Assembly (NCBI RefSeq): GCF_003633725.1
Contig: NZ_RBIJ01000001.1
Coordinates: 751,302-815,301 of the forward strand
Direction: 5' to 3'
From: Brockia lithotrophica
GTDB lineage: Bacteria > Bacillota > Bacilli > Thermicanales > DSM-22653
DNA length: 64,000 bases
The translations under genes and the position numbers were made by a program. Each line of letters opens with the position of its first letter. Position 1 is the stretch's first letter. The notes beneath the pieces are model-generated. The model made no database searches. It was given only the letters and a program-made list of their open reading frames with translations, and was not told the DNA's origin. Below are positions 1 through 64,000 of the stretch, piece by piece.

Positions 1-1473
1 AGAGTACAAGGTCGAGGGAGGTTTCTTTGTCGTCTTCTTCTGTCGCTCCCAATCTCCAGGGGATGGCTTCGAGGGATCGGCAGAGAACTTGTCGTCCCCT
101 CCAAAATCCCGGACAAAAACTGGGCGATCGTCCAGTGGCTCCACTTGGAATTCCACGCGCCTTTGGGGCGGCCAAAGTGTTCCCTCGGATTTCACTTGGG
201 CAAAGTCTAAGTACAACATCCCTTCCGAGGTCGCGATCCCACGGAGAAACGCCTCGTAAATCGCCTCGACGATTTCGCGAGTGATGCCTTCACTTTCGGG
301 AAAGAAAAGGGCGAATCCCTTGATCTCCCCAGTGGAAAAGGAAGTACCGACGTGGGCAAGGGGGACCATACCCACGTGAAGCGACTTGCGGAAAGAGCCG
401 CTTCCCGTCGCATACTCCTCTACGTTGACGTTGAGGAAACGACGACGCAAGCCGTTCACCACGCGGGCCAGCACCGCATGGACCGCTTCCCCCAAAAGGC
501 CGCTCCATACAAGGGGAAGTGACGGTTTCAGACGAAAGCGGGCAATGGCGCTACGGGCAAGGACGTGGCCGTCTTCCGGTCCTCGGCGCTCGACCCAAAC
601 GTAGGGGACGAGGGACGCGCCGAGATAGGTTTTCATCGGGATCTCCCGGGTTTTTGAGGCCGAACGCGACCTACGGGTTTTAGAAACCCTGGGCAACGTG
701 CGATTCAGAAATTCTATGACTCTTTCGTATTCCCGATCGAGAAGTTCAAGTCGGCCGGGAAAAGGAACGCGAAGGGTGTCCACTTCCATGTCCTGCATGA
801 GAGTGAGGTCAGTTTCTTCTAAGGGGCGCAAGAAGGACGCAGAGCAAAACGGTTCTTCGACTTCTGGGACGACGCGCACGGCGACGGAACTCCACGTCGT
901 ACCCAAATAGGGTACGTCCTTGGCCAGCTCGCCAAGGGCGTCGGCAATTTCCGGCGGAGCCTTCTCCGTCCATTCGTAAAAAATCGGGCGATCGATAATC
1001 CCCAAGGGCCGAACCCGCGGCACGCGATCCCTGGCACCGTTGTTGAAAGGCGGAAGAACAAATTTTTTTTGTATTTTTTTGTGGGTTTGGTTTCCGCGAC
1101 GTCTGGTATCCTTTTCGGAAGGCGAAAGATCATTTTGATCATTTTTATCGTTTTTTTCTTTTTTTGTTAAAAGATACGTGTAGTTTACGGGAACGTGTAT
1201 ACGGAGGAGCCAAACGTCGAGCGGTGTGCGCGGGGCGTAGATCCTGGGCGGCTTTTGTGCTTCAAGCCAAGTGAGCGCATTTCGATACCGCGGATGTTCG
1301 ATCTTACGGACGTACGTACCTTTTCCTGCGTCGTAGGTTCGCGTTTTTCCCGCCGTCGCCACAAGCGCCATGAAGAGCCGGTCCGGATGCGGCGGGTATT
1401 CAAGCTGCTCCCGCAAGCCCCGAGATCCCGTCACAAAACCATTCAAGAAATCCACGCGCAGGACGAAAGGCAT
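1..1473 (-). CDS. csb2: CRISPR-associated protein Csb2 (Cas5/Cas6-like, type I-U/I-G), 3' end beyond window
   Basis: The minus frame is open from the ATG at 1473 to the window edge, giving 491 codons without a stop. The protein begins MPFVLRVDFLNGFVTG and continues with YPPHPDRLFMALVAT, the ferredoxin-like RAMP opening typical of Csb2 (GSU0054 family), which carries Cas5 and Cas6 roles in I-U/I-G effectors. A Lys/Asp-rich low-complexity stretch lies near residues 110-145. A His in SLHVGMVPLAHVG (about residue 375) may belong to the Cas6-like RNA-processing half. It starts 9 bp after csb1 stops, so the two are one operon. Because it runs off the window it could be missed by callers that need a stop codon. 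The family assignment rests on N-terminal pattern and pairing with csb1, not on a search. Confidence 0.8.
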   Translation of the reverse strand, partial: MPFVLRVDFLNGFVTGSRGLREQLEYPPHPDRLFMALVATAGKTRTYDAGKGTYVRKIEHPRYRNALTWLEAQKPPRIYAPRTPLDVWLLRIHVPVNYTYLLTKKEKNDKNDQNDLSPSEKDTRRRGNQTHKKIQKKFVLPPFNNGARDRVPRVRPLGIIDRPIFYEWTEKAPPEIADALGELAKDVPYLGTTWSSVAVRVVPEVEEPFCSASFLRPLEETDLTLMQDMEVDTLRVPFPGRLELLDREYERVIEFLNRTLPRVSKTRRSRSASKTREIPMKTYLGASLVPYVWVERRGPEDGHVLARSAIARFRLKPSLPLVWSGLLGEAVHAVLARVVNGLRRRFLNVNVEEYATGSGSFRKSLHVGMVPLAHVGTSFSTGEIKGFALFFPESEGITREIVEAIYEAFLRGIATSEGMLYLDFAQVKSEGTLWPPQRRVEFQVEPLDDRPVFVRDFGGDDKFSADPSKPSPGDWERQKKTTKKPPSTLYS

Positions 1474-1482
1474 CGTCTTTTC

Positions 1483-2787
1483 CTACCTTCCGTTTTCTCT
1501 TTCGGCAAACTTGGGGCAAATATCGTACACGTAGCTGGGTGTAAGGGGGACTTTAAAAGTGAACGATGATTTATTCGACAATTCATCTTCATCGAGATCG
1601 AGCAGAAGGCACTCCTTTTCAAAACTGAGGCCGTGGTTTTCTTCTGCATCTTTTTTTGCATAAATGTAGAGCTCCCTGGTAAACTTTGGATCCAGCTGGA
1701 TCACTCTTTCTTCCCGAACGTGCTCGAGGTACATGGCGTTCACAAGAGAATTCTCGGGAACGAGCGTTGCCCGCGAACGCAGCTTAATTGCCCCCTGAGA
1801 AAGGTACACCGAAAGAAGGTGGAGGCCCAAGGTCGCCAACACCAATCTTCCGGCCACATCGCGTTCGTGAGCATATGTGCCTTGTTGGGGCGGGAAATAG
1901 AGTTTTCGAAGCGAAGAAAATTTGAGCACGGAATGATAGACGATCTCCTGTACCGTCACGTAACCGCCATCCGCGTTGATTGTCGGAAGGATGTGGCCGA
2001 GGCCGAGCTGGGAGAGTTTTTCCTCGGAAACTTGCCTCCCTGTCGCTGCCGAAGGATTGAGGGGGTCATACCGACTCTCGGTCTTCCCAACCGTGAAAAA
2101 CCGACTTAAACCGTCCAACATGCGATCGAGTTGATCCGCATTCTTTTCTAACGTTTCTTCAAAAGGCGTAAGGTCGGCGACAACGCCAAAGATCGTCGCC
2201 TCAAGCGCCCGTTCGATCTTGGCCTGCGCGCGTTGGAACTTACCTCCCTGAGTGAGCGTCATTGCAGCTTCGTCCGCATGAGATGCCCAACCGCCAAAAA
2301 GGAGCGTGTTGGGCGACCACCGGTAAATCGGCGTAGCCGTAAAGGTGTCGGCCCACAGAATCTCACGCCCTACGGGGGAAGTAAAGAAGGGCTGACTACC
2401 GAGTTTCGAAAACTTGAAGTAGGCGTCGTAGATTCGGTGCGGTGCATCGTACTGTGTGACTAGGTAATTTTCCACCCGAACTCCTACGACCGGAAGTTCG
2501 AGCTCTTTCGCTCGGCGAACCATGAGTTCTTCTAACCGGTTAGCCTGCGAAGGAATCGAATCTAAAAGCACCGTGAGGAAAAGCCTGCCGCCTATGCGTC
2601 TCAAGGCGAAGTGACGGACAGGGCGTTGCCTTCCCCCGCGACCTTCCTCGCCTGCCGAGTACGTCGGGGGTTGCACGTCGAAACCGCTCTCAAACGGTCG
2701 GAACTTTTGCTCCACCCTTATCCCGACGGCCGTTCCGTTGTCGGACAAGGCTTGTTTAAGGAGATTGGCAAATCCCTCAACGTTCAT
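1483..2787 (-). CDS. csb1: CRISPR-associated protein Csb1 (Cas7-like backbone subunit, type I-U/I-G)
   Basis: 434 aa. It resembles the Csb1/GSU0053 family, the Cas7-type RAMP that coats crRNA in I-U/I-G complexes. Visible family-like segments are NTLLFGGWASHA (about residues 160-175), a Gly/Lys stretch, SQLGLGHILPTI in mid-protein, and the charged LDLDEDEL near the C-terminus. The ATG at 2787 is preferred over one 12 codons upstream because AAAGGAGG sits 8 nt before it; the upstream ATG has no ribosome site. csb2 follows after 9 bp. Upstream, where csx17/cas8 and cas3 usually lie, there is only a 67-codon frame and then the ribonucleotide reductase operon. Confidence 0.8.
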   Translation of the reverse strand: MNVEGFANLLKQALSDNGTAVGIRVEQKFRPFESGFDVQPPTYSAGEEGRGGRQRPVRHFALRRIGGRLFLTVLLDSIPSQANRLEELMVRRAKELELPVVGVRVENYLVTQYDAPHRIYDAYFKFSKLGSQPFFTSPVGREILWADTFTATPIYRWSPNTLLFGGWASHADEAAMTLTQGGKFQRAQAKIERALEATIFGVVADLTPFEETLEKNADQLDRMLDGLSRFFTVGKTESRYDPLNPSAATGRQVSEEKLSQLGLGHILPTINADGGYVTVQEIVYHSVLKFSSLRKLYFPPQQGTYAHERDVAGRLVLATLGLHLLSVYLSQGAIKLRSRATLVPENSLVNAMYLEHVREERVIQLDPKFTRELYIYAKKDAEENHGLSFEKECLLLDLDEDELSNKSSFTFKVPLTPSYVYDICPKFAERENGR

Positions 2788-2825
2788 CCAGGGAGCCTCC
2801 TTTTTCGGAAATTGCTCCTGCACGC

Positions 2826-3029
2826 CTATTCTGGTACATTCGCCGCGATCCTCGTTTTTCCTTCTCGCGCCAGCGCCAATTTCGCGTAGAGCCTTTCGGG
2901 GATTTTGAAATCGCCGTCGGTGGGAGATGCCGTGGGCTTTTCGCCCTCATTGAGCCTTGGAATCGTAAACGCCCGGCGGCCTAGCTGCAGTTCGGGTACT
3001 CCTAACCCGAATCCCCTGAGCTCAGGCAT
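2826..3029 (-). CDS. hypothetical 67-aa protein upstream of csb1
   Basis: A 67-codon frame beginning MPELRGFGLGVPELQLGRR, with AAGGAG placed 6 nt before the ATG, ending 38 bp before the csb1 start and reading in the same direction. No signal peptide or membrane segment is visible. The frame is open back to a stop at 3075-3077, so it is not simply the tail of a long intact gene. I do not recognise it. It may be a short genuine gene, or the end of a deleted large subunit gene (csx17/cas8) fused to new sequence. Confidence 0.4.
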   Translation of the reverse strand: MPELRGFGLGVPELQLGRRAFTIPRLNEGEKPTASPTDGDFKIPERLYAKLALAREGKTRIAANVPE

Positions 3030-3169
3030 ACCGGGCTCCTTGCCCTCGACGTAAGCTTTACGGCTCGGAACCCCTCAGTTTCCGGAAGGTTTGCATCACA
3101 TCGTGACCTCGCCCGCCTGTGTGCGCAACCAGCTGGCGGAACCCCAGGGACTTCCTTCCGAAGAAAAGG

Positions 3170-4234
3170 TCAAAGCTCGTCAAACCCGTTTATGTCCGTC
3201 ACCTTGGTGTACGTGCGGGCGCGCTGCTCGAAGAAGTCGGTCTTAATGTTGTTGATGTTTTCGTCGGAGTACGCCTGAATCCACGGCATCACGTTTTCGT
3301 CGTACCCGGGATAGAGGTCGGGAAGCCCAAGCATGGAGAGGCGCTTATTCGCGAGGTACTTCACGTACGCAAGCATCTCTTCGAGGTCGATTCCGCTGAT
3401 TCCCCAGAGGACGTTCTTCGTCCATTCGCTCTCGAGCTCAACCGCCTTTGCGATCGTGTCAAGTGCGAATTCCGAGAACTCCCCGTTTCGGTCGAGCTCG
3501 GGATTTTCTGTGAGAATCGCCCGAATGAGCTGAGTGACGAAGTACCCGTGCTGCATCTCGTCGCGCTGGATGTAGCTGATCATCGTGGAAGTCCCAAGCA
3601 TCTTTTGGTTGCGCGCGAAATTGTAGAACACCGCAAAGCCCGAGTAGAAGTTGAGACCTTCGAGGATGAGGGAGGCGACGAGGCTCTTTGCCAAAGCTTC
3701 TGCTGTACGCTTTTCCCGGAATTCCTCGTAGAGGTCTACGATGAGCATGTTGCGCCTAAGAACCGCAGGGTCGGAATGCGCATCGGTAAACACCTTGTTC
3801 TGCACGTCGAAAGGCACGATGGACGAAAGGATGTACGAGTAGCTCTGGTTGTGTACGGCTTCCTGCTGGGCGATGACGGAGAGAATCGCGTGTACAGAAG
3901 GGTCGGAGACGAAGAGGCTCGCCTCGAGGATGTAGCGCGTTTGAACGGAGTCGAGGTTGGAGAGGAGCCCAATCGTCTTGAGGTACGCTTCCTGCTCCCT
4001 AGGCGTGAGGCTTTCCCACTCCTTGGCGTCGCGCGTCATGGGCACTTCATCGGGAATCCAGAAATTCCCGAGAAGCGTCTTGTAGATCGTGTAAAAGTGC
4101 GGGTAGCGAATGTCATTCCAGTTTACGATTCCGCTCGCCTCGCCGCCTACGATGCGCGTGGCCTTGTTCGGCTTTCCCGGTGCGAGGAGGCGGATTTTGC
4201 GCAGGACGGGCTCTTTCGGACTGAGTTCAAGCAT
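3170..4234 (-). CDS. nrdB: ribonucleoside-diphosphate reductase, beta (radical) subunit, class I
   Basis: 354 aa. Supplies the tyrosyl radical that the large subunit uses to reduce ribonucleotides. All diiron ligands are visible: D95 (LSNLDSVQTR), E125 and H128 (QQEAVHNQ), E192 (LEGLNFYSGF), E226 and H229 (RDEMQHG). Y132 in EAVHNQSY has the spacing of the radical tyrosine, so this is a conventional tyrosyl enzyme and not a Mn/Fe variant lacking the Tyr. The start has AAAGGAGG 8 nt upstream. It is the last gene of nrdA-flavodoxin-nrdB, 126 bp after the flavodoxin stop. Confidence 0.95.
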   Translation of the reverse strand: MLELSPKEPVLRKIRLLAPGKPNKATRIVGGEASGIVNWNDIRYPHFYTIYKTLLGNFWIPDEVPMTRDAKEWESLTPREQEAYLKTIGLLSNLDSVQTRYILEASLFVSDPSVHAILSVIAQQEAVHNQSYSYILSSIVPFDVQNKVFTDAHSDPAVLRRNMLIVDLYEEFREKRTAEALAKSLVASLILEGLNFYSGFAVFYNFARNQKMLGTSTMISYIQRDEMQHGYFVTQLIRAILTENPELDRNGEFSEFALDTIAKAVELESEWTKNVLWGISGIDLEEMLAYVKYLANKRLSMLGLPDLYPGYDENVMPWIQAYSDENINNIKTDFFEQRARTYTKVTDINGFDEL

Positions 4235-4360
4235 GGAAGAAACCTCCTTTAGATCGTCGTCTGTCGTCTTTGGATTGCGCTTCGCACACTTTGCCCCAAC
4301 GATTTGGCCTTTGACCTTGCCGACTTTATTTCTTCGTTCCTTCGGAGTTCTTCCTTCGCC

Positions 4361-4990
4361 CTACTTCACCACAAACTTCGAGGTGCTTGCTTCCTGCGCT
4401 GCGTCTTCCACCGTCGTTGAACCTTGCATCCACTCCGCAAACCGTTCCGCCCAAGCCTTTACCTTTGCAACTTGTCCTAATCCGTAAGGTGACTGCTCGA
4501 TCTTGAGCTTTTCGGGAAAGGTGGGAATTCCTCGCTTCGTGAGGTGGTGGAAGATGATGTCTACCGCCCAACAGAAGCGAGGGAAAATGCTGTCCCCCGT
4601 GCCGAAGACGGCAGAGGTCCCCGCGCGCCCTTCTTCGAAGCGCCTTTCGAGAAGGGGGAGAAGCCCGCGGAGAAAGACGCGCATCTCCTCTGGAAGCTCG
4701 CCGTCTCCCCACGTGAGCGCGCCGAAAACGTACACGTCGTAACCTTCCAAGGGAACGCCGGTCCCTCTGGTCCCCGAGTTACCTTTAAACTCCCGAACGT
4801 CCTGCGGATCCGAAGGGGCCTCGTCCTCCGAAGGAATCCCTACCTCCGAAACGTCCAGGAGTGCCACTTCCATGCCCTTCTCCGCAAGAACGCCGGCGAT
4901 GATTTCCGCCGTCTCCCGCGTATTGCCGCTGTAGGATACGTAGGCGACAAGAACTTTAGGAGGAGCGGAGCTCCCTGGTTCAGCTTTCAT
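4361..4990 (-). CDS. flavodoxin-like protein of the ribonucleotide reductase operon
   Basis: 209 aa with a flavodoxin fold: phosphate loop VSYSGNTRETAE (about residues 18-29), FGALTWGDGELP around residue 95 and AVFGTGDS around 128, the two aromatic/glycine FMN-contact loops. It is longer than a usual 150-aa flavodoxin because of an inserted acidic loop (about residues 50-75) and a C-terminal tail. It lies between nrdA and nrdB, so it probably supplies electrons for diferric-tyrosyl cofactor assembly, as NrdI does in class Ib systems. It lacks the short NrdI signature, so I do not call it NrdI. AAGGTGG precedes the ATG. Confidence 0.85.
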   Translation of the reverse strand: MKAEPGSSAPPKVLVAYVSYSGNTRETAEIIAGVLAEKGMEVALLDVSEVGIPSEDEAPSDPQDVREFKGNSGTRGTGVPLEGYDVYVFGALTWGDGELPEEMRVFLRGLLPLLERRFEEGRAGTSAVFGTGDSIFPRFCWAVDIIFHHLTKRGIPTFPEKLKIEQSPYGLGQVAKVKAWAERFAEWMQGSTTVEDAAQEASTSKFVVK

Positions 4991-5054
4991 CCTGAACCAC
5001 CTTCTTTGATTTTTTGGCTTTGTACTTGGCGCCGTCTTTTTTCGCCTCGTCGCC

Positions 5055-7364
5055 TTAGGACGAACACGACTCGCACTCTTCGATTTCCACCGTCGTGGAG
5101 CGGACGTAGTACGTCGTCTTAAGCCCCATCTTCCACGCCGTGAGGTGAAGCTCTAAGAGGTCTTTCGCTTTGATGTCGTGCCGGACGTAGAGGTTGAAGG
5201 AAATCCCTTGGTCTACGTGCCTTGTGCGTGCGGCGTTCTGCCGGATGCTCCACATTTGGTCGATTTCGTGGGCGTTTTTGTAGAGCATTGCCCGAAGCGG
5301 CGTCATGTCCGGCGCGATGACGCGAATCCGGTAGTTGTTCTTCTCTTCGATGTACTCCTTTCGGTATACCGGGTCGATGGAGGCGGTAGAGCCGCCCACG
5401 ATGGACGTCGTGCCCGTAGGCGCGATCGCCTGGAGGTACCCGTTTCGAAGCCCGTGGCGGCTCACTTCGTCCGCCAGCTTCTCCCATTCCGTCCATTCTT
5501 CTGTAGGAAGCTCTTTATAGTTCGGCCGGATGTAGCCTCGGCGTTCGAAGTACTTCCCCGTATGCCACTCCGAACCTTCGAAGAGGGGATACGCGCCCTT
5601 TTCCTTCGCGAGCTCCAGAGAAGCGCGGATGGCGAGGAAGGCGATTTTTTCGTGGAGCTTGTCGGCGTACTCTACGGCCTCTTCCGATTCCCAAGGAATT
5701 CCTTCCAAGACGAGGAGGTGGTGCCAGCCAAAGACGCCAAGCCCCACAGCTCTGTACTTTTGGTTCGTCACTACGGCCTGAAGTACTTCGATGCGGTTTA
5801 AATCGATTACGTTGTCGAGCATGCGCATTTGGATGGGGATGAGGCGTTCGAGTACACCGTCAGGCACCGCCCGGGCGAGGTTAATCGAAGAGAGGTTGCA
5901 CACCACAAAATCGCCCGGCTTTTTCTTCGTGACGATCATTCCGTTTTCGTCTAAGTATTCTTCCACGACGGTAGTTGCGGAGTTGTTTTGGAGGATTTCG
6001 GTGCAAAGGTTCGAGGCATAGATCACACCTGCGTGCTTGTTTGGGTTCATCCGGTTGGCCGTGTCGCGGTAGAGCATGTACGGAGTCCCCGTTTCAAGCT
6101 GCGAGCGCATGATCCGCTTCATGACTTCGATGGCGGGGACCTCTTCTTTCGAAATTTCCGGGTCGTTTACGAGTTCCCAGTACTTTTCCCGAAAGCTTCC
6201 TCGGCCGAACTCTTCGTCGTAAAAGTCTTCCAAGCTCCAACCCTTCTTCGTGCGCACTTCGTGAGGGTCAAAGAGATACCAACTTCCCCGCTTCTCCACC
6301 TGCTCCATGAAGAGGTCGGGAATCGTCACGCCCGTAAAGAGGTCGTACGTCCGCATGCGCGGGTCGCCGTTGTTGAGCTTTAGGTCGAGAAAGTCGAAAA
6401 TGTCTTTGTGCCACACGTCGAGGTAAATGGCAATTGCGCCCTGCCTTTGCCCCAACTGGTCTACGGAGACGGCCGTGTTGTTGAGCTGCCTCGCCCACGG
6501 CACAATGCCGGAAGAAAGCCCGCGGATTCCCTTGATGGTGCTTCCGCGCGGACGAAGCTTGCCCATGTAGACACCAATGCCGCCTCCCGCCTTCGAGAGA
6601 AGCGCCGCGTCCGTGTTCGAGTCGTAAATCCCGCGCAGGGAGTCGTCAACGACGTCGATGAAGCAGCTCGAAAGTTGCCCCCAAGCCTTCCCCGCGTTGG
6701 CGAACGTCGGCGTCGCCACGGTCATGTAGTGGTTGGAAAGCGCCCAGTACGCCTCGCGCACGAATTCCATGCGCTTCGCCGGGTTTTCCTTTTGCATGAG
6801 GTAAAGAGCGATGATGAGGTAGCGCTCCTGCGGGAGTTCGTACGTCTTTCCGTCCTTATCCCGCGCCAAGTAGCGCGTGCTCATTGTAAGAAGGCCGAGG
6901 TACGTAAAGAGCTCATCTTTCGCAGGGTCGAGCCACGTCCCCGCAAGCGCAAGCTCTTCTTCCGAATACGCCCTAAGGAGGCTGTCGGAATAGATTCCCT
7001 TCGCGTGGAGCGTGCGAACAAGCTCCGGGAAGTTTTGGTACGGCTTTTCCGGATTGTACGCAAATCCTCGGTTTTCCGCTGCCTCGCGGTAGAGCTTGCG
7101 GAGGTAAATCCGCGCGGCGACATACGTCCAGTCTTCTGCGCCTATGCGGATTTCGTCGAGCGCGTTTCGTACGGCGTAGTCGTACGGGTCGTGCCCCGGG
7201 TCTTGGCGCACGGCGCGGAGGGTTCTCTCGAGAAATCTCGTACCGTCGAGATGCGGAAAGCGGGAAAGGATGTCTTGGATTTCTTGGAGGAGCTCTTCGG
7301 TCGCAAAAGCGGCCGACGATAGCCCCGCCGACGAAGACGAGTTCGTGGGTACTGTGTACGCCAT
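5055..7364 (-). CDS. nrdA: ribonucleoside-diphosphate reductase, alpha (catalytic) subunit, class I
   Basis: 769 aa. Reduces ribonucleoside diphosphates to deoxy forms. Key residues are visible: redox Cys in LSSCFIDVVDDS (about 234), active-site NLCTEI (Asn, Cys, Glu), partner Cys in VVCNLSSINLA, radical-chain Tyr pair near the C-terminus (TTYYVRST), and a C-terminal CESC dithiol for re-reduction. No clear ATP-cone is seen at the N-terminus, which starts directly with a short helical region, so overall activity control by dATP may be absent. First gene of the operon, start preceded by GAGGGAAGG. NrdR boxes and a promoter lie 58-140 bp upstream. Confidence 0.95.
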   Translation of the reverse strand: MAYTVPTNSSSSAGLSSAAFATEELLQEIQDILSRFPHLDGTRFLERTLRAVRQDPGHDPYDYAVRNALDEIRIGAEDWTYVAARIYLRKLYREAAENRGFAYNPEKPYQNFPELVRTLHAKGIYSDSLLRAYSEEELALAGTWLDPAKDELFTYLGLLTMSTRYLARDKDGKTYELPQERYLIIALYLMQKENPAKRMEFVREAYWALSNHYMTVATPTFANAGKAWGQLSSCFIDVVDDSLRGIYDSNTDAALLSKAGGGIGVYMGKLRPRGSTIKGIRGLSSGIVPWARQLNNTAVSVDQLGQRQGAIAIYLDVWHKDIFDFLDLKLNNGDPRMRTYDLFTGVTIPDLFMEQVEKRGSWYLFDPHEVRTKKGWSLEDFYDEEFGRGSFREKYWELVNDPEISKEEVPAIEVMKRIMRSQLETGTPYMLYRDTANRMNPNKHAGVIYASNLCTEILQNNSATTVVEEYLDENGMIVTKKKPGDFVVCNLSSINLARAVPDGVLERLIPIQMRMLDNVIDLNRIEVLQAVVTNQKYRAVGLGVFGWHHLLVLEGIPWESEEAVEYADKLHEKIAFLAIRASLELAKEKGAYPLFEGSEWHTGKYFERRGYIRPNYKELPTEEWTEWEKLADEVSRHGLRNGYLQAIAPTGTTSIVGGSTASIDPVYRKEYIEEKNNYRIRVIAPDMTPLRAMLYKNAHEIDQMWSIRQNAARTRHVDQGISFNLYVRHDIKAKDLLELHLTAWKMGLKTTYYVRSTTVEIEECESCSS

Positions 7365-7421
7365 CGCCTTCCCTCTCTTCCTCCCAGCCGTCCCCCGCCG
7401 GAAAGGGCGGGTGGGCCATTT

Positions 7422-7468
7422 GTCCTATATGTAGTGTTTTTACGGATTCGGGGTTCTATATCTGTGCT
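7422..7468 (-). promoter_or_regulatory. two NrdR boxes upstream of nrdA
   Basis: Two 16-bp near-palindromes share a CTATAT core: one at 7422-7437 (GTCCTATATGTAGTGT) and one at about 7453-7468. Their CTATAT cores begin at 7425 and 7456, exactly 31 bp apart, three helical turns. This matches NrdR boxes, which come in pairs about 31 bp apart before class I and II reductase operons. They sit just downstream of the -10 element, so bound NrdR would block transcription. Confidence 0.8.
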
Positions 7469-7475
7469 CGTCCCC

Positions 7476-7504
7476 ATTCTAGCCCGCCCCGCTCTCCGGC
7501 ACAA
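7476..7504 (-). promoter_or_regulatory. sigma-A-type promoter of the nrd operon
   Basis: On the minus strand, -35 TTGTGC (7504-7499) and -10 TAGAAT (7481-7476) are separated by 17 bp. The predicted start lies near 7469, at the edge of the first NrdR box. The leader to nrdA is about 105 nt. Confidence 0.55.
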
Positions 7505-7732
7505 GACTGACTCGGGAGGCAGGCACCCGGTATGAACTCCCCTCTTCGCGAAGCTTTCCTCTTCGTGACAACATCCCCGCGTTCCATTCACGATTTGTTG
7601 CAAAGCTTTTTTCCCTGCCTCCGAACGTGGAAAATGTCATGCAAGCCAACCTCTTGACTATACGGAGGATTCTGAAAGTTGTAGAGAGATTCCCCATTCC
7701 CTTCCGACTCAATTTCCAACGAAGGGGCTAGA

Positions 7733-7752
7733 TCCCGAGACCAATCTCGGGA
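7733..7752. repeat. perfect hairpin TCCCGAGA-CCAA-TCTCGGGA between candidate RNA and nrd promoter
   Basis: An 8-bp perfect inverted repeat with a 4-nt loop. Neither strand has a T-run after it, so it is not an evident terminator. The stretch 7505-7732 shows no coding frame with a ribosome site and no other structure I can name. Confidence 0.4.
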
Positions 7753-7775
7753 CTAAATCAGACAGGCAGAACCGA

Positions 7776-7811
7776 AAACAGAAAAAGGAGCGCCCTTGTG
7801 GGTGCTCCTTT
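7776..7811 (-). terminator. intrinsic terminator downstream of dtd / candidate small RNA
   Basis: Stem of 12 bp (7811-7800 with 7795-7784, one G-T pair, TTGT-type loop) followed on the minus strand by a T-rich tail. It is about 190 nt after the dtd stop, which is unusually far for a plain mRNA end. Confidence 0.75.
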
Positions 7812-7995
7812 CTTTCCCGAAATCCACGTGCGACTGTGGGTACTCTCCGCCAGGGGCAGGAACACGTAGCCTCTCGGTTTCGGCAAACGACACCGGTGAG
7901 GCACTGCAACGCAGGTTTCAAAGGTACCGCCCTTCGGGATCGCCTTCGGCGGTTCGCCTCTGGAAAGGCCAAGCGTACGTCCGGACACCGGGAGA
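7784..7995 (-). ncRNA. candidate structured small RNA between dtd and its terminator
   Basis: About 190 nt with no coding frame carrying a ribosome site but several helices on the minus strand: a CCGCC/GGCGG pair, a GCCUC/GAGGC pair, a CCAC/GUGG pair, and the 12-bp terminator at its end. Its place after relA-dtd is close to where Bacillales often carry 6S RNA (bsrA), which makes 6S the first guess. I could not confirm 6S core sequences by eye. It could also be a long 3' UTR of dtd. No promoter directly in front is obvious. Confidence 0.35.
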
Positions 7996-8001
7996 ACTGA
8001 G

Positions 8002-8469
8002 TCAATCCCCCTTCGGCCAAAGCTCGCGGTCGTCGAGAAAGAGGGTCACGGGCCCGTCGTTTACGAGACGTACCTCCATGTGCGCGCCGAAACGGCCCGT
8101 GGAGACGGTGAGTCCGGAGGAACGGAGTTCGCGTACGAAGGCGTCGAAGAGAAGGGCCGCCGGATCCGGAGGGAGCGCGTCCGTGAAGCTCGGCCTTCGG
8201 CCTTGGCGGATGTCCGCGTATAGGGTGAACTGCGAGACGACGAGCAGAGAGGCTCCGACGTCCAAGGCGGAGAGGTTCATCTTGCCGGCGGAATCCGCGA
8301 AGATGCGGAGGCGGAGGATTTTGTCGGCCATGCGCGGAAGAACGTCCGGCCCGTCGCCGTGGGTAAACCCGACGAAGAGGAGAAGGCCACGTCCGGGACC
8401 GATCGCCCCGACCACCTCTCCGTCCACGAGAACCGACGCTTCCGAAACCCGCTGAAGCACCACGCGCAC
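8002..8469 (-). CDS. dtd: D-aminoacyl-tRNA deacylase
   Basis: 155 aa, normal family length. Hydrolyses D-amino acids mischarged onto tRNA. The two family signatures are present: SQFTLYAD (residues 79-86) and NDGPVT (137-142), which form the shared active site of the dimer. GTG start with AAGGAGG 8 nt upstream. It follows relA in the same direction, the usual Bacillales order. Confidence 0.95.
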
Positions 8470-8590
8470 GTTCTATCCTCCTTCGACGAACGGTGCAAAG
8501 ACGCAGGTAAAAACTTTGGCGGCGACGCATCTTCCGTCTCCGCTGCAGAAACCCGGTACCAGTTCCGGTATGGGGAAATTCCGCTTGCGC

Positions 8591-10879
8591 CTACGGCTTG
8601 AGCGCGCGCCGCACGGTGTACACGTCGCGCACACGCCGAATTCGATCGAGGACGCGGTTCAGATGGTCCACGTCGCGCACGTGGACGGTGACGGTGATGT
8701 GCGCCATGCGGTTTTGGTCGCTGCGCCCGCGCACTTCCGTCATGTTCACCTTGGACTCGCCGATGGCCTGGATGACGTCGCTCAAAATCCCAGGGCGATC
8801 GAAGCCGAGTACCTCGATCTCTACGGGGTACTCGAGATTGCCCGTGGGCTCCCAGCGGAGTTCGATGAGGCGCGAGGGATCTTCGCGGACGACGTTGGGG
8901 CAGTCTTTGCGGTGAACGGAAATTCCCCGGCCGCGGGTGATGAACCCGACGATTTCGTCGCCGGGTATAGGGGTACAGCAGCGGCTGAGGCGCACGAGGA
9001 CGTTGTCCACGCCGGGGACGACGACTCCCTGAGTCCCGAAAGACCGATCGCGCGCAGGAACGGTTGCGGTTCCCCGCGCCTCTGGTTGGACGAAGGCCTT
9101 GCTGACTTCCGCGGGAGCGGTTTCCGCCTTGGCCGTGGGCTCCTCTCCTTTCTGCCGCTCCTCCACGAGGCGGGAAAGAACGGCGGAAGGGGCCATGCCC
9201 CCGTAACCAACGGCGACGAGGAGGTCCTCTACGCTTCCGAAGTGATGGCGATTGGCGACTTCGCGCAGGTACTCTTCCCGCAGGGTCTCCTTTATGGGGA
9301 TTCCGTGGCGCCGTGCTTCGTGTTCGAGCGCGAGGCGCCCGCGCTCGAGCATCTCTTCCCGCCGCTCTTTCTTAAACCACGCGCGGATCTTGTTGCGGGC
9401 GCTCGAGGTCTTCACGATTTTGAGCCAGTCGAGGCTCGGGCCGAAGCTGTGCTTGGAGGTGAGGATTTCCACGATGTCCCCCGTCTTGAGCGTCGTGTCG
9501 AGGGGGACGAGCTTCCCGTTCACCTTTGCGCCGACACAGCGGTGACCGATTTCCGTGTGGATCTTGTAGGCGAAGTCCAGGGGCGTCGAGCCCGCGGGAA
9601 GTTCGACGACGTCTCCCTTGGGCGTAAAGACGAAGACGAGGTCGGAGAAGATGTCGACCTTGAGGGATTCGACGAACTCCAGGGCGTTTTGCGACTCCTT
9701 TTGGTACTCGAGGAGTTCGCGAATCCAGCGCAGCCTCCGCGCTTCCTCCTCTGCGTCCTTGGTCCCCTTGCCCTCCTTGTAGGCCCAGTGGGCGGCAATT
9801 CCGTACTCCGCGGTGACGTGCATGTCGTGGGTGCGGATCTGCACCTCGAGGGGCTCGCCTTCGGGGCCGATGACGGTCGTGTGCAAGGACTGGTACATGT
9901 TTGCCTTGGGCATGGCGATGTAGTCTTTGAACCGACCGGGAACGGGCTTCCAGAGGGTGTGGACGATCCCCAGGACGGAGTAGCAGTCGCGAATCGTGTT
10001 TACGATGATGCGTACGGCGAGGAGGTCGTAGATCTCGTTGAATTCCTTGTTTTCCAGGTACATCTTGCGGTAAATGCTGTAGATGTGCTTGGGACGGCCA
10101 GAAATCTCCGCCTCGATCCCCATTTCTGCGAGCTTTTCCTTGAGGACGTCGATTACGCGCTGGATGTACGCCTCGCGCTCCGCGCGCTTCTTCTTCATGA
10201 GGTGCACGATCCGGTAGTACTGCTGGGGATTGAGGTAGCGGAGGGCGAGGTCCTCGAGCTCCCACTTCACCTTAAAAATCCCCAGTCGGTGTGCGATCGG
10301 AGCGTAGATCTCCAGCGTCTCGCGCGAGATCCGGCGCTGGTCTTCCTCACTGCGGTACTTGAGCGTGCGCATGTTGTGGAGGCGGTCGGCGAGCTTGATG
10401 AGGATCACGCGCACGTCGCGGGCCATGGCGAGGAGCATCTTGCGGTGGTTTTCCGCCTGCTCTTCGGCTTCGGAAGAAAAATTCAGGTGCCGGAGCTTCG
10501 TGACGCCGTCCACGAGTTCGGCAATCGCCTTGCCGAACCGTTCCTCCAGCTCCGCCCGCGTCGCCGTCGTGTCCTCGAGCACGTCGTGGAGGAGGGCAGC
10601 GGCGAGCGTCACCGCGTCCATCCGAAGTTCGGCGAGGATTTCCGCCACGGCCACGGGATGCGTGATGTAGGGGTCGCCGGAAATCCGGTACTGTCCGCGG
10701 TGGTGCTCCTCGGCGTAGGCGTACGCCTGCCGGAGAAGTTCCATTCCTCTATCGTCCAGGTATTCTCCTGCCAGGGTAAAAAGCCTTTCGGGGATTCCGG
10801 AAATTGCGGTCGTAGACATTATGGCCTCACCCACCGTCGCATCCGGTCCGACCAGCCGCCCTTTCCCGCGTATGGGCAT
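8591..10879 (-). CDS. relA: bifunctional (p)ppGpp synthetase/hydrolase, RelA/SpoT family
   Basis: 762 aa. Makes and degrades the stringent-response alarmone. Domain order: HD hydrolase (THPVAVAEIL at about 73-82, LLHDVLEDT with H98-D99, KLADRLHNMRTL), nucleotidyltransferase (GRPKHIYSIYRKM, RFKDYIAMPK about 311), TGS domain (VFTPKGDVVELPAG), and a C-terminal ACT domain. Intact HD residues and the RFKD loop indicate a bifunctional long-form Rel. Start at 10879 has GGAAG 6 nt upstream; an internal ATG 20 codons later is a weaker alternative. Between apt and dtd, as in Bacillus. Confidence 0.95.
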   Translation of the reverse strand: MPIRGKGRLVGPDATVGEAIMSTTAISGIPERLFTLAGEYLDDRGMELLRQAYAYAEEHHRGQYRISGDPYITHPVAVAEILAELRMDAVTLAAALLHDVLEDTTATRAELEERFGKAIAELVDGVTKLRHLNFSSEAEEQAENHRKMLLAMARDVRVILIKLADRLHNMRTLKYRSEEDQRRISRETLEIYAPIAHRLGIFKVKWELEDLALRYLNPQQYYRIVHLMKKKRAEREAYIQRVIDVLKEKLAEMGIEAEISGRPKHIYSIYRKMYLENKEFNEIYDLLAVRIIVNTIRDCYSVLGIVHTLWKPVPGRFKDYIAMPKANMYQSLHTTVIGPEGEPLEVQIRTHDMHVTAEYGIAAHWAYKEGKGTKDAEEEARRLRWIRELLEYQKESQNALEFVESLKVDIFSDLVFVFTPKGDVVELPAGSTPLDFAYKIHTEIGHRCVGAKVNGKLVPLDTTLKTGDIVEILTSKHSFGPSLDWLKIVKTSSARNKIRAWFKKERREEMLERGRLALEHEARRHGIPIKETLREEYLREVANRHHFGSVEDLLVAVGYGGMAPSAVLSRLVEERQKGEEPTAKAETAPAEVSKAFVQPEARGTATVPARDRSFGTQGVVVPGVDNVLVRLSRCCTPIPGDEIVGFITRGRGISVHRKDCPNVVREDPSRLIELRWEPTGNLEYPVEIEVLGFDRPGILSDVIQAIGESKVNMTEVRGRSDQNRMAHITVTVHVRDVDHLNRVLDRIRRVRDVYTVRRALKP

Positions 10880-10893
10880 ACCGGCTTCCTTTC

Positions 10894-10923
10894 ATTATGC
10901 GTCACTTCCCCTCTTCCTGTAAA
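10894..10923 (-). promoter_or_regulatory. possible promoter of relA
   Basis: Minus-strand TTTACA (10923-10918), 18 bp, CATAAT (10899-10894), lying between the apt terminator and relA. The implied leader is very short (about 10 nt). Confidence 0.4.
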
Positions 10924-10965
10924 GGGAAAAATACGGCCCGCGCGAGGGGTAAGGGGCGGGCCGTA
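10922..10965 (-). terminator. intrinsic terminator after apt
   Basis: 10-bp perfect stem (TACGGCCCGC at 10932-10941 with GCGGGCCGTA at 10956-10965) followed on the minus strand by TTTTT. It closes the secD-secF-recJ-apt unit. Confidence 0.8.
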
Positions 10966-11031
10966 CAACTGCCTGTGCGGCGGTGTCTGTTCTCCAAAAA
11001 GAAGGGGAGGCTGCGGCCGCCGTGCGGTCCG

Positions 11032-11604
11032 TCAGCCTTCCCCGGAATAACGAACGAGGGTGACGACTTCGGGAACCTTTTTCTCCTCGAGGAGGAACTT
11101 ACGCCCTCCCAGGTGGGCGAGCTCGATGAGAAACGCCGCGGCGACCACCTCACCCCCCAACTTGCGGACGAGGTCGACGGTTGCCCCCATCGTCCCTCCC
11201 GTAGCGAGGAGGTCGTCGGCGACGACGACGCGTTGCCCGGGAAGCAGAGCGTCTCTGTGGATGGCGAGGGAGTCTGGTCCGTACTCCTTTTCGTATTCGG
11301 CGGTGACGACCTCGCGCGGGAGCTTTCCGGGCTTCCGAACGAACGCAAAGCCGACGCCTAGGGCGTACGCCAAGGGCCCCCCGACCACGAACCCGCGCGC
11401 CTCGGGGCCGACGATCACGTCGGGACGGAAGGGGCGAACGCGTTCCACGAGGTGGTCGATGGCGAGCTTGTACGCTTCGGGGTCTTGAAAGAGCGTCGTG
11501 ATGTCGTAAAAGAGGATCCCCGGCTGGGGGTAATCGGGAATCGTGCGGATGGACTTCTTGAGCCGCTCTTCGAGCGCCTTAGGGTCGAGGGCGTGAAGGG
11601 CCAC
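11032..11604 (-). CDS. apt: adenine phosphoribosyltransferase
   Basis: 190 aa. Salvages adenine with PRPP to AMP. PRPP-binding motif VVVADDLLATGGTM spans residues 126-139, and the family N-terminus IRTIPDYPQPGILFYDIT is at 19-36. The frame is open far upstream, but the true start is the GTG at 11604, which has AAAGGAGT 8 nt before it. It follows recJ by about 60 bp and ends in a strong terminator. Confidence 0.92.
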   Translation of the reverse strand: MALHALDPKALEERLKKSIRTIPDYPQPGILFYDITTLFQDPEAYKLAIDHLVERVRPFRPDVIVGPEARGFVVGGPLAYALGVGFAFVRKPGKLPREVVTAEYEKEYGPDSLAIHRDALLPGQRVVVADDLLATGGTMGATVDLVRKLGGEVVAAAFLIELAHLGGRKFLLEEKKVPEVVTLVRYSGEG

Positions 11605-11663
11605 GGAAATCACTCCTTTCTCGTATGGGGCCGCGCCGCCGATAAACCGGACGCGGAACCGCA

Positions 11664-14198
11664 TCACGGAGCGCGGAAGGAAATCGCTTCTCCAAAAGTT
11701 CCGGCGTGGGCGGGAACCTGAGCGTGGCGCAGGATGAGACGGGCGGCCTCGCTTCGGCCGACGAGACGGACAAGGGTAGGGGAAACGAGCTTCCCTTCGG
11801 AAACTTCGAGCGCCTCCTCCTTTAGGCGAAGGACGGACCTCCCGGCTTCGGTGGCGAGGCCGGTTTCCACGAACACCCGAAGGACCAAGTGGACCGCCGA
11901 GGGGGACCAGGAAGGAGGAAAGAGCGAACGCCAGGCTCCCACGGCAAGGACGTACGCACCGTCCCCTGCCTTCTTGCAAGCGTCTCCGCGCCGACAGGCG
12001 TCGCGCACGTGGGCGACCGCCCGTCCGAACCACGCCCGCGGGTCGAAGCGCGCCCAACGTCGCGCATCCTCCAGCACTTCGGGAAGGAGGAACACCTCCC
12101 CTTCGCGTGAGATGCGGGAAAGGGCGTAAAGCGCGGGTTCCCCCGGCGGGAGGTCGAGGAGGACGGCGGCAAGGGTTTGCCCCTCGCCGAATTCCGCCGC
12201 GCCCGATCCCGAAAGCGCTTCGAGGGAAAGCGAAAGAACCGACGGGGTATAGGATCTCCCTACGACGGTGGCAATTCCCCTCGGTCCCCCGTGGTCGAGG
12301 ACGAGGAAGAGGTCCCCTGGACGGGCAAAGGCCCACGCCCGGGTGCGCCCTTCTTCTTCGGCGTAGGCGAGGAGGCGGCTTGGGGAAAGCGTATCCTCCC
12401 GACAGACGAAGGGGACGAACGCGGGCGACGGGCGCGGCTCGGCGGCGAGCACGTGGAGGTCGGCGTGCGTCCGGCCGCGAAAGGTCGACGGACGAACTTC
12501 GCATGCCAGGGCATAGGTACGGGCGCGGTCCGCGGTGCGCCAGAACTCCGCCTGGCGAAAGGCGATTGCCCTTCCCCGCGAGCTTCCGCGGGCGAGGTTG
12601 AGACGCACGTGCGCTCCGTCCCGCCCGACGAAGCGCGAGTCCACGACTTCTACTCCTTCGAGCAAAAAGCGCGGTAGGGGATTCCCCTCCCCAAACGGGG
12701 CGAGGGCGGCGTAGCGGGAGAGAAACCCGTTCTCGAGCTCCTCGAGGGTGAGTCGGGCATCGAGGGGACTCCCTCGCGTCGGCGTTCTTTCCGAAGCGCC
12801 GTACCGCGCCGCAAGACGCGTGAGAATCGCCTCGCGCACGGCGGGAAAGGCTTCGCGCCGGACGGTGAGGCCCGCCGCTTCCCGGTGGCCGCCGGCCACG
12901 AGGACCGCGTCGGGAAGGGTACCTCGGAGTTCGGCCAGAAGCGCAACGAGGTCGTAAGGCGGGCGCGCGCGCGCCGATCCGCGGAGAAGCGCCGGTTCTT
13001 CCTCCGCGGGCGCGAAGACGAACACCGGGCGTGCGAGCTCCGCCTCCAGGCGAGAAGCGACGATGCCGAGAACGCCTTCGTGCCAATCCGCGCCGCAGAG
13101 GACCGCCGCCGGACCGCGGAGGTCGGCTTCGGAGATTTCCTCCAATATCCTACCGACCTCGCGGCGTCGCGCTTCGTTCAACCTGCGGAGGAGAGCGGCG
13201 CGGCTTTCGGCTTCTTCGGCGTCCTCCGCAAGGAGGAGGTGGAGCGCCTCATAGGGGGTGGCCATGCGCCCGGCGGCGTTGAGGAGCGGGGCGATGCGGA
13301 AGCCCACCGCCACTTCGTCGAGTTCGTCCGGCGACACGCCAGCGGCCCGAAGGAGGGAAGTCAGAGCGGGAGACGAGGCGTTCCGCAGGAACTTGAGGCC
13401 GCGGCGCACGAGGGGGCGGTTTTCCCCCCAAAGGGGGACGACGTCGGCCACGGTCGCCAATGCCGCGTACGCCTCGAGCTCGCTGAGGAGAGCTTCGCGC
13501 GCGGAGGAGGCGCCGCGGACTTCGTCTGCCACGTCGGGCGACGCGAGGAGGGCGCGCGCGAGGAGGTAGGCGACGCCGGCGCCCGAAAGAAAGGAAAGGG
13601 GGTGGCCCTCCGGAAGGAGGCGAGGGCTTACGAAGACGTCGGCCGGGGGAAGCGATTCGCCCAACGCGTGGTGGTCCGTCACGACGACGTCTGCCCCGAG
13701 CGCGCGCAGGGCGCGCACGTCTTCCGCGGCCGTCGAACCCGTATCCACCGTGACCACGAGGGTCGCCGCCTCCGGCCCGCGAAGGAGAGGTTCTAGCGCG
13801 GCGGCGTGAAGGCCGTAGCCCCCGCGAAAGCGGTCCGCGAGGACGGCGCGTACGCGGATCCCGGCGGCGCGAAGCGCGCGCACGAGGATGGCCGTCCCGA
13901 GGACGCCGTCGGCATCGTAATCCCCGTACACGAGGACGCGCTCCCCCCTCCGTCGGGCGAGAAGGAGGCGCGCCAAGGCAGCTTCCGTTCCCGGCAAACC
14001 CAAGGGGTCCGCCGGCGGGGCATCGGCTAGGGCGAGGAAGTCCTTTGCCGCCTTTGGCGTGCGGTACCCGCGGCGCCAGAGCACCTCCGCAAGCGACGGG
14101 GGGAAAGCGATTTCCTCGGCGAGGCGAAAGACGCCGCGGCGCTCTTCTTCGGAGAGGGGGACGTACGTCCACCCCCCTACGGCGACGTGCAGCTCCAC
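11664..14198 (-). CDS. recJ: single-stranded-DNA-specific exonuclease RecJ
   Basis: 844 aa. 5'-3' ssDNA exonuclease for recombination and mismatch repair. DHH-family metal motifs are clear: VYGDYDADG (residues 90-98) and VTDHHALGE (about 173-181), followed by the DHHA1 domain with GGHREAAG and an OB-like region. It is longer than the 560-aa E. coli form, as in Bacillus, which has a C-terminal extension. Chosen start is GTG 14198 with AAGGAGGT 8 nt upstream; earlier in-frame starts would run into the secF tail. Confidence 0.93.
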   Translation of the reverse strand: MELHVAVGGWTYVPLSEEERRGVFRLAEEIAFPPSLAEVLWRRGYRTPKAAKDFLALADAPPADPLGLPGTEAALARLLLARRRGERVLVYGDYDADGVLGTAILVRALRAAGIRVRAVLADRFRGGYGLHAAALEPLLRGPEAATLVVTVDTGSTAAEDVRALRALGADVVVTDHHALGESLPPADVFVSPRLLPEGHPLSFLSGAGVAYLLARALLASPDVADEVRGASSAREALLSELEAYAALATVADVVPLWGENRPLVRRGLKFLRNASSPALTSLLRAAGVSPDELDEVAVGFRIAPLLNAAGRMATPYEALHLLLAEDAEEAESRAALLRRLNEARRREVGRILEEISEADLRGPAAVLCGADWHEGVLGIVASRLEAELARPVFVFAPAEEEPALLRGSARARPPYDLVALLAELRGTLPDAVLVAGGHREAAGLTVRREAFPAVREAILTRLAARYGASERTPTRGSPLDARLTLEELENGFLSRYAALAPFGEGNPLPRFLLEGVEVVDSRFVGRDGAHVRLNLARGSSRGRAIAFRQAEFWRTADRARTYALACEVRPSTFRGRTHADLHVLAAEPRPSPAFVPFVCREDTLSPSRLLAYAEEEGRTRAWAFARPGDLFLVLDHGGPRGIATVVGRSYTPSVLSLSLEALSGSGAAEFGEGQTLAAVLLDLPPGEPALYALSRISREGEVFLLPEVLEDARRWARFDPRAWFGRAVAHVRDACRRGDACKKAGDGAYVLAVGAWRSLFPPSWSPSAVHLVLRVFVETGLATEAGRSVLRLKEEALEVSEGKLVSPTLVRLVGRSEAARLILRHAQVPAHAGTFGEAISFRAP

Positions 14199-14233
14199 CG
14201 GCCCTACCTCCTTCCCTCCGGACGTTTCCCCCT

Positions 14234-15316
14234 TTAGGCACGCGCCGTACGCAGGCGTCCCCGCCGGAGGTCCCACAAGGTCCATTCAAGCCACAGCTGG
14301 CTCGCCGTCGCAAGGGAGGCGTATGCCCCGAAAAAGAGGCCCAGCGTGAGCGTTAGGGCGAAGGTGTAAAGTCCGGGCCCGCCCAACACGAGAAGGGCGA
14401 GGGAGGCGAAGAGCACCGTGAGGACGGTGTTCACGGAGCGGACGAACACCTGGCGGATGCTCGTGTTTACGAGGGAGAGGTACCCTTCCGCGTCCCTGGG
14501 CTCGCGAAGCCGGCGGTTTTCCCGGATGCGGTCGAAGACGATCACCGTATCGCTGATCGCGTAGCCGACGATCGTGAGGATTGCTGTGATAAAGGTCACG
14601 TCCACCTCGACCTGCAGGAGGGCGATAAACCCGATCACGATCCCTACGACGCTGAAGATGCTCACGATGCCCGCCAAGGCCATTCGGTACTCGAAGCGCA
14701 GGGTCATGTAGACCACAATTCCCAAAGCCGCAAGGAGCGTGGAGTACACCGCGTTGCGGGCGAGCTCCCGGCCTACGAGGGGATCGACGGTGCTCACCGT
14801 CGGGGTGAGGTCGCCTCCGAAGTGCCGGCTCAAAAGATCGCGTACACGGTCCACCTCTTCTTGCGACAGCACGCGCTTGTAGCGAAGGACGAGGGATGTC
14901 CCCTCACCTACGCCCACCCGTTCCACGAGGGAGGGGGGGACGTCCTTGAGAAGGCCGTAGACTTCTTCGTCCGTGAACTCCTTCCCGACCTTGACCTCGA
15001 TCCGCGTCCCGCTCGTGAAGTCCACCCCGAGGTTGAGCCCACGCCAGGCGAGAGCGATCCCGCCGAAGACGAGGAAGGCGAGCGTGACGAGGTAGTACAC
15101 GCGCCGGAAGCGGACAAAGTCGATACGGTCTACGAGCCCACGAAATCCCCCCGCCGAAGATGCCGCGCCCCCCATTTCCTCGGCGAGAGGCGGAGATTCG
15201 CGCCTCGGAGGAGGAGGGTCCCCCTGACGTTTGAGGCGGTAGGAATCGCCCCGATCTTCGCTCCGCCCGCCCGCAAGATCCCGCCGCCCTTCCCATCCCT
15301 TCCCTTTACGCGACAT
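14234..15316 (-). CDS. secF: protein-export membrane protein SecF
   Basis: 360 aa. Accessory translocase subunit that uses the proton gradient to help pull proteins through SecYEG. A hydrophilic N-terminal tail (about 65 residues) precedes the first membrane helix; then NLGVDFTSGTRIEV (family GIDFTGG-like motif), the periplasmic loop, and five more helices with YAISDTVIVFDRIREN, the signature of SecF. Start lies 11 bp inside secD, with AGGGAGG 9 nt upstream. Separate SecD and SecF here, unlike the fused SecDF of B. subtilis. Confidence 0.95.
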   Translation of the reverse strand: MSRKGKGWEGRRDLAGGRSEDRGDSYRLKRQGDPPPPRRESPPLAEEMGGAASSAGGFRGLVDRIDFVRFRRVYYLVTLAFLVFGGIALAWRGLNLGVDFTSGTRIEVKVGKEFTDEEVYGLLKDVPPSLVERVGVGEGTSLVLRYKRVLSQEEVDRVRDLLSRHFGGDLTPTVSTVDPLVGRELARNAVYSTLLAALGIVVYMTLRFEYRMALAGIVSIFSVVGIVIGFIALLQVEVDVTFITAILTIVGYAISDTVIVFDRIRENRRLREPRDAEGYLSLVNTSIRQVFVRSVNTVLTVLFASLALLVLGGPGLYTFALTLTLGLFFGAYASLATASQLWLEWTLWDLRRGRLRTARA

Positions 15317-16592
15317 GGGGTTCTGCCTCCCTTACTCCGAACAAGTGCGGTTTCCCGAGGAGAGGGCTTTCTACGAGGAGGTGCAGGAGGAAGCGCGAGA
15401 GGGCGACGTTCGTGAGGAGGTTGACGACGTTCGAGGTGATGAGGACGAGGGCAAAACCGCGCACAGATCCGGTGCCCAGGAAAAAGAGGACGAGGGCGGC
15501 GAGGATCGTCGTCACGTGGGCGTCGAGGATCGACCGGAGGCTCTTTTGGGAGCCGAGGCGCACGGCCACCCGAAGCGGGCGCCCAGCCCGCAGTTCCTCC
15601 TTGATCCTCTCATCGGTGAGGATGTTCGCGTCTACCGCCATCCCCATGCCGAGGATGAACGCGGCGATTCCCGGGAGGGTGAGCGTCACGGGAACGCCCC
15701 ACAAGACGACGAACATGAGGTACAGGTAGACGGAAAGAGAAAAGACGGCAACCAAGCCAGGAAGCCGGTAGAGCACGGTGAGGAAGATCGCGATGAACGC
15801 CGCCGCAAGGGCGCCGGCCTCAATTCCGTGGCGAAGCGCCGCCTGACCGAGGGTCGGGCTCACGACGTTGGAGGAAATCTCCACGAGCTTCACGGGGAGG
15901 GCGCCGGCGTTCAGGAGGTTGGCGATGTTCTTGGCCTCCCGGAGGTCCTTAAATCCCGTGATGACCGCCTGGCCGTTCGTAATCACCGCGCGGACGACGG
16001 GCGCCGAAAGCATCTCATTGTCGAAAAAGATTCCAATGCGGCGATCGAGGAGGCCGTAGTACTCCCGGGTGAGCGCTTCGAACTTCTGCGGATCCTTAAA
16101 GGCCACCGCGACTTCCGCTTCACCGGTCTGGGGGTTGATCTCCGGCCGCGCCGAACCTTCCTTGAGATCCGCCCCCGTAAGGAGGACCTTGTCCGTAGGG
16201 ACGAGCCTTCCCGTCTGCGGATCGTAGACGACTTCGCGGAAGGTGAGTTCGGCTTGGGCGGCGAGAATTTGGCGCGCTTCCTTTTCGTCTGTGACGCCCG
16301 CGAGCTTCACCCGAATCCGGTCGGGATTTTCCACGCTCAGGTCGGGTTCGGAGACGCCGAGGGCGTTGATCCGCCGTTCGAGTACGGCCTGCGTCTGGGC
16401 GAGGAGTTCGCGCGTCACGCTCCCTCCCCCGATCGGCTCCACGCGGTAGAGGACTTCAAACCCACCGCGCAGATCCAGGCCCAACGGAATCCCTTTGAGG
16501 ATTCCGGGGAGCGTTCCGACGGCCAAAACGACGAAAAGGAGAACCGCGGCGAGTACGGTTGCCAGGGGATGGCGTCGCAGGAAAGGAGGCAT
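15306..16592 (-). CDS. secD: protein translocase subunit SecD
   Basis: 428 aa. Partner of SecF. One N-terminal helix, then GLDLRGGFEVLYRVE (D-L-R-G-G motif), the P1 head domain, and five C-terminal helices containing GMGMAVDANILTDERIKEE, the conserved membrane motif. Start taken at ATG 16592 because AAGGAG lies upstream of it; an ATG 23 codons earlier has no ribosome site. A good promoter lies 140 bp upstream, so secD leads the unit secD-secF-recJ-apt. Confidence 0.94.
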   Translation of the reverse strand: MPPFLRRHPLATVLAAVLLFVVLAVGTLPGILKGIPLGLDLRGGFEVLYRVEPIGGGSVTRELLAQTQAVLERRINALGVSEPDLSVENPDRIRVKLAGVTDEKEARQILAAQAELTFREVVYDPQTGRLVPTDKVLLTGADLKEGSARPEINPQTGEAEVAVAFKDPQKFEALTREYYGLLDRRIGIFFDNEMLSAPVVRAVITNGQAVITGFKDLREAKNIANLLNAGALPVKLVEISSNVVSPTLGQAALRHGIEAGALAAAFIAIFLTVLYRLPGLVAVFSLSVYLYLMFVVLWGVPVTLTLPGIAAFILGMGMAVDANILTDERIKEELRAGRPLRVAVRLGSQKSLRSILDAHVTTILAALVLFFLGTGSVRGFALVLITSNVVNLLTNVALSRFLLHLLVESPLLGKPHLFGVREAEPHVA

Positions 16593-16729
16593 TTCGGCGC
16601 GTTCTCCTTCCTTCTTCCTTCCCGAAACGGAACGGGCACGGGATTTGGAACGCCCGCCCATTCTCGAGCCGCGTGGCCGAGTTCAGGGCAACGGGCGTAT
16701 TCCGCGATACACCGCAAGGATACGCCACA

Positions 16730-16758
16730 ATTATAGGAAGCCCCCCGGCGTGGGTCAA
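16730..16758 (-). promoter_or_regulatory. sigma-A promoter of secD-secF-recJ-apt
   Basis: Minus-strand -35 TTGACC (16758-16753) and perfect -10 TATAAT (16735-16730) with 17-bp spacing. The -35 overlaps the last codons of comN. Confidence 0.7.
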
Positions 16759-17195
16759 CGCAGATTCCGGTACATCTCCCGCCGCCGGTCGTCGAGGAAC
16801 GTCTGCACCTTGAGGGAAAGGATGTCCGCGACGAGGCGGTACAGGGGTGGGACGTCGTCGTAGCGGCGAAGCACCGTGCGCCACACGTCCTCTCCCGTAA
16901 CCCCCGCAAGTCCCAAAAGGCGAAAGTCGGCGGCCCGCGCCTCGCAAAGCTCGAGGAGGGACGTGCGGATCTCCTCCCCGTAGCGTTCGCGGACGTCTCG
17001 GTCGATACGCCACGCGGCGTCGGCGGAAGGGGCTTCGCGCACCCCGTAACCGTCGCGAACCCGGAGGGCCTCCAACGCCGCCTCGATGTCGAACTCGTCT
17101 GCATTCGGAAACGAAAGATCCTCCTGGGGCGAGGACGAGCCTTCCAGCACCTCGCGGTCGAATTTCGGGTACGGATCTTCGGACACGCCTCGCAT
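16755..17195 (-). CDS. comN: ComN-like post-transcriptional regulator
   Basis: 146 aa. The C-terminal 80 residues (LLELCEARAADFRLLGLAGV, then LYRLVADILSLKVQTFL) match the pattern of ComN/YrzD, which in B. subtilis controls comE mRNA and sits between secDF and spoVB, exactly as here. The N-terminal 60 residues are acidic and not recognised. Start at ATG 17195 chosen for the GAGGGAG 9 nt upstream; longer forms begin in sequence with no ribosome site and would collide with the divergent spoVB start region. Confidence 0.7.
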   Translation of the reverse strand: MRGVSEDPYPKFDREVLEGSSSPQEDLSFPNADEFDIEAALEALRVRDGYGVREAPSADAAWRIDRDVRERYGEEIRTSLLELCEARAADFRLLGLAGVTGEDVWRTVLRRYDDVPPLYRLVADILSLKVQTFLDDRRREMYRNLR

Positions 17196-17295
17196 CGCAG
17201 CGATCTCCCTCGCTTTCCGTGTTCGGCCGAACGGCTCCGGCAAGTAGGGCATGGTCCCCGCACGTCTTTCATAGCCATGAAGCGGGGGGACGGAC

Positions 17296-18861
17296 ATGCC
17301 ACGACAGAGCCTCTTGCGCGGAACCTTCACGCTCCTCTTCGCCGGCGTCTTTGGCCGCCTCATGGGCTTTCTCCCCAAGTTCGCGATCCCGCGCCTCGCG
17401 GGTACGGAGGTTCTCGGGCTCGCTCAGCTCGTCCTCCCGCTCCTCTTTTTCTTCCTCGCCTTCGCCCGTTTTGGACTCCACGTCGCCTTACCCAAAGGCA
17501 TCGCCCAAGCGGCGAGCAAGCAAGACGACGTGCGTATGGCCCGCCTGTTCTACCTCGCCGCGGGGCTCACCCTGGGCTTCGGGGGGGTGGGCGGCGCCCT
17601 CCTCGCCATCCTCGCCGAGCCCTTGGCCCGCTGGGCCTTTGCCAACCCCGAGCTCGTCCTCCCCCTCCGCGTGGCCGGGCTTGCGCTCGGAATCATGGGG
17701 ATCGGCACGGTCTTGCGCGCGTACTTTCAAGGCCTTTCGGACATGCGCCCGCCGGCCGTCGCCGCCACCGTAGAGGTGCTCGTCCGAAGTCCTGCGGCGG
17801 TTTTGCTCGCGTGGCTCCTTCTTCCCTACGGTTCTTCCGCGGCGGCGGCGGGAATCCTCGCCGCAACGCTTTTGGGAGAAATCGCCAGCCTCGCCTACCT
17901 CGCCCTGCGCTACCGCCGCGACCCTACGTTCCGTCCGCCGAAGGCGGTGCGCATCCCGTTCCTTGGCTCTCAAAACGTCCGCGACGACCTCCGCTTTCTC
18001 TTTAGGGAAGGCTGGCCCGTGTTCCTCACCCAGGTGATCGCCTCGTCGGCCTACGCCGTAGAACCCATTCTCGTGAACCGGGCCCTCCTCCACGGAGGCG
18101 CCTCCGCTTCGGAAGCCGCCGCACTCTACGGGGAACTTACCGGTCTCGCCGTCTTTCTCGTCTGGTTCCCGACCACCTTTTCGTATTCGCTTTCGCAAAG
18201 CCTCATTCCTGCCATGGCCGAAGCCTGGGCCCGAAACGACCGCAGGCGCACCGCCGAGCTCCTCCGCCAGAGCGTGCGCCACACCGCGGCGTTCACCTTT
18301 CCGTTTGCCGCCTTCTTCTTTTTCTTCGCCTCGCCCCTCGCCGAGGTCCTCTTTGCCACTCCGCGCCTTGCGCCCCACCTCTCCCTCCTCGCCCTTGCCG
18401 CACCTTTCCTCTACGTCCAGGGACCCTTGGGATCCGCCTTGCAGGCGCTGGGGTGGTCGCAGGTAAACGCCCGCAATACGCTTGCCGCAAGCGTCCTCAA
18501 GCTCGCCGCAATCCTCGCCCTCGCCCCCCGGCCCGATTTGGGGATCCGAGGCGTCACCGTGGCGTACGTGCTGCAAGGCGTCCTCCTCACCGTCCTACAC
18601 CACCGCGCGCTCGTCCGCCGCCTCGGATTCTCCCCCGCCGGGGAAACCGAAGGAAAGCTGTTCCTCGTGGCCCTGGCGAGCGCGGCAACCGGGGTGTACG
18701 CCCTGCGCCTCCTCCCCGCCGAAGTCGTCCTGGGAGGATCCGTACAGGAGCTTCTCTTCGCCCTCCTCGCGGCCGCGCTCCTCTACGCCCTTCTCGCCGA
18801 ACGGCTGGGGCTTTACCCCTTTTCCGCCACGCTCACCCGCCTCCTTCGCGGCGAGGGGTAG
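17296..18861 (+). CDS. spoVB: stage V sporulation protein B, MATE/MOP-type lipid flippase
   Basis: 521 aa, about 14 hydrophobic segments throughout, with the polysaccharide-transporter/MOP N-terminus LLRGTFTLLFAGVFGRLMGF. Members flip lipid-linked glycan precursors; SpoVB acts in spore cortex synthesis. Position next to comN and yrbG is the same as in Bacillus, which is the reason for spoVB over a paralogue. Its last 29 bp overlap the convergent yrbG gene. Confidence 0.85.
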   Translation: MPRQSLLRGTFTLLFAGVFGRLMGFLPKFAIPRLAGTEVLGLAQLVLPLLFFFLAFARFGLHVALPKGIAQAASKQDDVRMARLFYLAAGLTLGFGGVGGALLAILAEPLARWAFANPELVLPLRVAGLALGIMGIGTVLRAYFQGLSDMRPPAVAATVEVLVRSPAAVLLAWLLLPYGSSAAAAGILAATLLGEIASLAYLALRYRRDPTFRPPKAVRIPFLGSQNVRDDLRFLFREGWPVFLTQVIASSAYAVEPILVNRALLHGGASASEAAALYGELTGLAVFLVWFPTTFSYSLSQSLIPAMAEAWARNDRRRTAELLRQSVRHTAAFTFPFAAFFFFFASPLAEVLFATPRLAPHLSLLALAAPFLYVQGPLGSALQALGWSQVNARNTLAASVLKLAAILALAPRPDLGIRGVTVAYVLQGVLLTVLHHRALVRRLGFSPAGETEGKLFLVALASAATGVYALRLLPAEVVLGGSVQELLFALLAAALLYALLAERLGLYPFSATLTRLLRGEG

Positions 18862-19600
18862 ACGAACACGGTTCGGACCCGTCGCTTCCGGAGGAAGGTG
18901 CGGGGGGACATTCCGCTTCATCCTTGAGGTCGAGGTACACCGTACCCTCGCGGTCCAACGTCATGAGAAAGACGTCCTCCGGCCGCGCGATGCCGCGGGC
19001 GCGCAGTTCTTCCCGAAGCCAACGTTCGTCCTTCCCCGTACGCTTGAGGTTTTCTGTAATCACCTCTCCGTCCATGATCACGGGCAAGGGATGGACGTCC
19101 TTCACCTTCGGCGGGATGCCCAAGTCCTCCGGCGTAAGGGGCTGACGCTCGGGCTTCTTGACCACGGAGAGCTTCCCCGAAGGTTCGAGGTACGCGAACT
19201 CGACCTCGGATACGTCCAAGATGTCCTTTTCCCGAAGCTGCATGAAGAGGTCGTCGATGTTGTACCGGTGGGCGCGCATCTCGCGGTCGCGGATCTTTCC
19301 GCGTTCGATAAGGATGGACGGCTTCCCGTCGACGAAGTCGCGAAAGCGGCGGCTCTTCATCGACGCGTAGGAGATGACGATCTGCGTGAGCGCGAGGAGG
19401 AGGATCGGGCCAAGCCCGTGGTACAGCGGCATTTCCAGGTCGTCAATCGTGAAGGCGGCGATTTCCGCGATCACGATCGAGACGACAAGGTCGAAGAGGG
19501 AAACCTGCCCGATTTCCCGCTTCCCCATAAGACGAATGATGAACATGAGGTACGCATACATGATCAGGGAACGTACGAGCATGCGCAAAAAGTCTTCCAC
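18833..19600 (-). CDS. yrbG: YetF/YrbG-family membrane protein (DUF421)
   Basis: 255 aa. Three N-terminal membrane helices (LIMYAYLMFIIRLMGKREIG, LVVSIVIAEIAAF, GLGPILLLALTQIVISY), followed by the cytoplasmic DUF421 domain with KPSILIERGKI and NIDDLFMQLREKDILDVSEV. Homologues include spore membrane proteins, and the place between spoVB and yrzE is conserved. GTG start at 19600 with GGGAGGG 7 nt upstream. Acidic low-complexity C-tail overlaps spoVB in antisense. Confidence 0.85.
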   Translation of the reverse strand: MEDFLRMLVRSLIMYAYLMFIIRLMGKREIGQVSLFDLVVSIVIAEIAAFTIDDLEMPLYHGLGPILLLALTQIVISYASMKSRRFRDFVDGKPSILIERGKIRDREMRAHRYNIDDLFMQLREKDILDVSEVEFAYLEPSGKLSVVKKPERQPLTPEDLGIPPKVKDVHPLPVIMDGEVITENLKRTGKDERWLREELRARGIARPEDVFLMTLDREGTVYLDLKDEAECPPAPSSGSDGSEPCSSTPRREGGG

Positions 19601-19685
19601 CCGCAAACCCTCCCGCGGTTTCCACCTCGTTTCGGGCAGGGCATACGACCCACGGGCGTAGTATGCGCAGATCGGGGGGACACCG

Positions 19686-20078
19686 ATGGAGTTCGTCAAG
19701 GCGTACGTGCTCTCGCTCGTCCTTTTCGTCCTCGTGGGCACGGCGGTGGTCCTCGTGTTCCCGGGTAGGGACGGAGAAGTCGAAGTCGGACGGGAGATGT
19801 GGTCGCTTCCCGGACTCGTCCTGGGGACGCACCTGGGCGTGGCGTACGCAGCCGGATGGTTTCTCGGAAGCAGACAAAACGAAGGAGGGTGGCCGGCAGG
19901 GGCGCTCCTCGGCGCCCTCTACCTCGCCACCCTCGCCGGGTTTGCCTGGATCTTCTTCGACCGAACGCCCAACCTCCCGACGGTCGCCCTCCTCGTGGGA
20001 GCGACGGCCGCCGGCGCGTTGGGAACCCTTTCGTCGCACCTGTTCCTCCGCCGAACGCCGCACCGGCGGAAGCGCTGA
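19686..20078 (+). CDS. yrzE: YrzE/TIGR04086-family membrane protein
   Basis: 130 aa with four hydrophobic helices and a basic C-terminus RRTPHRRKR. The family has no established function but occurs at this locus in spore-formers, between yrbG and yajC. It diverges from yrbG; the 85-bp gap holds GGGGG as ribosome site. Confidence 0.75.
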   Translation: MEFVKAYVLSLVLFVLVGTAVVLVFPGRDGEVEVGREMWSLPGLVLGTHLGVAYAAGWFLGSRQNEGGWPAGALLGALYLATLAGFAWIFFDRTPNLPTVALLVGATAAGALGTLSSHLFLRRTPHRRKR

Positions 20079-20083
20079 ACGCG

Positions 20084-20419
20084 TCACTTTTCCCCCTTGT
20101 CGTCGCGGAGGACGGCGCTTATGGCGCTTCGTTCAAACGTGAGCCGGCTGTCGCCGGCGCGGAGGACGACCGTCTTGTCGTCGAGGTCGACGATCGTGCC
20201 GTGCAGGCCGCCGATGGTCACTACCCGGTCTCCCTTCTTCAGGGCGGCGAGCATACGCTCGCGCTCTTTTTGCCGCTTTTGTTGCGGGCGGATGAGGAGG
20301 AAGTAAAAGAGGACGAACATGAGGAGGAGAAGGATGAGCGAGGAATACTGGGCGTACACCTGGGCGATGCTGCCGTCTCCGCCGGTCTGCGCCAGGGTTG
20401 CCGTGGGCTCGTAAGGCAC
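20084..20419 (-). CDS. yajC: preprotein translocase subunit YajC
   Basis: 111 aa. One membrane helix (LILLLLMFVLFYFLLIRPQ) followed by the YajC motif RPQQKRQKER and a small beta domain (GDRVVTIGGLHGTIVDLDD). Works with SecDF. The ribosome site AAAGGGAGG directly abuts an ATG (20425), leaving no spacing, whereas a GTG two codons later has 6 nt, so I place the start at GTG 20419. Confidence 0.9.
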   Translation of the reverse strand: MPYEPTATLAQTGGDGSIAQVYAQYSSLILLLLMFVLFYFLLIRPQQKRQKERERMLAALKKGDRVVTIGGLHGTIVDLDDKTVVLRAGDSRLTFERSAISAVLRDDKGEK

Positions 20420-20466
20420 GGGCATCCTCCCTTTCGTGTACCGGGGATTCGTGGGTTCCGATCGAC

Positions 20467-22722
<2,256 letters not shown>

Positions 22723-22726
<4 letters not shown>

Positions 22727-23721
22727 CGCTCGATCCGCGGCCCGCAGGGCGTGTGCAGGGGGTTGGGAAGAAGGCCGTAGGGCCTGAAGACGTCGGGCAT
22801 GAAGAGGCGCTGGGCGCCCGCGTCGCTTACGCCTGCGTAGAGGACGGCCGTCCCGTCGGGATTGCGCACGAGGCCGCCGGGAAACACGACGTTCGCTACG
22901 TCCTCCCGCTTCGCCGGGCCTTCCACAAAGTTGCGCCGCTCCGCGACGATCCGCACGTCGGTAAAGTGAAACGTCACCGGGTCGAAGACGAAGGTGAGGG
23001 CGTAGTAGTCGCGGTAGCGCGTCACCTCGTCGGCAAAGCGCGCGATGTGGCCGATGACGGCAAGCCGACCATCCGGAAGGAGCTGGGCTTCGTTTACCCC
23101 GCCCCATTCCTCGTCCAAAAAGAGGCCTTCGAGAATGGGGGCGGACTCGAAGAGGTCGGGGCGAAGTTCGTCCAGGCTCTCCACGGTGAAGAAGCCGATC
23201 TTCCCCCGCCCCCCTACCTTGCCCTGCGGGCGCGTAAAGACGCCAATACGCCCGTCCTTGAGTTCGACGAGCCGAATGTCCTTCATCCCGTCCGGTCCGT
23301 AGAAGAAGGGGCGAAGGGAACGCACGTCGGAACCGCGGAAGAGGATGGTCCGCCACCACCAAAAGCGCGGCGGTACCCCCCGCGGGTGGATGAACGTCTC
23401 TACGCCGCCGAAGACGAGTTCACCCTGCACGCGTGCGACAAAAGGGTCTTGGAGGGAAAAGATGGGCGTGTCCGGGAGGAGTTCCCATTCGCCTCGTTCG
23501 TTTTCCGCAAAAAAATACACCTCGGAGACCTCGCTGCGGCGGTTTTCTACCCGGCCGGCGATGAGCCAGCGCCCGGCATCGCAAAAGGGAGGGGTGATGT
23601 TGTACACATCTCGGTCGTCAACGCCGACGAAGTGCAGGATTTCTGCGCGGAACGGCCCCTCCCCGGCCCGCAGCTCGCGAAGGAGGTCTTCGGCCGAACG
23701 CGCCCGTCTGATCTGTACCAT
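22723..23721 (-). CDS. DUF1861-family beta-propeller protein, possible glycoside-active enzyme
   Basis: 332 aa. The repeating pattern of short strands with Trp, Asp and Phe (HFVGVDDRDVYNITPPF, PIFSLQDPFVARVQGELVFG, DIRLVELKDGRIGVFTRPQG, GGVNEAQLLPDGRLAVIGH) resembles DUF1861 and the five-bladed propellers of GH43/GH130-type enzymes. Catalytic activity is unproven. ATG at 23721 has GGAGGG 9 nt upstream. Next to a sugar nucleotidyltransferase and two glycosyltransferases, it plausibly phosphorolyses, hydrolyses or binds the glycan they make. Confidence 0.65.
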
Positions 23722-24384
23722 CTCCGGTGTCCCTCCGCCCATACGCAACTCCCCCAACCGGCAACCCGTCTCGGCGGGTCTTCCTCTCCAACAGTATGCG
23801 TCTCGCGGGCGCGGTCGTGAACGGCAAAGAGCGCCACCGCGCAAGTCCCGCCGCGGTGCGTGCGCCGCACAGCCGAACTCCGCACCTCCGCCTCCGCATC
23901 CGGCTACGCCGCGTCCCGAAGGCGGACGCGCTCCCTTGCGGATGAACGCATACTCTACAGAAATATACCCGCTCGCGGGGAAGCTGTAAAGGCGCGGACG
24001 AGCCAAAGGTTCGTCTCGTGGAGGTGGGGTTTTCGCATCTCCCGCCCCATCGGGGGCGGCGCCGGGTAAAGCACAAATTTCCAGACATTGCCTTGACGAA
24101 ATTGTGAAAGTCATGCATAATGAGTTATGTAGTACATATCGTCTCCGCCTCCGTCTCCGTACGCGAGATGCGGGAGCGGAGGCGGTCCCCGGTGCGTCCC
24201 GTATTCCGTTCGCAGGGACAGAAGAATCGCGTGCGCAGGGGGACTCACCGAGCCCTATCCGGAACAGGCGGCACGGTCGTGGCGCGAAAGCCGGCATGCC
24301 GAAGAGAAATGCCCAAGCAGCACATACTAGCAGGGAAGGGCTTGCGTGTGCGGGCGCGTACACAGGACAAAAGGAGGGACACGG
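23722..24384. other. 663-bp divergent intergenic region
   Basis: No coding frame with a ribosome site. It holds a good plus-strand promoter (24093-24121), a CATAA-TGAG-TTATG palindrome over its -10 (24116-24129), and a roughly 260-nt GC-rich leader before the nucleotidyltransferase gene containing paired GGCGG/CCGCC-type segments. I see no riboswitch class that I can name. Confidence 0.5.
24093..24121 (+). promoter_or_regulatory. promoter of the glycan gene cluster
   Basis: -35 TTGACG (24093-24098), 17 bp, -10 CATAAT (24116-24121). The -10 is part of the 14-bp palindrome CATAATGAGTTATG, which could be a repressor site. Transcription would begin near 24128, leaving a long leader. Confidence 0.6.
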
Positions 24385-25500
24385 ATGCAGGCGTTGTTGC
24401 TCGCGGGGGGGATGGGCTCTCGCCTTCGCCCCATCACGGAGGACCTGCCGAAGCCGATGGTTCCCCTGGGAAATCGCCCGTGGCTCGCATCGCTGATCCT
24501 GCATCTCCGCAAGGAGGGCGTGTCGCGCTTTGTGCTCGCCGTGAAACACCACGCCCACGTGATCGAAGAGTACTTCGGAGACGGCTCTTCGCTCGGCGTG
24601 GAGATCCGCTACGCCCGGGAACGGGAATACCTCGGCACGGCAGGGGCGATTAAGAACGCCGAACCGTATCTGGAAGACCGCTTTCTCGTCGTCAACGCGG
24701 ACATCGTACACCTGGTAGATCTCGAGCGACTCCTCGCCTTCCACGCAGAACACGGGGGCGCGGTGACCATAGGGCTTACGGAGGTCGAAGATCCTTCCGC
24801 TTACGGCGTCGTGGCCCAGGGGGAACGGGGGGAAATCCTCCGCTTCGTCGAAAAGCCAAAGATCGAAGAAGCGCCCTCGCGTCGGATCAACGCGGGGGTG
24901 TACGTTCTCGAACGGCGCGTGCTCGACGCGATCCCTCGGGGCCGCGAGGTGTCCATCGAGCGGGAGATCTTTCCCCGCCTCATTGCCGAAGGAGCGGGCG
25001 TTTACGGCCTCCTCCTCGACGGCTACTGGATGGACATCGGAACACCGGAGCGCTATCGCCAAGCGCACTGGGACCTCCTCGACGGTGCATTCCGGCTTCC
25101 GGAATTTCCCGCAGGAGCAAAGAGCGGCATATACGTGGGTAGGCGCGTGCGCATCGGGAAGAACGTGCGCCTCGTGCCCCCGCTTCTTCTGTCCGACGAC
25201 GTGGTCGTGGAAGACGACGCCGTCGTCGGACCGTACGCAATCCTCGGAGAAGGCGTGCGCGTCGGCCGCGGCGCGACGGTCACGCGGACGATCCTCTGGC
25301 GCCGCGCCCGCGTCGGCGAGCTGAGCCATCTCTCCGAGACGATCGGGTGCGAAGGGGTGGAGACGCCACCCGCGTACACGGTACACGCGGCGATCCTCAA
25401 GGTTTCCCGCGAACGGCTCCTGGCGTTGCGCGCCGCCGCGCAGGTGGCCTCCTCCGCATCCGCAGAAGAAGTCGCGCCAAAGGCGGTGCCCAACCGATGA
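24385..25500 (+). CDS. sugar-1-phosphate nucleotidyltransferase (GDP-mannose/UDP-glucose type)
   Basis: 371 aa. N-terminal nucleotidyltransferase fold with LLLAGGMGSRLRPITEDLPK (residues 4-23, nucleotide loop and Lys), FLVVNADIVHL (metal Asp) and FVEKP; the C-terminal 120 residues show hexapeptide-type left-handed helix repeats (GIYVGRRVRIGKNVRL, VVVEDDAVVGPYAILGEGVRVG). This is the layout of mannose-1-phosphate guanylyltransferases and related enzymes; substrate not determinable. GGAGGG lies 7 nt before the ATG at 24385. Its stop overlaps the next gene's ATG (ATGA). Confidence 0.85.
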   Translation: MQALLLAGGMGSRLRPITEDLPKPMVPLGNRPWLASLILHLRKEGVSRFVLAVKHHAHVIEEYFGDGSSLGVEIRYAREREYLGTAGAIKNAEPYLEDRFLVVNADIVHLVDLERLLAFHAEHGGAVTIGLTEVEDPSAYGVVAQGERGEILRFVEKPKIEEAPSRRINAGVYVLERRVLDAIPRGREVSIEREIFPRLIAEGAGVYGLLLDGYWMDIGTPERYRQAHWDLLDGAFRLPEFPAGAKSGIYVGRRVRIGKNVRLVPPLLLSDDVVVEDDAVVGPYAILGEGVRVGRGATVTRTILWRRARVGELSHLSETIGCEGVETPPAYTVHAAILKVSRERLLALRAAAQVASSASAEEVAPKAVPNR

Positions 25501-26660
25501 AATTCCTCTTCGTGAGCACCTTTCCCCCGACGGCGTGCGGGATTGCCACCTTTACCTCCCACCTGCGAAACGGCATGATCGCCTCCCTTGGACTCGCCCA
25601 GGAAGATCTCCCCGTCCTCGCCGTCGTACCCCCCGGGGAAACGGTGCCGGAAAGCCCCTTCCTCCGCACCCTCCCTAAAGAAGACCGGGAGGCCTATCGA
25701 GAGGCGGCGGAGTGGGTAAACGCTTCGGACGTCGACGTCGTGAACGTTCAACACGAGTTCGGGATCTTCGGCGGCGGGGAGGGGCGATACCTCCTCGACT
25801 TTTTGTCGCGGCTCGAAAAACCGGTCATCACGACGTTTCACACCGTTTTTTCTCGCCGAACCCCTCCCTACGACGCCATACAGGAGGAAATCCTCGCCCG
25901 CAGCACCCTAGCCGTCGTGATGACGCCGAGTGCCGTCCGCTACCTCGTAGAGCAGTACGGGATTCCGCCGGAAAAGGTTCGGGTGATCCCCCACGGCGCA
26001 CCGGCAAAGCCGCGGTTCAGCCGCGAAGCCCTGCGGAGGAAATGGGACGTGCCGGGACGCAAGGTCGTCCTGAGCTTCGGCCTCATCAGCCGCAGCAAAG
26101 GGATCGACCGCTTCCTCACCTACCTTCCGGAGGTCGTGAAGGAGGTGCCGGAGCTCCTCTACCTCGTCGCGGGACAAACGCACCCCGAGGTGCGGCGCCG
26201 AGAAGGCGAAGCCTACCGCGAGGAGCTCGTACGCCTCGTCCGCGAACTTGGCCTCGAGGAACACGTGCGCTTCGTCGACCGCTTCCTGAGCGACGAAGAG
26301 CTCGTGGAACTCCTCGCCGTAAGCGACGTATACATCACCCACTACCCGGGACTCGAGCAGATCTCCAGCGGCACGCTGGCGTACGCCGTAGGGCTCGGCC
26401 GTCCCGTCCTCTCTACGCCCTACACGTACGCCCGCGACCTCCTGGGGCGATTTCCCGACCTCCTCCTCCCTTACGGCGACCAGGACGCATGGTCGTCGGC
26501 GCTGAAGCGGATCCTCCGGGACGACGCGTACCGGAAGGGACTCGAACGCCGACTCCGTGCCGTAGGCCGGAGGATGCGCTGGGAAAACGTGGGCCGCGCG
26601 ATGTGGGAACTGGGCAAGGCGCTGGCCCCGGAAGTCGAGGTGAAGCCGAGCCATGGATAG
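25497..26660 (+). CDS. GT4-family glycosyltransferase
   Basis: 387 aa. GT-B fold: N-terminal FVSTFPPTACGIATFTSHL with the nucleotide-binding Gly cluster, VVNVQHEFGIFGG, and a C-terminal Rossmann half with VVLSFGLISRSKGIDRFL and a degenerate E-x7-E region near YPGLEQISSGTLAYAVGLG. It transfers a sugar from a nucleotide donor; acceptor unknown. Translationally coupled at both ends: 4-bp overlap with the nucleotidyltransferase gene and 8-bp overlap with the alpha/alpha-barrel gene. Confidence 0.85.
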   Translation: MKFLFVSTFPPTACGIATFTSHLRNGMIASLGLAQEDLPVLAVVPPGETVPESPFLRTLPKEDREAYREAAEWVNASDVDVVNVQHEFGIFGGGEGRYLLDFLSRLEKPVITTFHTVFSRRTPPYDAIQEEILARSTLAVVMTPSAVRYLVEQYGIPPEKVRVIPHGAPAKPRFSREALRRKWDVPGRKVVLSFGLISRSKGIDRFLTYLPEVVKEVPELLYLVAGQTHPEVRRREGEAYREELVRLVRELGLEEHVRFVDRFLSDEELVELLAVSDVYITHYPGLEQISSGTLAYAVGLGRPVLSTPYTYARDLLGRFPDLLLPYGDQDAWSSALKRILRDDAYRKGLERRLRAVGRRMRWENVGRAMWELGKALAPEVEVKPSHG

Positions 26661-27783
26661 GGGTCGAAAGGTTTCCTTTCGCCACCTGTTCCGCCTGACG
26701 GACCGCACCGGACTTCTGGAGCACGCCCACAAGCTCCTCCCGCGCCGCAAGGAGGGCTACACCGCGGACGACAACGCCCGCGCCCTCTGGGCGGCGCTCG
26801 CGTGGAGCCGCGAACTCCCCGACGGAGAACTTCGGAATGCCCTCCTCGAACGGGCGGAAATCTACCTCGCGTTCCTCGAATGGGTGAGTTTGCCCGACGG
26901 CCGCTTCCACAACAACGTCACCTACGACGGCCGCCCGGAGGAGGAGTCCCCCTCCGACGACCTGCACGGCCGCGTCCTTTGGGCGCTTGCATGGGCGGAG
27001 AGGAGTTTCCCCCAGCGTCCGCACAGGAAGCTCGCCACCGAACTCCTCGAACACGCGTTGGGCCCCGTGCGGCGGGGGGAAATCCGCGCGCTTCGGGGGA
27101 TGGCCTATACCTTGGCCGCCCTCGCCTACCGCGGAATCCGTAGCACCGAAGAGCGTCGCGCCTTCGACGAGATGCTCGCCGAATTCCGCGCGGCCTTTGC
27201 GGCGCACGCCCGGGAAGGGTGGACGTGGTTCGAACCGCGGCTCACGTACTCCAACGCCCTTCTTCCGTGGGGGCTTCTCGCAGCGTACGAGGTCACGGGC
27301 GATCGGGAGATTCGCGACATCGCCCTCGCCGCGCTCGACTTTTTGATCCGCACGACGACCGACGCCCGCCGCGGGATTGTCCGCCCGGTCGGCAACCGCG
27401 GTTGGGGAGAACCGGGGAAGATCGCCCGCTTCGATCAGCAACCCGTCGACGTCTGGAAGCTCGCCATGGCGACGGAAAAGGCGTACGCCCTCACGCGCAA
27501 CCCCCTCTACCGGGAGACGTTCGCGCGCGCGGCGGCCTGGTTTACGGGGGCCAACGACCTCGGAGTTCCCCTCGTCGACGAAGAAGAGGGTGCTGCCTAC
27601 GACGGCCTCACGCCGACCGGGCCCAACGAAAACGCGGGGGCGGAGGCGACGCTCTCCTACCTCATGACCGCCTACTACGCCGTCCGCATGGCTGCCCTCA
27701 CGGGCCGACACTTCATTCTCACGCCGCAAGGCGAAAGCGTCTTCTTTGCCGAACTCGAGCAGGCAGGCCGTCGGGCCTTGTAA
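26653..27783 (+). CDS. (alpha/alpha)6-barrel glycosidase- or epimerase-like protein
   Basis: 376 aa, almost entirely helical, with repeated Trp/Tyr/Arg-rich helix pairs (ADDNARALWAALAWSREL, DDLHGRVLWALAWAE, TYSNALLPWGLLAAYEVTG, QQPVDVWKLAMATEKAYA). Spacing of acidic residues suggests a six-hairpin toroid as in GH88/GH105, GH127-like or N-acylglucosamine-2-epimerase families. No signal peptide, so cytoplasmic. It lies between two glycosyltransferases in the same transcript. The exact family and activity are not recognised. Confidence 0.6.
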   Translation: MDRGRKVSFRHLFRLTDRTGLLEHAHKLLPRRKEGYTADDNARALWAALAWSRELPDGELRNALLERAEIYLAFLEWVSLPDGRFHNNVTYDGRPEEESPSDDLHGRVLWALAWAERSFPQRPHRKLATELLEHALGPVRRGEIRALRGMAYTLAALAYRGIRSTEERRAFDEMLAEFRAAFAAHAREGWTWFEPRLTYSNALLPWGLLAAYEVTGDREIRDIALAALDFLIRTTTDARRGIVRPVGNRGWGEPGKIARFDQQPVDVWKLAMATEKAYALTRNPLYRETFARAAAWFTGANDLGVPLVDEEEGAAYDGLTPTGPNENAGAEATLSYLMTAYYAVRMAALTGRHFILTPQGESVFFAELEQAGRRAL

Positions 27784-27918
27784 ACCGGAGCCGCACCCGC
27801 CCCCGGAAACGGGCGAACGCCGAACCCGCCCATCCCTTTGTCGCCGGGCGGAACGGCGGACATGTCCGGACGGGCCGCGCCGAAACCCGGTCGCGCGTGC
27901 CCTAGGAGGTGAGAAAAC

Positions 27919-28956
27919 ACGCGCCGCATCGGAATCCTCGCTCCCATCACGTGGCGCATCCCACCCCGCGCGTACGGGCCTTGGGAATACGTCGCCGGCA
28001 GCCTCGCCCGAGGGCTCGTCGAACGCGGGTACGACGTCGTCCTCTTCGCCACGGCCGACGCGGACACGCCCGCGCGCCTGGAAGCTGTCTGTCCGGGACC
28101 TCTGGGCGAACGGGACGACCTTCCGCCGCGGCCGTGCGAACTCATGCACGTCGCCCACGCCCTGAAGCGCGCCGAGGAGCTGGAACTCGAGCTCCTCCAC
28201 AACCACATGAACTACCTCCCCCTTCCCTTCACGCCGCTCGTCTCGGTACCCGTCCTCACCACGTTGCACGGAGCCGCGCTTCTGGAGGCGGACTCTCGCT
28301 TTCTCTACCGCCGCTTTCCCCACCTGCCGTACGTCTCTATCAGCTACGCGGAACGCCAGGGAGCGCCGGAACTCCGGTACGTGGCCAACGTCTACAACGG
28401 AATCGACCTCGCGGACTTCACCTTCGTCGAACGACCGGGTTCCTACCTCCTCTTCCTGGGGCGCCTTAGCCCCGTGAAGGGCCCGGATCTGGCCATCGAA
28501 GTCTCCCGCCGCACGGGGATCCCCCTCAAACTCGCGGGACCCGTTCCTCCCGAAGACCGCGAGTTCTTTGAAACGAAAATCCGCCCGCACGTAAACGGGC
28601 GGTCGATCGAGTACATAGGGGAGGTTGGGCCGCGCGAACGCGACCGCCTCCTCGGGGGCGCGCTGGCGCTTTTGCACCTCGTGCGGGCCCCAGAACCTTT
28701 CGGGCTCGTGATGGTCGAGGCGATGGCCACGGGCACGCCGGTGATCGGAACAGCGAGAGGCTCCGTGCCCGAAATCGTCGAGGACGGCGTGACCGGGTTT
28801 GTCGTGGAAGACCTCGAAGGAGCCGTACAGGCCGTGCCGCGCGTCGCCGAACTCCGCCGCGCGGACGCGCGAAGGCGCGTAGAAGAACACTTCACCCTCG
28901 ACCACATGGTCGAGGGGTACATCCGGGCGTACGAAACGGTACTCGGAGAACCTTAA
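27919..28956 (+). CDS. GT4-family glycosyltransferase with apparent ACG start codon
   Basis: 345 aa counted from ACG 27919. The frame starts RRIGILAPITWRIPPRAYGP, a canonical GT4 N-terminus with the Gly-rich donor loop and WEYVAGSLARGLVERGYDVV; the C-terminal half has YLLFLGRLSPVKGPDLAIEV and PEPFGLVMVEAMATGTPVIG, the E-x7-E signature. AGGAGG at 27904-27909 lies 9 nt before the ACG. An in-frame TGA at 27910-27912 excludes any start further upstream, and the next ATG (28144) would remove the whole donor-loop region. Last gene of the cluster, followed by a terminator. Confidence 0.8.
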   Translation, partial: TRRIGILAPITWRIPPRAYGPWEYVAGSLARGLVERGYDVVLFATADADTPARLEAVCPGPLGERDDLPPRPCELMHVAHALKRAEELELELLHNHMNYLPLPFTPLVSVPVLTTLHGAALLEADSRFLYRRFPHLPYVSISYAERQGAPELRYVANVYNGIDLADFTFVERPGSYLLFLGRLSPVKGPDLAIEVSRRTGIPLKLAGPVPPEDREFFETKIRPHVNGRSIEYIGEVGPRERDRLLGGALALLHLVRAPEPFGLVMVEAMATGTPVIGTARGSVPEIVEDGVTGFVVEDLEGAVQAVPRVAELRRADARRRVEEHFTLDHMVEGYIRAYETVLGEP

Positions 28957-28967
28957 AAACCAACTTG

Positions 28968-28991
28968 GGCCGGCGTTTCGCCGGCCTTTTT
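28968..28991 (+). terminator. intrinsic terminator closing the glycan cluster
   Basis: 8-bp stem GGCCGGCG/CGCCGGCC (28968-28975 with 28979-28986) with TTT loop and a following TTTTT. Lies between convergent genes. Confidence 0.85.
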
Positions 28992-29013
28992 GTGTTGGGC
29001 AGGGCCCGGCGCC

Positions 29014-29250
29014 TCACCGCCGGAGGAGGAATTGAAGGAGGAAGAGAAGGAGCGTAAGAAAGAGGCTCACGAGGAGCGAAGTCGTGAGGGGGAAGTAAAA
29101 AACCGTGTGCTCGCGGCGAATCACGATGTCTCCCGGAAGACGCCCCAACGGAAGGTGCGTTCCGAACAGGGCGAGGAGCGCCCCCAGAAGGAAGAGAACG
29201 GCTCCGGCAACCATGAGGATGCGCCCGATCTCTCCGAGCAACGGCCTCAC
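29014..29250 (-). CDS. DUF2905 family small membrane protein
   Basis: 78 aa with two hydrophobic helices ([19 protein letters not shown] and [19 protein letters not shown]) flanking [15 protein letters not shown], the hallmark of DUF2905, which is very often found after ruvB in Firmicutes. GTG start overlaps the ruvB stop (GTGA). Confidence 0.85.
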
Positions 29251-30308
29251 CCCCTACCCCCTTCTCCTTCCCCGGGAAACGGGCGCCCGAGATGGGCGTA
29301 TGCGCGGGGAAGGGCTACCCGACCCCGAGGCGTGCGGGCGAGAAAGCCACGGCCCAAAAGGTAGGGCTCGTATACCTCTTCGAGCGTTCCCTTGTCCTCC
29401 CCGAGGGCGGCGGCGAGGGCGTCGAGCCCCGCGGGGCCGCCGCCAAAGACGTCGATAAGCGTGAGGAGAAAGCGTCGATCGAGCGGGTCGAGCCCCGCCG
29501 GATCCACCCGCAGACGGTCGAGGGCGCGGCGGGCGACGGCGAGGGAAATCCTCCCGTCTCCCTCCACTTCGGCAAAATCGCGCACGCGCCGGAGGAGGCG
29601 CAGGGCGATGCGAGGTGTACCGCGGGAGCGGCGGGCGATTTCCGCCGCCGCCTCCCCATCTACCTCCACGCCGAGGCGGGAGGCCGCCCGAAGGACGATG
29701 CGCGCGAGTTCGTCTTCCTCGTAGTACTCGAGGCGGAAGACGACGCCGAACCGGTCCCTCAAGGGCGCCCCCAAGAGGCCCAGGCGCGTCGTCGCCCCGA
29801 CGAGGGTGAAGCGCGGGAGGTCGAGGCGGAAGGTGCGCGCCCCCGGACCCTTCCCGAGGACGATGTCTAAGGTGAACTGTTCCATCGCCCCGTAGAGGAT
29901 CTCCTCCACGGGACGGGGAATCCGGTGAATTTCGTCGATGAAGAGCACGTCCCCTTCCTGAAGTCCGGAAAGGATGGCCGCGAGGTCGCCAGCGCGCTCG
30001 AGGACAGGGCCGGAAGTGGCCACGAGCTCCGCCCCCATTTCTCGGGCGATGATGTGGGCGAGCGTCGTTTTCCCGAGTCCCGGCGGGCCGTAGAGGAGTA
30101 CGTGGTCGAGGGGCTCGCCGCGTCGGCGCGCGGCGGCGAGGAACACGCGCAGGTTGCCGATCACTTCCCTCTGGCCGACGTATTCGTCGAGGGCCGCGGG
30201 GCGTAAGGCCCCGGTCGAATCGTCCCGTCCGACGGAAGCGGCGGAAAACGTCGCTTCCTCCTCCCAGGCAAACGCCGCGCCGTCCATTTCCCTCCACCCC
30301 CCGTCCAC
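29247..30308 (-). CDS. ruvB: Holliday junction branch migration ATPase RuvB
   Basis: 353 aa. AAA+ motor of branch migration. Walker A GPPGLGKT (74-81), Walker [11 protein letters not shown] (121-130), sensor 1 LVGATTRLG, arginine finger region APLRDRFG, and a C-terminal winged helix. GTG start has AGGAGGG 6 nt upstream. Follows ruvA by about 30 bp. Confidence 0.96.
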
Positions 30309-30340
30309 GGAAATCCCTCCTTGTGTCTCTCCTCACGCGC

Positions 30341-30970
30341 TCAGCCGCCCCGTCCGACGTCCCCCGCTCCCTCCGCGGAACGTTCCCGTCGGGACAAGAG
30401 GCGAAGGACGCGGCGGAGAAGGGCGTTGGCGTCCAGTTCTTCGCCCGCTTCGGCAATCGCCACGCGCACGTGGGGGTAGACCTCTTCCGGCCGAAAGCCG
30501 AGCGCGTACAGGGCCTCGAGGACCTCCCGAAAGGCCGCCCCTTCCGAAGCGGCCGCGGAAAGTTCGTCCCCCAGCTCCTTGCGCAGGCGATCGCGCAGTT
30601 CGAGGATGAGGCGTGCGGCGAGCTTTTCCCCAATCCCCGGAATCCGCCGAAGGAGGTCCCGATCTTCCCGGACGATGGCCCAGGCGAGCTCCGACGGGGG
30701 AAAGGACGCCAACGCGGAGAGGGCGCTTCGGGGTCCGACGCCGCCGACCCCCAGGAGCAAGAGGAAGAGGCGGCGCTCTTCGGGCGTCGAAAAGCCGTAG
30801 AGCTCTACGTCCCGCTCGCGAAAGAGGAGGTGGGTGTAGAGGAGCACCTCGCTTCCCCGGGGGAGCCCCAAGGGCCGAGGCGTGCGCAGGCGAAACCCCA
30901 TTCCCCCTACCTCGAGCACGATCCCCTCGGCGTCTTCGTCCACAAGCCGACCGCGGAGAAAGTCGATCAC
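30341..30970 (-). CDS. ruvA: Holliday junction DNA-binding protein RuvA
   Basis: 209 aa. OB domain with FLRGRLVDEDAEGIVLEVGG (donating the junction pin), tandem helix-hairpin-helix motifs (GVGGVGPRSALSAL, IPGIGEKLAARLILEL), and a C-terminal RuvB-binding domain (EALYALGFRPEEV). GTG start overlaps the ruvC stop (GTGA), so the two are coupled; the long upstream frame is not coding. Confidence 0.94.
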   Translation of the reverse strand: MIDFLRGRLVDEDAEGIVLEVGGMGFRLRTPRPLGLPRGSEVLLYTHLLFRERDVELYGFSTPEERRLFLLLLGVGGVGPRSALSALASFPPSELAWAIVREDRDLLRRIPGIGEKLAARLILELRDRLRKELGDELSAAASEGAAFREVLEALYALGFRPEEVYPHVRVAIAEAGEELDANALLRRVLRLLSRRERSAEGAGDVGRGG

Positions 30971-31470
30971 CGTCCCGTCCCCCCAACTGTGCGAAGGCGC
31001 GACGCGAGGCGGTGGGCGTGTGCGACGGCAACGGCGAGGGCGTCGGCGGCATCGTCTGGCTGCGGGAGGGCGGTCAAACCGAGAATGCGCCGGACCATTT
31101 CCTGTACCTGCTCCTTGGGGGCACGGCCGTACCCGGTGACGGCTGCCTTTACCTCCCCCGGTGCGTAGGAGAACACGGGTACCCCGAGTTCCGCAAGGAC
31201 GAGGAGGGCGACGCCCCGGGCCTCCCCAACGGCCATGGCGCTCGTGGCGTTGCGGCCGAAGTAGAGCCGTTCCACGACGGCCTCGCTCGGCGCGAGGTCC
31301 TCCACGAGCCGCCGCATGGAACGGTAGAGCTCGAGGAGGCGGATTTCGGGACGTTGGCCTCCATCCGTGCGCAGTACGCCGTAGGCGTGCGGCCGTAGCG
31401 TCCGCCCCTCTACGCGTACGGCGCCGTAGCCCAGGGTTTCGAGGCCGGGATCGATGCCGAGGATGAGCAA
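30967..31470 (-). CDS. ruvC: crossover junction endodeoxyribonuclease RuvC
   Basis: 167 aa. Resolves Holliday junctions. The acidic metal ligands are present: D7 (LGIDPGLETLGYG), E67 (VVERLYF), D140 and D143 (PDDAADALAVA). Begins with TTG, preceded by AAAGG 9 nt away. Presence of ruvC beside ruvAB differs from B. subtilis, which uses RecU. Confidence 0.94.
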   Translation of the reverse strand: MLILGIDPGLETLGYGAVRVEGRTLRPHAYGVLRTDGGQRPEIRLLELYRSMRRLVEDLAPSEAVVERLYFGRNATSAMAVGEARGVALLVLAELGVPVFSYAPGEVKAAVTGYGRAPKEQVQEMVRRILGLTALPQPDDAADALAVAVAHAHRLASRLRTVGGTGR

Positions 31471-31584
31471 CCCCGCACGACCTTTCTTCCGAAATTGTAC
31501 CCTGCCAAAATTGTACCAGAGATCGGGCGTCGGTGCGCCCTTGCGTCCAGCCTATTCTCCCTGGGGGCGGCCGCGGCGAAACGG

Positions 31585-32313
31585 TCAGCCGACGTCCTCC
31601 CACTCGGCGTTGGCGTACACCTCTTGCACTTCGTCCTCTTCGTCCAAGGCTTCGAGGAGCGCGAGGACGCGCTCGGCCGTCTCACCCTCCACGCGAACGG
31701 TAAGCGTCGGTACGTATGTGAGGCGCGAAGCGCGCACCTCGATCCCTTCCGACTCGAGGGTTCGGCGCACTTCCTCGAGCGCGTCCGGCTCTACGTAGAG
31801 GTGGACGACCTCCTCGTCTTCCTCGACCTCCCACGCCCCGAGGTCGAGGGCGCGGAGGACGGCCTGCTCCGTCTGCGGCGAGCGGGGAATTTGCACGACG
31901 CCCGTGTAGCGAAAGAGGTAGGAAGCGCTTCCGCTTTCCCCGAGGCTTCCGCCGTGCTTGTGAAACAGGTGGCGGACGGTCTGGGCCGTGCGGTTCCGGT
32001 TGTCCGTGAGGGCCTGCACGAGTACGGCCACACCGCCGGGGGCATATCCCTCGTAGAGGATTTCCTCGTAGCGCGCCCCCTCCACGTCGCCCAGGGCCTT
32101 CTTGATCGTGCGCTCGATCGTGTCCGCCGGCATGTTGATCTCCCGCGCACGTTCCATCGCGGCGCGGAGCGCGAGGTTTTGCTTGGGGTCCGCCCCTCCA
32201 TTCCGCACCGCAACATAGATCTGCCGCGACACCTTGGCGAATTCCCTTCCGCGGACGGCATCGACGGCCGCCTTGCGCCGTTTGATGTTGTGCCACTTCG
32301 AGTGACCGGCCAT
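31585..32313 (-). CDS. yebC: YebC/PmpR-family transcriptional regulator / translation factor
   Basis: 242 aa, normal length. Begins MAGHSKWHNIKRRKAAVDA, the invariant YebC N-terminus, with the acidic C-terminal domain VEEDEEVVHLYVEPD. Family members bind DNA as regulators or help ribosomes through proline runs. ATG at 32313 with GGAGGG 7 nt before it. Located before ruvC as in many Firmicutes. Confidence 0.94.
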   Translation of the reverse strand: MAGHSKWHNIKRRKAAVDAVRGREFAKVSRQIYVAVRNGGADPKQNLALRAAMERAREINMPADTIERTIKKALGDVEGARYEEILYEGYAPGGVAVLVQALTDNRNRTAQTVRHLFHKHGGSLGESGSASYLFRYTGVVQIPRSPQTEQAVLRALDLGAWEVEEDEEVVHLYVEPDALEEVRRTLESEGIEVRASRLTYVPTLTVRVEGETAERVLALLEALDEEDEVQEVYANAEWEDVG

Positions 32314-32495
32314 ATGCCTTCCCTCCGTTCTTCGTGGGGTGGACGTGAGGTCTGCCCTCACCCCCGTCGTGCGGACCTCGGGATCCCGTCCATGCCTCGA
32401 GCCTTGTGCCCCGTAGCTTGGACCGGGGGGCCGCTTCTCTCGGTGCCCCGCCAAGCGGGGCTCGCCCGTACGCGACTCCTTCTGCCGGAAGACAC

Positions 32496-32527
32496 AAAAA
32501 CGCCCCGGAGGCGTATCCGTCCGGGGC
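32496..32527 (-). terminator. intrinsic terminator after nadE
   Basis: 8-bp stem GCCCCGGA/TCCGGGGC (32502-32509 with 32520-32527) followed on the minus strand by TTTTT. The stretch to yebC (32314-32493) has another hairpin with GCCCCGC arms near 32450 but no gene. Confidence 0.8.
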
Positions 32528-32541
32528 AGCGGCAGACCGGA

Positions 32542-33294
32542 TCAGAGGGAGGGCGGAAGCTCCCGCTTGTGTTCCGAAGCGCGGTGCAGGGCCTCGATGC
32601 GCTCCCGCACGGCCGGCGGAGCCTCGCCCGTAAGGAGGTAGCGGTCGAGCTCCGCATACGTGAGCCCGAGTTCGCCCTCGTCCGTTTGCCCCGGCCAAAG
32701 ATCGGCGCTCGGAGGCTTCTTCAGGATGTCGGGCGGGATTCCCAGGTACTCCGCAAGCACGCGCACCTCGCTCTTCGTGAGCGACGCGATGGGGAAGAAG
32801 TCGGCTACGGCATCTCCCCCCTTGGTGGAGTACCCGACGTACAGCTCGCTCCGGTTCGAGGTTCCCGCCACGAGATACCCGTGGGCGTTGGCATAGGCGT
32901 ACAGCGCCGCCATCCGCAGGCGCGCCTTGAGGTTTCCCGCCGAGCGCTCGTCCCACGTGAGGATCGACGCGCATGCCGAACGGAAGGCGGCAAAGGCAGG
33001 TCCGAGGTCGACCTCGCGCGCGTCTATGTCCAGCGCCTCGGCTACGAGCCGCGCATGGGCGAGGGACTCAGGGGGGCTCTCTATGGGAAGCACGAGACAC
33101 GTGAGGCGCTCTTTGCCCACGGCCCGGCGAACGAGGGCGGCAACTACGGCGCTGTCCAACCCTCCGGAGAGGCCGAGGACGACGCCGCGCGCCCCGCTTC
33201 GGTCTACGAGTTCGCGAATCCACTCCACACGCCGCGCCGCATCTTCGGCGACGCGGACGCGGTAGGCTTCGAGATATTGCTTTAGTTCTTCCAC
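32542..33294 (-). CDS. nadE: NH3-dependent NAD(+) synthetase
   Basis: 250 aa. Amidates nicotinate adenine dinucleotide to NAD. PP-loop GLSGGLDSAVVAALV (residues 41-55), GTSNRSELYVGYSTKGGD and KPPSADLWPGQTDEGELG are all present. There is no N-terminal glutaminase domain, so it uses ammonia. GTG start at 33294 with GAGGTGA upstream; own promoter and terminator make it a single-gene unit. Confidence 0.95.
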   Translation of the reverse strand: MEELKQYLEAYRVRVAEDAARRVEWIRELVDRSGARGVVLGLSGGLDSAVVAALVRRAVGKERLTCLVLPIESPPESLAHARLVAEALDIDAREVDLGPAFAAFRSACASILTWDERSAGNLKARLRMAALYAYANAHGYLVAGTSNRSELYVGYSTKGGDAVADFFPIASLTKSEVRVLAEYLGIPPDILKKPPSADLWPGQTDEGELGLTYAELDRYLLTGEAPPAVRERIEALHRASEHKRELPPSL

Positions 33295-33346
33295 GGTTTC
33301 ACCTCGGCGCTCTTTCCCGCGTGCCCGCTTTTTCCCTCACAACAGA

Positions 33347-33376
33347 ACTATACCAGACGCATCCCGGATGAGGCAA
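33347..33376 (-). promoter_or_regulatory. promoter of nadE
   Basis: Minus-strand -35 TTGCCT (33376-33371), 18 bp, -10 TATAGT (33352-33347); leader of about 45 nt. Confidence 0.6.
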
Positions 33377-33441
33377 AGCGTCCCGAGGTGCGGAAACCGT
33401 CTGTTCGTCCGCGGGGGAATCTGTCGAAACACCCCGAGGGT

Positions 33442-33480
33442 GAGAAAACAAATCAAGGCGGGCCGATTGGACAGCCCGCC
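33442..33480 (-). terminator. intrinsic terminator after the safA-like gene
   Basis: 7-bp stem GGCGGGC/GCCCGCC (33457-33463 with 33474-33480); the minus-strand continuation TTGATTTGTTTT is T-rich. Confidence 0.65.
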
Positions 33481-33509
33481 CCACCCGAAGACAGCCAACT
33501 GCCTTTCGC

Positions 33510-34301
33510 CTACGCCTCCTCGACGTCTCCACCCCAGAACATCTCGGGAAACGCCTCGTCTTTCCCCGCAACCGCCCCGTCTTTCCCGGGCTCTACGGCC
33601 TCGTCAACCGAAGGCGCGGAAAAAGCGGGCAAAGAAGTGCGGGCGATCCCCTCCCAAAAGGCGCGCGCGCCGACTTCGGCCGAACCCCAAGGGGAAATCC
33701 CTACGGGAGGGGGGAAGGCTACGCCGACCGCGGAGCTTCCGGGAACGTACCCCGCCGGCGTAGGCCACGCCGTCGGCGGCCAGACGCCCGCTCCGCCCCC
33801 TACCGCCTGCGGCCAAAATCCCGGGAAGTACGCAGGAACGCACCAAAGGCCCGGGGCGCCCCATCCTCCGGGCGAAGGGGCAAATCCGAAAAACCCCGTC
33901 CCCGCTCCCACGGGCACGTATGTCGACGCGGCATACGGCCACGCGTTAGCGGCAGCCTTCCCTTCCTGCGCCTCCTGCTCTGCGGCGGCCTCCGCCTCGG
34001 CAAACGCGGCGGACGACGCGCGCACGTCGGGCGCATCCGCTTCCGAAAGCGAAGACGCGTCGCCCTCGGATGCGGGGGGATCTCCTCCCGCCTCCGCATG
34101 CTCCCGGACGAAATCCGCTTCCGCGGATTGAAGGTCTCTGGCCTCCGCGGCCGAACGAACCGGGGGAACCTTGAGCTTCATCCCGGGATGGAGGTCTTCC
34201 TCCGCAACGCCGTTGTACGCACGAATTTCCTCGGGAGTGGTGCCGTAGCGTTCGGCGATGGCCGCCCACGTCTCCTCCGGCTGGACGATGTGAATCCGCA
34301 C
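33510..34301 (-). CDS. safA: LysM-domain protein, SafA-like spore coat assembly factor
   Basis: 263 aa. A single N-terminal LysM (residues 1-50, IHIVQPEETWAAIAERYGTT ... YNGV ... GMKLKVP) is followed by an Ala/Glu/Asp-rich helical part (about 50-120) and a low-complexity Gly/Pro/Trp/Phe-rich C-terminal half. SafA of Bacillus has the same one-LysM plus repetitive-tail plan, and sits near the nad genes and yebC as here. No signal peptide, as expected for a mother-cell coat protein. GTG start with AGGAGG 8 nt upstream. The tail is composition-biased and will not align well. Confidence 0.75.
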   Translation of the reverse strand: MRIHIVQPEETWAAIAERYGTTPEEIRAYNGVAEEDLHPGMKLKVPPVRSAAEARDLQSAEADFVREHAEAGGDPPASEGDASSLSEADAPDVRASSAAFAEAEAAAEQEAQEGKAAANAWPYAASTYVPVGAGTGFFGFAPSPGGWGAPGLWCVPAYFPGFWPQAVGGGAGVWPPTAWPTPAGYVPGSSAVGVAFPPPVGISPWGSAEVGARAFWEGIARTSLPAFSAPSVDEAVEPGKDGAVAGKDEAFPEMFWGGDVEEA

Positions 34302-34402
34302 GGCAGCGCCCTCCTTTGCCCGCGTTTCGGACTCGGCGTCCGACCCCTCACCGCCCTTTCTATGCACGTGCGGAGAAAACGTGGCGAAAAATGGGCGCCG
34401 CG

Positions 34403-35260
34403 TCAGTCGTCGTCCACTTCGTACACCGGGTAGCTCCCGAGAAAGCGGACCTCGTGGCCGAGGGCGCGGAGTTCTTCCATCGCCGCCGGGATGAGCACGT
34501 CGTCGACGCCGCGGTCGATGTCGATGTAGAAGACGTACGAACCCAACCGCCGCTTCGTAGGCCGCGACTCGATCCGGCTTAGGTTGATCGCGCGCCAGCT
34601 GAAGCAGTGGAGGACCTGGCTGAGCGCCCCCGGAAAGTCGCGCCCGAGGGTGACGAGGAGGGTCGTCTTCTTCCGCTCGGACGGGGGTAAGCCCGCCGGC
34701 GGCGTGTGTCCGACGAGGAGGAAGCGCGTCGCGTTGTTTGGGCTGTCCTGAACGTCCCGGATGCGCTCCACGAGGCCGTAGCGCTCTGCCCCGCGTCGGT
34801 GGCCCAGGGCCGCCCACGGGCGGTCCGGGTTTTCGGCGACGAGGCGCAGGGCTTCGCTCGTGGAAAGCGTCGGCTCCACCTGGGCGTGGGGAAACGTCCG
34901 ACGCAGAAAGCGAAAAGACTGGGCAATCGCCTGCCCGTGGGAAAAGATCTTTTCGATCTGAGGGAACGGCGTTTCCCGCTGCGGTGGCGCGACGTAGAGG
35001 CCGTGGGCGATGGGGAGGACGATCTCGGCAAAGATCATGAGGCGGACTTCGTGGATGAGCCAATCCATCGCCAGGTTCACAGAACCTTCGATGGCGTTTT
35101 CGATGGGAATAATCGCAAAGGTCGTGTGTCCGAGGTCCGCGGCCTCGAGGACGTCGGGAATCGTCGGGTAGTCCACGAGCGTCTTGTCTGGCAACGGGAC
35201 CTTGAGGGCAGCCGCCTCAGAAAACGACCCCGGGGGACCGAGATAGGCAATCGTAGGCAC
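34403..35260 (-). CDS. pheA: prephenate dehydratase
   Basis: 285 aa. Converts prephenate to phenylpyruvate in phenylalanine synthesis. N-terminal TIAYLGPPGSFSEAAA, catalytic ATRF (T178-R-F in NNATRFLLVG), then an ACT domain with PGALSQVLHCFSWRAINLSRIESRP split over two strands (about 207-232) for phenylalanine feedback. GTG 35260 is favoured because GAGGTGG precedes it; an ATG 7 codons earlier (35281) lacks a ribosome site. Last gene of pheB-thrC-thrB-pheA. Confidence 0.92.
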   Translation of the reverse strand: MPTIAYLGPPGSFSEAAALKVPLPDKTLVDYPTIPDVLEAADLGHTTFAIIPIENAIEGSVNLAMDWLIHEVRLMIFAEIVLPIAHGLYVAPPQRETPFPQIEKIFSHGQAIAQSFRFLRRTFPHAQVEPTLSTSEALRLVAENPDRPWAALGHRRGAERYGLVERIRDVQDSPNNATRFLLVGHTPPAGLPPSERKKTTLLVTLGRDFPGALSQVLHCFSWRAINLSRIESRPTKRRLGSYVFYIDIDRGVDDVLIPAAMEELRALGHEVRFLGSYPVYEVDDD

Positions 35261-35306
35261 GGATTCCACCTCGTTCGGCATCGCAAGTTGTGCGCGCTTG
35301 CGCCTT

Positions 35307-36257
35307 CTAGCGTGGAGCGAGGACGACGGCCCCCTCCTCCACGAGGGCGAGGGGTTCGGGCACAAAGGAGAGGGCGAGCGGGTGTTCGGAAAAGCGGCGA
35401 CGGAAATCCTCCCGCGCCTCCGGCGTGGCGAAGACGGCCATGATCGTCGGACCCGCACCGCTCAGGTAACACCCGAGGCAACCGCGAGCGCGCGCGGAAG
35501 CGCAGAGGGCGTACAGTTCTGCGGCGCCGGGAATGTGGGGCAGGCGGTACGGCTCGTGCAGACCGTCGCCGAATGCCGCCGGGAGCTTCTCCAATTCCCC
35601 CGCCGCCAAGGCGGCGACGAGGAGCGCGGCGCGCCCGGCGGCGGCAACGGCCGTCTCGCGGGCGTAGGTGTCGGGGAGGAGGCGGCGGGAGGCAGGCGTG
35701 CGGAGCTCGACCTCCGGCACAAAGGCGAGGAGCGCGGGCACGCGCGGCAGGCGCAGGCGTACGGCGGCGACTTCCTCGCCATCCGCCCGAGCTACCACGA
35801 GACCGCCCAAGAGGGCGGGGGCCACGTTGTCGGGATGGCCTTCGAGGCGGGTGGCGAGGGAGAGGAGCTCCTCTACGGCAAACCTCCCCCCAAGGAGGAC
35901 GTTTGCCGCCACGAGCCCGGCCACGATCACCGCCGCGCTCGATCCCAACCCCTTGCCCGGGGGAATCTCGCTTTGGAGGCGCACGGCGAGCTCGGGCGCC
36001 TCGCGCCCCGCGCGCGCAAAGGCTTCCCCTACCGCGCGGAAAAAGAGGGACTCCCCCTCCGCCCGGGCGTCGGGGGGAACTTCGCCTACAACTTCGAAGC
36101 GCCGGCGATCGCCCGGTGAAACCGGGCGGACTTCGGCGAACAGGTAGCGGTCCACCGCCCAACCGACGGCGTCAAACCCAGATCCGAGGTTGGCAGAGGT
36201 CGCGGGTACGCGGACGACGACCGCGGGTGCCCCCGGACCTCCGTCTGGGATGGACAT
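35307..36257 (-). CDS. thrB: homoserine kinase
   Basis: 316 aa. GHMP kinase phosphorylating homoserine. ATP loop PPGKGLGSSAAV (99-110), N-terminal RVPATSANLGSGFDA, and C-terminal GCYLSGAGPTIMAVF. ATG 36257 has GGAGGT 10 nt upstream; a GTG at 36281 is an alternative. Lies between thrC and pheA. Confidence 0.93.
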   Translation of the reverse strand: MSIPDGGPGAPAVVVRVPATSANLGSGFDAVGWAVDRYLFAEVRPVSPGDRRRFEVVGEVPPDARAEGESLFFRAVGEAFARAGREAPELAVRLQSEIPPGKGLGSSAAVIVAGLVAANVLLGGRFAVEELLSLATRLEGHPDNVAPALLGGLVVARADGEEVAAVRLRLPRVPALLAFVPEVELRTPASRRLLPDTYARETAVAAAGRAALLVAALAAGELEKLPAAFGDGLHEPYRLPHIPGAAELYALCASARARGCLGCYLSGAGPTIMAVFATPEAREDFRRRFSEHPLALSFVPEPLALVEEGAVVLAPR

Positions 36258-36340
36258 CTCGTGCGTGACCTCCGCTTCCACCGCGCTCCCCCTTCTCTTC
36301 TCGTATCGCGACCGACCGAGCGGCCCCCCGGACCTACGCC

Positions 36341-37393
36341 TCAAGATCCGAGTGCGCGGGCGATGGTCCGAACTACGGCTTCTTCATCCGCGGGAAGGAC
36401 GATGCGCTCCGGGACGTGCGCCGAAAGCGCCGTGTCGGGATCCTTGAGGCCGTTGCCCGTAAGCACCGCGACGACGCGGATCCCCCGGGGGAGCCACCCG
36501 TCCCGCCGAGCGGCAAACAGGCCAGCGATTGGCGCCGCGGACGCCGGCTCGACAAAGACCCCTTCCTCCCGGGCGAGGGCGCGGTAGGCGTCGAGGATTT
36601 CCGCGTCGGATACGGCGAGGATCCGACCCCCCGACTCGTCGCGGGCGCGGACCGCCTTGTCCCAGCTTGCGGGATGCCCGATGCGGATGGCCGTCGCCAC
36701 CGTCTCCGGCCGCTCTACAGGAGCCCCACGGACGATCGGTGCCGCACCTTCCGCCTGAACGCCGAGAAGCCGAGGGCGACGGAGCGCCTTCGGGTATTGG
36801 GTAAATCCCATCCAGTAGGCGGAGATGTTGCCAGCGTTTCCCACCGGAAGCGCCAAGACGTCCGGAGCATCCCCCAAGGCGTCGACGATCTCGAAGGCCG
36901 CGGTCTTCTGCCCTTCCAAGCGGTACGGGTTTACGGAGTTCACGAGGGCGATGGACTCCCGCTCGGCGACGCGCCGCACGATGTGGAGCCCTGCGTCGAA
37001 GTTCCCCTCGATCTCGAGGATCGCCGCGCCAAAGGCTACGGCTTGGACGAGCTTCCCCACGGCCACGTACCCTTTGGGAACGACGACGAACGAGCGAATT
37101 CCCGCCCGGGCCGCATATGCCGCCGCAGAGGCCGCAGTGTTGCCCGTGGAGGCGCAGATGACGGCGCGCTTCCCCTCCTCGAGGGCCTTGGCCACGGCGA
37201 CGACCATCCCGCGGTCTTTGAAAGAACCCGTGGGGTTGAGTCCTTCGAGTTTGGCGTAGAGCTCAACGTCGAGGCGTGCGCCCAGGCGCGGCAGGGCGAC
37301 GAGGGGGGTGTTCCCCTCCCCCAAAGAAAGGCGCGGGGTGCGCTCCGTGAGGGGAAGGTAGTTTCCGTAGGCGTCGAGGATGCCCGTCCACAT
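36341..37393 (-). CDS. thrC: threonine synthase
   Basis: 350 aa. PLP enzyme making threonine from phosphohomoserine. PLP lysine K59 in [30 protein letters not shown] contacts the phosphate; [15 protein letters not shown] is the Gly-rich cofactor loop. Length fits the short Bacillus-type ThrC. ATG 37393 with AAAGGAG 10 nt upstream. Confidence 0.95.
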
Positions 37394-37448
37394 CGTGCGA
37401 CCGCTCCTTTCGCGCGAATTCCCACGTCCCGGAAAAGGCCCGGACGGT

Positions 37449-37940
37449 CTACCCGAGACCCGCCGGGCTCGCACCGCGGCCGACAACGGCCGCATCGAGC
37501 ACGCCCTCCAGCTCGCCGAGGCGGCGGAGGAGGTGGTCTTCTTCGACTTCGCGGAGGTCGACCGTGAGGAAGACCGCCGCAGCACCTTGGAGGGGTAGGC
37601 TCTGGCTGATCGTGAGGATGTTTCCGCCGAGCCGGGCGATCTCCCCGAGGACGGAGGAGAGTACCCCGGGACGGTGGCGCAGCCGGAGCGAGAGAACGAC
37701 AAGCCGTGGGCCAACAAAGTCGTCGAACGGGTAGACGCCGTCGCGGTACTTGTAAAAGGCGCTTCGGCTGATCCCTACGGCTCGCACGGCGTCGTGGACG
37801 GACGGAGAAAGCCCGAGTTCCACCCGTTCGCGGGCGAGAGCGGCCCGGCGCATCGTCTCCGGCAAGAGGTCCTCGCGCACGAGGTAGTACCGCCGCCCGG
37901 GTCGCCGCGAACTTCCCCCCGCGGGCGATCCGATGTCCAC
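37449..37940 (-). CDS. pheB: ACT domain protein PheB
   Basis: 163 aa. N-terminal helix-turn-helix-like part ([19 protein letters not shown]) followed by an ACT domain ([20 protein letters not shown]). This is the PheB/UPF0735 layout, usually beside pheA or homoserine genes. GTG start with GGAGGGG 6 nt upstream. First gene of the amino-acid operon, so it may sense an amino acid for the pathway. Confidence 0.88.
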
Positions 37941-37982
37941 CTTCGTCCCCTCCGAACGGACACGTGTTTTTTACATGGAGAC

Positions 37983-38012
37983 AGTATACCGCGCTTCTGC
38001 AAAGGCGTGCAA
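37983..38012 (-). promoter_or_regulatory. promoter of pheB-thrC-thrB-pheA
   Basis: Minus-strand -35 TTGCAC (38012-38007), 18 bp, -10 TATACT (37988-37983); leader of about 35 nt to the pheB GTG. Confidence 0.6.
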
Positions 38013-38111
38013 GAAAGCGGGCGCCTCCGCTTCGGACGGGCACCAAGCCCGGCAGAGGCGCATACACCGAGGGTACAGCTGGGCATTTGCCCGGACGAAG
38101 GAGGGATGCGC

Positions 38112-39173
38112 GTGTTCCGCCCCTTTCGGTTCGCCTGGCTTTTCCTCGCCGCCCTCGTCCTCCTCGGAACCGCCTGCACGGCAGGTGCGCCGTCTGAAAA
38201 CATCGCCCCGCATTCCCAAAGTTCGTCGAAGACCTCGTCCCCGTCCGGCGAACGCACGAAAATCCGCCTCTACGAGGTCACCCACTCCCCGTTTTACGCC
38301 CCGCAGTACGTCGCCCTGGCCCTCGGCTACTTTGCCGAAGAGGGCCTCGACATCGAACTCGTCGACGGCAAAGGGGGCGACAAGGTGACCACAGCGCTTC
38401 TGAGCGGCAACGCCGACGTGATCCTCGTAGGTGCGGAAATGGCGGTATACGTGAACGCCCAAAACCCGCAAGACCCGATGGTCGTCTTTGCCCGCCTCAC
38501 GAAGCGCGACGGGAGCTTCCTCGTCTCCCGCACGCCCATGGAGCCCTTTCGTTGGGAGGACTTGCGAGGGAAGAAATTCCTCGCCCAACGGAAAGGGGGC
38601 ATGCCGGACATGATCGCCCGCCACGTCCTCCGCAAGCACGGGCTCGAGCCGGGGCGCGACCTCGAGTACCTCCAGCACGTGGACTACGCAAACCTCGCCC
38701 CGGCCTTCGCGTCGGGTACGGGAGACGTGGTACAGCTCTTCGAACCCTTCGCCTCGACGCTCGTGCGCGAAGGAAAGGGGTACGTCGTCGCGGGGTTCGG
38801 ACCGGAGTCGGGCGACGTCCTCTACACGTCCTACCACGCACGTAAGAGCAGCGTCGAGGCCAGGCGCGACGTCTTCGTGCGCTTCGCCCGCGCCATAGCC
38901 CGCGGCCAGGACTACGTCCGCTCGCACGCCCCCGAAGAGGTCGCCCGCGTGCTCCGCGACGCCTTCCCGGGAGTGGACGAACCCACGCTCGCGGAAATCG
39001 TACGCCGCCTCCAAGGAGCGGACGTGTTCGGCGCCGATCCCCTGCCGCCGCGAGAGGACTACGAACGCACGCTCGACATCCTGGCGGAAAACGGGATGCT
39101 CTCGGCGCGGCTCCCCTACGAAGCGGTCGTCGATCCTTCGATCGCCGAAGAGGCAATGCGAAGCCTGCGCTGA
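38112..39173 (+). CDS. ABC transporter substrate-binding lipoprotein, NitT/TauT (NMT1/THI5-like) family
   Basis: 353 aa. Lipoprotein signal with lipobox LGTAC followed by a Ser/Thr linker, then the SsuA/THI5-like fold: SPFYAPQYVALALGYFAEEGLDIELVDGKGG, NADVILVGAEMA, QRKGGMPDMIARHVLRKHGL. Ligand could be a sulfonate, pyrimidine precursor or similar; not determinable. AAGGAGGG abuts an ATG at 38106, so the GTG two codons later (38112, 7 nt spacing) is the likelier start. Leads a three-gene importer. Confidence 0.85.
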   Translation: MFRPFRFAWLFLAALVLLGTACTAGAPSENIAPHSQSSSKTSSPSGERTKIRLYEVTHSPFYAPQYVALALGYFAEEGLDIELVDGKGGDKVTTALLSGNADVILVGAEMAVYVNAQNPQDPMVVFARLTKRDGSFLVSRTPMEPFRWEDLRGKKFLAQRKGGMPDMIARHVLRKHGLEPGRDLEYLQHVDYANLAPAFASGTGDVVQLFEPFASTLVREGKGYVVAGFGPESGDVLYTSYHARKSSVEARRDVFVRFARAIARGQDYVRSHAPEEVARVLRDAFPGVDEPTLAEIVRRLQGADVFGADPLPPREDYERTLDILAENGMLSARLPYEAVVDPSIAEEAMRSLR

Positions 39174-39193
39174 AGCAAAGGAGGTCGCCGCCC

Positions 39194-39976
39194 ATGCCCG
39201 CGCGTGCGGCCATCGAGGTGGACCACCTCACCCTGGCCTTTATTTCCCGGGAAAAGGCGACCCTTGTCCTCCGGGATGTGACCTTTTCTGTGCCCGAAGG
39301 GTCTTTCGTCGCCCTCCTCGGACCTTCCGGCTGCGGGAAGAGCACGCTCCTCCATACGATCGCGGGGCTTCTCATGCCCACGCGGGGAGAGGTCCGCCTC
39401 TTCGGACAGCCCGTCCGCGGACCCTCCCCCGCTGTGGGGATCATGTTCCAGCAGGACTACCTCCTTCCCTGGCGTACGGTGGCGGGCAACGTGCGGCTCG
39501 CGTGGGAGCTCAGGCGCGAACGGCCGCAGCCAGAGCGTCTGTACGCCCTCCTCGAGGAAGTCGACCTTCGGGACGCCGCCCACCGCCATCCTCACGAGCT
39601 TTCGGGGGGGATGCGCCAGCGCGCGGCGCTCGTGCGCACGCTCGTGACCGACCCTGCCGTTCTCCTCCTCGACGAACCCTTTTCCGCCCTCGACTACACC
39701 ACGCGCCTCCGGCTGGGAGAACTCGTCCACACGGTGCTCCGCCGCCACAGAAAGACGGCCCTCTTCGTCACCCACGACATCCCGGAGGCGATCTCCCTCG
39801 CCGACCAGATCCTCCTCATGGGACGCAACCCCGGACGGATCGTGGCGTCCTTCATCCCTCCGCCGGAACTCGCGCAAAAACCCCCGCTCGCCCGGCGCAC
39901 GGACCCCGCCTTCCCGCGCCTCTTTCAGGAGATCTGGGAGGAGATGAAGCGCGTGGAAGACGAGCGCCCGGCGTGA
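39194..39976 (+). CDS. ABC transporter ATP-binding protein, NitT/TauT family
   Basis: 260 aa. Walker A GPSGCGKS (about 44-51), Q-loop GIMFQQDYLLPWRTV, signature LSGGMRQRAALVRTL, Walker B VLLLDEPFSALD, H-loop FVTHDIPEA. The Leu-Pro-Trp after the Q-loop is typical for the TauB/SsuB group. AAAGGAGG lies 9 nt before the ATG. Between the binding protein and permease genes. Confidence 0.93.
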   Translation: MPARAAIEVDHLTLAFISREKATLVLRDVTFSVPEGSFVALLGPSGCGKSTLLHTIAGLLMPTRGEVRLFGQPVRGPSPAVGIMFQQDYLLPWRTVAGNVRLAWELRRERPQPERLYALLEEVDLRDAAHRHPHELSGGMRQRAALVRTLVTDPAVLLLDEPFSALDYTTRLRLGELVHTVLRRHRKTALFVTHDIPEAISLADQILLMGRNPGRIVASFIPPPELAQKPPLARRTDPAFPRLFQEIWEEMKRVEDERPA

Positions 39977-40006
39977 CCTTCATCCCAAAACGAGGAGGGA
40001 AGCGGC

Positions 40007-40858
40007 GTGAAAGGTGCCGAAGCCTCTGCAGAATACGCGGCATTCCGCAGAGAACAAGACGAATGGCTCGAAGAGGCGCGCCGCGCCTACGTCCGAAAGG
40101 AAGAAAGGCAGACCCAGTTCGTGCGCTCCCTTCAGCTGGGGATCGTCCTCAGCCTCCTCGTAGGTTGGGAACTCGGAGCGCGGTGGGGGATCCTAGACCC
40201 CCTCCTCTTCAGCTCTCCCACCGCCGTCGTCCAACTCGTCGCCGACCTCGCCGCCTCCGGCGAACTCTGGCGCCACGTGGGAATTACCGTGTACGAAACC
40301 CTCCTTGGATTTGTCCTCGGCACGCTCGGCGGGATCGCGGTCGCCCTCGCCCTTTGGTTCTTTCCTCTCCTCGGGCGCGTGCTCGACCCGTACCTCGTCG
40401 TCCTCAACAGCCTGCCCAAGATCGCACTCGGTCCCATCTTTATCGTCGCCTTTGGTGCGGGGCCGCGCGCGATCGTCGCCATCGCCGCCTTCGTTTCCGT
40501 CTTCGTGACCATTCAGGTGCTCACGTCGGCCTTTGTCGCCGTGGACGCGAACTTCCTCAGACTCGCCTACTCCCTCGGCGCCTCGCGCCTCGACGTCTTC
40601 CGGAAAATCGTCTTTCCCGCAAGCCTCCCGACGCTCCTCGCCGCACTCAAGGTGAACATTGGACTCTCCTGGATCGGCGTGATCGTCGGGGAATTCCTCG
40701 TCGCCCGGCAAGGCCTCGGAGCCCTCATCGTCTACGGCTTCCAGGTGTTCAACTTCCGCTACGTGTACGCCGGAATTCTCCTCGTAGCCCTCCTCGCCAC
40801 GGCGATGTACGCCGTCGCCTCCGCCGTGGAGCGCGCGTACGGACGCAGGCCTAAGTAG
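40007..40858 (+). CDS. ABC transporter permease, NitT/TauT family
   Basis: 283 aa. A charged N-terminal tail, six membrane helices, and the EAA-type cytoplasmic loop AYSLGASRLDVFRKIVFPASLPTLLAALKV split around residues 185-215, the coupling helix to the ATPase. GTG start with GGAGGGAAG upstream. A weak hairpin (AACCCG/CGGGTT near 40862-40880) follows the gene. Confidence 0.92.
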   Translation: MKGAEASAEYAAFRREQDEWLEEARRAYVRKEERQTQFVRSLQLGIVLSLLVGWELGARWGILDPLLFSSPTAVVQLVADLAASGELWRHVGITVYETLLGFVLGTLGGIAVALALWFFPLLGRVLDPYLVVLNSLPKIALGPIFIVAFGAGPRAIVAIAAFVSVFVTIQVLTSAFVAVDANFLRLAYSLGASRLDVFRKIVFPASLPTLLAALKVNIGLSWIGVIVGEFLVARQGLGALIVYGFQVFNFRYVYAGILLVALLATAMYAVASAVERAYGRRPK

Positions 40859-40929
40859 CAAACCCGTAGGAAGGCGGGTTCCCTGAAATGCACCCAACCG
40901 CCTCGATCCCCTCCTCAATTCACAAAACG

Positions 40930-40993
40930 TTAACACAAACATAAAGAAAATTTACAAGGCGAACAAGGTCGCTTTACATGCGATCCGTATAAT
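40930..40993 (+). promoter_or_regulatory. PhoP box array and promoter of the metallophosphoesterase
   Basis: Hexamers of the TT(A/C)ACA type with 5-bp gaps: TTAACA 40930-40935, ATAAAG 40941-40946 (weak), TTACAA 40952-40957, ACAAGG 40963-40968 (weak), TTACAT 40974-40979, then -10 TATAAT 40988-40993. The strict 11-bp period is that of Gram-positive PhoP~P binding sites, and the downstream gene encodes a phosphoesterase. Confidence 0.75.
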
Positions 40994-41034
40994 GACTTGG
41001 GAATTTCGGAACGAAGCCAGAGGAGGGGACGGGC

Positions 41035-42552
41035 GTGAGCCAGCTCATCTCGCGCCGCGACTTTTTGCGCGGCTCCCTCGGCCTCATCGGCGCATCGGTA
41101 TTCGTGCAGGCGGTGGGCGTCTCTGAAGCGTTCGCCCAAGGCGAGACTTCTGACACCGCCGTATCGTCGGAAAACGCCATCTACCACGAGGAACTCGTCA
41201 CCGTGGGAGCGGACCGCATGGCCGTCACGTGGGTCACGGAGCAACCCGGGTCTACGGTGCTCTGGTTGGGCGAACACCCCGAACGCCTCACCCGGTACAC
41301 CTTTGGCGGTGCGACGCGCTACCACCTCGCCGAGGTGGACCGGCTTCTCCCGGCGACGCGCTACTTCTACCAGGTGGAGACGGACGGAGTGCGGGGGCCC
41401 TTGAACACCCTGCGCACCCTCCCCGCCCCGCGCGGATCTCTCCTCTACCGCGTGGGATTCGTCTCCGACAGCCACATCGCCACGCAGGCGGGGGAAGGCG
41501 ACCCGAACCAGCTGTACCTCGGCAAGCTCCTCGAAGACGGTCCGGAACTCCTCCGGAGCGCCCTCGACGACCTCGTGCGGAAGGGCGCGAACTACCTCGT
41601 CCACGGCGGCGACCTCACGGAGTCGGGGCGGGCAGACGAGTACGCCCTCTTTCGGAACGTCGTCGCCCCGTACGCCGCCGCCTTGCCCTTCGCCGCTGTA
41701 CCGGGAAACCACGACAAGTACCAGAAAAAGACGGGCGGCGTCGGCGAGGCGGGGTTCCGCGAATACGTCTCCGGCGAACTCTACCGCGCCGAAGTCCAGG
41801 GGGACGCCCTCTTCGTGTACCTGGACTCGGCCCGAACGAACAACGACTGGGGGTACATCCCCCAAGCGGAGCTCCGCTGGCTCGACGCCACGCTCGCCGC
41901 GCACCGGGAAAAGAAGGCCTTCCTCGTCCTTCACCACCCGACGAACGGAATGGACGTCTGGTTCGGTACGACGAACTTCCTTCAGTTTCAAAACATCGTA
42001 AAGCGCTACCCCAACGTCCAGGGCGTCTTCGCCGGCCACATGCACCGAAACTACGTCACCGTAGGGAAGGGAGCCCGAGGAGCACTCCCCTACGTGGAGC
42101 TCCCCGCCACAGTCCAGTTTCCCAACGGCTACGGCCTCGTCGACGTATACGAGGGCGGGATCGTCTACACCTCCCACAAGGTGAGCGCCCTGCACCTCTC
42201 GGAAAAGTCGCGGGAAAAGGTCCTCCGCCAGCTGAGCGACCTTTACGTCCTCTACACCCTCGGCTGCGCCGGAGACCGCGCCCTCACCTTTGACGTGGAA
42301 CAGGGCACAGTAGTCCGCCAGGAAGGCTTCCTCCTCACGGCGGTCGTCGAGCTCCGGACGGCCTTGGGGCTCCTCCGCGACGCGATCACCCGCCGGGTCT
42401 CCCTCACCGCCGCAGAAGCGAAAAACCTCGTCCGCGTCGTCTTCGGCCGCTTTGCCACGCGCGAAGAAGCCGAGCGGCGCAAGGCGGAGCTCGCGCAAAT
42501 CGTTCCCTTCCCCTTGAGCATCCGCGAGGAAAACGCTGCGGTGCGGATTTAG
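41035..42552 (+). CDS. Tat-exported metallophosphoesterase (purple acid phosphatase-like)
   Basis: 505 aa. Twin-arginine signal SRRDFLRGSLGLIGAS with an AFAQ cleavage site near residue 35, so exported folded. An N-terminal fibronectin-like domain (AVTWVTEQPGSTVLWLG, RYFYQVETDG) precedes the calcineurin-type core: FVSDSHIA, HGGDLTES, PGNHDKY, LHHPTNG, AGHMHRN supply the dimetal ligands. A C-terminal helical extension (about 385-505) is not recognised. GTG start with GAGGAGGGG. Probably releases phosphate from organic esters under phosphate starvation. Confidence 0.88.
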   Translation: MSQLISRRDFLRGSLGLIGASVFVQAVGVSEAFAQGETSDTAVSSENAIYHEELVTVGADRMAVTWVTEQPGSTVLWLGEHPERLTRYTFGGATRYHLAEVDRLLPATRYFYQVETDGVRGPLNTLRTLPAPRGSLLYRVGFVSDSHIATQAGEGDPNQLYLGKLLEDGPELLRSALDDLVRKGANYLVHGGDLTESGRADEYALFRNVVAPYAAALPFAAVPGNHDKYQKKTGGVGEAGFREYVSGELYRAEVQGDALFVYLDSARTNNDWGYIPQAELRWLDATLAAHREKKAFLVLHHPTNGMDVWFGTTNFLQFQNIVKRYPNVQGVFAGHMHRNYVTVGKGARGALPYVELPATVQFPNGYGLVDVYEGGIVYTSHKVSALHLSEKSREKVLRQLSDLYVLYTLGCAGDRALTFDVEQGTVVRQEGFLLTAVVELRTALGLLRDAITRRVSLTAAEAKNLVRVVFGRFATREEAERRKAELAQIVPFPLSIREENAAVRI

Positions 42553-42680
42553 CCGGCAGGCCGCTCCTCACGCGCACAAGGCGGACGGGGGCGCGCACGG
42601 AAAACGCCTCGTCCACGCCGCGGTCGCTTCGCCCGCGTACGGTCGTACGCCCCGCCCGCGCGAACCTTGCGCCGCAACCT

Positions 42681-44147
42681 CTATCCGAGCCGCGTTCGGC
42701 CGAGCCACTCCCGACGCACGGCGGCGACAAAGGTCTGCGTACCCGCGAATAGGACGACTCCCGAACGACCCGCTTCCCTCAGGGCGCGGCTTACGGCCGC
42801 GCCCAATTCGCGTTCTTCCGCGGCGTGGGGATACTTCTGCAGCACGGCGGCGTAGTCCGCCGGCCGCAGGTGCGCTGCGACAACGGGAACGAGGAGGAGC
42901 TTTCGGGCCACCGGGGCAAGGACATCCGCCACGCCGTCGACGTCCTTGCCGTGAGGAAGACCGAGGACGACGACCAAGGGGCGCGGCGGAACGCCGAACG
43001 CCTCTTCGAGGACGCGGCGCGCCTCTTCCGCCGCCTGGCGGGAAATCGCGCCGTCTACGAGGACGTCTGGCTCCCTCCCCAGGAGTTCGAGCCGCCCGGG
43101 CCAAGGGAGAGGGCCTTCGAAGCGTCTCTCCCCGGCGAGCGGAGGATCTCCGGCGAGGCGGCGCGCCGCCCGGTAGGCAAGGGCGTAATTCCGCGCCTGA
43201 TGGGCCCCCAGAAGGGGGAGGACGATTCCTTCTTCGCCTTGGGCCGCGTCGGTCGATCCTTCCCGGGAGACAGAGGCGTATTCGCAGTAGCGAAAGGTCG
43301 TTGCCTCCGGGCCGAGGAGGACGTCGCAGGCAGCGAAATCGCGGCCGTACAAAAAGAGCCGCGGACGTGCGGCGGCGCGGTGCGCTTCAATCTCTCTTGC
43401 CGCCGGAGAGAGAGGTCCGCCGGCAAACCGTTCGAGCGAGAGGTGCGTCCGTACCCAGAGGGGACCTTGGCGTTCTTCGGCGGCCCGCCCGAGGGCCCGA
43501 AGTCCTTCCGCATCCAAGGCGCCCACGAAGACGTCGCGGACGTCGCGGGTGACGATTCCCCACTTGTGCCGCGCCACGTGCTCGAGGGTAGGACCGAAGG
43601 CATCGAGGTGTTCGGGGAAAAGCGCCGTGATCACCGCCGCCTCGTGCGGCACGACGTTCACCTCGTCGTAAAGCCCCCCTCGTCCGACCTCGAGAACGGC
43701 GCGCCGGACGCCGGACGCGCGAAAGAAGAGAAAGGCGACGGCGAGGAGCGGGGCGAGGGGACCGATGTACTCCCCGGCCTCGTGCCGGACCTCGGACAAA
43801 AGCGAGGTATACACGGGCTGAACCACAGCGGAAAAGTGGGAAAACGCTTCGTGCGGGATTGGGTCCCCCCGCAGGCGGATGCGTTCGCGCACGTCGTGCA
43901 GGTGCGGGCCGACAAAGAGCCCCACGGGACCGCCGTCGGGGTCGAGGCGTTCCCACAGACGGGCGAGGAGAAAGGCCGTAGTTCCCTTCCCCTTGCTCCC
44001 GGTCACCACCGCCACGCGCATCCCCGCCTCGGGATGGCCGAGAGCCTCAAGGAGACGCGCGGCCCACTCCGGACGACGCGCCTCTTCTACGTCCTTGGCC
44101 AAGGGTTTCCCGCGGTTGTACGAGTGAAACCACCACTCCTCTTCCAA
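42681..44147 (-). CDS. Mur ligase family protein, FolC-like (folylpolyglutamate/dihydrofolate synthase)
   Basis: 488 aa. ATP loop VTGSKGKGTTAFLLA (about 49-63) and the FolC-like GLFVGPHLHDVRERIRLRGD are clear; HKWGIVTRDV holds the Lys equivalent of the carbamylated lysine region, and VVLGLPHGKDVDG lies in the C-terminal domain. It diverges from ordinary FolC around the omega loop and is longer, so folate ligation is likely but a different peptide-ligase substrate is possible. TTG start with GGAGGGG 5 nt upstream. Divergent from the Pho-controlled transporter. Confidence 0.75.
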   Translation of the reverse strand: MEEEWWFHSYNRGKPLAKDVEEARRPEWAARLLEALGHPEAGMRVAVVTGSKGKGTTAFLLARLWERLDPDGGPVGLFVGPHLHDVRERIRLRGDPIPHEAFSHFSAVVQPVYTSLLSEVRHEAGEYIGPLAPLLAVAFLFFRASGVRRAVLEVGRGGLYDEVNVVPHEAAVITALFPEHLDAFGPTLEHVARHKWGIVTRDVRDVFVGALDAEGLRALGRAAEERQGPLWVRTHLSLERFAGGPLSPAAREIEAHRAAARPRLFLYGRDFAACDVLLGPEATTFRYCEYASVSREGSTDAAQGEEGIVLPLLGAHQARNYALAYRAARRLAGDPPLAGERRFEGPLPWPGRLELLGREPDVLVDGAISRQAAEEARRVLEEAFGVPPRPLVVVLGLPHGKDVDGVADVLAPVARKLLLVPVVAAHLRPADYAAVLQKYPHAAEERELGAAVSRALREAGRSGVVLFAGTQTFVAAVRREWLGRTRLG

Positions 44148-44176
44148 CTCCGCCCCTCCCGTTGGTACGAAAGTTC

Positions 44177-44238
44177 TTTACACAACCTTAACCCATAGTT
44201 CACTCGAGCTTAACGGTTGTCTCCTAGGATTGTACTAT
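44177..44238 (+). promoter_or_regulatory. PhoP box array and promoter of the second ABC transporter
   Basis: Four hexamers with exact 5-bp spacing: TTTACA 44177-44182, TTAACC 44188-44193, TTCACT 44199-44204, TTAACG 44210-44215. A -10 TACTAT (44233-44238) lies 17 bp after the last, which can double as -35. Cleaner than the array at 40930. Confidence 0.82.
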
Positions 44239-44266
44239 GGGGTGAGCAATCGAGGGGGGAAGACCG

Positions 44267-45310
44267 TTGTCTAAGTCGATCCTACGCGTTTTACCGGTTC
44301 TTTTGCTCGCGGTCTTTGCGACGTTGCTCGGGGCCTGCGGAGCCGGCGGCAATCAAAAGAGCGAAACAAGCGGCCAGGCCAACACCGAAACCGCGCCTGC
44401 AGGTACGCTTACTTTTTACACCTCACAACCGGACAACGATGCAAACCGCCTCGTCCAAGCCTTTCGAGAACGTTATCCAAAAGTTGAGGTTGTCCTCTTT
44501 CGATCGGGAACAGAAGAAGTCGTCGCCAAACTGAGGTCCGAAAAGATGTCAGGCGAGATTCGGGCCGACGTACTCCTCCTCGCCGACGCGGTCACGTTTG
44601 AAGCTCTTAAGGCGGAAGGATGGCTCGAACCATACCGCTCGCCAAACGTCGAAGGAATTCCCAAGGAATTCGTCGACCCAGACGGAACGTACGTGGGAAC
44701 AAAGGTTATGGCGAGCATCATCGTCGTCAACACAAAGGAAGTCACAAATCTCCCAGATTCTTGGCGCGTCTTCACAGCGCCCGAAACGCGCGGCAAGGCG
44801 ATCATGCCGAGCCCGCTCTACTCGGGAGCGGCCGCCTACAACCTCGGTGTATTCGTCCGGCAGCCGGAGTTCGGGTGGAAGTTTTATGAAGACATGAAGG
44901 CAAACGGCGTCGTCGTTGGAAAAGGGAACGGCGGTGTACTCACCGCCGTTGCGGGCGGAGAAAAGGCTTACGGCATGCTCGTCGATTTCATGGCAGCTCG
45001 GGCCAAAAAAGAAGGATCGCCGGTGGAGCTCGTATACCCCAAAGAAGGCGTTCCGGTGATCACGGAGCCAATTGCGATCGTCAAAGGGACGAAAAACCCG
45101 AAGGCGGCACAGGCGTTCGTCGACTTTGTCCTTTCCGAAGAAGGACAAAAACTTGCTGCCGAACTCGGGTACACGCCCATTCGTCCGGGGATCACCCCTC
45201 CAGAAGGATTACGCTCCGTCGATTCGCTCAAAGTACTCGTGGCGGATCCCAAGGAAATGGCCAAATCGCGGGAAGAGGAAAAAGAAAAGTTTGCCAATCT
45301 ATTTCGCTGA
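44267..45310 (+). CDS. ABC transporter substrate-binding lipoprotein, family 1 (Fe3+/2-aminoethylphosphonate-like)
   Basis: 347 aa. Lipobox LLGAC (residues 21-25 region), then a two-lobed family-1 binding protein: GTLTFYTSQPDNDANRLVQA, VVLFRSGTEEVVAKL, MASIIVVNTKEVT, LVYPKEGVPVITEPIAIVKG. These resemble AfuA/FbpA-type proteins, a group that includes 2-aminoethylphosphonate receptors. The double-Tyr iron site is not evident, and the PhoP boxes argue for a phosphorus compound. TTG start behind a GA-rich ribosome site. Codon use is more AT-tolerant than in neighbours. Confidence 0.8.
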   Translation: MSKSILRVLPVLLLAVFATLLGACGAGGNQKSETSGQANTETAPAGTLTFYTSQPDNDANRLVQAFRERYPKVEVVLFRSGTEEVVAKLRSEKMSGEIRADVLLLADAVTFEALKAEGWLEPYRSPNVEGIPKEFVDPDGTYVGTKVMASIIVVNTKEVTNLPDSWRVFTAPETRGKAIMPSPLYSGAAAYNLGVFVRQPEFGWKFYEDMKANGVVVGKGNGGVLTAVAGGEKAYGMLVDFMAARAKKEGSPVELVYPKEGVPVITEPIAIVKGTKNPKAAQAFVDFVLSEEGQKLAAELGYTPIRPGITPPEGLRSVDSLKVLVADPKEMAKSREEEKEKFANLFR

Positions 45311-45357
45311 CATCGCGTAAAGGATCGTAGCTTTAGGAGGTGGAGGTCACCCGTACG

Positions 45358-47109
45358 ATGGAGAAACGTCACGGACAAACCGATGCGGATATTCCTCAGA
45401 CAAACGCCTCACGGTGGGACAGGGTGTCCCGGGTAGGAGAGGCGGCGGTGGTCATCGCCATCGTCGCCTTTTTTGCCGGACCCCTTATCGCCCTTTTGGG
45501 CCAGAGCTTGCGGCTCGGACCTTCTGCGGAAATGCTCTCGCTCTTCATCTCGCCCAGAACGACGTCGATGCTCTGGAATACGGCGGTCATGGTGGCCGGC
45601 GGAACGGCACTCGCCATGGTCATTGGCACAACAATCGGGGTGATCGTGTCGTTTACCGATTTGCCCGGTCGAACCTTCATCTCCGTCTTCGTGTGGCTGC
45701 CCCTCGTCCTCCCGTCGTACGTCATTGCCTTGAGTTGGGCCTCGCTGTTCGAAAAAAACGCGCTTTTAGAGCAGACCTTAGGGATTCTAGGCATACCTTG
45801 GGCCGGATGGTCGATCTACACCCTAGGCGGCATGACGTTGGTCATGGGGCTTACCCATTACCCCCTCGTGTACCTGTTCGTCGTCCGAGCCGCACGCAAC
45901 GTTCCCGAAACCCTGTACTTGGCAGCCCGAGCCTCGGGAGCCCCTCCCGCTTTCGCGTTTTCCCGCGCCGTACTTCCGCTTTTGCGCCCGGCTCTCGCCG
46001 CGGGAAGCGCGTTGGCGTTTTTGGCATCTCTGGACAACTTCGGCATCCCCGCCTTCCTCGGCATTCCGGGGAACGTTCCGGTGCTTTCGACCTACATCTA
46101 TGAGCAGGTGGCCGGGTTTGGACCTTCGGCCTTCGCTCGCGCAGCGACGCTCAGCCTGCTCCTCGTGGCGATCGCCATGACGGGGATTTACGGTTTCCGG
46201 AAGTGGTCGCAACACGACGTCTCGGAAGCGTTCGGCGAGGATAGATGGAGAAACCCCGTAGAACTCGGGCCTTTCAAGTGGCCCCTCTTTGCGCTCGTCC
46301 TCGCCTTCTTGCTTTTCACGAGCGTGCTTCCTCTTCTGGGACTCGGTTTGGGAGCGATCGTTCGGGCTTACGGCTTACCCCCGACGCCGGAAAACTGGAC
46401 GCTCAACCACTTTGCCACCGTGCTCGGGGACCCGCGAATTCACCGGGCGGCGACGAACAGTGCGCTCCTGTCGCTGAGCGCCGCCGCAGGAACGATCGTC
46501 CTGGGGACGGCGGTGACTTTGCGACAGCGCCAATCTCCGAACTTCATGTGGAGGGCTACGAGCAGTCTCATGACCCTCCCCTTCGCCCTTCCGGGAATCG
46601 TCGTCGCCTTGGGTCTCATCATCTTCTGGGCTTCGCCCGTGGGCAACATGATCGGCGGCGTTTACGGAACGCTCGCCATGCTCTGGATCGCCTACATCGT
46701 ACGGTTCAGTGCAGTTGGCGTACGATCTGCCGAAGCCGCCTTCTCCCGCCTGGACGTGCGTTTGGAACAAGCCGCCCAAGTGAGCGGGGCACGTCTCGGA
46801 GTACGATTATCCCGCATCGTGTTTCCGCTCGTCGCAGGCGAACTTCTCGGAGGCATGCTCCTCGTCGTCCTCCTCGCCGGCACGGAGCTCACGCTTTCCG
46901 CCCTCCTCGCCTCCTCTGGACAGGAAACGGTAGGCATGCGCATTTTCCAAATGGAACAGGGCGGGGCGCTGTCTGAGGCAAGGGCGTTTGCCTTTACCAT
47001 CGCCACGTTTGTCCTTTTCCTCTTTGCTTTGTCCGAGGCATTCCGCAAACGCAGGTTGCAGATGCAAGAACAAAAGGAAGAGCCGATCGCGAGCGGGGGA
47101 TGGTCGTGA
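45358..47109 (+). CDS. ABC transporter permease, fused two-domain (FbpB/PhnT-V-like)
   Basis: 583 aa with about 12 membrane helices in two homologous halves, each with an EAA loop: ARASGAPPAFAFSRAVLP around 205 and QAAQVSGARLGVRLSRIVFP around 475. Such fusions pair with Fe3+ and 2-aminoethylphosphonate binding proteins. GGAGG lies 11 nt before the ATG at 45358; an in-frame GTG at 45340 overlaps an AGGAGG and is less likely. Its last 10 bp overlap the ATPase gene. Confidence 0.88.
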   Translation: MEKRHGQTDADIPQTNASRWDRVSRVGEAAVVIAIVAFFAGPLIALLGQSLRLGPSAEMLSLFISPRTTSMLWNTAVMVAGGTALAMVIGTTIGVIVSFTDLPGRTFISVFVWLPLVLPSYVIALSWASLFEKNALLEQTLGILGIPWAGWSIYTLGGMTLVMGLTHYPLVYLFVVRAARNVPETLYLAARASGAPPAFAFSRAVLPLLRPALAAGSALAFLASLDNFGIPAFLGIPGNVPVLSTYIYEQVAGFGPSAFARAATLSLLLVAIAMTGIYGFRKWSQHDVSEAFGEDRWRNPVELGPFKWPLFALVLAFLLFTSVLPLLGLGLGAIVRAYGLPPTPENWTLNHFATVLGDPRIHRAATNSALLSLSAAAGTIVLGTAVTLRQRQSPNFMWRATSSLMTLPFALPGIVVALGLIIFWASPVGNMIGGVYGTLAMLWIAYIVRFSAVGVRSAEAAFSRLDVRLEQAAQVSGARLGVRLSRIVFPLVAGELLGGMLLVVLLAGTELTLSALLASSGQETVGMRIFQMEQGGALSEARAFAFTIATFVLFLFALSEAFRKRRLQMQEQKEEPIASGGWS

Positions 47110-48353
47110 AGGTGGAACTTTCCGGGGTTTCGGTGAAACTGGGAAACCGAACGGTGCTTAGAGAAGTCTCCCTCTCTGTTCCTTCCGGAGCTTTTTTGGC
47201 CGTACTCGGGCCGTCGGGGAGCGGCAAAACGACGCTCTTACATGCGATTGCAGGTTTTGTCCCTTTGGAGTCAGGAACGATTTCCTTTGACGGACAAATC
47301 GTAAGTCGGGCAGGATACCGGTTGCCTCCCGAAGAGCGGGAAGTCGGGGTCGTCTTCCAATCGTTCGCCCTTTGGCCCCACATGACGGTCGAAGAGCACA
47401 TCACCTTCCCCCTTCTTCAACGGCGTCGCCGCCGCTTCCGAACTGAACTTGAAGGAAAGGGGATCTTCCGCCGTACGATCGGGAAATATCTATCCAACAA
47501 AACCCAATCCAAGCCAAAAGAGGATGCTGCCGTAGAAACGATAGAACACGAAGTAGAGAAGCTCCTCAAACTGACGGAGCTACTGCCTTTCCGCAAACGG
47601 TTCCCCAGCGAACTTTCTGGAGGACAAAAGCAACGGGTAGCGTTTGCCCGCGCTCTGGCTGCGTCGAGAAAGCTCCTCCTCCTGGACGAGCCGTTTTCCC
47701 ACCTCGACGCCCCCCTTCGCGCCACCATGCAATTGGAGTTGGCCAAACTTCACCGGACAACCGGAAGCACTGTAATCTTTGTCACCCACGATCGAGAAGA
47801 AGCCCTGGCGCTTGCGGATCTCATCGCAGTGGTAAAGGACGGGCGTGTAGTGCAAATCGGCCCACCGGATGAGGTCTATTTACAACCGAATTCGCCGTTT
47901 GTCGCCGCCTTTGTCGCCGGTGCAGCCCTCGTCCCCGGAACGTGGCGGGGAAAGTGGTTTACTCCTTTGGGATATGTAGGCGATGAGGTTTGGGACGGAA
48001 CCAGCATCCCCCCTGCGTTTCGCGAAGCTGGGTGCTTTCCGGTGCGACCGGAAGAATGGGTTCTTCGCAAATATCCCCCGGGGATCCCAGTACGAATCGT
48101 GAGGCGCGCGTACGAAGGACGAACTGTCCGTTTGACAGTTGAACTCGCCGCGACAGAAATCAATCCCGACGAAGTGCAATGCAATGAAAGAGAGACAGCC
48201 GACTGGCCATTCCGTAAGACGTCGTTTGATTTATTTGTCTCACCACAAAAGTATCGCGACATATGCACGGACCCTGGACAAATTAGGCATATTATTCTAA
48301 GGAAAAGCGGAACAAATATAGGATCACGAACAAAAAATGATAACAATGTTTAA
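47100..48353 (+). CDS. ABC transporter ATP-binding protein with an insertion before the signature motif
   Basis: 417 aa. Walker A GPSGSGKTT (37-45), Q-loop VFQSFALWPHM (Q87), signature LSGGQKQR (172-179), Walker B LLLLDEPFSHLD, H-loop FVTHDREEA. Between Q87 and LSGGQ lie 85 residues, about 30 more than usual; the extra piece (about 108-145) is Arg/Lys-rich. The C-terminal TOBE-like domain degrades into AT-rich sequence at the end (last 25 residues Lys/Asn-rich), suggesting replacement of the original 3' end. A second, decayed copy of this tail lies beyond the CRISPR array. Confidence 0.85.
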   Translation: MVVKVELSGVSVKLGNRTVLREVSLSVPSGAFLAVLGPSGSGKTTLLHAIAGFVPLESGTISFDGQIVSRAGYRLPPEEREVGVVFQSFALWPHMTVEEHITFPLLQRRRRRFRTELEGKGIFRRTIGKYLSNKTQSKPKEDAAVETIEHEVEKLLKLTELLPFRKRFPSELSGGQKQRVAFARALAASRKLLLLDEPFSHLDAPLRATMQLELAKLHRTTGSTVIFVTHDREEALALADLIAVVKDGRVVQIGPPDEVYLQPNSPFVAAFVAGAALVPGTWRGKWFTPLGYVGDEVWDGTSIPPAFREAGCFPVRPEEWVLRKYPPGIPVRIVRRAYEGRTVRLTVELAATEINPDEVQCNERETADWPFRKTSFDLFVSPQKYRDICTDPGQIRHIILRKSGTNIGSRTKNDNNV

Positions 48354-48461
48354 AATATTCATGCTTTTAATAACTAATAATTAAAATTTTATATCGTTAT
48401 AAACTTTATAATTTAAATTCAAAAAGAAAACATATGTTCCCTATTTATCAAGATAGGTATA
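48354..48461. other. AT-rich spacer between ATPase gene and CRISPR array
   Basis: About 108 bp of strongly AT-rich DNA, in contrast to the GC-rich surroundings; no gene or hairpin with T-run stands out. Confidence 0.6.
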
Positions 48462-48939
48462 AAATTAAAATTGCCGCCTCTTTCGAGGCGGTTAAAACTT
48501 CGATCAGCAGCCCCCTGCGTCCTTCCACGATTTGCTTCAACGTTGCCGCCTCTTTCGAGGCGGTTAAAACGCGCAACACCGGGTTCAAGACGGAAGGAGA
48601 TGTCTTCGCTTCAACGTTGCCGCCTCTTTCGAGGCGGTTAAAACGTGAAGACACGGATACCGCGATCGAACTCGCATTAAAGCTTCAACGTTGCCGCCTC
48701 TTTCGAGGCGGTTAAAACTCCCTCATGACCTATCTGCATCGCCTGCAGCATGTAGCTTCAACGTTGCCGCCTCTTTCGAGGCGGTTAAAACTTTGATGGA
48801 ACAGGCGAGATAGGACTGGCTTATCTTCTGCTTCAACGTTGCCGCCTCTTTCGAGGCGGTTAAAACGCGCTCTGTTCCTCATCCTCACGTTTCTTCTCAC
48901 TGGCTTCAACGTTGCCGCCTCTTTCGAGGCGGTTAAAAC
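48462..48939 (-). CRISPR. CRISPR array, seven 37-nt repeats and six spacers, read on the minus strand
   Basis: Repeats at 48462-48498, 48534-48570, 48608-48644, 48682-48718, 48755-48791, 48830-48866 and 48903-48939; spacers of 35, 37, 37, 36, 38 and 36 nt. On the minus strand the repeat runs GTTTTAACCGCCTC-GAAA-GAGGCGG and ends AACGTTGAAGC: a 7-bp stem with GAAA loop and a 3' GTTGAAGC that would form the crRNA 5' handle. The unit at 48462 has lost the last 12 nt of the consensus, the usual mark of the leader-distal end, so the leader is on the right and transcription is leftward. No cas gene adjoins the array. Confidence 0.97.
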
Positions 48940-49030
48940 TCCGGCCGCTGCAAGCCCTTGTCCCTTCGGGCTTTGCGGCCCCTATTCCGCGAACCTCTTT
49001 TTGAGGGGCCAAAAAAAGAGCGATCGGACG
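48940..49030 (-). promoter_or_regulatory. probable CRISPR leader
   Basis: Sequence next to the intact terminal repeat, on the side opposite the degenerate one. It contains CCTC-TTTTT-GAGG (48994-49006), GGCCCC/GGGGCC arms around it, and an A7 run at 49011-49017. No spacer-repeat unit continues. Role inferred from position only. Confidence 0.5.
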
Positions 49031-49189
49031 GCAAAAATCCCGGAAAAGCCTTGTGCCGCTTGCGCCGCGAACCCCCCACCCCTGGCGTCACCACTGCCGA
49101 TTCGCGATGTTTGAATATTCCGGACAATGGGCATCACCAGACAGACAAATGATGGGAGCTCGTCATATGGGGGATCTGATCGATGTGCT

Positions 49190-49402
49190 TTTATTGTGGC
49201 AAGAAATACCGGACAAAGTCAAGTCGCGACGGCCTCAGGTGAGGTAGGTCACATAGATCGGTTGGCCGTCAAACTCGCCTCGACGGAAATCGACTCTGAG
49301 ATCCGCGGTAGGAAGCGCAGGGAAACAATTGACCCTCTGCCCGAAAAAACGGATATGCTTTTTACATATTATCAAATATTTTGCAAAATACAAAAACTGT
49401 AA
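49190..49402 (+). pseudogene. decayed fragment of an ABC ATPase C-terminal tail
   Basis: Translated, 49258-49360 gives DRLAVKLASTEIDSE and then RRETIDPLPEKTDML. It aligns without gaps to the end of the ATPase at 47100-48353 (RLTVELAATEINPDE, ERETADWPFRKTSFDL): RL-V-LA-TEI and RET-D---KT are shared. No start, Walker motifs or ribosome site accompany it, so it is a remnant of a duplicated or related gene. It sits on the far side of the CRISPR array. Confidence 0.7.
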
Positions 49403-49478
49403 GATCGGACTGGATTTGTTGACATAAAAGTTATTTTATTTATCAAATAACAAAAATTTAAAAAAACTTCTGTTTTTC

Positions 49479-49679
49479 TCATTCTTCATATGTGGAATTA
49501 CTTACAAAACCCTGGCTACCTATAGAATACCCGAGTTTATATCCAGCATAATAATAAATATCAAAGACAGATCTTCCTAATCCAGATCCTAAAGCTAATA
49601 TCAGTAAAATAACAACAAGAATCTTAGCTACTTGCACAAAATTTCTCATCCATCTCTTAAAAATATCAGTTATTTTCAT
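49479..49679 (-). CDS. small AT-rich membrane protein, unknown
   Basis: 66 aa. One clear membrane helix (VAKILVVILLILALGSGLG) after a basic amphipathic start (MKITDIFKRWMRNFVQ), then a Tyr-rich segment DIYYYAGYKLGYSIGSQGF. An excellent AGGAGGG lies 8 nt before the ATG, and TTGACA occurs about 95 bp upstream on the same strand (49775-49770). Base composition is far more AT-rich than any backbone gene here, which points to recent transfer. I do not recognise the family. Confidence 0.6.
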   Translation of the reverse strand: MKITDIFKRWMRNFVQVAKILVVILLILALGSGLGRSVFDIYYYAGYKLGYSIGSQGFVSNSTYEE

Positions 49680-49914
49680 AAATATTTCCCTCCTGCTTCT
49701 TTTTACAGCCTTCTAAATCTTCCCGTGATATCGCTTATCATGGTTCACATCAAGCGTACCTTGCGGTCGCTCCCCCTGTCAATACTCTATGGTTCTTTCC
49801 GCATGCACCATCCAACCCCTTCCGAAGCGATGAAAACCCCGACCGAACACGTACAACTCATGGAACTACGGAGGATCGGCTTGAAAGGCTCCCTTAGAGC
49901 TTCGGGTTTGTCGC

Positions 49915-50592
49915 TTACGGAGCAGGCGTAAAGTACGAGTAGAGATAGAGGAGACCTACGTCGGCGGCCGCACGTGTAGGCGCAAAGGAAGCGAGGCGGT
50001 ACCCCAATTTTCCTCCGTCGGCGCCTTTGGGCTGCGAAGAGGCAGTCGGGCGGAGGAGGAGTTCGCTGGCGTAGACGGTTCCGTGGGACGCTTCGACGGC
50101 ATACCAGAGCCGCACACCCTCGTACTCCGGGTCGCGATACGTCTGTAGGGAAACGCCGAAGGGGGCTCCTTCGCGGGTGAGTCCCTGTTCCGCCCAACGG
50201 CGTAGGTCCTCTACGCGCAAAACCTGTACGAGGAGCCGGTGTCCTCCGGGCCCTTCCGCGGCGACGGTGGCAAGAACTTCGCCCTCCCCGGTCTCGGCGT
50301 GTACGCGAAATGTGCGGGGAAGCTGCACGCGGCCGAATCCACCCGGGAGTTCCACATGCCGCCGGTTGGCAAAGGAAGTGCGGTAAAGGCTTTCGTCCGA
50401 AGATCCCCCATCCTCCGCCGCAGATCCTGAACCGGAGGTCGGCGCGGAGGACGGGGGGTGCGCGTTTTTCCCGAAAACCGCAGAAAACCGTTCCGCACCC
50501 CACGGTCCGGCAAACAGCCAACCTCCGTAGAGCGCGAGAAGCGCGAGCAAGCCGAACACAAAGCCCATGCGCTTGAGACGTTCGCGCAGCAT
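49915..50592 (-). CDS. membrane-anchored hypothetical protein downstream of obg
   Basis: 225 aa. N-terminal signal anchor (FVFGLLALLALYGGWLFAG, residues 11-29), a Ser/Gly/Pro linker (about 45-65), and an extracytoplasmic alpha/beta domain (residues 75-225) with VELPGGFGRVQLPRTFRV. Not assigned to a family. It follows obg by 67 bp in the same direction and may share its transcript. Confidence 0.65.
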   Translation of the reverse strand: MLRERLKRMGFVFGLLALLALYGGWLFAGPWGAERFSAVFGKNAHPPSSAPTSGSGSAAEDGGSSDESLYRTSFANRRHVELPGGFGRVQLPRTFRVHAETGEGEVLATVAAEGPGGHRLLVQVLRVEDLRRWAEQGLTREGAPFGVSLQTYRDPEYEGVRLWYAVEASHGTVYASELLLRPTASSQPKGADGGKLGYRLASFAPTRAAADVGLLYLYSYFTPAP

Positions 50593-50658
50593 CGCCCCTT
50601 CCCCCTCTTCCCCATGCGTATGAGGACGAGGGGGAGGGAAGACCGGGGAAAGGGCCGC

Positions 50659-52053
<1,395 letters not shown>

Positions 52054-52647
52054 TCACCTCTTCGACCGTTCCCGCGTACCCCAGACAAACCGGAACGCAC
52101 ACCCTCCGGAGGTAGTGTGGGTAACGACGACGCGCTGCGGTCGCCCGGGATGCGACTTTAAGAGGGACTTCCCTTCCGCCTCCAGAATCTCCCGTGCCCT
52201 GTGTCCGACTTCGTCCGCGGTGCCCCGCAGGCGAAAGACGACGGTCAACGTGCGGGGACGGGACGCAGACACGCGGAAGGACACTTCGAGGTCCCCCTCC
52301 GTTTCCCATGCGGCTATCGCTCGTTCCAAAACGCGCAGCCATTTGCGAAAAAACGCCACCCGTTTGGGGCTCCAAGCCGAACGGAGGTCCTCTCCTCCCA
52401 ACTCGTAGTGCACGCGGATCCCGAGAAGGCGGGATTCCCACTCCAGGAGGAGGAAAAACATCCGATCGCCCAGAGAATCTTGGAGGCGCTTTTCTTGCTC
52501 GATGCGGTGGACCAACTTCTCCACCTGCCGGCGCAAACCTTCGCGATCGTCGAGGGCGAGGTAGCCGTAGAGAAGCTGGAGTTCGTTGGCGAAGGCGTGG
52601 CGACGCAGGCGCAGAAATTCGCCCACACGCGCGTGAGGATCTCTCAC
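52054..52647 (-). CDS. spo0B: Spo0B-like sporulation phosphotransferase
   Basis: 197 aa. The segment RLRRHAFANELQLLYGYLAL holds the phosphorylatable His (H17 from the chosen start) in a Spo0B-type helical hairpin; the rest is an ATPase-like domain lacking nucleotide motifs (VVFRLRG, GGCAFRFVW). In B. subtilis Spo0B relays phosphate from Spo0F to Spo0A, and spo0B lies between rpmA and obg, as here. GTG 52647 is chosen because AAGGGGGAG is 6 nt before it; a longer frame would cross the rpmA terminator. Confidence 0.85.
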   Translation of the reverse strand: MRDPHARVGEFLRLRRHAFANELQLLYGYLALDDREGLRRQVEKLVHRIEQEKRLQDSLGDRMFFLLLEWESRLLGIRVHYELGGEDLRSAWSPKRVAFFRKWLRVLERAIAAWETEGDLEVSFRVSASRPRTLTVVFRLRGTADEVGHRAREILEAEGKSLLKSHPGRPQRVVVTHTTSGGCAFRFVWGTRERSKR

Positions 52648-52670
52648 CGGGCCGCTCCCCCTTCCACGCG

Positions 52671-52699
52671 AAAAAAGCCCCGACGCGACCCGCGTCGGG
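52671..52699 (-). terminator. intrinsic terminator after rpmA, just before spo0B
   Basis: 9-bp stem CCCGACGCG/CGCGTCGGG (52679-52687 with 52691-52699), loop ACC, then TTTTTT on the minus strand (52676-52671). The spo0B ribosome site lies about 10 nt beyond the T-run. Confidence 0.85.
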
Positions 52700-52723
52700 A
52701 CCTTCCGCAATCCTCGAAACCGA

Positions 52724-53041
52724 TTACTCCGCCGCCTCGACCGCCTCGAGGTCCTCGGCGGTGACCGGGTACACGCTCACGCGCTTCTTGTCCTTACCGA
52801 AGCGCTCGTAGCGAACCACGCCGTCGATGCGGGCGTACAGGGTGTCGTCCTTGCCGATCCCTACGCCAGGCCCCGGGTAAATCCGAGTGCCCCGCTGGCG
52901 GACGAGGATGTTCCCCGCTAGGACGAACTGGCCGTCGTGGCGCTTCACGCCGAGGCGCTTCCCGACGCTGTCGCGGCCGTTCTTCGTGCTTCCTCCGGCC
53001 TTCTTCTGGGCGAAAAACTGGAGATCCATGGGGTAACGCAT
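52724..53041 (-). CDS. rpmA: 50S ribosomal protein L27 with Firmicutes N-terminal extension
   Basis: 105 aa. After MRYPM comes [20 protein letters not shown]; the LQFF/A site is the Firmicutes pro-sequence removed by the protease Prp so that the mature N-terminus can reach the peptidyl-transferase centre. The L27 core RRHDGQ-like [19 protein letters not shown] follows. Encoded 125 bp after prp in the rplU-prp-rpmA order. Confidence 0.97.
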
Positions 53042-53165
53042 GGCCTTTCCCCCTCCTCACTGGAATCGCAAAGCCGCAAGAGCCCTTAGCAAACCCTGGG
53101 GAGACCCCGAGAAAAGCAAATGCCGACGAACGTGTGCACGGCCTCGAAAGGGTCCGATCCCGATC

Positions 53166-53519
53166 CTAGGGTCTGGCAAGGGCGCGGGGATCGTCGGGGT
53201 CTTCGATGCGGAGGTACTCTGGGTAGCTCTCTTCGAGCGCCTTAAGGGCGACGAGCATGCCTTCCAGGATGAGGGCCGCACGCTCTTCCACTTCCGTCGG
53301 AAGATCCCGCGGAAGGCGGAATACGATGTAGCCCCCTTGCCCGATCTCCGAAACGGCGTCTACGTCCAGAAGCGAGACGAGGGCGTTGGCCGCGCCGAGG
53401 GTGATCGCCGAAATCCCCGCACAGACAATGTCCATGCCCTTTTCCTTGTAGCCCGCGTGCCCGCTCACCTCGACTTCGACGAGACGGCCGTCCTCGCGCT
53501 GTGCCCGCACCCGTACCAT
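53166..53519 (-). CDS. prp: ribosomal-processing cysteine protease Prp
   Basis: 117 aa. Catalytic His and Cys are in SGHAGYKEKGMDIVCAGISA (H21 and C33). It cleaves the L27 extension, and lies between rplU and rpmA as in Firmicutes. Start taken at ATG 53519, which gives the normal family length; the ribosome site is weak, and a GTG 14 codons upstream is possible. Confidence 0.92.
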   Translation of the reverse strand: MVRVRAQREDGRLVEVEVSGHAGYKEKGMDIVCAGISAITLGAANALVSLLDVDAVSEIGQGGYIVFRLPRDLPTEVEERAALILEGMLVALKALEESYPEYLRIEDPDDPRALARP

Positions 53520-53577
53520 CCCGCACCGACGCTCCCCATCGCGTCCTCCGATCTTCCCCACCTTCCGACGTACGTCT

Positions 53578-53889
53578 TCAGCGCTCGATGGCTGTGATCA
53601 TGAGGCGCGTAAACGGTTGGCGGTGGCCCTGCTTTTTGCGGTAGTTCTTCTTGGGCTTGTACTTGAAGACGACGATCTTTTTCCCCCGGCCGTGCTTTAC
53701 GATTTGGGCGCGCACCCGCGCTCCCGGTACGTAGGGCGTACCCACAACCACGCCCGAGTCGTCCGCAACGAGAAGGACGCGGTCGAGAACGACTTCCGCA
53801 CCTTCTTCACCTGGGAGCTTTTCCACGTCAACCCACTTCCCGGGCTCCACGCGAACCTGTTTGCCCCCGGTCTCCACGATCGCGTACAC
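53578..53889 (-). CDS. rplU: 50S ribosomal protein L21
   Basis: 103 aa. [16 protein letters not shown] at the N-terminus and [19 protein letters not shown] at the C-terminus are diagnostic of L21. GTG start 53889 with GGGGGGT 6 nt upstream; a longer ATG-started form does not fit the family. First gene of rplU-prp-rpmA, preceded by a structured leader and strong promoter. Confidence 0.96.
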
Positions 53890-54045
53890 GGAACTACCCC
53901 CCATATACGGGACTCGCCGCCGCAAGGTGGGCCGCCCCGAAACCCATCTCGTGTGGATACCGCGCACTCGAGACTTCGGGGTTTCGGACGTCCGCTTATC
54001 CCGTCAGAGCAATCCTCCGGAGACCTGCGGCGAGCGGTATTTGAC
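53890..54045 (-). promoter_or_regulatory. rplU mRNA leader, probable L21 leader element
   Basis: About 155 nt between the promoter and rplU, with a perfect 9-bp helix CCGAAACCC/GGGTTTCGG and inner CTCG/CGAG pairing. Firmicutes rplU leaders are known to carry a conserved structure thought to mediate ribosomal protein autoregulation. Assignment by position and fold only. Confidence 0.5.
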
Positions 54046-54052
54046 TCAAGTT

Positions 54053-54081
54053 ATTATACCGAGGTTTCCCCGAGAGGGCAA
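54053..54081 (-). promoter_or_regulatory. sigma-A promoter of rplU-prp-rpmA
   Basis: Minus-strand -35 TTGCCC (54081-54076), 17 bp, perfect -10 TATAAT (54058-54053). Confidence 0.75.
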
Positions 54082-54486
54082 GGAGGTTTTTCACCCATCC
54101 GTCTTCGCCGATAAGAGGTTCGCGGGGATCCTGAGGGCGATCCAGAGCATGCCGAAGGAGAGGAAAGTCCTGAAGGCTAGAGCAAAAAATCCCAGGCAAA
54201 ACGAGGCGCCTCGGAAACCTTACGTAGTACGTCTTCTAAAATAGGAGGTACAGCAAACAGGGAATCTTTCGCGATGTTCAAGATTCTGTTACAAACGCGG
54301 CGCGCAGACGGGTTATGGGCAAGTGCTACATTCATTTTCACCGAAATTTCATTGACAATGAGACTCTTTATCGTCGAGAATGAAAGCACCGCGGGAACCT
54401 CGTCGTCCGAGGGGCCCACACCGCTCCTCCGGTTGGGAGACATCATACCCCGCAGGTATGCAAGAACTATCGAAGGAGGGAGAGCC
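54082..54486. other. 405-bp divergent intergenic region with a possible gene remnant
   Basis: Between rplU and the third ABC binding protein. A minus frame ending at 54177 reads EISVKMNVALAHNPSARRV, then ILNIAKDSLFAVPPILEDVL; it looks protein-like but has no start or ribosome site, so it may be a fossil. A possible plus promoter TTGACA (54352-54357), 18 bp, GAGAAT (54376-54381) could serve the transporter. No riboswitch recognised. Confidence 0.4.
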
Positions 54487-55599
54487 GTGCGAACGACAAA
54501 ACGCGCTTGGCGCGCCCTGGGGGTCTTGCTCCTCGCCGTCCTCCTGGCGTTGCCGCTCGCCGCGTGCGGAAAGAAGGCAGAAGCCCCGGAAAAGAGCGAG
54601 CCGGCAACCGGAGAAAAGTCGCCGGCGGCAAACGCGCCGGCTTCGGGAACCGCGAAGAAAGAACCCGTCACGCTCACCGTGGTCACGCCGCCCGACCCGA
54701 ACTCGATCCCGCTTCTCCTTCTCTACGCGAAGCAGGACGAGTGGCTCAAAGGCGACGTTCCCGTGAAGCTCCAGGTCAAGCTCGCCCCCGGCGGCGACCC
54801 GAGTGCGATGAAGGCGCTCATCCAAAACCGCGACGCGGACTTCGCCCTCTTCAACTCCCTCGGTGGGCGCAAGATGTACGAAGAAGGGCAGAAGCACATC
54901 CGCCTTGTAGGAACGCACGTTTGGCGCGGCGTCTACATCCTCACCCCGCAAGACGTCAAGGACTGGAAGGAGCTAAACGGCGCCAATGGGATCGCCGTGC
55001 CCGGCGTGCAAACGCCTCCCCACATCTTGGCGCAGAAGGCGCTCAAAAAGCAAGGGGCGGAAGTTAACTTCGCACCCATGGGACCCGGGGAAGCCCTGTG
55101 GACGACCTTGAGCGAAAACCAACAGGGAATCAAGGTGGTCGCCGCTCCGGAGCCCCTCGTGAGCATGATCCTCATGCGCCAGGAAAAGGACAACTGGAAG
55201 ACGAAGTACAAGGTCTTCGCCGATCCGGTAGAGGTGCTCAACCCCGAAGGCAAGATCTTCCCCCTCGGCGCCGTTTGGCTTGTAAACGACAAACTCTTGG
55301 ATACTCCTGAGGGTGTCAAGGCGGGCAAAGCCTTCGTCGAGGGCTTCAAAAAGGCCATCGCCTACGCCAACGACCCGGCCAACCGGCAGGAGGCCGTCCA
55401 GCTCTTGCCGAAGTACTGGAAGGAAGTGTTCAACCAGGAGGCGCCGCCCAAGCTCTTCGAGATGATGCTCAGCTCCGGCCGTCTCGGCCTCGACTTCAAG
55501 GGCGGTCCGGAGGCCAAGGACACGGTCTTCTCCCTGTGGAAAAACGTGATGGGGGTCGAGGGCGACCCGGGGATCATCTGCACGAAACTCTACCAGTAA
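54487..55599 (+). CDS. ABC transporter substrate-binding lipoprotein, third system
   Basis: 370 aa. Lipobox LPLAAC followed by a Lys/Glu/Pro/Ala linker (to about residue 58), then an SsuA/TauA-like two-lobe fold: VTPPDPNSIPLLLLYAKQ, GGDPSAMKALIQNRDADFAL, GIAVPGVQTPPHILAQKAL, GEALWTTLSENQQGIKVVAA. Ligand unknown. GTG start with AAGGAGGG 6 nt upstream. A strong hairpin separates it from the permease gene, which would favour higher binding-protein levels. Confidence 0.85.
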   Translation: MRTTKRAWRALGVLLLAVLLALPLAACGKKAEAPEKSEPATGEKSPAANAPASGTAKKEPVTLTVVTPPDPNSIPLLLLYAKQDEWLKGDVPVKLQVKLAPGGDPSAMKALIQNRDADFALFNSLGGRKMYEEGQKHIRLVGTHVWRGVYILTPQDVKDWKELNGANGIAVPGVQTPPHILAQKALKKQGAEVNFAPMGPGEALWTTLSENQQGIKVVAAPEPLVSMILMRQEKDNWKTKYKVFADPVEVLNPEGKIFPLGAVWLVNDKLLDTPEGVKAGKAFVEGFKKAIAYANDPANRQEAVQLLPKYWKEVFNQEAPPKLFEMMLSSGRLGLDFKGGPEAKDTVFSLWKNVMGVEGDPGIICTKLYQ

Positions 55600-55695
55600 A
55601 GGGCAAAGGGGACGGTCGATTTCGCGATCCGTCGTTCCGCCTCAAGCGCCCCCGACGAAAACCTCCCTTTCCTTTGCAAAGGCGCCCTTCTGCCA

Positions 55696-55723
55696 GGAGC
55701 CTCGGCTTCGGCCGGGCTCCTTT
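55696..55723 (+). terminator. hairpin between binding protein and permease genes (attenuator)
   Basis: GGAGCC(T)CGGC-TTCG-GCCGGGCTCC, ten pairs with one bulge, then only TTT. Probably a partial terminator or mRNA stabiliser that lowers permease expression relative to the binding protein. Confidence 0.6.
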
Positions 55724-55790
55724 GGCGTCTTCACGGGCTCCCGCTCCCGGAGGAAAAGGGGAGAACTACCGGAAGAGAGGATGAACCCCG

Positions 55791-56573
55791 TTGCCGCACG
55801 TTTGGCGCTACCGGATCCTCGGAATTGCCCTCTTCGTCCTCGTCTGGGAAGTCCTCTCCTTCGTCTACCCGCCCGCGATCGTCCCCGGAATCGAACGCGT
55901 CGTTTCTGCCCTTGCGGAGGTCCTCCGGCAACCCGGGATCTGGCGCGACGCCGGAGATACCTTCCTTCGCGTGTTTCTCGGCACCCTTCTTTCCGTCGGC
56001 ATCGGCATCTTCTTCGGAATATGGTCGACCCTCGACGCCCGCGTCCGCGAGGCCGTGTACCCGGTTTTCGTGACCTTCGAAATGGTCCCCCCCATGGCCT
56101 GGATCGTGCTCGCCATCCTCTGGTTCCGCCTCGGACACATGCCCTCGATCGTCGTCGCCGTGGCTACGGCTGTTCCCATCGTCTTCTTCAACCTCACGGA
56201 AGGGGCAAAGCAGATCAACTGGCGCCTCGTAGAAATGGCGGAGAGCTTTCGCGTCCCTTTGCGCGACCGGATCTTCACCCTGTACTTCCCGAGCCTCCTC
56301 CCCGCGCTCCTTGCCGCCGTTTCCGGCGGCCTTAGCATGAACTGGCGCGTCGTCGTCATGGCCGAAGCCTTGAGCGCCTACACGGGCCTCGGCCAAAAGC
56401 TCTGGGGGGAGTACCTGTACGGTTCGGGGGTAAACGTGTACGCCTACATCCTCCTCCTCGTGCTCCTCGGTCTCACCCTCGACTACGGCCTCATCGGGCT
56501 CTTCCGCAGCTGGGTCTTGCGCCGCTACCGGTTGTACGAATTTCAAGAACGCCGCCGCCTGCGCGCCGGATGA
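55791..56573 (+). CDS. ABC transporter permease, NitT/TauT family, third system
   Basis: 260 aa, six membrane helices, with the cytoplasmic coupling loop EMAESFRVPLRDRIFTLYFPS (Glu-Met-Ala... Phe-Pro) around 145-165 as in SsuC/TauC permeases. TTG start with GAGAGGA upstream; no nearby ATG fits. 114 bp before the ATPase gene. Confidence 0.88.
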   Translation: MPHVWRYRILGIALFVLVWEVLSFVYPPAIVPGIERVVSALAEVLRQPGIWRDAGDTFLRVFLGTLLSVGIGIFFGIWSTLDARVREAVYPVFVTFEMVPPMAWIVLAILWFRLGHMPSIVVAVATAVPIVFFNLTEGAKQINWRLVEMAESFRVPLRDRIFTLYFPSLLPALLAAVSGGLSMNWRVVVMAEALSAYTGLGQKLWGEYLYGSGVNVYAYILLLVLLGLTLDYGLIGLFRSWVLRRYRLYEFQERRRLRAG

Positions 56574-56687
56574 GGACGTACCTGCGGTTGGCGGAGTACG
56601 TTCGGGCCCAAAAGCGGGGAAGGAGAAGCACACCCCGCACACGAAAGGGGAAGACGGCCGGAAGAAAAACTTAGGGAGGAATGCGAC

Positions 56688-57473
56688 GTGCCTACCGCCC
56701 TCAAAAACGGTCGACAAACAGATTCCCCCGCCACGCCTGCGCACGTCCTGGAAGTCGAAGGTCTGGGAAAGAGCTTTGCGGGAAAACCCGTCCTCGAGGG
56801 GATCGACTTCCGTCTCATGCAGGGAAAGGTAGGGTGTTTCCTCGGCCCTTCCGGCTGCGGGAAATCCACCCTCCTCCGGATCGTGGCGGGGCTCGAAAAG
56901 CCCGACGGCGGGCGGATTCTCTCCCGCATTCGGCGCCACGCCTTCATCTTTCAGGAACCCAGGCTCCTCCCTTGGCTTTCGGCGGAGGACAACATCGTCT
57001 TCGCCCTGCGCGGGCAGAACCTTTCGGAGGCCGAACGCCGGAGGCGGGCGCGAGAAGCCCTTCGCACCGTGCGCCTGGAAGCCTTCCGCGCACAATTTCC
57101 TTTCGAACTTTCCGGGGGACAGCGCCAGCGCGTGGCGATCGCCCGCGCGCTGGCGACGGAACCCGACCTCCTCCTCATGGACGAGCCGCTCGCCAGCCTG
57201 GACTTCCCCCTTCGTCTCGCCCTTCTCGAAGAGATGGCAACGGGCGTCTTTGCGGACGGGCGTTCCGCCCTCTACGTCACCCACGATACGCGGGAGGCCG
57301 TACTCGTCTGTGACGACATCTACCTCCTCGGATACGGTCCGGCAAGGATCCTCGCCCGATACGAAGTTCCCGTGCCGAGGGAAAAGCGGTCCGCCGAAGA
57401 CCCTTTCCTCTACGCCATGTCGAACGAGCTTACCCGGGAACTCAAGGCCATTGCCGAACGGTACGGACTCTAA
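56688..57473 (+). CDS. ABC transporter ATP-binding protein, third system
   Basis: 261 aa. Walker A GPSGCGKS (54-61), Q-loop FIFQEPRLLPWLSAEDN, signature LSGGQRQRVAIARAL, Walker B LLLMDEPLASLD, H-loop YVTHDTREA. The PRLLPW motif marks the NitT/TauT group. GTG start with GGGAGGA upstream. Followed by a long terminator stem. Confidence 0.92.
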   Translation: MPTALKNGRQTDSPATPAHVLEVEGLGKSFAGKPVLEGIDFRLMQGKVGCFLGPSGCGKSTLLRIVAGLEKPDGGRILSRIRRHAFIFQEPRLLPWLSAEDNIVFALRGQNLSEAERRRRAREALRTVRLEAFRAQFPFELSGGQRQRVAIARALATEPDLLLMDEPLASLDFPLRLALLEEMATGVFADGRSALYVTHDTREAVLVCDDIYLLGYGPARILARYEVPVPREKRSAEDPFLYAMSNELTRELKAIAERYGL

Positions 57474-57548
57474 CCGACCGGACTGCGTGGGCGTACGCCG
57501 AATCCCACACCCGCTGCTCCAACTTCCGTCACCGATTCCGCAAAAACA

Positions 57549-57581
57549 ACCGCGCAGGAGCCCGTACGGCTCCTGCGCGGT
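57549..57581. terminator. bidirectional intrinsic terminator between convergent ATPase and nuoM-like genes
   Basis: 14-bp perfect stem (57549-57562 with 57568-57581), loop CGTAC; T-rich on both sides (TTTCCCTTT rightward, GTTGTTTTTG leftward). Confidence 0.85.
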
Positions 57582-57634
57582 TTCCCTTTCGTCGAAACCG
57601 ACGTGATCCGGCGAAACGCGAACGGATCCTCCCG

Positions 57635-59155
57635 TCAGGGAAGGAGCGCCACCGGGGGCGAAAAGGGTGCGAGACCCTGTGCAATGACGACGCTCAAGGA
57701 GGCAGGGTACACGCCCAAGAAGACGATGAGCCCTACGAGGGCCAGGGCCGGAACCCATTCGGCAAACCGGAGGTCGGACAGAGGCCGCCGTTCCGTCTCC
57801 GGATCGAGGGGGCCGTACGTCGCCCGCGTGACCGCGCGAAGCCAGTAAGCCGCCGTGAGGACGAGGCCGAGGAGGGCAATCCACGCGTACGTACGCAGGG
57901 CGCTCGTAAAGAGACCGACGTACACCTGAACCTCGCTCACGAAGCCAGCCATGAGGGGAAGTCCAAGAGAGGCCATGGCCGCTACGAGGAGGACGCCGCT
58001 CAGGTAGGGAAGCTTCTTTCCGATCCCGCCCAAGGCGGAAAACTCCGTTGTCCCGAAACGTTCCGTGAACGCACCGGCGAGGAAGAAGAGCAAGGCGGCG
58101 ATGAGGCCGTGGGACACCATTTGGAACACGGCCCCCTGGAACCCCAACGTGTTAAAGGCGGCGATCCCCAAGAGCACGAGGCCCATGTGGCTCAAGCTCG
58201 AGTAGACGATGACCATCTTGAGGGACTTTTGCACGAGCGCAGCAAAGGCGCCGTACAGAAGGTTCACGAGGCCCATCACGACGAGGAATGTCGCCGCCCG
58301 GTAGGCCACTTCCGGGAAAAACCCTACGGCAAAGCGGAGCATCCCGTAGGCGCCGAGCTTGAGGAGGACGCCGGAGAGGATCATGGACATGGCCGGAGGC
58401 GCTTCCGTGTGCGCCCGGAGCATCCACGTGTGGAAGGGAAACATCGGAAGCTTCACGGCAAACCCGAGGAAGAGGAGAGCGAAGACGAACGCCTGCGTTC
58501 CCGGAGAGAGATAGGCCTCGCCAAGTCGCTTCCCAATTTCAGGAACATCGAACGAAAGTACAGCGTTGAAGATCCAAACGAAGGCGAGGAGCATGAGGAG
58601 CGAACCGAGACCGTTGTAGATCAAGAACTGGTAGGCCGCCTCTTCTCTCCGTTCCGACCCCCATACGCCGATGAGGAAAAACGAGGCGACGAGGACGACC
58701 TCAAAGAAAATGAAGAAGAGGAGCGTGCTCGTCGTCGCAAAGGCGCCGAGCGTCCCCGCCTGAAGGAGGAGGAAGAAGAGAAAGTACTCCTTCACCCGCT
58801 TCGCGTACCCGACGGACGCCACGGCGGCGAGAAATCCCACGATCGCGGCCAGAAGGACGAGGGGGAGGCTGAGGCCGTCCACACCCATCCCGTAAGCAAT
58901 AGGAACCTCCTGCCACGTCCCGGGACCGCTCCGCGCGTTCGGGTACACGAAGGTAAACCACGTCGCCCGCTCGACGAACTGAAACCCTTCCTGCGCAGGG
59001 CGAAACGCCGCATACAGGTACCCCGCGAGTACGGCCGGCACCGCGGCAAAACCGATCCCCACGGCCTTGATGAGGCGCGTCTGAGATGCGGGGAGGACGA
59101 GGAGTACGAGAATCCCCACGAGCGGCGCGAGCACGAGCCACGAAAGCGGTCCCAT
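57635..59155 (-). CDS. NuoM-like proton-pumping subunit (complex I / Mrp antiporter family), lone gene
   Basis: 506 aa, about 14 membrane helices. Conserved pump residues are present: E152 (LLFFIFFEVVLVASF), K235 and the PFHTW motif (FAVKLPMFPFHTWML), K266 (SGVLLKLGAYG). This is the NuoM/NdhD family, but no nuoL, nuoN or other complex I gene is adjacent, and it has its own promoter and terminator. It may be a detached nuoM or part of another antiporter-like complex. ATG 59155 has GGGGAGGG upstream; an ATG 17 codons earlier overlaps the -10. Confidence 0.85.
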   Translation of the reverse strand: MGPLSWLVLAPLVGILVLLVLPASQTRLIKAVGIGFAAVPAVLAGYLYAAFRPAQEGFQFVERATWFTFVYPNARSGPGTWQEVPIAYGMGVDGLSLPLVLLAAIVGFLAAVASVGYAKRVKEYFLFFLLLQAGTLGAFATTSTLLFFIFFEVVLVASFFLIGVWGSERREEAAYQFLIYNGLGSLLMLLAFVWIFNAVLSFDVPEIGKRLGEAYLSPGTQAFVFALLFLGFAVKLPMFPFHTWMLRAHTEAPPAMSMILSGVLLKLGAYGMLRFAVGFFPEVAYRAATFLVVMGLVNLLYGAFAALVQKSLKMVIVYSSLSHMGLVLLGIAAFNTLGFQGAVFQMVSHGLIAALLFFLAGAFTERFGTTEFSALGGIGKKLPYLSGVLLVAAMASLGLPLMAGFVSEVQVYVGLFTSALRTYAWIALLGLVLTAAYWLRAVTRATYGPLDPETERRPLSDLRFAEWVPALALVGLIVFLGVYPASLSVVIAQGLAPFSPPVALLP

Positions 59156-59204
59156 CTCTTCCTGAACCCTCCCCGTTGCGAAAAGCGCGATTTCACTGTG
59201 TTCC

Positions 59205-59234
59205 ATTATAGCGGAGAGAGCGACCGGGACACAA
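59205..59234 (-). promoter_or_regulatory. promoter of the nuoM-like gene
   Basis: Minus-strand -35 TTGTGT (59234-59229), 18 bp, perfect -10 TATAAT (59210-59205). Confidence 0.6.
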
Positions 59235-59496
59235 GGACACAGGTCCTCGAGGTTCGGAGGAATGCCCGACAAGCGGAACCGCGTAGGGATAAGACCGGAT
59301 CGGTCGTGATTCCCCCTTGCATTGCGCAAAATAAATCTGTAGACTGAAAAACGGAATCTCCTTTTTAAAAGTTCCCTTCTTTCCCTCCTTTGCGTCGGCA
59401 CGCGATTTGATCCGGTATCCGCAAAGCTCGGCCTCACTCCACAACCCGCGTTGCCTATAGGCGTAGAAAAAACGTATGGTACAAGGAGGTATCTCC
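59235..59496 (+). other. divergent intergenic DNA before the DUF996 gene
   Basis: No gene seen. A weak plus promoter TTGCAT (59317-59322), 17 bp, TAGACT (59340-59345) could drive the DUF996 gene with a 145-nt leader. Confidence 0.35.
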
Positions 59497-60132
59497 ATGA
59501 ACGACGGCGCGCGCCTCTCCCAATCCGGGCTCTACGGGATGCTCGCCGGAATCCTGTGGATTGCCAACCTCTTCGTCTTTCTCCTACCGGCGGGAATGCG
59601 AGAGATCTCTTCCCTTCTCCTTCAATTTTTGGCCCTGGTGTTCTTGTACATAGCCTTCTCCGGAATTGGGGACGCGCTCGGCTCTCAGGAAATTTCCGGA
59701 AACGGGCGCACAGCCGTGATCTTCCTCACCCTCGGCGTCCTCTTGTCCTTGGCGGTGACTTTGTGGAAGGCAGGAGAACTCGCCAGCGCACAGGAAGCCT
59801 TGCAAAACCTCGCCCTGGGGATGCAAGGCGGCACGGCCTCGGAAGCCGAAGTGGAAGAGATGACGAAGCAAATCGGCACCATGGGAAGAATCTACCTCTA
59901 TTCGTTTCTCCCCTTTTGGCTTTTGTCTTTGATCGGGGCCTTCCCGCTTCGAAAGGCGTACGTGCAAACCGCAGAAGCCACGGAAATTCCCCAATTCCGC
60001 ACCGCGGGAAACCTCTTCCTCTGGGGGATCATCCTCACCCCGCTTCTCATCGGGGGAATCCTCCTCCTCGTCTACTACATCTTCGTGATCCTGGCCTTCT
60101 CCAAACTCCGCACGGCCGCACAGGAAGGCTAA
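59497..60132 (+). CDS. DUF996 family membrane protein
   Basis: 211 aa with five or six hydrophobic helices and a polar loop (about 95-130, Gln/Glu-rich). YGMLAGILWIANLFVFLLP and the C-terminal GGILLLVYYIFVILAFSKLR fit DUF996, of unknown function. ATG 59497 has AAGGAGGT 7 nt upstream; an upstream in-frame start overlaps that site. Ends in a strong terminator. Confidence 0.7.
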   Translation: MNDGARLSQSGLYGMLAGILWIANLFVFLLPAGMREISSLLLQFLALVFLYIAFSGIGDALGSQEISGNGRTAVIFLTLGVLLSLAVTLWKAGELASAQEALQNLALGMQGGTASEAEVEEMTKQIGTMGRIYLYSFLPFWLLSLIGAFPLRKAYVQTAEATEIPQFRTAGNLFLWGIILTPLLIGGILLLVYYIFVILAFSKLRTAAQEG

Positions 60133-60183
60133 AAGGCGAACTTCGAAGTGCGGTCCCGCAGGACGTCCCCCGACAAATCGAAG

Positions 60184-60218
60184 AAAAGGCCCTCCTCGTA
60201 CGTCGAGGAGGGCCTTTT
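60184..60218. terminator. bidirectional terminator between DUF996 and CofE-like genes
   Basis: 15-bp perfect stem AAAAGGCCCTCCTCG (60184-60198) with its complement (60204-60218), A/T ends serving both directions. Confidence 0.85.
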
Positions 60219-60277
60219 CGCATGCGACGGACCATCCGGGCAAGTCCGGGCGCGAAACACCAAAACGGGAAAACCTC

Positions 60278-61843
60278 TCAACCGCCGAGAAACCCCTTGA
60301 GCACGACGATCGGCGTCGCCTGGTCGGCGCTCCCCGCGATGAGGTCGGCGATCGTGGCGGCGATGGCGACGATGCGCCGCGGCGTCGTACCCACCTCACG
60401 TTCGTCTGCTTCGCTCGCCCGCAAGATCTCTTCGATTTCCTCCCGTGTATGGCCTTTCCGAGACAGGGTGTCCACGGCGAGCTTGAGCTTCTTCCCCGTA
60501 CGCAAACGGCCGTTCTTGAGCCCGGACGTTGCCCCGATCGCGGGATAGGGGTCGGCGAGCTCGTAGATCCCCGTGTCCGGGTCTTTGTATGCCCCATCGC
60601 CGAAGATCACGACTTCCACGTCGACGCCGCTCGTCTCGCGCACGCGTGCGCGGATCGCCTCGGCCGTGGCGTCGGCGTTTTCCGGAAGGAGTTTGAGCAG
60701 ACACCCTTCGTAGTCCGAAACGTTCGAACCGATGACCCCCCACGGCGGCGGTCCGAGCTCGTCTAGGGTACGCACGGGAACCTGCGCGCCGAAGGCTTGA
60801 AACATCTCGCGGCGCATCTGGCGCGTGTGCACCTCGCCGATCACCACGCCGTCCAGATACCCGAGCTCGTATACCTTAAAGGGGTTGTTGGTGAAGATCA
60901 CGTCTCCCTGCGCGCCGCCGGCGGCGATTGTCTCCAGGTAGAGGCTTCGGTAGTCGACGCCCGTGATCGGGTGGCGGAAAAACCCCCCGGGGAGTTCGTC
61001 GGCGTAGATCACGCTGTCGTCTCGAAAGACGTCGAGGAGCTGCCCAAAGGACGTGCGCACGAGGGGCTCGCCCGTGCCCGCGAGGAACTCCACGGCATCG
61101 TAGAGGACGAACGTGCCTCGACCGAAATCCACGCCCGCGGCGAGGGCGCGGCGCGCCTCGGGAATGTCTCCCATGAGCCCTACCGCCTGTTTGGCGGCCT
61201 TCGTGAGGTCGGTGAAGGTCACCTCTACCGGAGCGAGCACGCCGTCAGGCGTGCGCACGGTGATGTCGGCAATCCCCGTCCCGAAGATCTTGCGCATTCC
61301 CACGATCGTGTACCCCATGGACTGTAGGAGGAGGGCAGCGATGACCTCGCGGATGAGCAGGTTCAGGTGCGGTGTGGAGCCTCGGGCGTCGGCGAAGTGG
61401 CGGTATACGCCCTTGAGGCTCAGGCGAACGCGGGCAAACTCGGCGTCGATCACCTGGTTGCCGACCTCGTCTGCGGGAATGGGAAAGGCCACGATCACCC
61501 GACCGCCGCGGGTCGCCTGGGCAATCGCCCGCAACACGAGGGCGAACCGGTTTCGACTTGCGATCGGATAAAGCACCGCCAGGGTCGCCCCGGGGGAGAG
61601 GTCGAACTTGCGGATGATGTCCTCGGCGAGCTCGTCGCAGGTGAGGTAGCGGTTTTGCGAGCGCGCGACGACGGCCTCCGTGACGCAGAGGATGTCTCCG
61701 TCCTGGACGAGGCCGCGGGTCGCCTCCGCGGTGATCGCGGCGATGTCGTCGTTCGGCAGGATGAGCCCGACCTTGACGGCGAGGGCCTGAACGGTGACCC
61801 CGTGGGCGGCGACTTCCGAAGTACGACGCGACTCCGTAGACAT
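60278..61843 (-). CDS. CofE-like coenzyme F420-0:L-glutamate ligase family protein
   Basis: 521 aa. The N-terminal part (residues 15-140) and the region GTGIADITVRTPDGVLAPVEV, then TFTDLTKAAKQAVGLMG, resemble the F420-0:gamma-glutamyl ligase fold, which adds glutamate to F420-0 or to similar cofactors. The protein is twice the length of archaeal CofE (about 250 aa), with an unassigned C-terminal half containing GVIGSNVSDYEGCLLKLLP and IFGDGAYKDPDTGIYELADP. No other F420 gene is in the window. ATG 61843 with AAGGGGG upstream; palindromic operator and promoter precede it. Confidence 0.65.
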   Translation of the reverse strand: MSTESRRTSEVAAHGVTVQALAVKVGLILPNDDIAAITAEATRGLVQDGDILCVTEAVVARSQNRYLTCDELAEDIIRKFDLSPGATLAVLYPIASRNRFALVLRAIAQATRGGRVIVAFPIPADEVGNQVIDAEFARVRLSLKGVYRHFADARGSTPHLNLLIREVIAALLLQSMGYTIVGMRKIFGTGIADITVRTPDGVLAPVEVTFTDLTKAAKQAVGLMGDIPEARRALAAGVDFGRGTFVLYDAVEFLAGTGEPLVRTSFGQLLDVFRDDSVIYADELPGGFFRHPITGVDYRSLYLETIAAGGAQGDVIFTNNPFKVYELGYLDGVVIGEVHTRQMRREMFQAFGAQVPVRTLDELGPPPWGVIGSNVSDYEGCLLKLLPENADATAEAIRARVRETSGVDVEVVIFGDGAYKDPDTGIYELADPYPAIGATSGLKNGRLRTGKKLKLAVDTLSRKGHTREEIEEILRASEADEREVGTTPRRIVAIAATIADLIAGSADQATPIVVLKGFLGG

Positions 61844-61957
61844 GGCAGGCGTAAGCCCCCTTCCCCGCCGCTCCCACGTATGGGGAGCGGCGTTGCCGAC
61901 TCGGGAAACCTCCCCGACGCGTCTGACGCAACGCGGCGGCGAACGGGCAAAACCGGG

Positions 61958-61987
61958 AACATTGATCGGATTTGTGCGATCAATGTT
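61958..61987. promoter_or_regulatory. 30-bp palindromic operator upstream of the CofE-like gene
   Basis: AACATTGATCG (61958-61968), 8-nt centre, CGATCAATGTT (61977-61987): an 11-bp perfect inverted repeat. It lies about 11-41 nt after the predicted transcription start, where a bound repressor would block elongation. No terminator T-run. Confidence 0.65.
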
Positions 61988-62004
61988 CGTGATTTGCCCC
62001 TTAC

Positions 62005-62033
62005 ACTCTACACCATAGCGGCCGGATCAGCAA
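62005..62033 (-). promoter_or_regulatory. promoter of the CofE-like gene
   Basis: Minus-strand -35 TTGCTG (62033-62028), 17 bp, -10 TAGAGT (62010-62005), directly after the spoIVFB stop. Confidence 0.5.
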
Positions 62034-62068
62034 GGGGAAGCGAAGGGAAACCGGAAAAAGGGCGAACG

Positions 62069-63016
62069 TCACCGCCGTTCCCCCCGGGAGAAGAGCCGCG
62101 CGAGGAAAAACCCTTCTTCATCGGGGAAAAAAGGCGCGTTTGCCGCGCCTTCTCCCTTCGACGTCCCAGGGAAAGGCCTTCCTTCCTCGGAAAGGAGAGA
62201 TTGTACCCCCGATGCGGCGCTCCGTACACTTCGGTCCTGGGCGAATCGCCCGCTGAAGACGGGCGGGCGACGGGAGGAAGAGGGAAGGCGGAGGTAGCGC
62301 TCCCGCCGTGCGTGGCGGAGTACCGCAAGCGGGGGTGCGTCGGACGAAGAAAAGCCGAGGAAGAATGGGGGAAACGAGCGCACCTCCGAAAGAAACCGAT
62401 AGCGCCGCCAGAGAAAGCGGAGAAACTCCTCTTCGGTGCGGCGAAGCCCTCGGACGTTCCACCAAAGGAGAAAGGGGGCGTAGAGGGTGAGGCCGAGGGA
62501 AGGCGTGCGGATCCCGAGGAGCGCCCAGACGATCCCCGCCAAGACGAGCCCCACCCCCACGCCGTAGGCGGCGTAGACGGCACGACGGTAGGGAAGCCAC
62601 GCCGCCAACGCCGCAAGGACGATCCGTCCCCCGTCCAAGGGAAACACGGGAAGGAGGTTGAACGCGAGGAGAGACGCGTGAACGTCCCGCCACCACGACG
62701 CGTAATGCCCTAAGAGAGCTTCCGTCCAGGGCCACGGCAGGGCGAGGAAGAGCGCGTGGCTCGCCGGACCCGCGAAGAGGACGCCGATCTCCGAGGCGAT
62801 GCGCCCGTAGCCCTTTGCTTCGAGGGAAACCCTCCCACCGTAGGGGAGAAGCTCCAGGGAAAGAATCTGGTACCCCAAAGCGAGCGCCGCCGCGGTGTGA
62901 AAGGCTTCGTGGAAGACGAGGGCGAGAAAGAGGAGAAGGAATTCTCGGTAGACCCCGAGGAGGTACGCTCCGCCGGCAAAGAGGAAGAACAGGGGGTGGA
63001 CGGAAATCCGGGGCAC
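62069..63016 (-). CDS. spoIVFB: stage IV sporulation intramembrane metalloprotease SpoIVFB
   Basis: 315 aa. Site-2 protease that processes pro-sigma-K. Metal motif FHEAFH (H36, E37, H40) in a membrane helix and the third ligand D128 in FPLDGGR. The C-terminal 110 residues are Ser/Arg/Phe-rich and hydrophilic and resemble no CBS domain. GTG 63016 lies 7 bp after the spoIVFA stop; a longer in-frame start inside spoIVFA is possible. Confidence 0.9.
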   Translation of the reverse strand: MPRISVHPLFFLFAGGAYLLGVYREFLLLFLALVFHEAFHTAAALALGYQILSLELLPYGGRVSLEAKGYGRIASEIGVLFAGPASHALFLALPWPWTEALLGHYASWWRDVHASLLAFNLLPVFPLDGGRIVLAALAAWLPYRRAVYAAYGVGVGLVLAGIVWALLGIRTPSLGLTLYAPFLLWWNVRGLRRTEEEFLRFLWRRYRFLSEVRSFPPFFLGFSSSDAPPLAVLRHARRERYLRLPSSSRRPPVFSGRFAQDRSVRSAASGVQSLLSEEGRPFPGTSKGEGAANAPFFPDEEGFFLARLFSRGERR

Positions 63017-63023
63017 GGAGCCG

Positions 63024-63584
63024 TCATTCCCCCCTTCCCGGCTTCTCCGCGGGCGCGAGGACATCCAGGGGGTCTACGGCGACGTCGAAGCGGCGGATTT
63101 CCAGGTAGAGCGTGCGCGCCTTTACCACCCCGAGCGGACGGTCGGGGTACGCGAAGTCCCCTTCGCGGACGTAGACTTCCCCTAAAAAGCCATACCGACT
63201 CACCGTTCCGTCTCCGTGCTTTACTTCGACGAAAAACCCCCGCTCGAGCGTCTCCGTTACCTTGCGCACCCAGCCGACGCCGATGGGGAACACGGGACTG
63301 CGATAGCCCGTCTCAAAGACGACGCCGCTTCCGTTTTCCCGAAAGGCCTGAACCACCCTCCCCTCGAGGGGCATGTGGTAGCGGGATGACGCGGATGGAC
63401 GTCCGCGAAAGCCGGGAAGCAGTTCCCAAAGAAAAGGCCTTCCCTCCCCCGAGATCCGAGGAGAGGCGGAAGCGGGGAAAGCCGCCGTCCCTGCTGCGCC
63501 TGCGAAGAAAACCCGGTACACCGCCCCTACGGCGAGGGCCAGGGCGAGAAGGGAGAGGATCTTCGTACCGCCTGCGAACCGCAC
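63024..63584 (-). CDS. spoIVFA: SpoIVFA-like M23-domain protein
   Basis: 186 aa from GTG 63584. One membrane helix (ILSLLALALAVGAVYRVFF), then a lysostaphin-like M23 fold (PLEGRVVQAF, VEVKHGDGTVSRYGFLGEVYVREGD). The zinc-binding His of active peptidases are largely missing (EVKHGDG keeps one), as in SpoIVFA, which regulates SpoIVFB. ACGGAG lies 6 nt before the chosen GTG; a longer form starting in the upstream gene has no ribosome site. Confidence 0.8.
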   Translation of the reverse strand: MRFAGGTKILSLLALALAVGAVYRVFFAGAAGTAAFPASASPRISGEGRPFLWELLPGFRGRPSASSRYHMPLEGRVVQAFRENGSGVVFETGYRSPVFPIGVGWVRKVTETLERGFFVEVKHGDGTVSRYGFLGEVYVREGDFAYPDRPLGVVKARTLYLEIRRFDVAVDPLDVLAPAEKPGRGE

Positions 63585-63645
63585 GTCGGGCTCCGTCCCT
63601 TCCGCAAGTTTTGGTAGGACAGGTGTATGCGGAAGGGGGCGCAAC

Positions 63646-64000
63646 TTAGACGAAGGAAAGGCGCTTTCGACGGATGTAGAAGCCGAGGATGAGCCCCACG
63701 GCAAAGAAGTTCGCCACGAGAGAACTTCCACCGTAACTGAGAAAGGGAAGGGTAATGCCCGTGATCGGCATGATCCCCACAGTCATACCGATGTTTTCGA
63801 AAACCTGAAAGACGAACATCCCAAGAAATCCCGCCGTGGTGTAGCGCGCGAAGGGCTTTTCCATTTCCAAGCTCATCTGTACCACGCGGTAGAAGAAGAG
63901 AAAGTACACGAGGAGAAGAAAGGCAGCGCCCACGAAGCCAAACGATTCTCCGTACACGGAAAAGACGAAGTCCGTGTGCGCCTCGGGGACCCAGTGGTTG
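63646..64000 (-). CDS. rodA: SEDS family protein RodA/FtsW, C-terminal part (5' end beyond window)
   Basis: 118 codons visible. Contains VPEAHTDFVFSVYGESFGF, the conserved SEDS loop, and the last helices with MPITGITLPFLSYGGSSLVA, a hallmark of peptidoglycan glycosyltransferases RodA/FtsW/SpoVE. Position next to spoIVFA suggests RodA, but SpoVE-type paralogues look alike in this part. Confidence 0.85.
   Translation of the reverse strand, partial: NHWVPEAHTDFVFSVYGESFGFVGAAFLLLVYFLFFYRVVQMSLEMEKPFARYTTAGFLGMFVFQVFENIGMTVGIMPITGITLPFLSYGGSSLVANFFAVGLILGFYIRRKRLSFV

What the first reader, a model, noticed from the sequence alone, without database searches (positions are those of the whole stretch)
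27904..27930. Glycosyltransferase gene whose start position is ACG
AGGAGG at 27904-27909 is followed 9 nt later by ACG, then codons for RRIGILAPITWRIPP, the expected N-terminus of a GT4 enzyme. An in-frame TGA at 27910-27912 rules out any upstream start, and no ATG/GTG/TTG lies within the conserved N-terminus. Either ACG is used as a weak start, or a single C/T change has disabled the gene, or this is an assembly error.
Basis: partly seen in the sequence, partly recalled or inferred. Interest (0 to 1): 0.7.

Follow-up and report, generated by a model that had tools for sequence, protein, structure and literature searches.

The report
Sugar-transferase gene started by ACG
Two different bacterial species carry the same working sugar-transferase gene with the codon ACG where the normal start signal should be, behind a very strong ribosome-binding site, so the ribosome probably starts this protein at a codon not normally counted as a bacterial start.

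Summary
In detail: AGGAGGTGA, a 6-nt gap, then ACG at 27919-27921, opening a 345-codon GT4 glycosyltransferase frame with an in-frame TGA just upstream and no ATG/GTG/TTG until codon 76. The only other held species of the genus (95% protein identity) has the same ACG at the same place, although its leader and spacer differ, so an assembly error or a fresh C/T mutation in one genome is unlikely. The gene is not disabled: between the two species dN/dS is 0.06 overall and 0.03 in codons 2-75, which only a start at or next to ACG can translate; that stretch also carries the catalytic Tyr (Y19). Most other relatives start with ATG or TTG at the codon before R/K/H-I-G. Initiator tRNAs are ordinary (CAU), IF3 is present, and a genome-wide scan of GGAGGTG-N5-8-ACG found no second case. 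Best explanation: ordinary fMet-tRNA initiates weakly at ACG, helped by an unusually strong Shine-Dalgarno pairing, keeping the enzyme scarce, as with AUU/AUA starts of infC, ccpN and cvfC1. I found no bacterial ACG start in the papers searched. Initiation itself is inferred; no ribosome or protein data were available.

The parts
27904..27912 (+). Shine-Dalgarno sequence AGGAGGTGA; its last three bases are also the in-frame TGA that closes the frame upstream
   Evidence: the GGAGGTGA core is identical in sister species L063; duplex energy -16.1 kcal/mol with a textbook anti-SD, reached or beaten by 4 of 50 gene starts called in the window (rough)
27913..27918 (+). Spacer GAAAAC; the distance from AGGAGG to ACG is 9 nt
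   Evidence: sister spacer AGAAAC: same length, different bases
27919..27921 (+). ACG, the proposed start codon
   Evidence: Conserved in G001; no ATG/GTG/TTG between TGA 27910 and ATG 28144; same 9-nt distance from GGAGG as the TTG start of relative L064
27919..28956 (+). GT4 glycosyltransferase coding sequence, 345 codons plus TAA
   Evidence: PF00534 E=1e-21, PF13439 E=2e-9; Thermosynechococcus glucosylsucrose synthase TeGSS (PDB 7fg9), E=7e-80 over residues 3-343
27922..28143 (+). Codons 2-75, which can be translated only by starting at or next to the ACG; carries catalytic Tyr19 (= TeGSS Tyr18)
   Evidence: Between the two species: 20 synonymous against 2 nonsynonymous changes, substitutions at codon positions 1/2/3 = 1/0/21; catalytic Tyr
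28967..28994 (+). Intrinsic terminator-like hairpin closing the gene cluster
24346..27783 (+). Upstream cluster: mannose-1-phosphate guanylyltransferase-like gene, a second GT4 gene, and a 376-aa gene of no Pfam or NCBIfam family
   Evidence: same order in G001 and parts of it in all relatives checked

Best explanation
This is a functional GT4 glycosyltransferase gene whose start codon is ACG in this genus. A near-maximal Shine-Dalgarno sequence (AGGAGGTGA) at optimal spacing holds the 30S subunit so that ordinary initiator fMet-tRNA (anticodon CAU) sits on ACG despite an A-C mismatch at the middle codon position. IF3 will reject many of these complexes, so the yield should be low and should rise when IF3 is scarce, as with infC, which in this genus also seems to start at AUU. 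Shown: position, conservation, selection, absence of canonical alternatives, ordinary initiator tRNA. Inferred: initiation itself, Met as first residue, low yield, and any regulatory role. The ancestral start was probably NTG CGC ATC; a tandem CGC duplication plus a T-to-C change at the start codon would give the present sequence (inferred).
For: Sister species has the same ACG with the same spacing while the leader has diverged. dN/dS 0.063 overall and 0.029 in codons 2-75; 21 of 22 changes there are at third positions, P about 1e-9 under equal rates. Conserved TGA blocks any upstream in-frame start. Catalytic Tyr18/Arg179 of TeGSS are kept as Y19/R182, and Y19 needs the N-terminus. Initiator tRNAs have anticodon CAU in both species. 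IF3 is present, with ATT as its only well-placed start. SD strength near the top of window genes. Precedent: S. aureus AUU/AUA starts are conserved, with extended SDs, at about 10% of AUG (PMC13009471). An ACG reporter in E. coli fell in a group giving 0.1-1.5% of ATG (PMC6925171).
Against: No ribosome profiling, proteomics or transcript data. Only two species of the genus are held, so the conservation is one phylogenetic contrast. ACG is a very weak start in E. coli, and no natural bacterial ACG start turned up in the papers searched. No second ACG-started gene was found in this genome. The 3' end of 16S rRNA was not found in either assembly, so the anti-SD was assumed.
Confidence: 0.8

Rival explanations
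1. Translation starts at another non-canonical codon close by (AAC 27916, CGC 27922 or 27925, AUC 27928), not at ACG.
For: AUC is a known weak near-cognate start, and 27928 is conserved in both species.
Against: AUC lies 18 nt from AGGAGG, too far for the usual 5-11 nt spacing; AAC and CGC differ from AUG at two or more positions; ACG is one base from AUG and sits at the same 9-nt distance as TTG in L064.
Confidence: 0.08
2. Translation starts at GTG 27909, inside the SD, in another frame and shifts +1 just before the ACG.
For: GTG is present in both species, followed by an A-rich stretch.
Against: No Shine-Dalgarno sequence precedes this GTG; a +1 shift at AAA-C is not a known slippery site (own knowledge); the GTG is fully explained by the GGAGGTGA anti-SD match.
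Confidence: 0.03
3. The gene lost its start codon in the common ancestor and is a decaying pseudogene in both species, or only an internal product from ATG 28144 is made.
For: No canonical start in either species.
Against: dN/dS 0.029 over codons 2-75 and 0.063 overall, no stops or frameshifts at dS 0.43; an internal start would lose the catalytic Tyr; there is a single full-length copy in each genome.
Confidence: 0.04
4. Sequencing or assembly error, or a fresh mutation in one genome.
For: A single C/T difference from ATG; reads were not available.
Against: The same base stands in a second species whose neighbouring bases differ.
Confidence: 0.02
5. The transcript is edited from ACG to AUG, as in plant chloroplasts.
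For: ACG-to-AUG editing is well known in plastids (PMC9845219).
Against: No C-to-U messenger editing of this kind is known to me in bacteria; nothing here points to it.
Confidence: 0.015

Closest known systems
Conserved AUU/AUA start codons of cvfC1, ccpN and infC in Staphylococcus aureus and Bacillus (PMC13009471)
   Same: Bacillota-type translation; a codon differing from AUG at one position, conserved across species, with an unusually strong Shine-Dalgarno sequence at optimal spacing
   Different: Mismatch at the third codon position there (AUU, AUA), at the second here (ACG); those are shown by ribosome profiling and reporters, this one by comparative sequence only; two of those are proven or presumed regulators, this is an enzyme
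infC AUU start and IF3 autoregulation
   Same: Weak start expected to be discriminated against by IF3; this genus's own infC appears to start at ATT
   Different: infC regulates itself; no such loop is evident for a glycosyltransferase
ACG starts of eukaryotic viruses and edited ACG starts of plant plastids
   Same: ACG at the start position
   Different: Eukaryotic scanning or C-to-U editing; no Shine-Dalgarno-driven initiation of the bacterial kind
GT4 glucosylsucrose synthase TeGSS of Thermosynechococcus (PDB 7fg9, PMC9909042)
   Same: Full-length homology (E=7e-80) with the catalytic Tyr and Arg conserved
   Different: Substrates here unknown; gene lies next to a mannose-1-phosphate guanylyltransferase-like gene, so the donor may differ

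Membership tests
Conserved non-canonical (non-NTG) bacterial start codon | No ATG/GTG/TTG can open the conserved N-terminus | tested here: met
Conserved non-canonical (non-NTG) bacterial start codon | Non-canonical codon conserved between species | tested here: met
   G000 and G001; only two species available
Conserved non-canonical (non-NTG) bacterial start codon | Strong, well-spaced Shine-Dalgarno sequence | tested here: met
   AGGAGGTGA, 9 nt from AGGAGG to ACG; -16.1 kcal/mol
Conserved non-canonical (non-NTG) bacterial start codon | Initiation observed at that codon | not testable with these tools
   Needs ribosome profiling, N-terminal proteomics or toeprinting
Altered initiator tRNA reading ACG | Initiator-type tRNA with anticodon CGU | tested here: not met
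   Only CAU initiators found with GGGCUNNNAACCC in G000 and G001; a variant stem was not excluded
GT4 glycosyltransferase | Glyco_transf_4 and Glycos_transf_1 domains above the Pfam cut-offs | tested here: met
GT4 glycosyltransferase | Catalytic Tyr and Arg of the TeGSS type, and the EPFGLVMVEAMA motif | tested here: met
   Y19, R182 and PEPFGLVMVEAMA

The most novel reading that the evidence does not exclude
A bacterial lineage has fixed ACG as the genuine start codon of a functional chromosomal gene. This would be a natural bacterial start with the mismatch at the middle codon position, held by an extended Shine-Dalgarno sequence and kept as a translational throttle responsive to IF3.
Probability: 0.55. 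Interest if true: 0.7.

Novelty: new variant of a known kind. Interest (0 to 1): 0.55.

Why it matters
Gene finders commonly accept only ATG, GTG and TTG, so genes like this are truncated or called pseudogenes. A conserved ACG start would widen the set of natural bacterial start codons to a middle-position mismatch and give a clean case for asking how far SD strength can make up for a poor codon against IF3 proofreading.

Tried and rejected
Upstream start with TGA readthrough: ATG 27862 is in frame with the TGA, but it is absent in the sister and the leader is not conserved. Other ACG starts in the genome: GGAGGTG-N5-8-ACG gave 61 hits against 43 for the reversed control; none besides this one opens a plausible gene. 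The broader AGGAGG-N7-9-ACG (298 hits) was checked for 12 places only, with none positive. A scan for ATH starts gave too many hits to sort. CGU-anticodon initiator tRNA: none found. A CGCGTG/CACGCG inverted repeat brackets the SD and includes the ACG in both species, but shuffles do as well in 12% and 35% of cases, and the region folds no better than shuffles, so a regulatory hairpin is not claimed.

Full report
Observation. The window reads AGGAGGTGA (27904-27912), GAAAAC, ACG (27919-27921), CGC CGC ATC GGA ATC CTC, and stays open to TAA at 28954-28956. The TGA at 27910-27912 is in frame, and the first ATG/GTG/TTG inside the frame is ATG 28144, codon 76.

What the gene is. The 345-residue product scores above the Pfam cut-offs for Glycos_transf_1 and Glyco_transf_4. 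It matches Thermosynechococcus glucosylsucrose synthase TeGSS (PDB 7fg9) over residues 3-343 with E=7e-80. The catalytic Tyr18 and Arg179 of TeGSS (PMC9909042) correspond to Y19 and R182. The gene ends a cluster with a mannose-1-phosphate guanylyltransferase-like gene, another GT4 gene and a 376-aa gene without a named family. The full order is kept in the sister species; the GT4 and/or 376-aa neighbours lie just upstream in relatives from other families and in Bacteroidales and Chlorobiota MAGs. A terminator-like hairpin follows. The substrate here is not established.

Not an error, not a fresh mutation. G001, the only other species of the genus held, is 95% identical in protein and has GGAGGTGAAGAAAC-ACG-CGC-CGC-ATC. 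The leader has diverged, with substitutions and indels, while GGAGGTGA, the spacer length and the stretch AAACACG...CTCGC are kept; the spacer itself differs. Two separate assemblies agree on the C.

Not a dead gene. Nei-Gojobori counts give dN 0.027, dS 0.43, ratio 0.063. In codons 2-75, which cannot be translated from ATG 28144, there are 20 synonymous and 2 nonsynonymous differences (ratio 0.029), with substitutions at codon positions 1/2/3 of 1/0/21; P is about 1e-9 under equal rates. This region carries Y19. So the frame has been translated from near the ACG in both lineages since they split.

Where translation can begin. TGA is conserved upstream. Between it and codon 76 only non-canonical codons exist. 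ACG is one base from AUG and sits 9 nt from AGGAGG, the same distance as the TTG start of L064 (GGAGGTGAAAAACG-TTG). AUC 27928 is 18 nt away. Among relatives aligned at this position, those outside Micromonospora and its kin mostly have ATG, TTG or GTG directly before [R/K/H]-I-[G/A]; two family members (L066, L067) start a few codons further up at ATG. In this genus that codon is CGC, within a CGC CGC tandem. A CGC duplication with NTG changed to ACG would explain it; this is inference.

The machinery looks ordinary. Each genome has two initiator-type tRNAs with anticodon CAU and the GGGCUCAUAACCC arm; none with CGU was found by that pattern. IF3 is present, and the only well-placed start for infC is ATT in both species, after GAGGTGCGGTCC, as known from other bacteria. 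The 16S 3' end was not found in the assemblies, so anti-SD pairing was computed against the textbook sequence: -16.1 kcal/mol, reached or beaten by 4 of 50 roughly called gene starts in the window.

Only one case. GGAGGTG-N5-8-ACG occurs 61 times in the genome against 43 for the reversed control. Hits with a sizeable open frame (50 codons or more) either have ordinary start codons nearby or, for the seven looked at by hand, overlap a longer frame on another frame or strand. ACG starts with weaker SD sequences were not excluded.

Mechanism and precedent. In S. aureus, AUU (cvfC1) and AUA (ccpN, infC) starts have extended SD motifs, cvfC1 and ccpN are conserved across species, and the cvfC1, ccpN and citZ starts tested in reporters gave about 10% of AUG expression in poor medium (PMC13009471). 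In an E. coli reporter library ACG fell in a group giving 0.1-1.5% of ATG (PMC6925171). I therefore propose weak initiation by normal fMet-tRNA on ACG, supported by a near-maximal SD and restrained by IF3. Position, conservation, selection and lack of canonical alternatives are shown; initiation, yield and regulation are inferred. Searches of the paper library for ACG starts returned mainly eukaryotic viruses, plastids and mitochondria, and no natural bacterial case among those listed; the library lacks most subscription papers, so this is not proof of absence.

Noticed in passing
L189 and L188 (infC of the own genome and of the sister species): infC has ATT as the only well-spaced start (GAGGTGCGGTCC-ATT-AGC-AGC) in both species, so the genus seems to have a second non-canonical start, of the classic kind.
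   Followed up: partly
26653-27783 (+): A 376-aa protein with no Pfam or NCBIfam family (weak PDB match 7tem, E=1e-4) precedes this GT4 gene in relatives from Bacillota to Bacteroidales MAGs; probably an unnamed enzyme of the same pathway.
   Followed up: partly
27892-27924: A GCGCGTG/CACGCGC inverted repeat brackets the SD and covers the ACG; 6 of 7 pairs are kept in the sister. Not above shuffles, but only two species could be compared.
   Followed up: partly
22723-23700 (-): A DUF1861 gene (E=1e-109) lies on the opposite strand beside the glycosyltransferase cluster.
   Followed up: no
L016-L058 (Micromonospora and Plantactinospora relatives): In many of these orthologues the codon at the aligned start position is CTG or CTC, with GTG candidates 12-15 codons upstream; their true starts deserve checking.
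   Followed up: no
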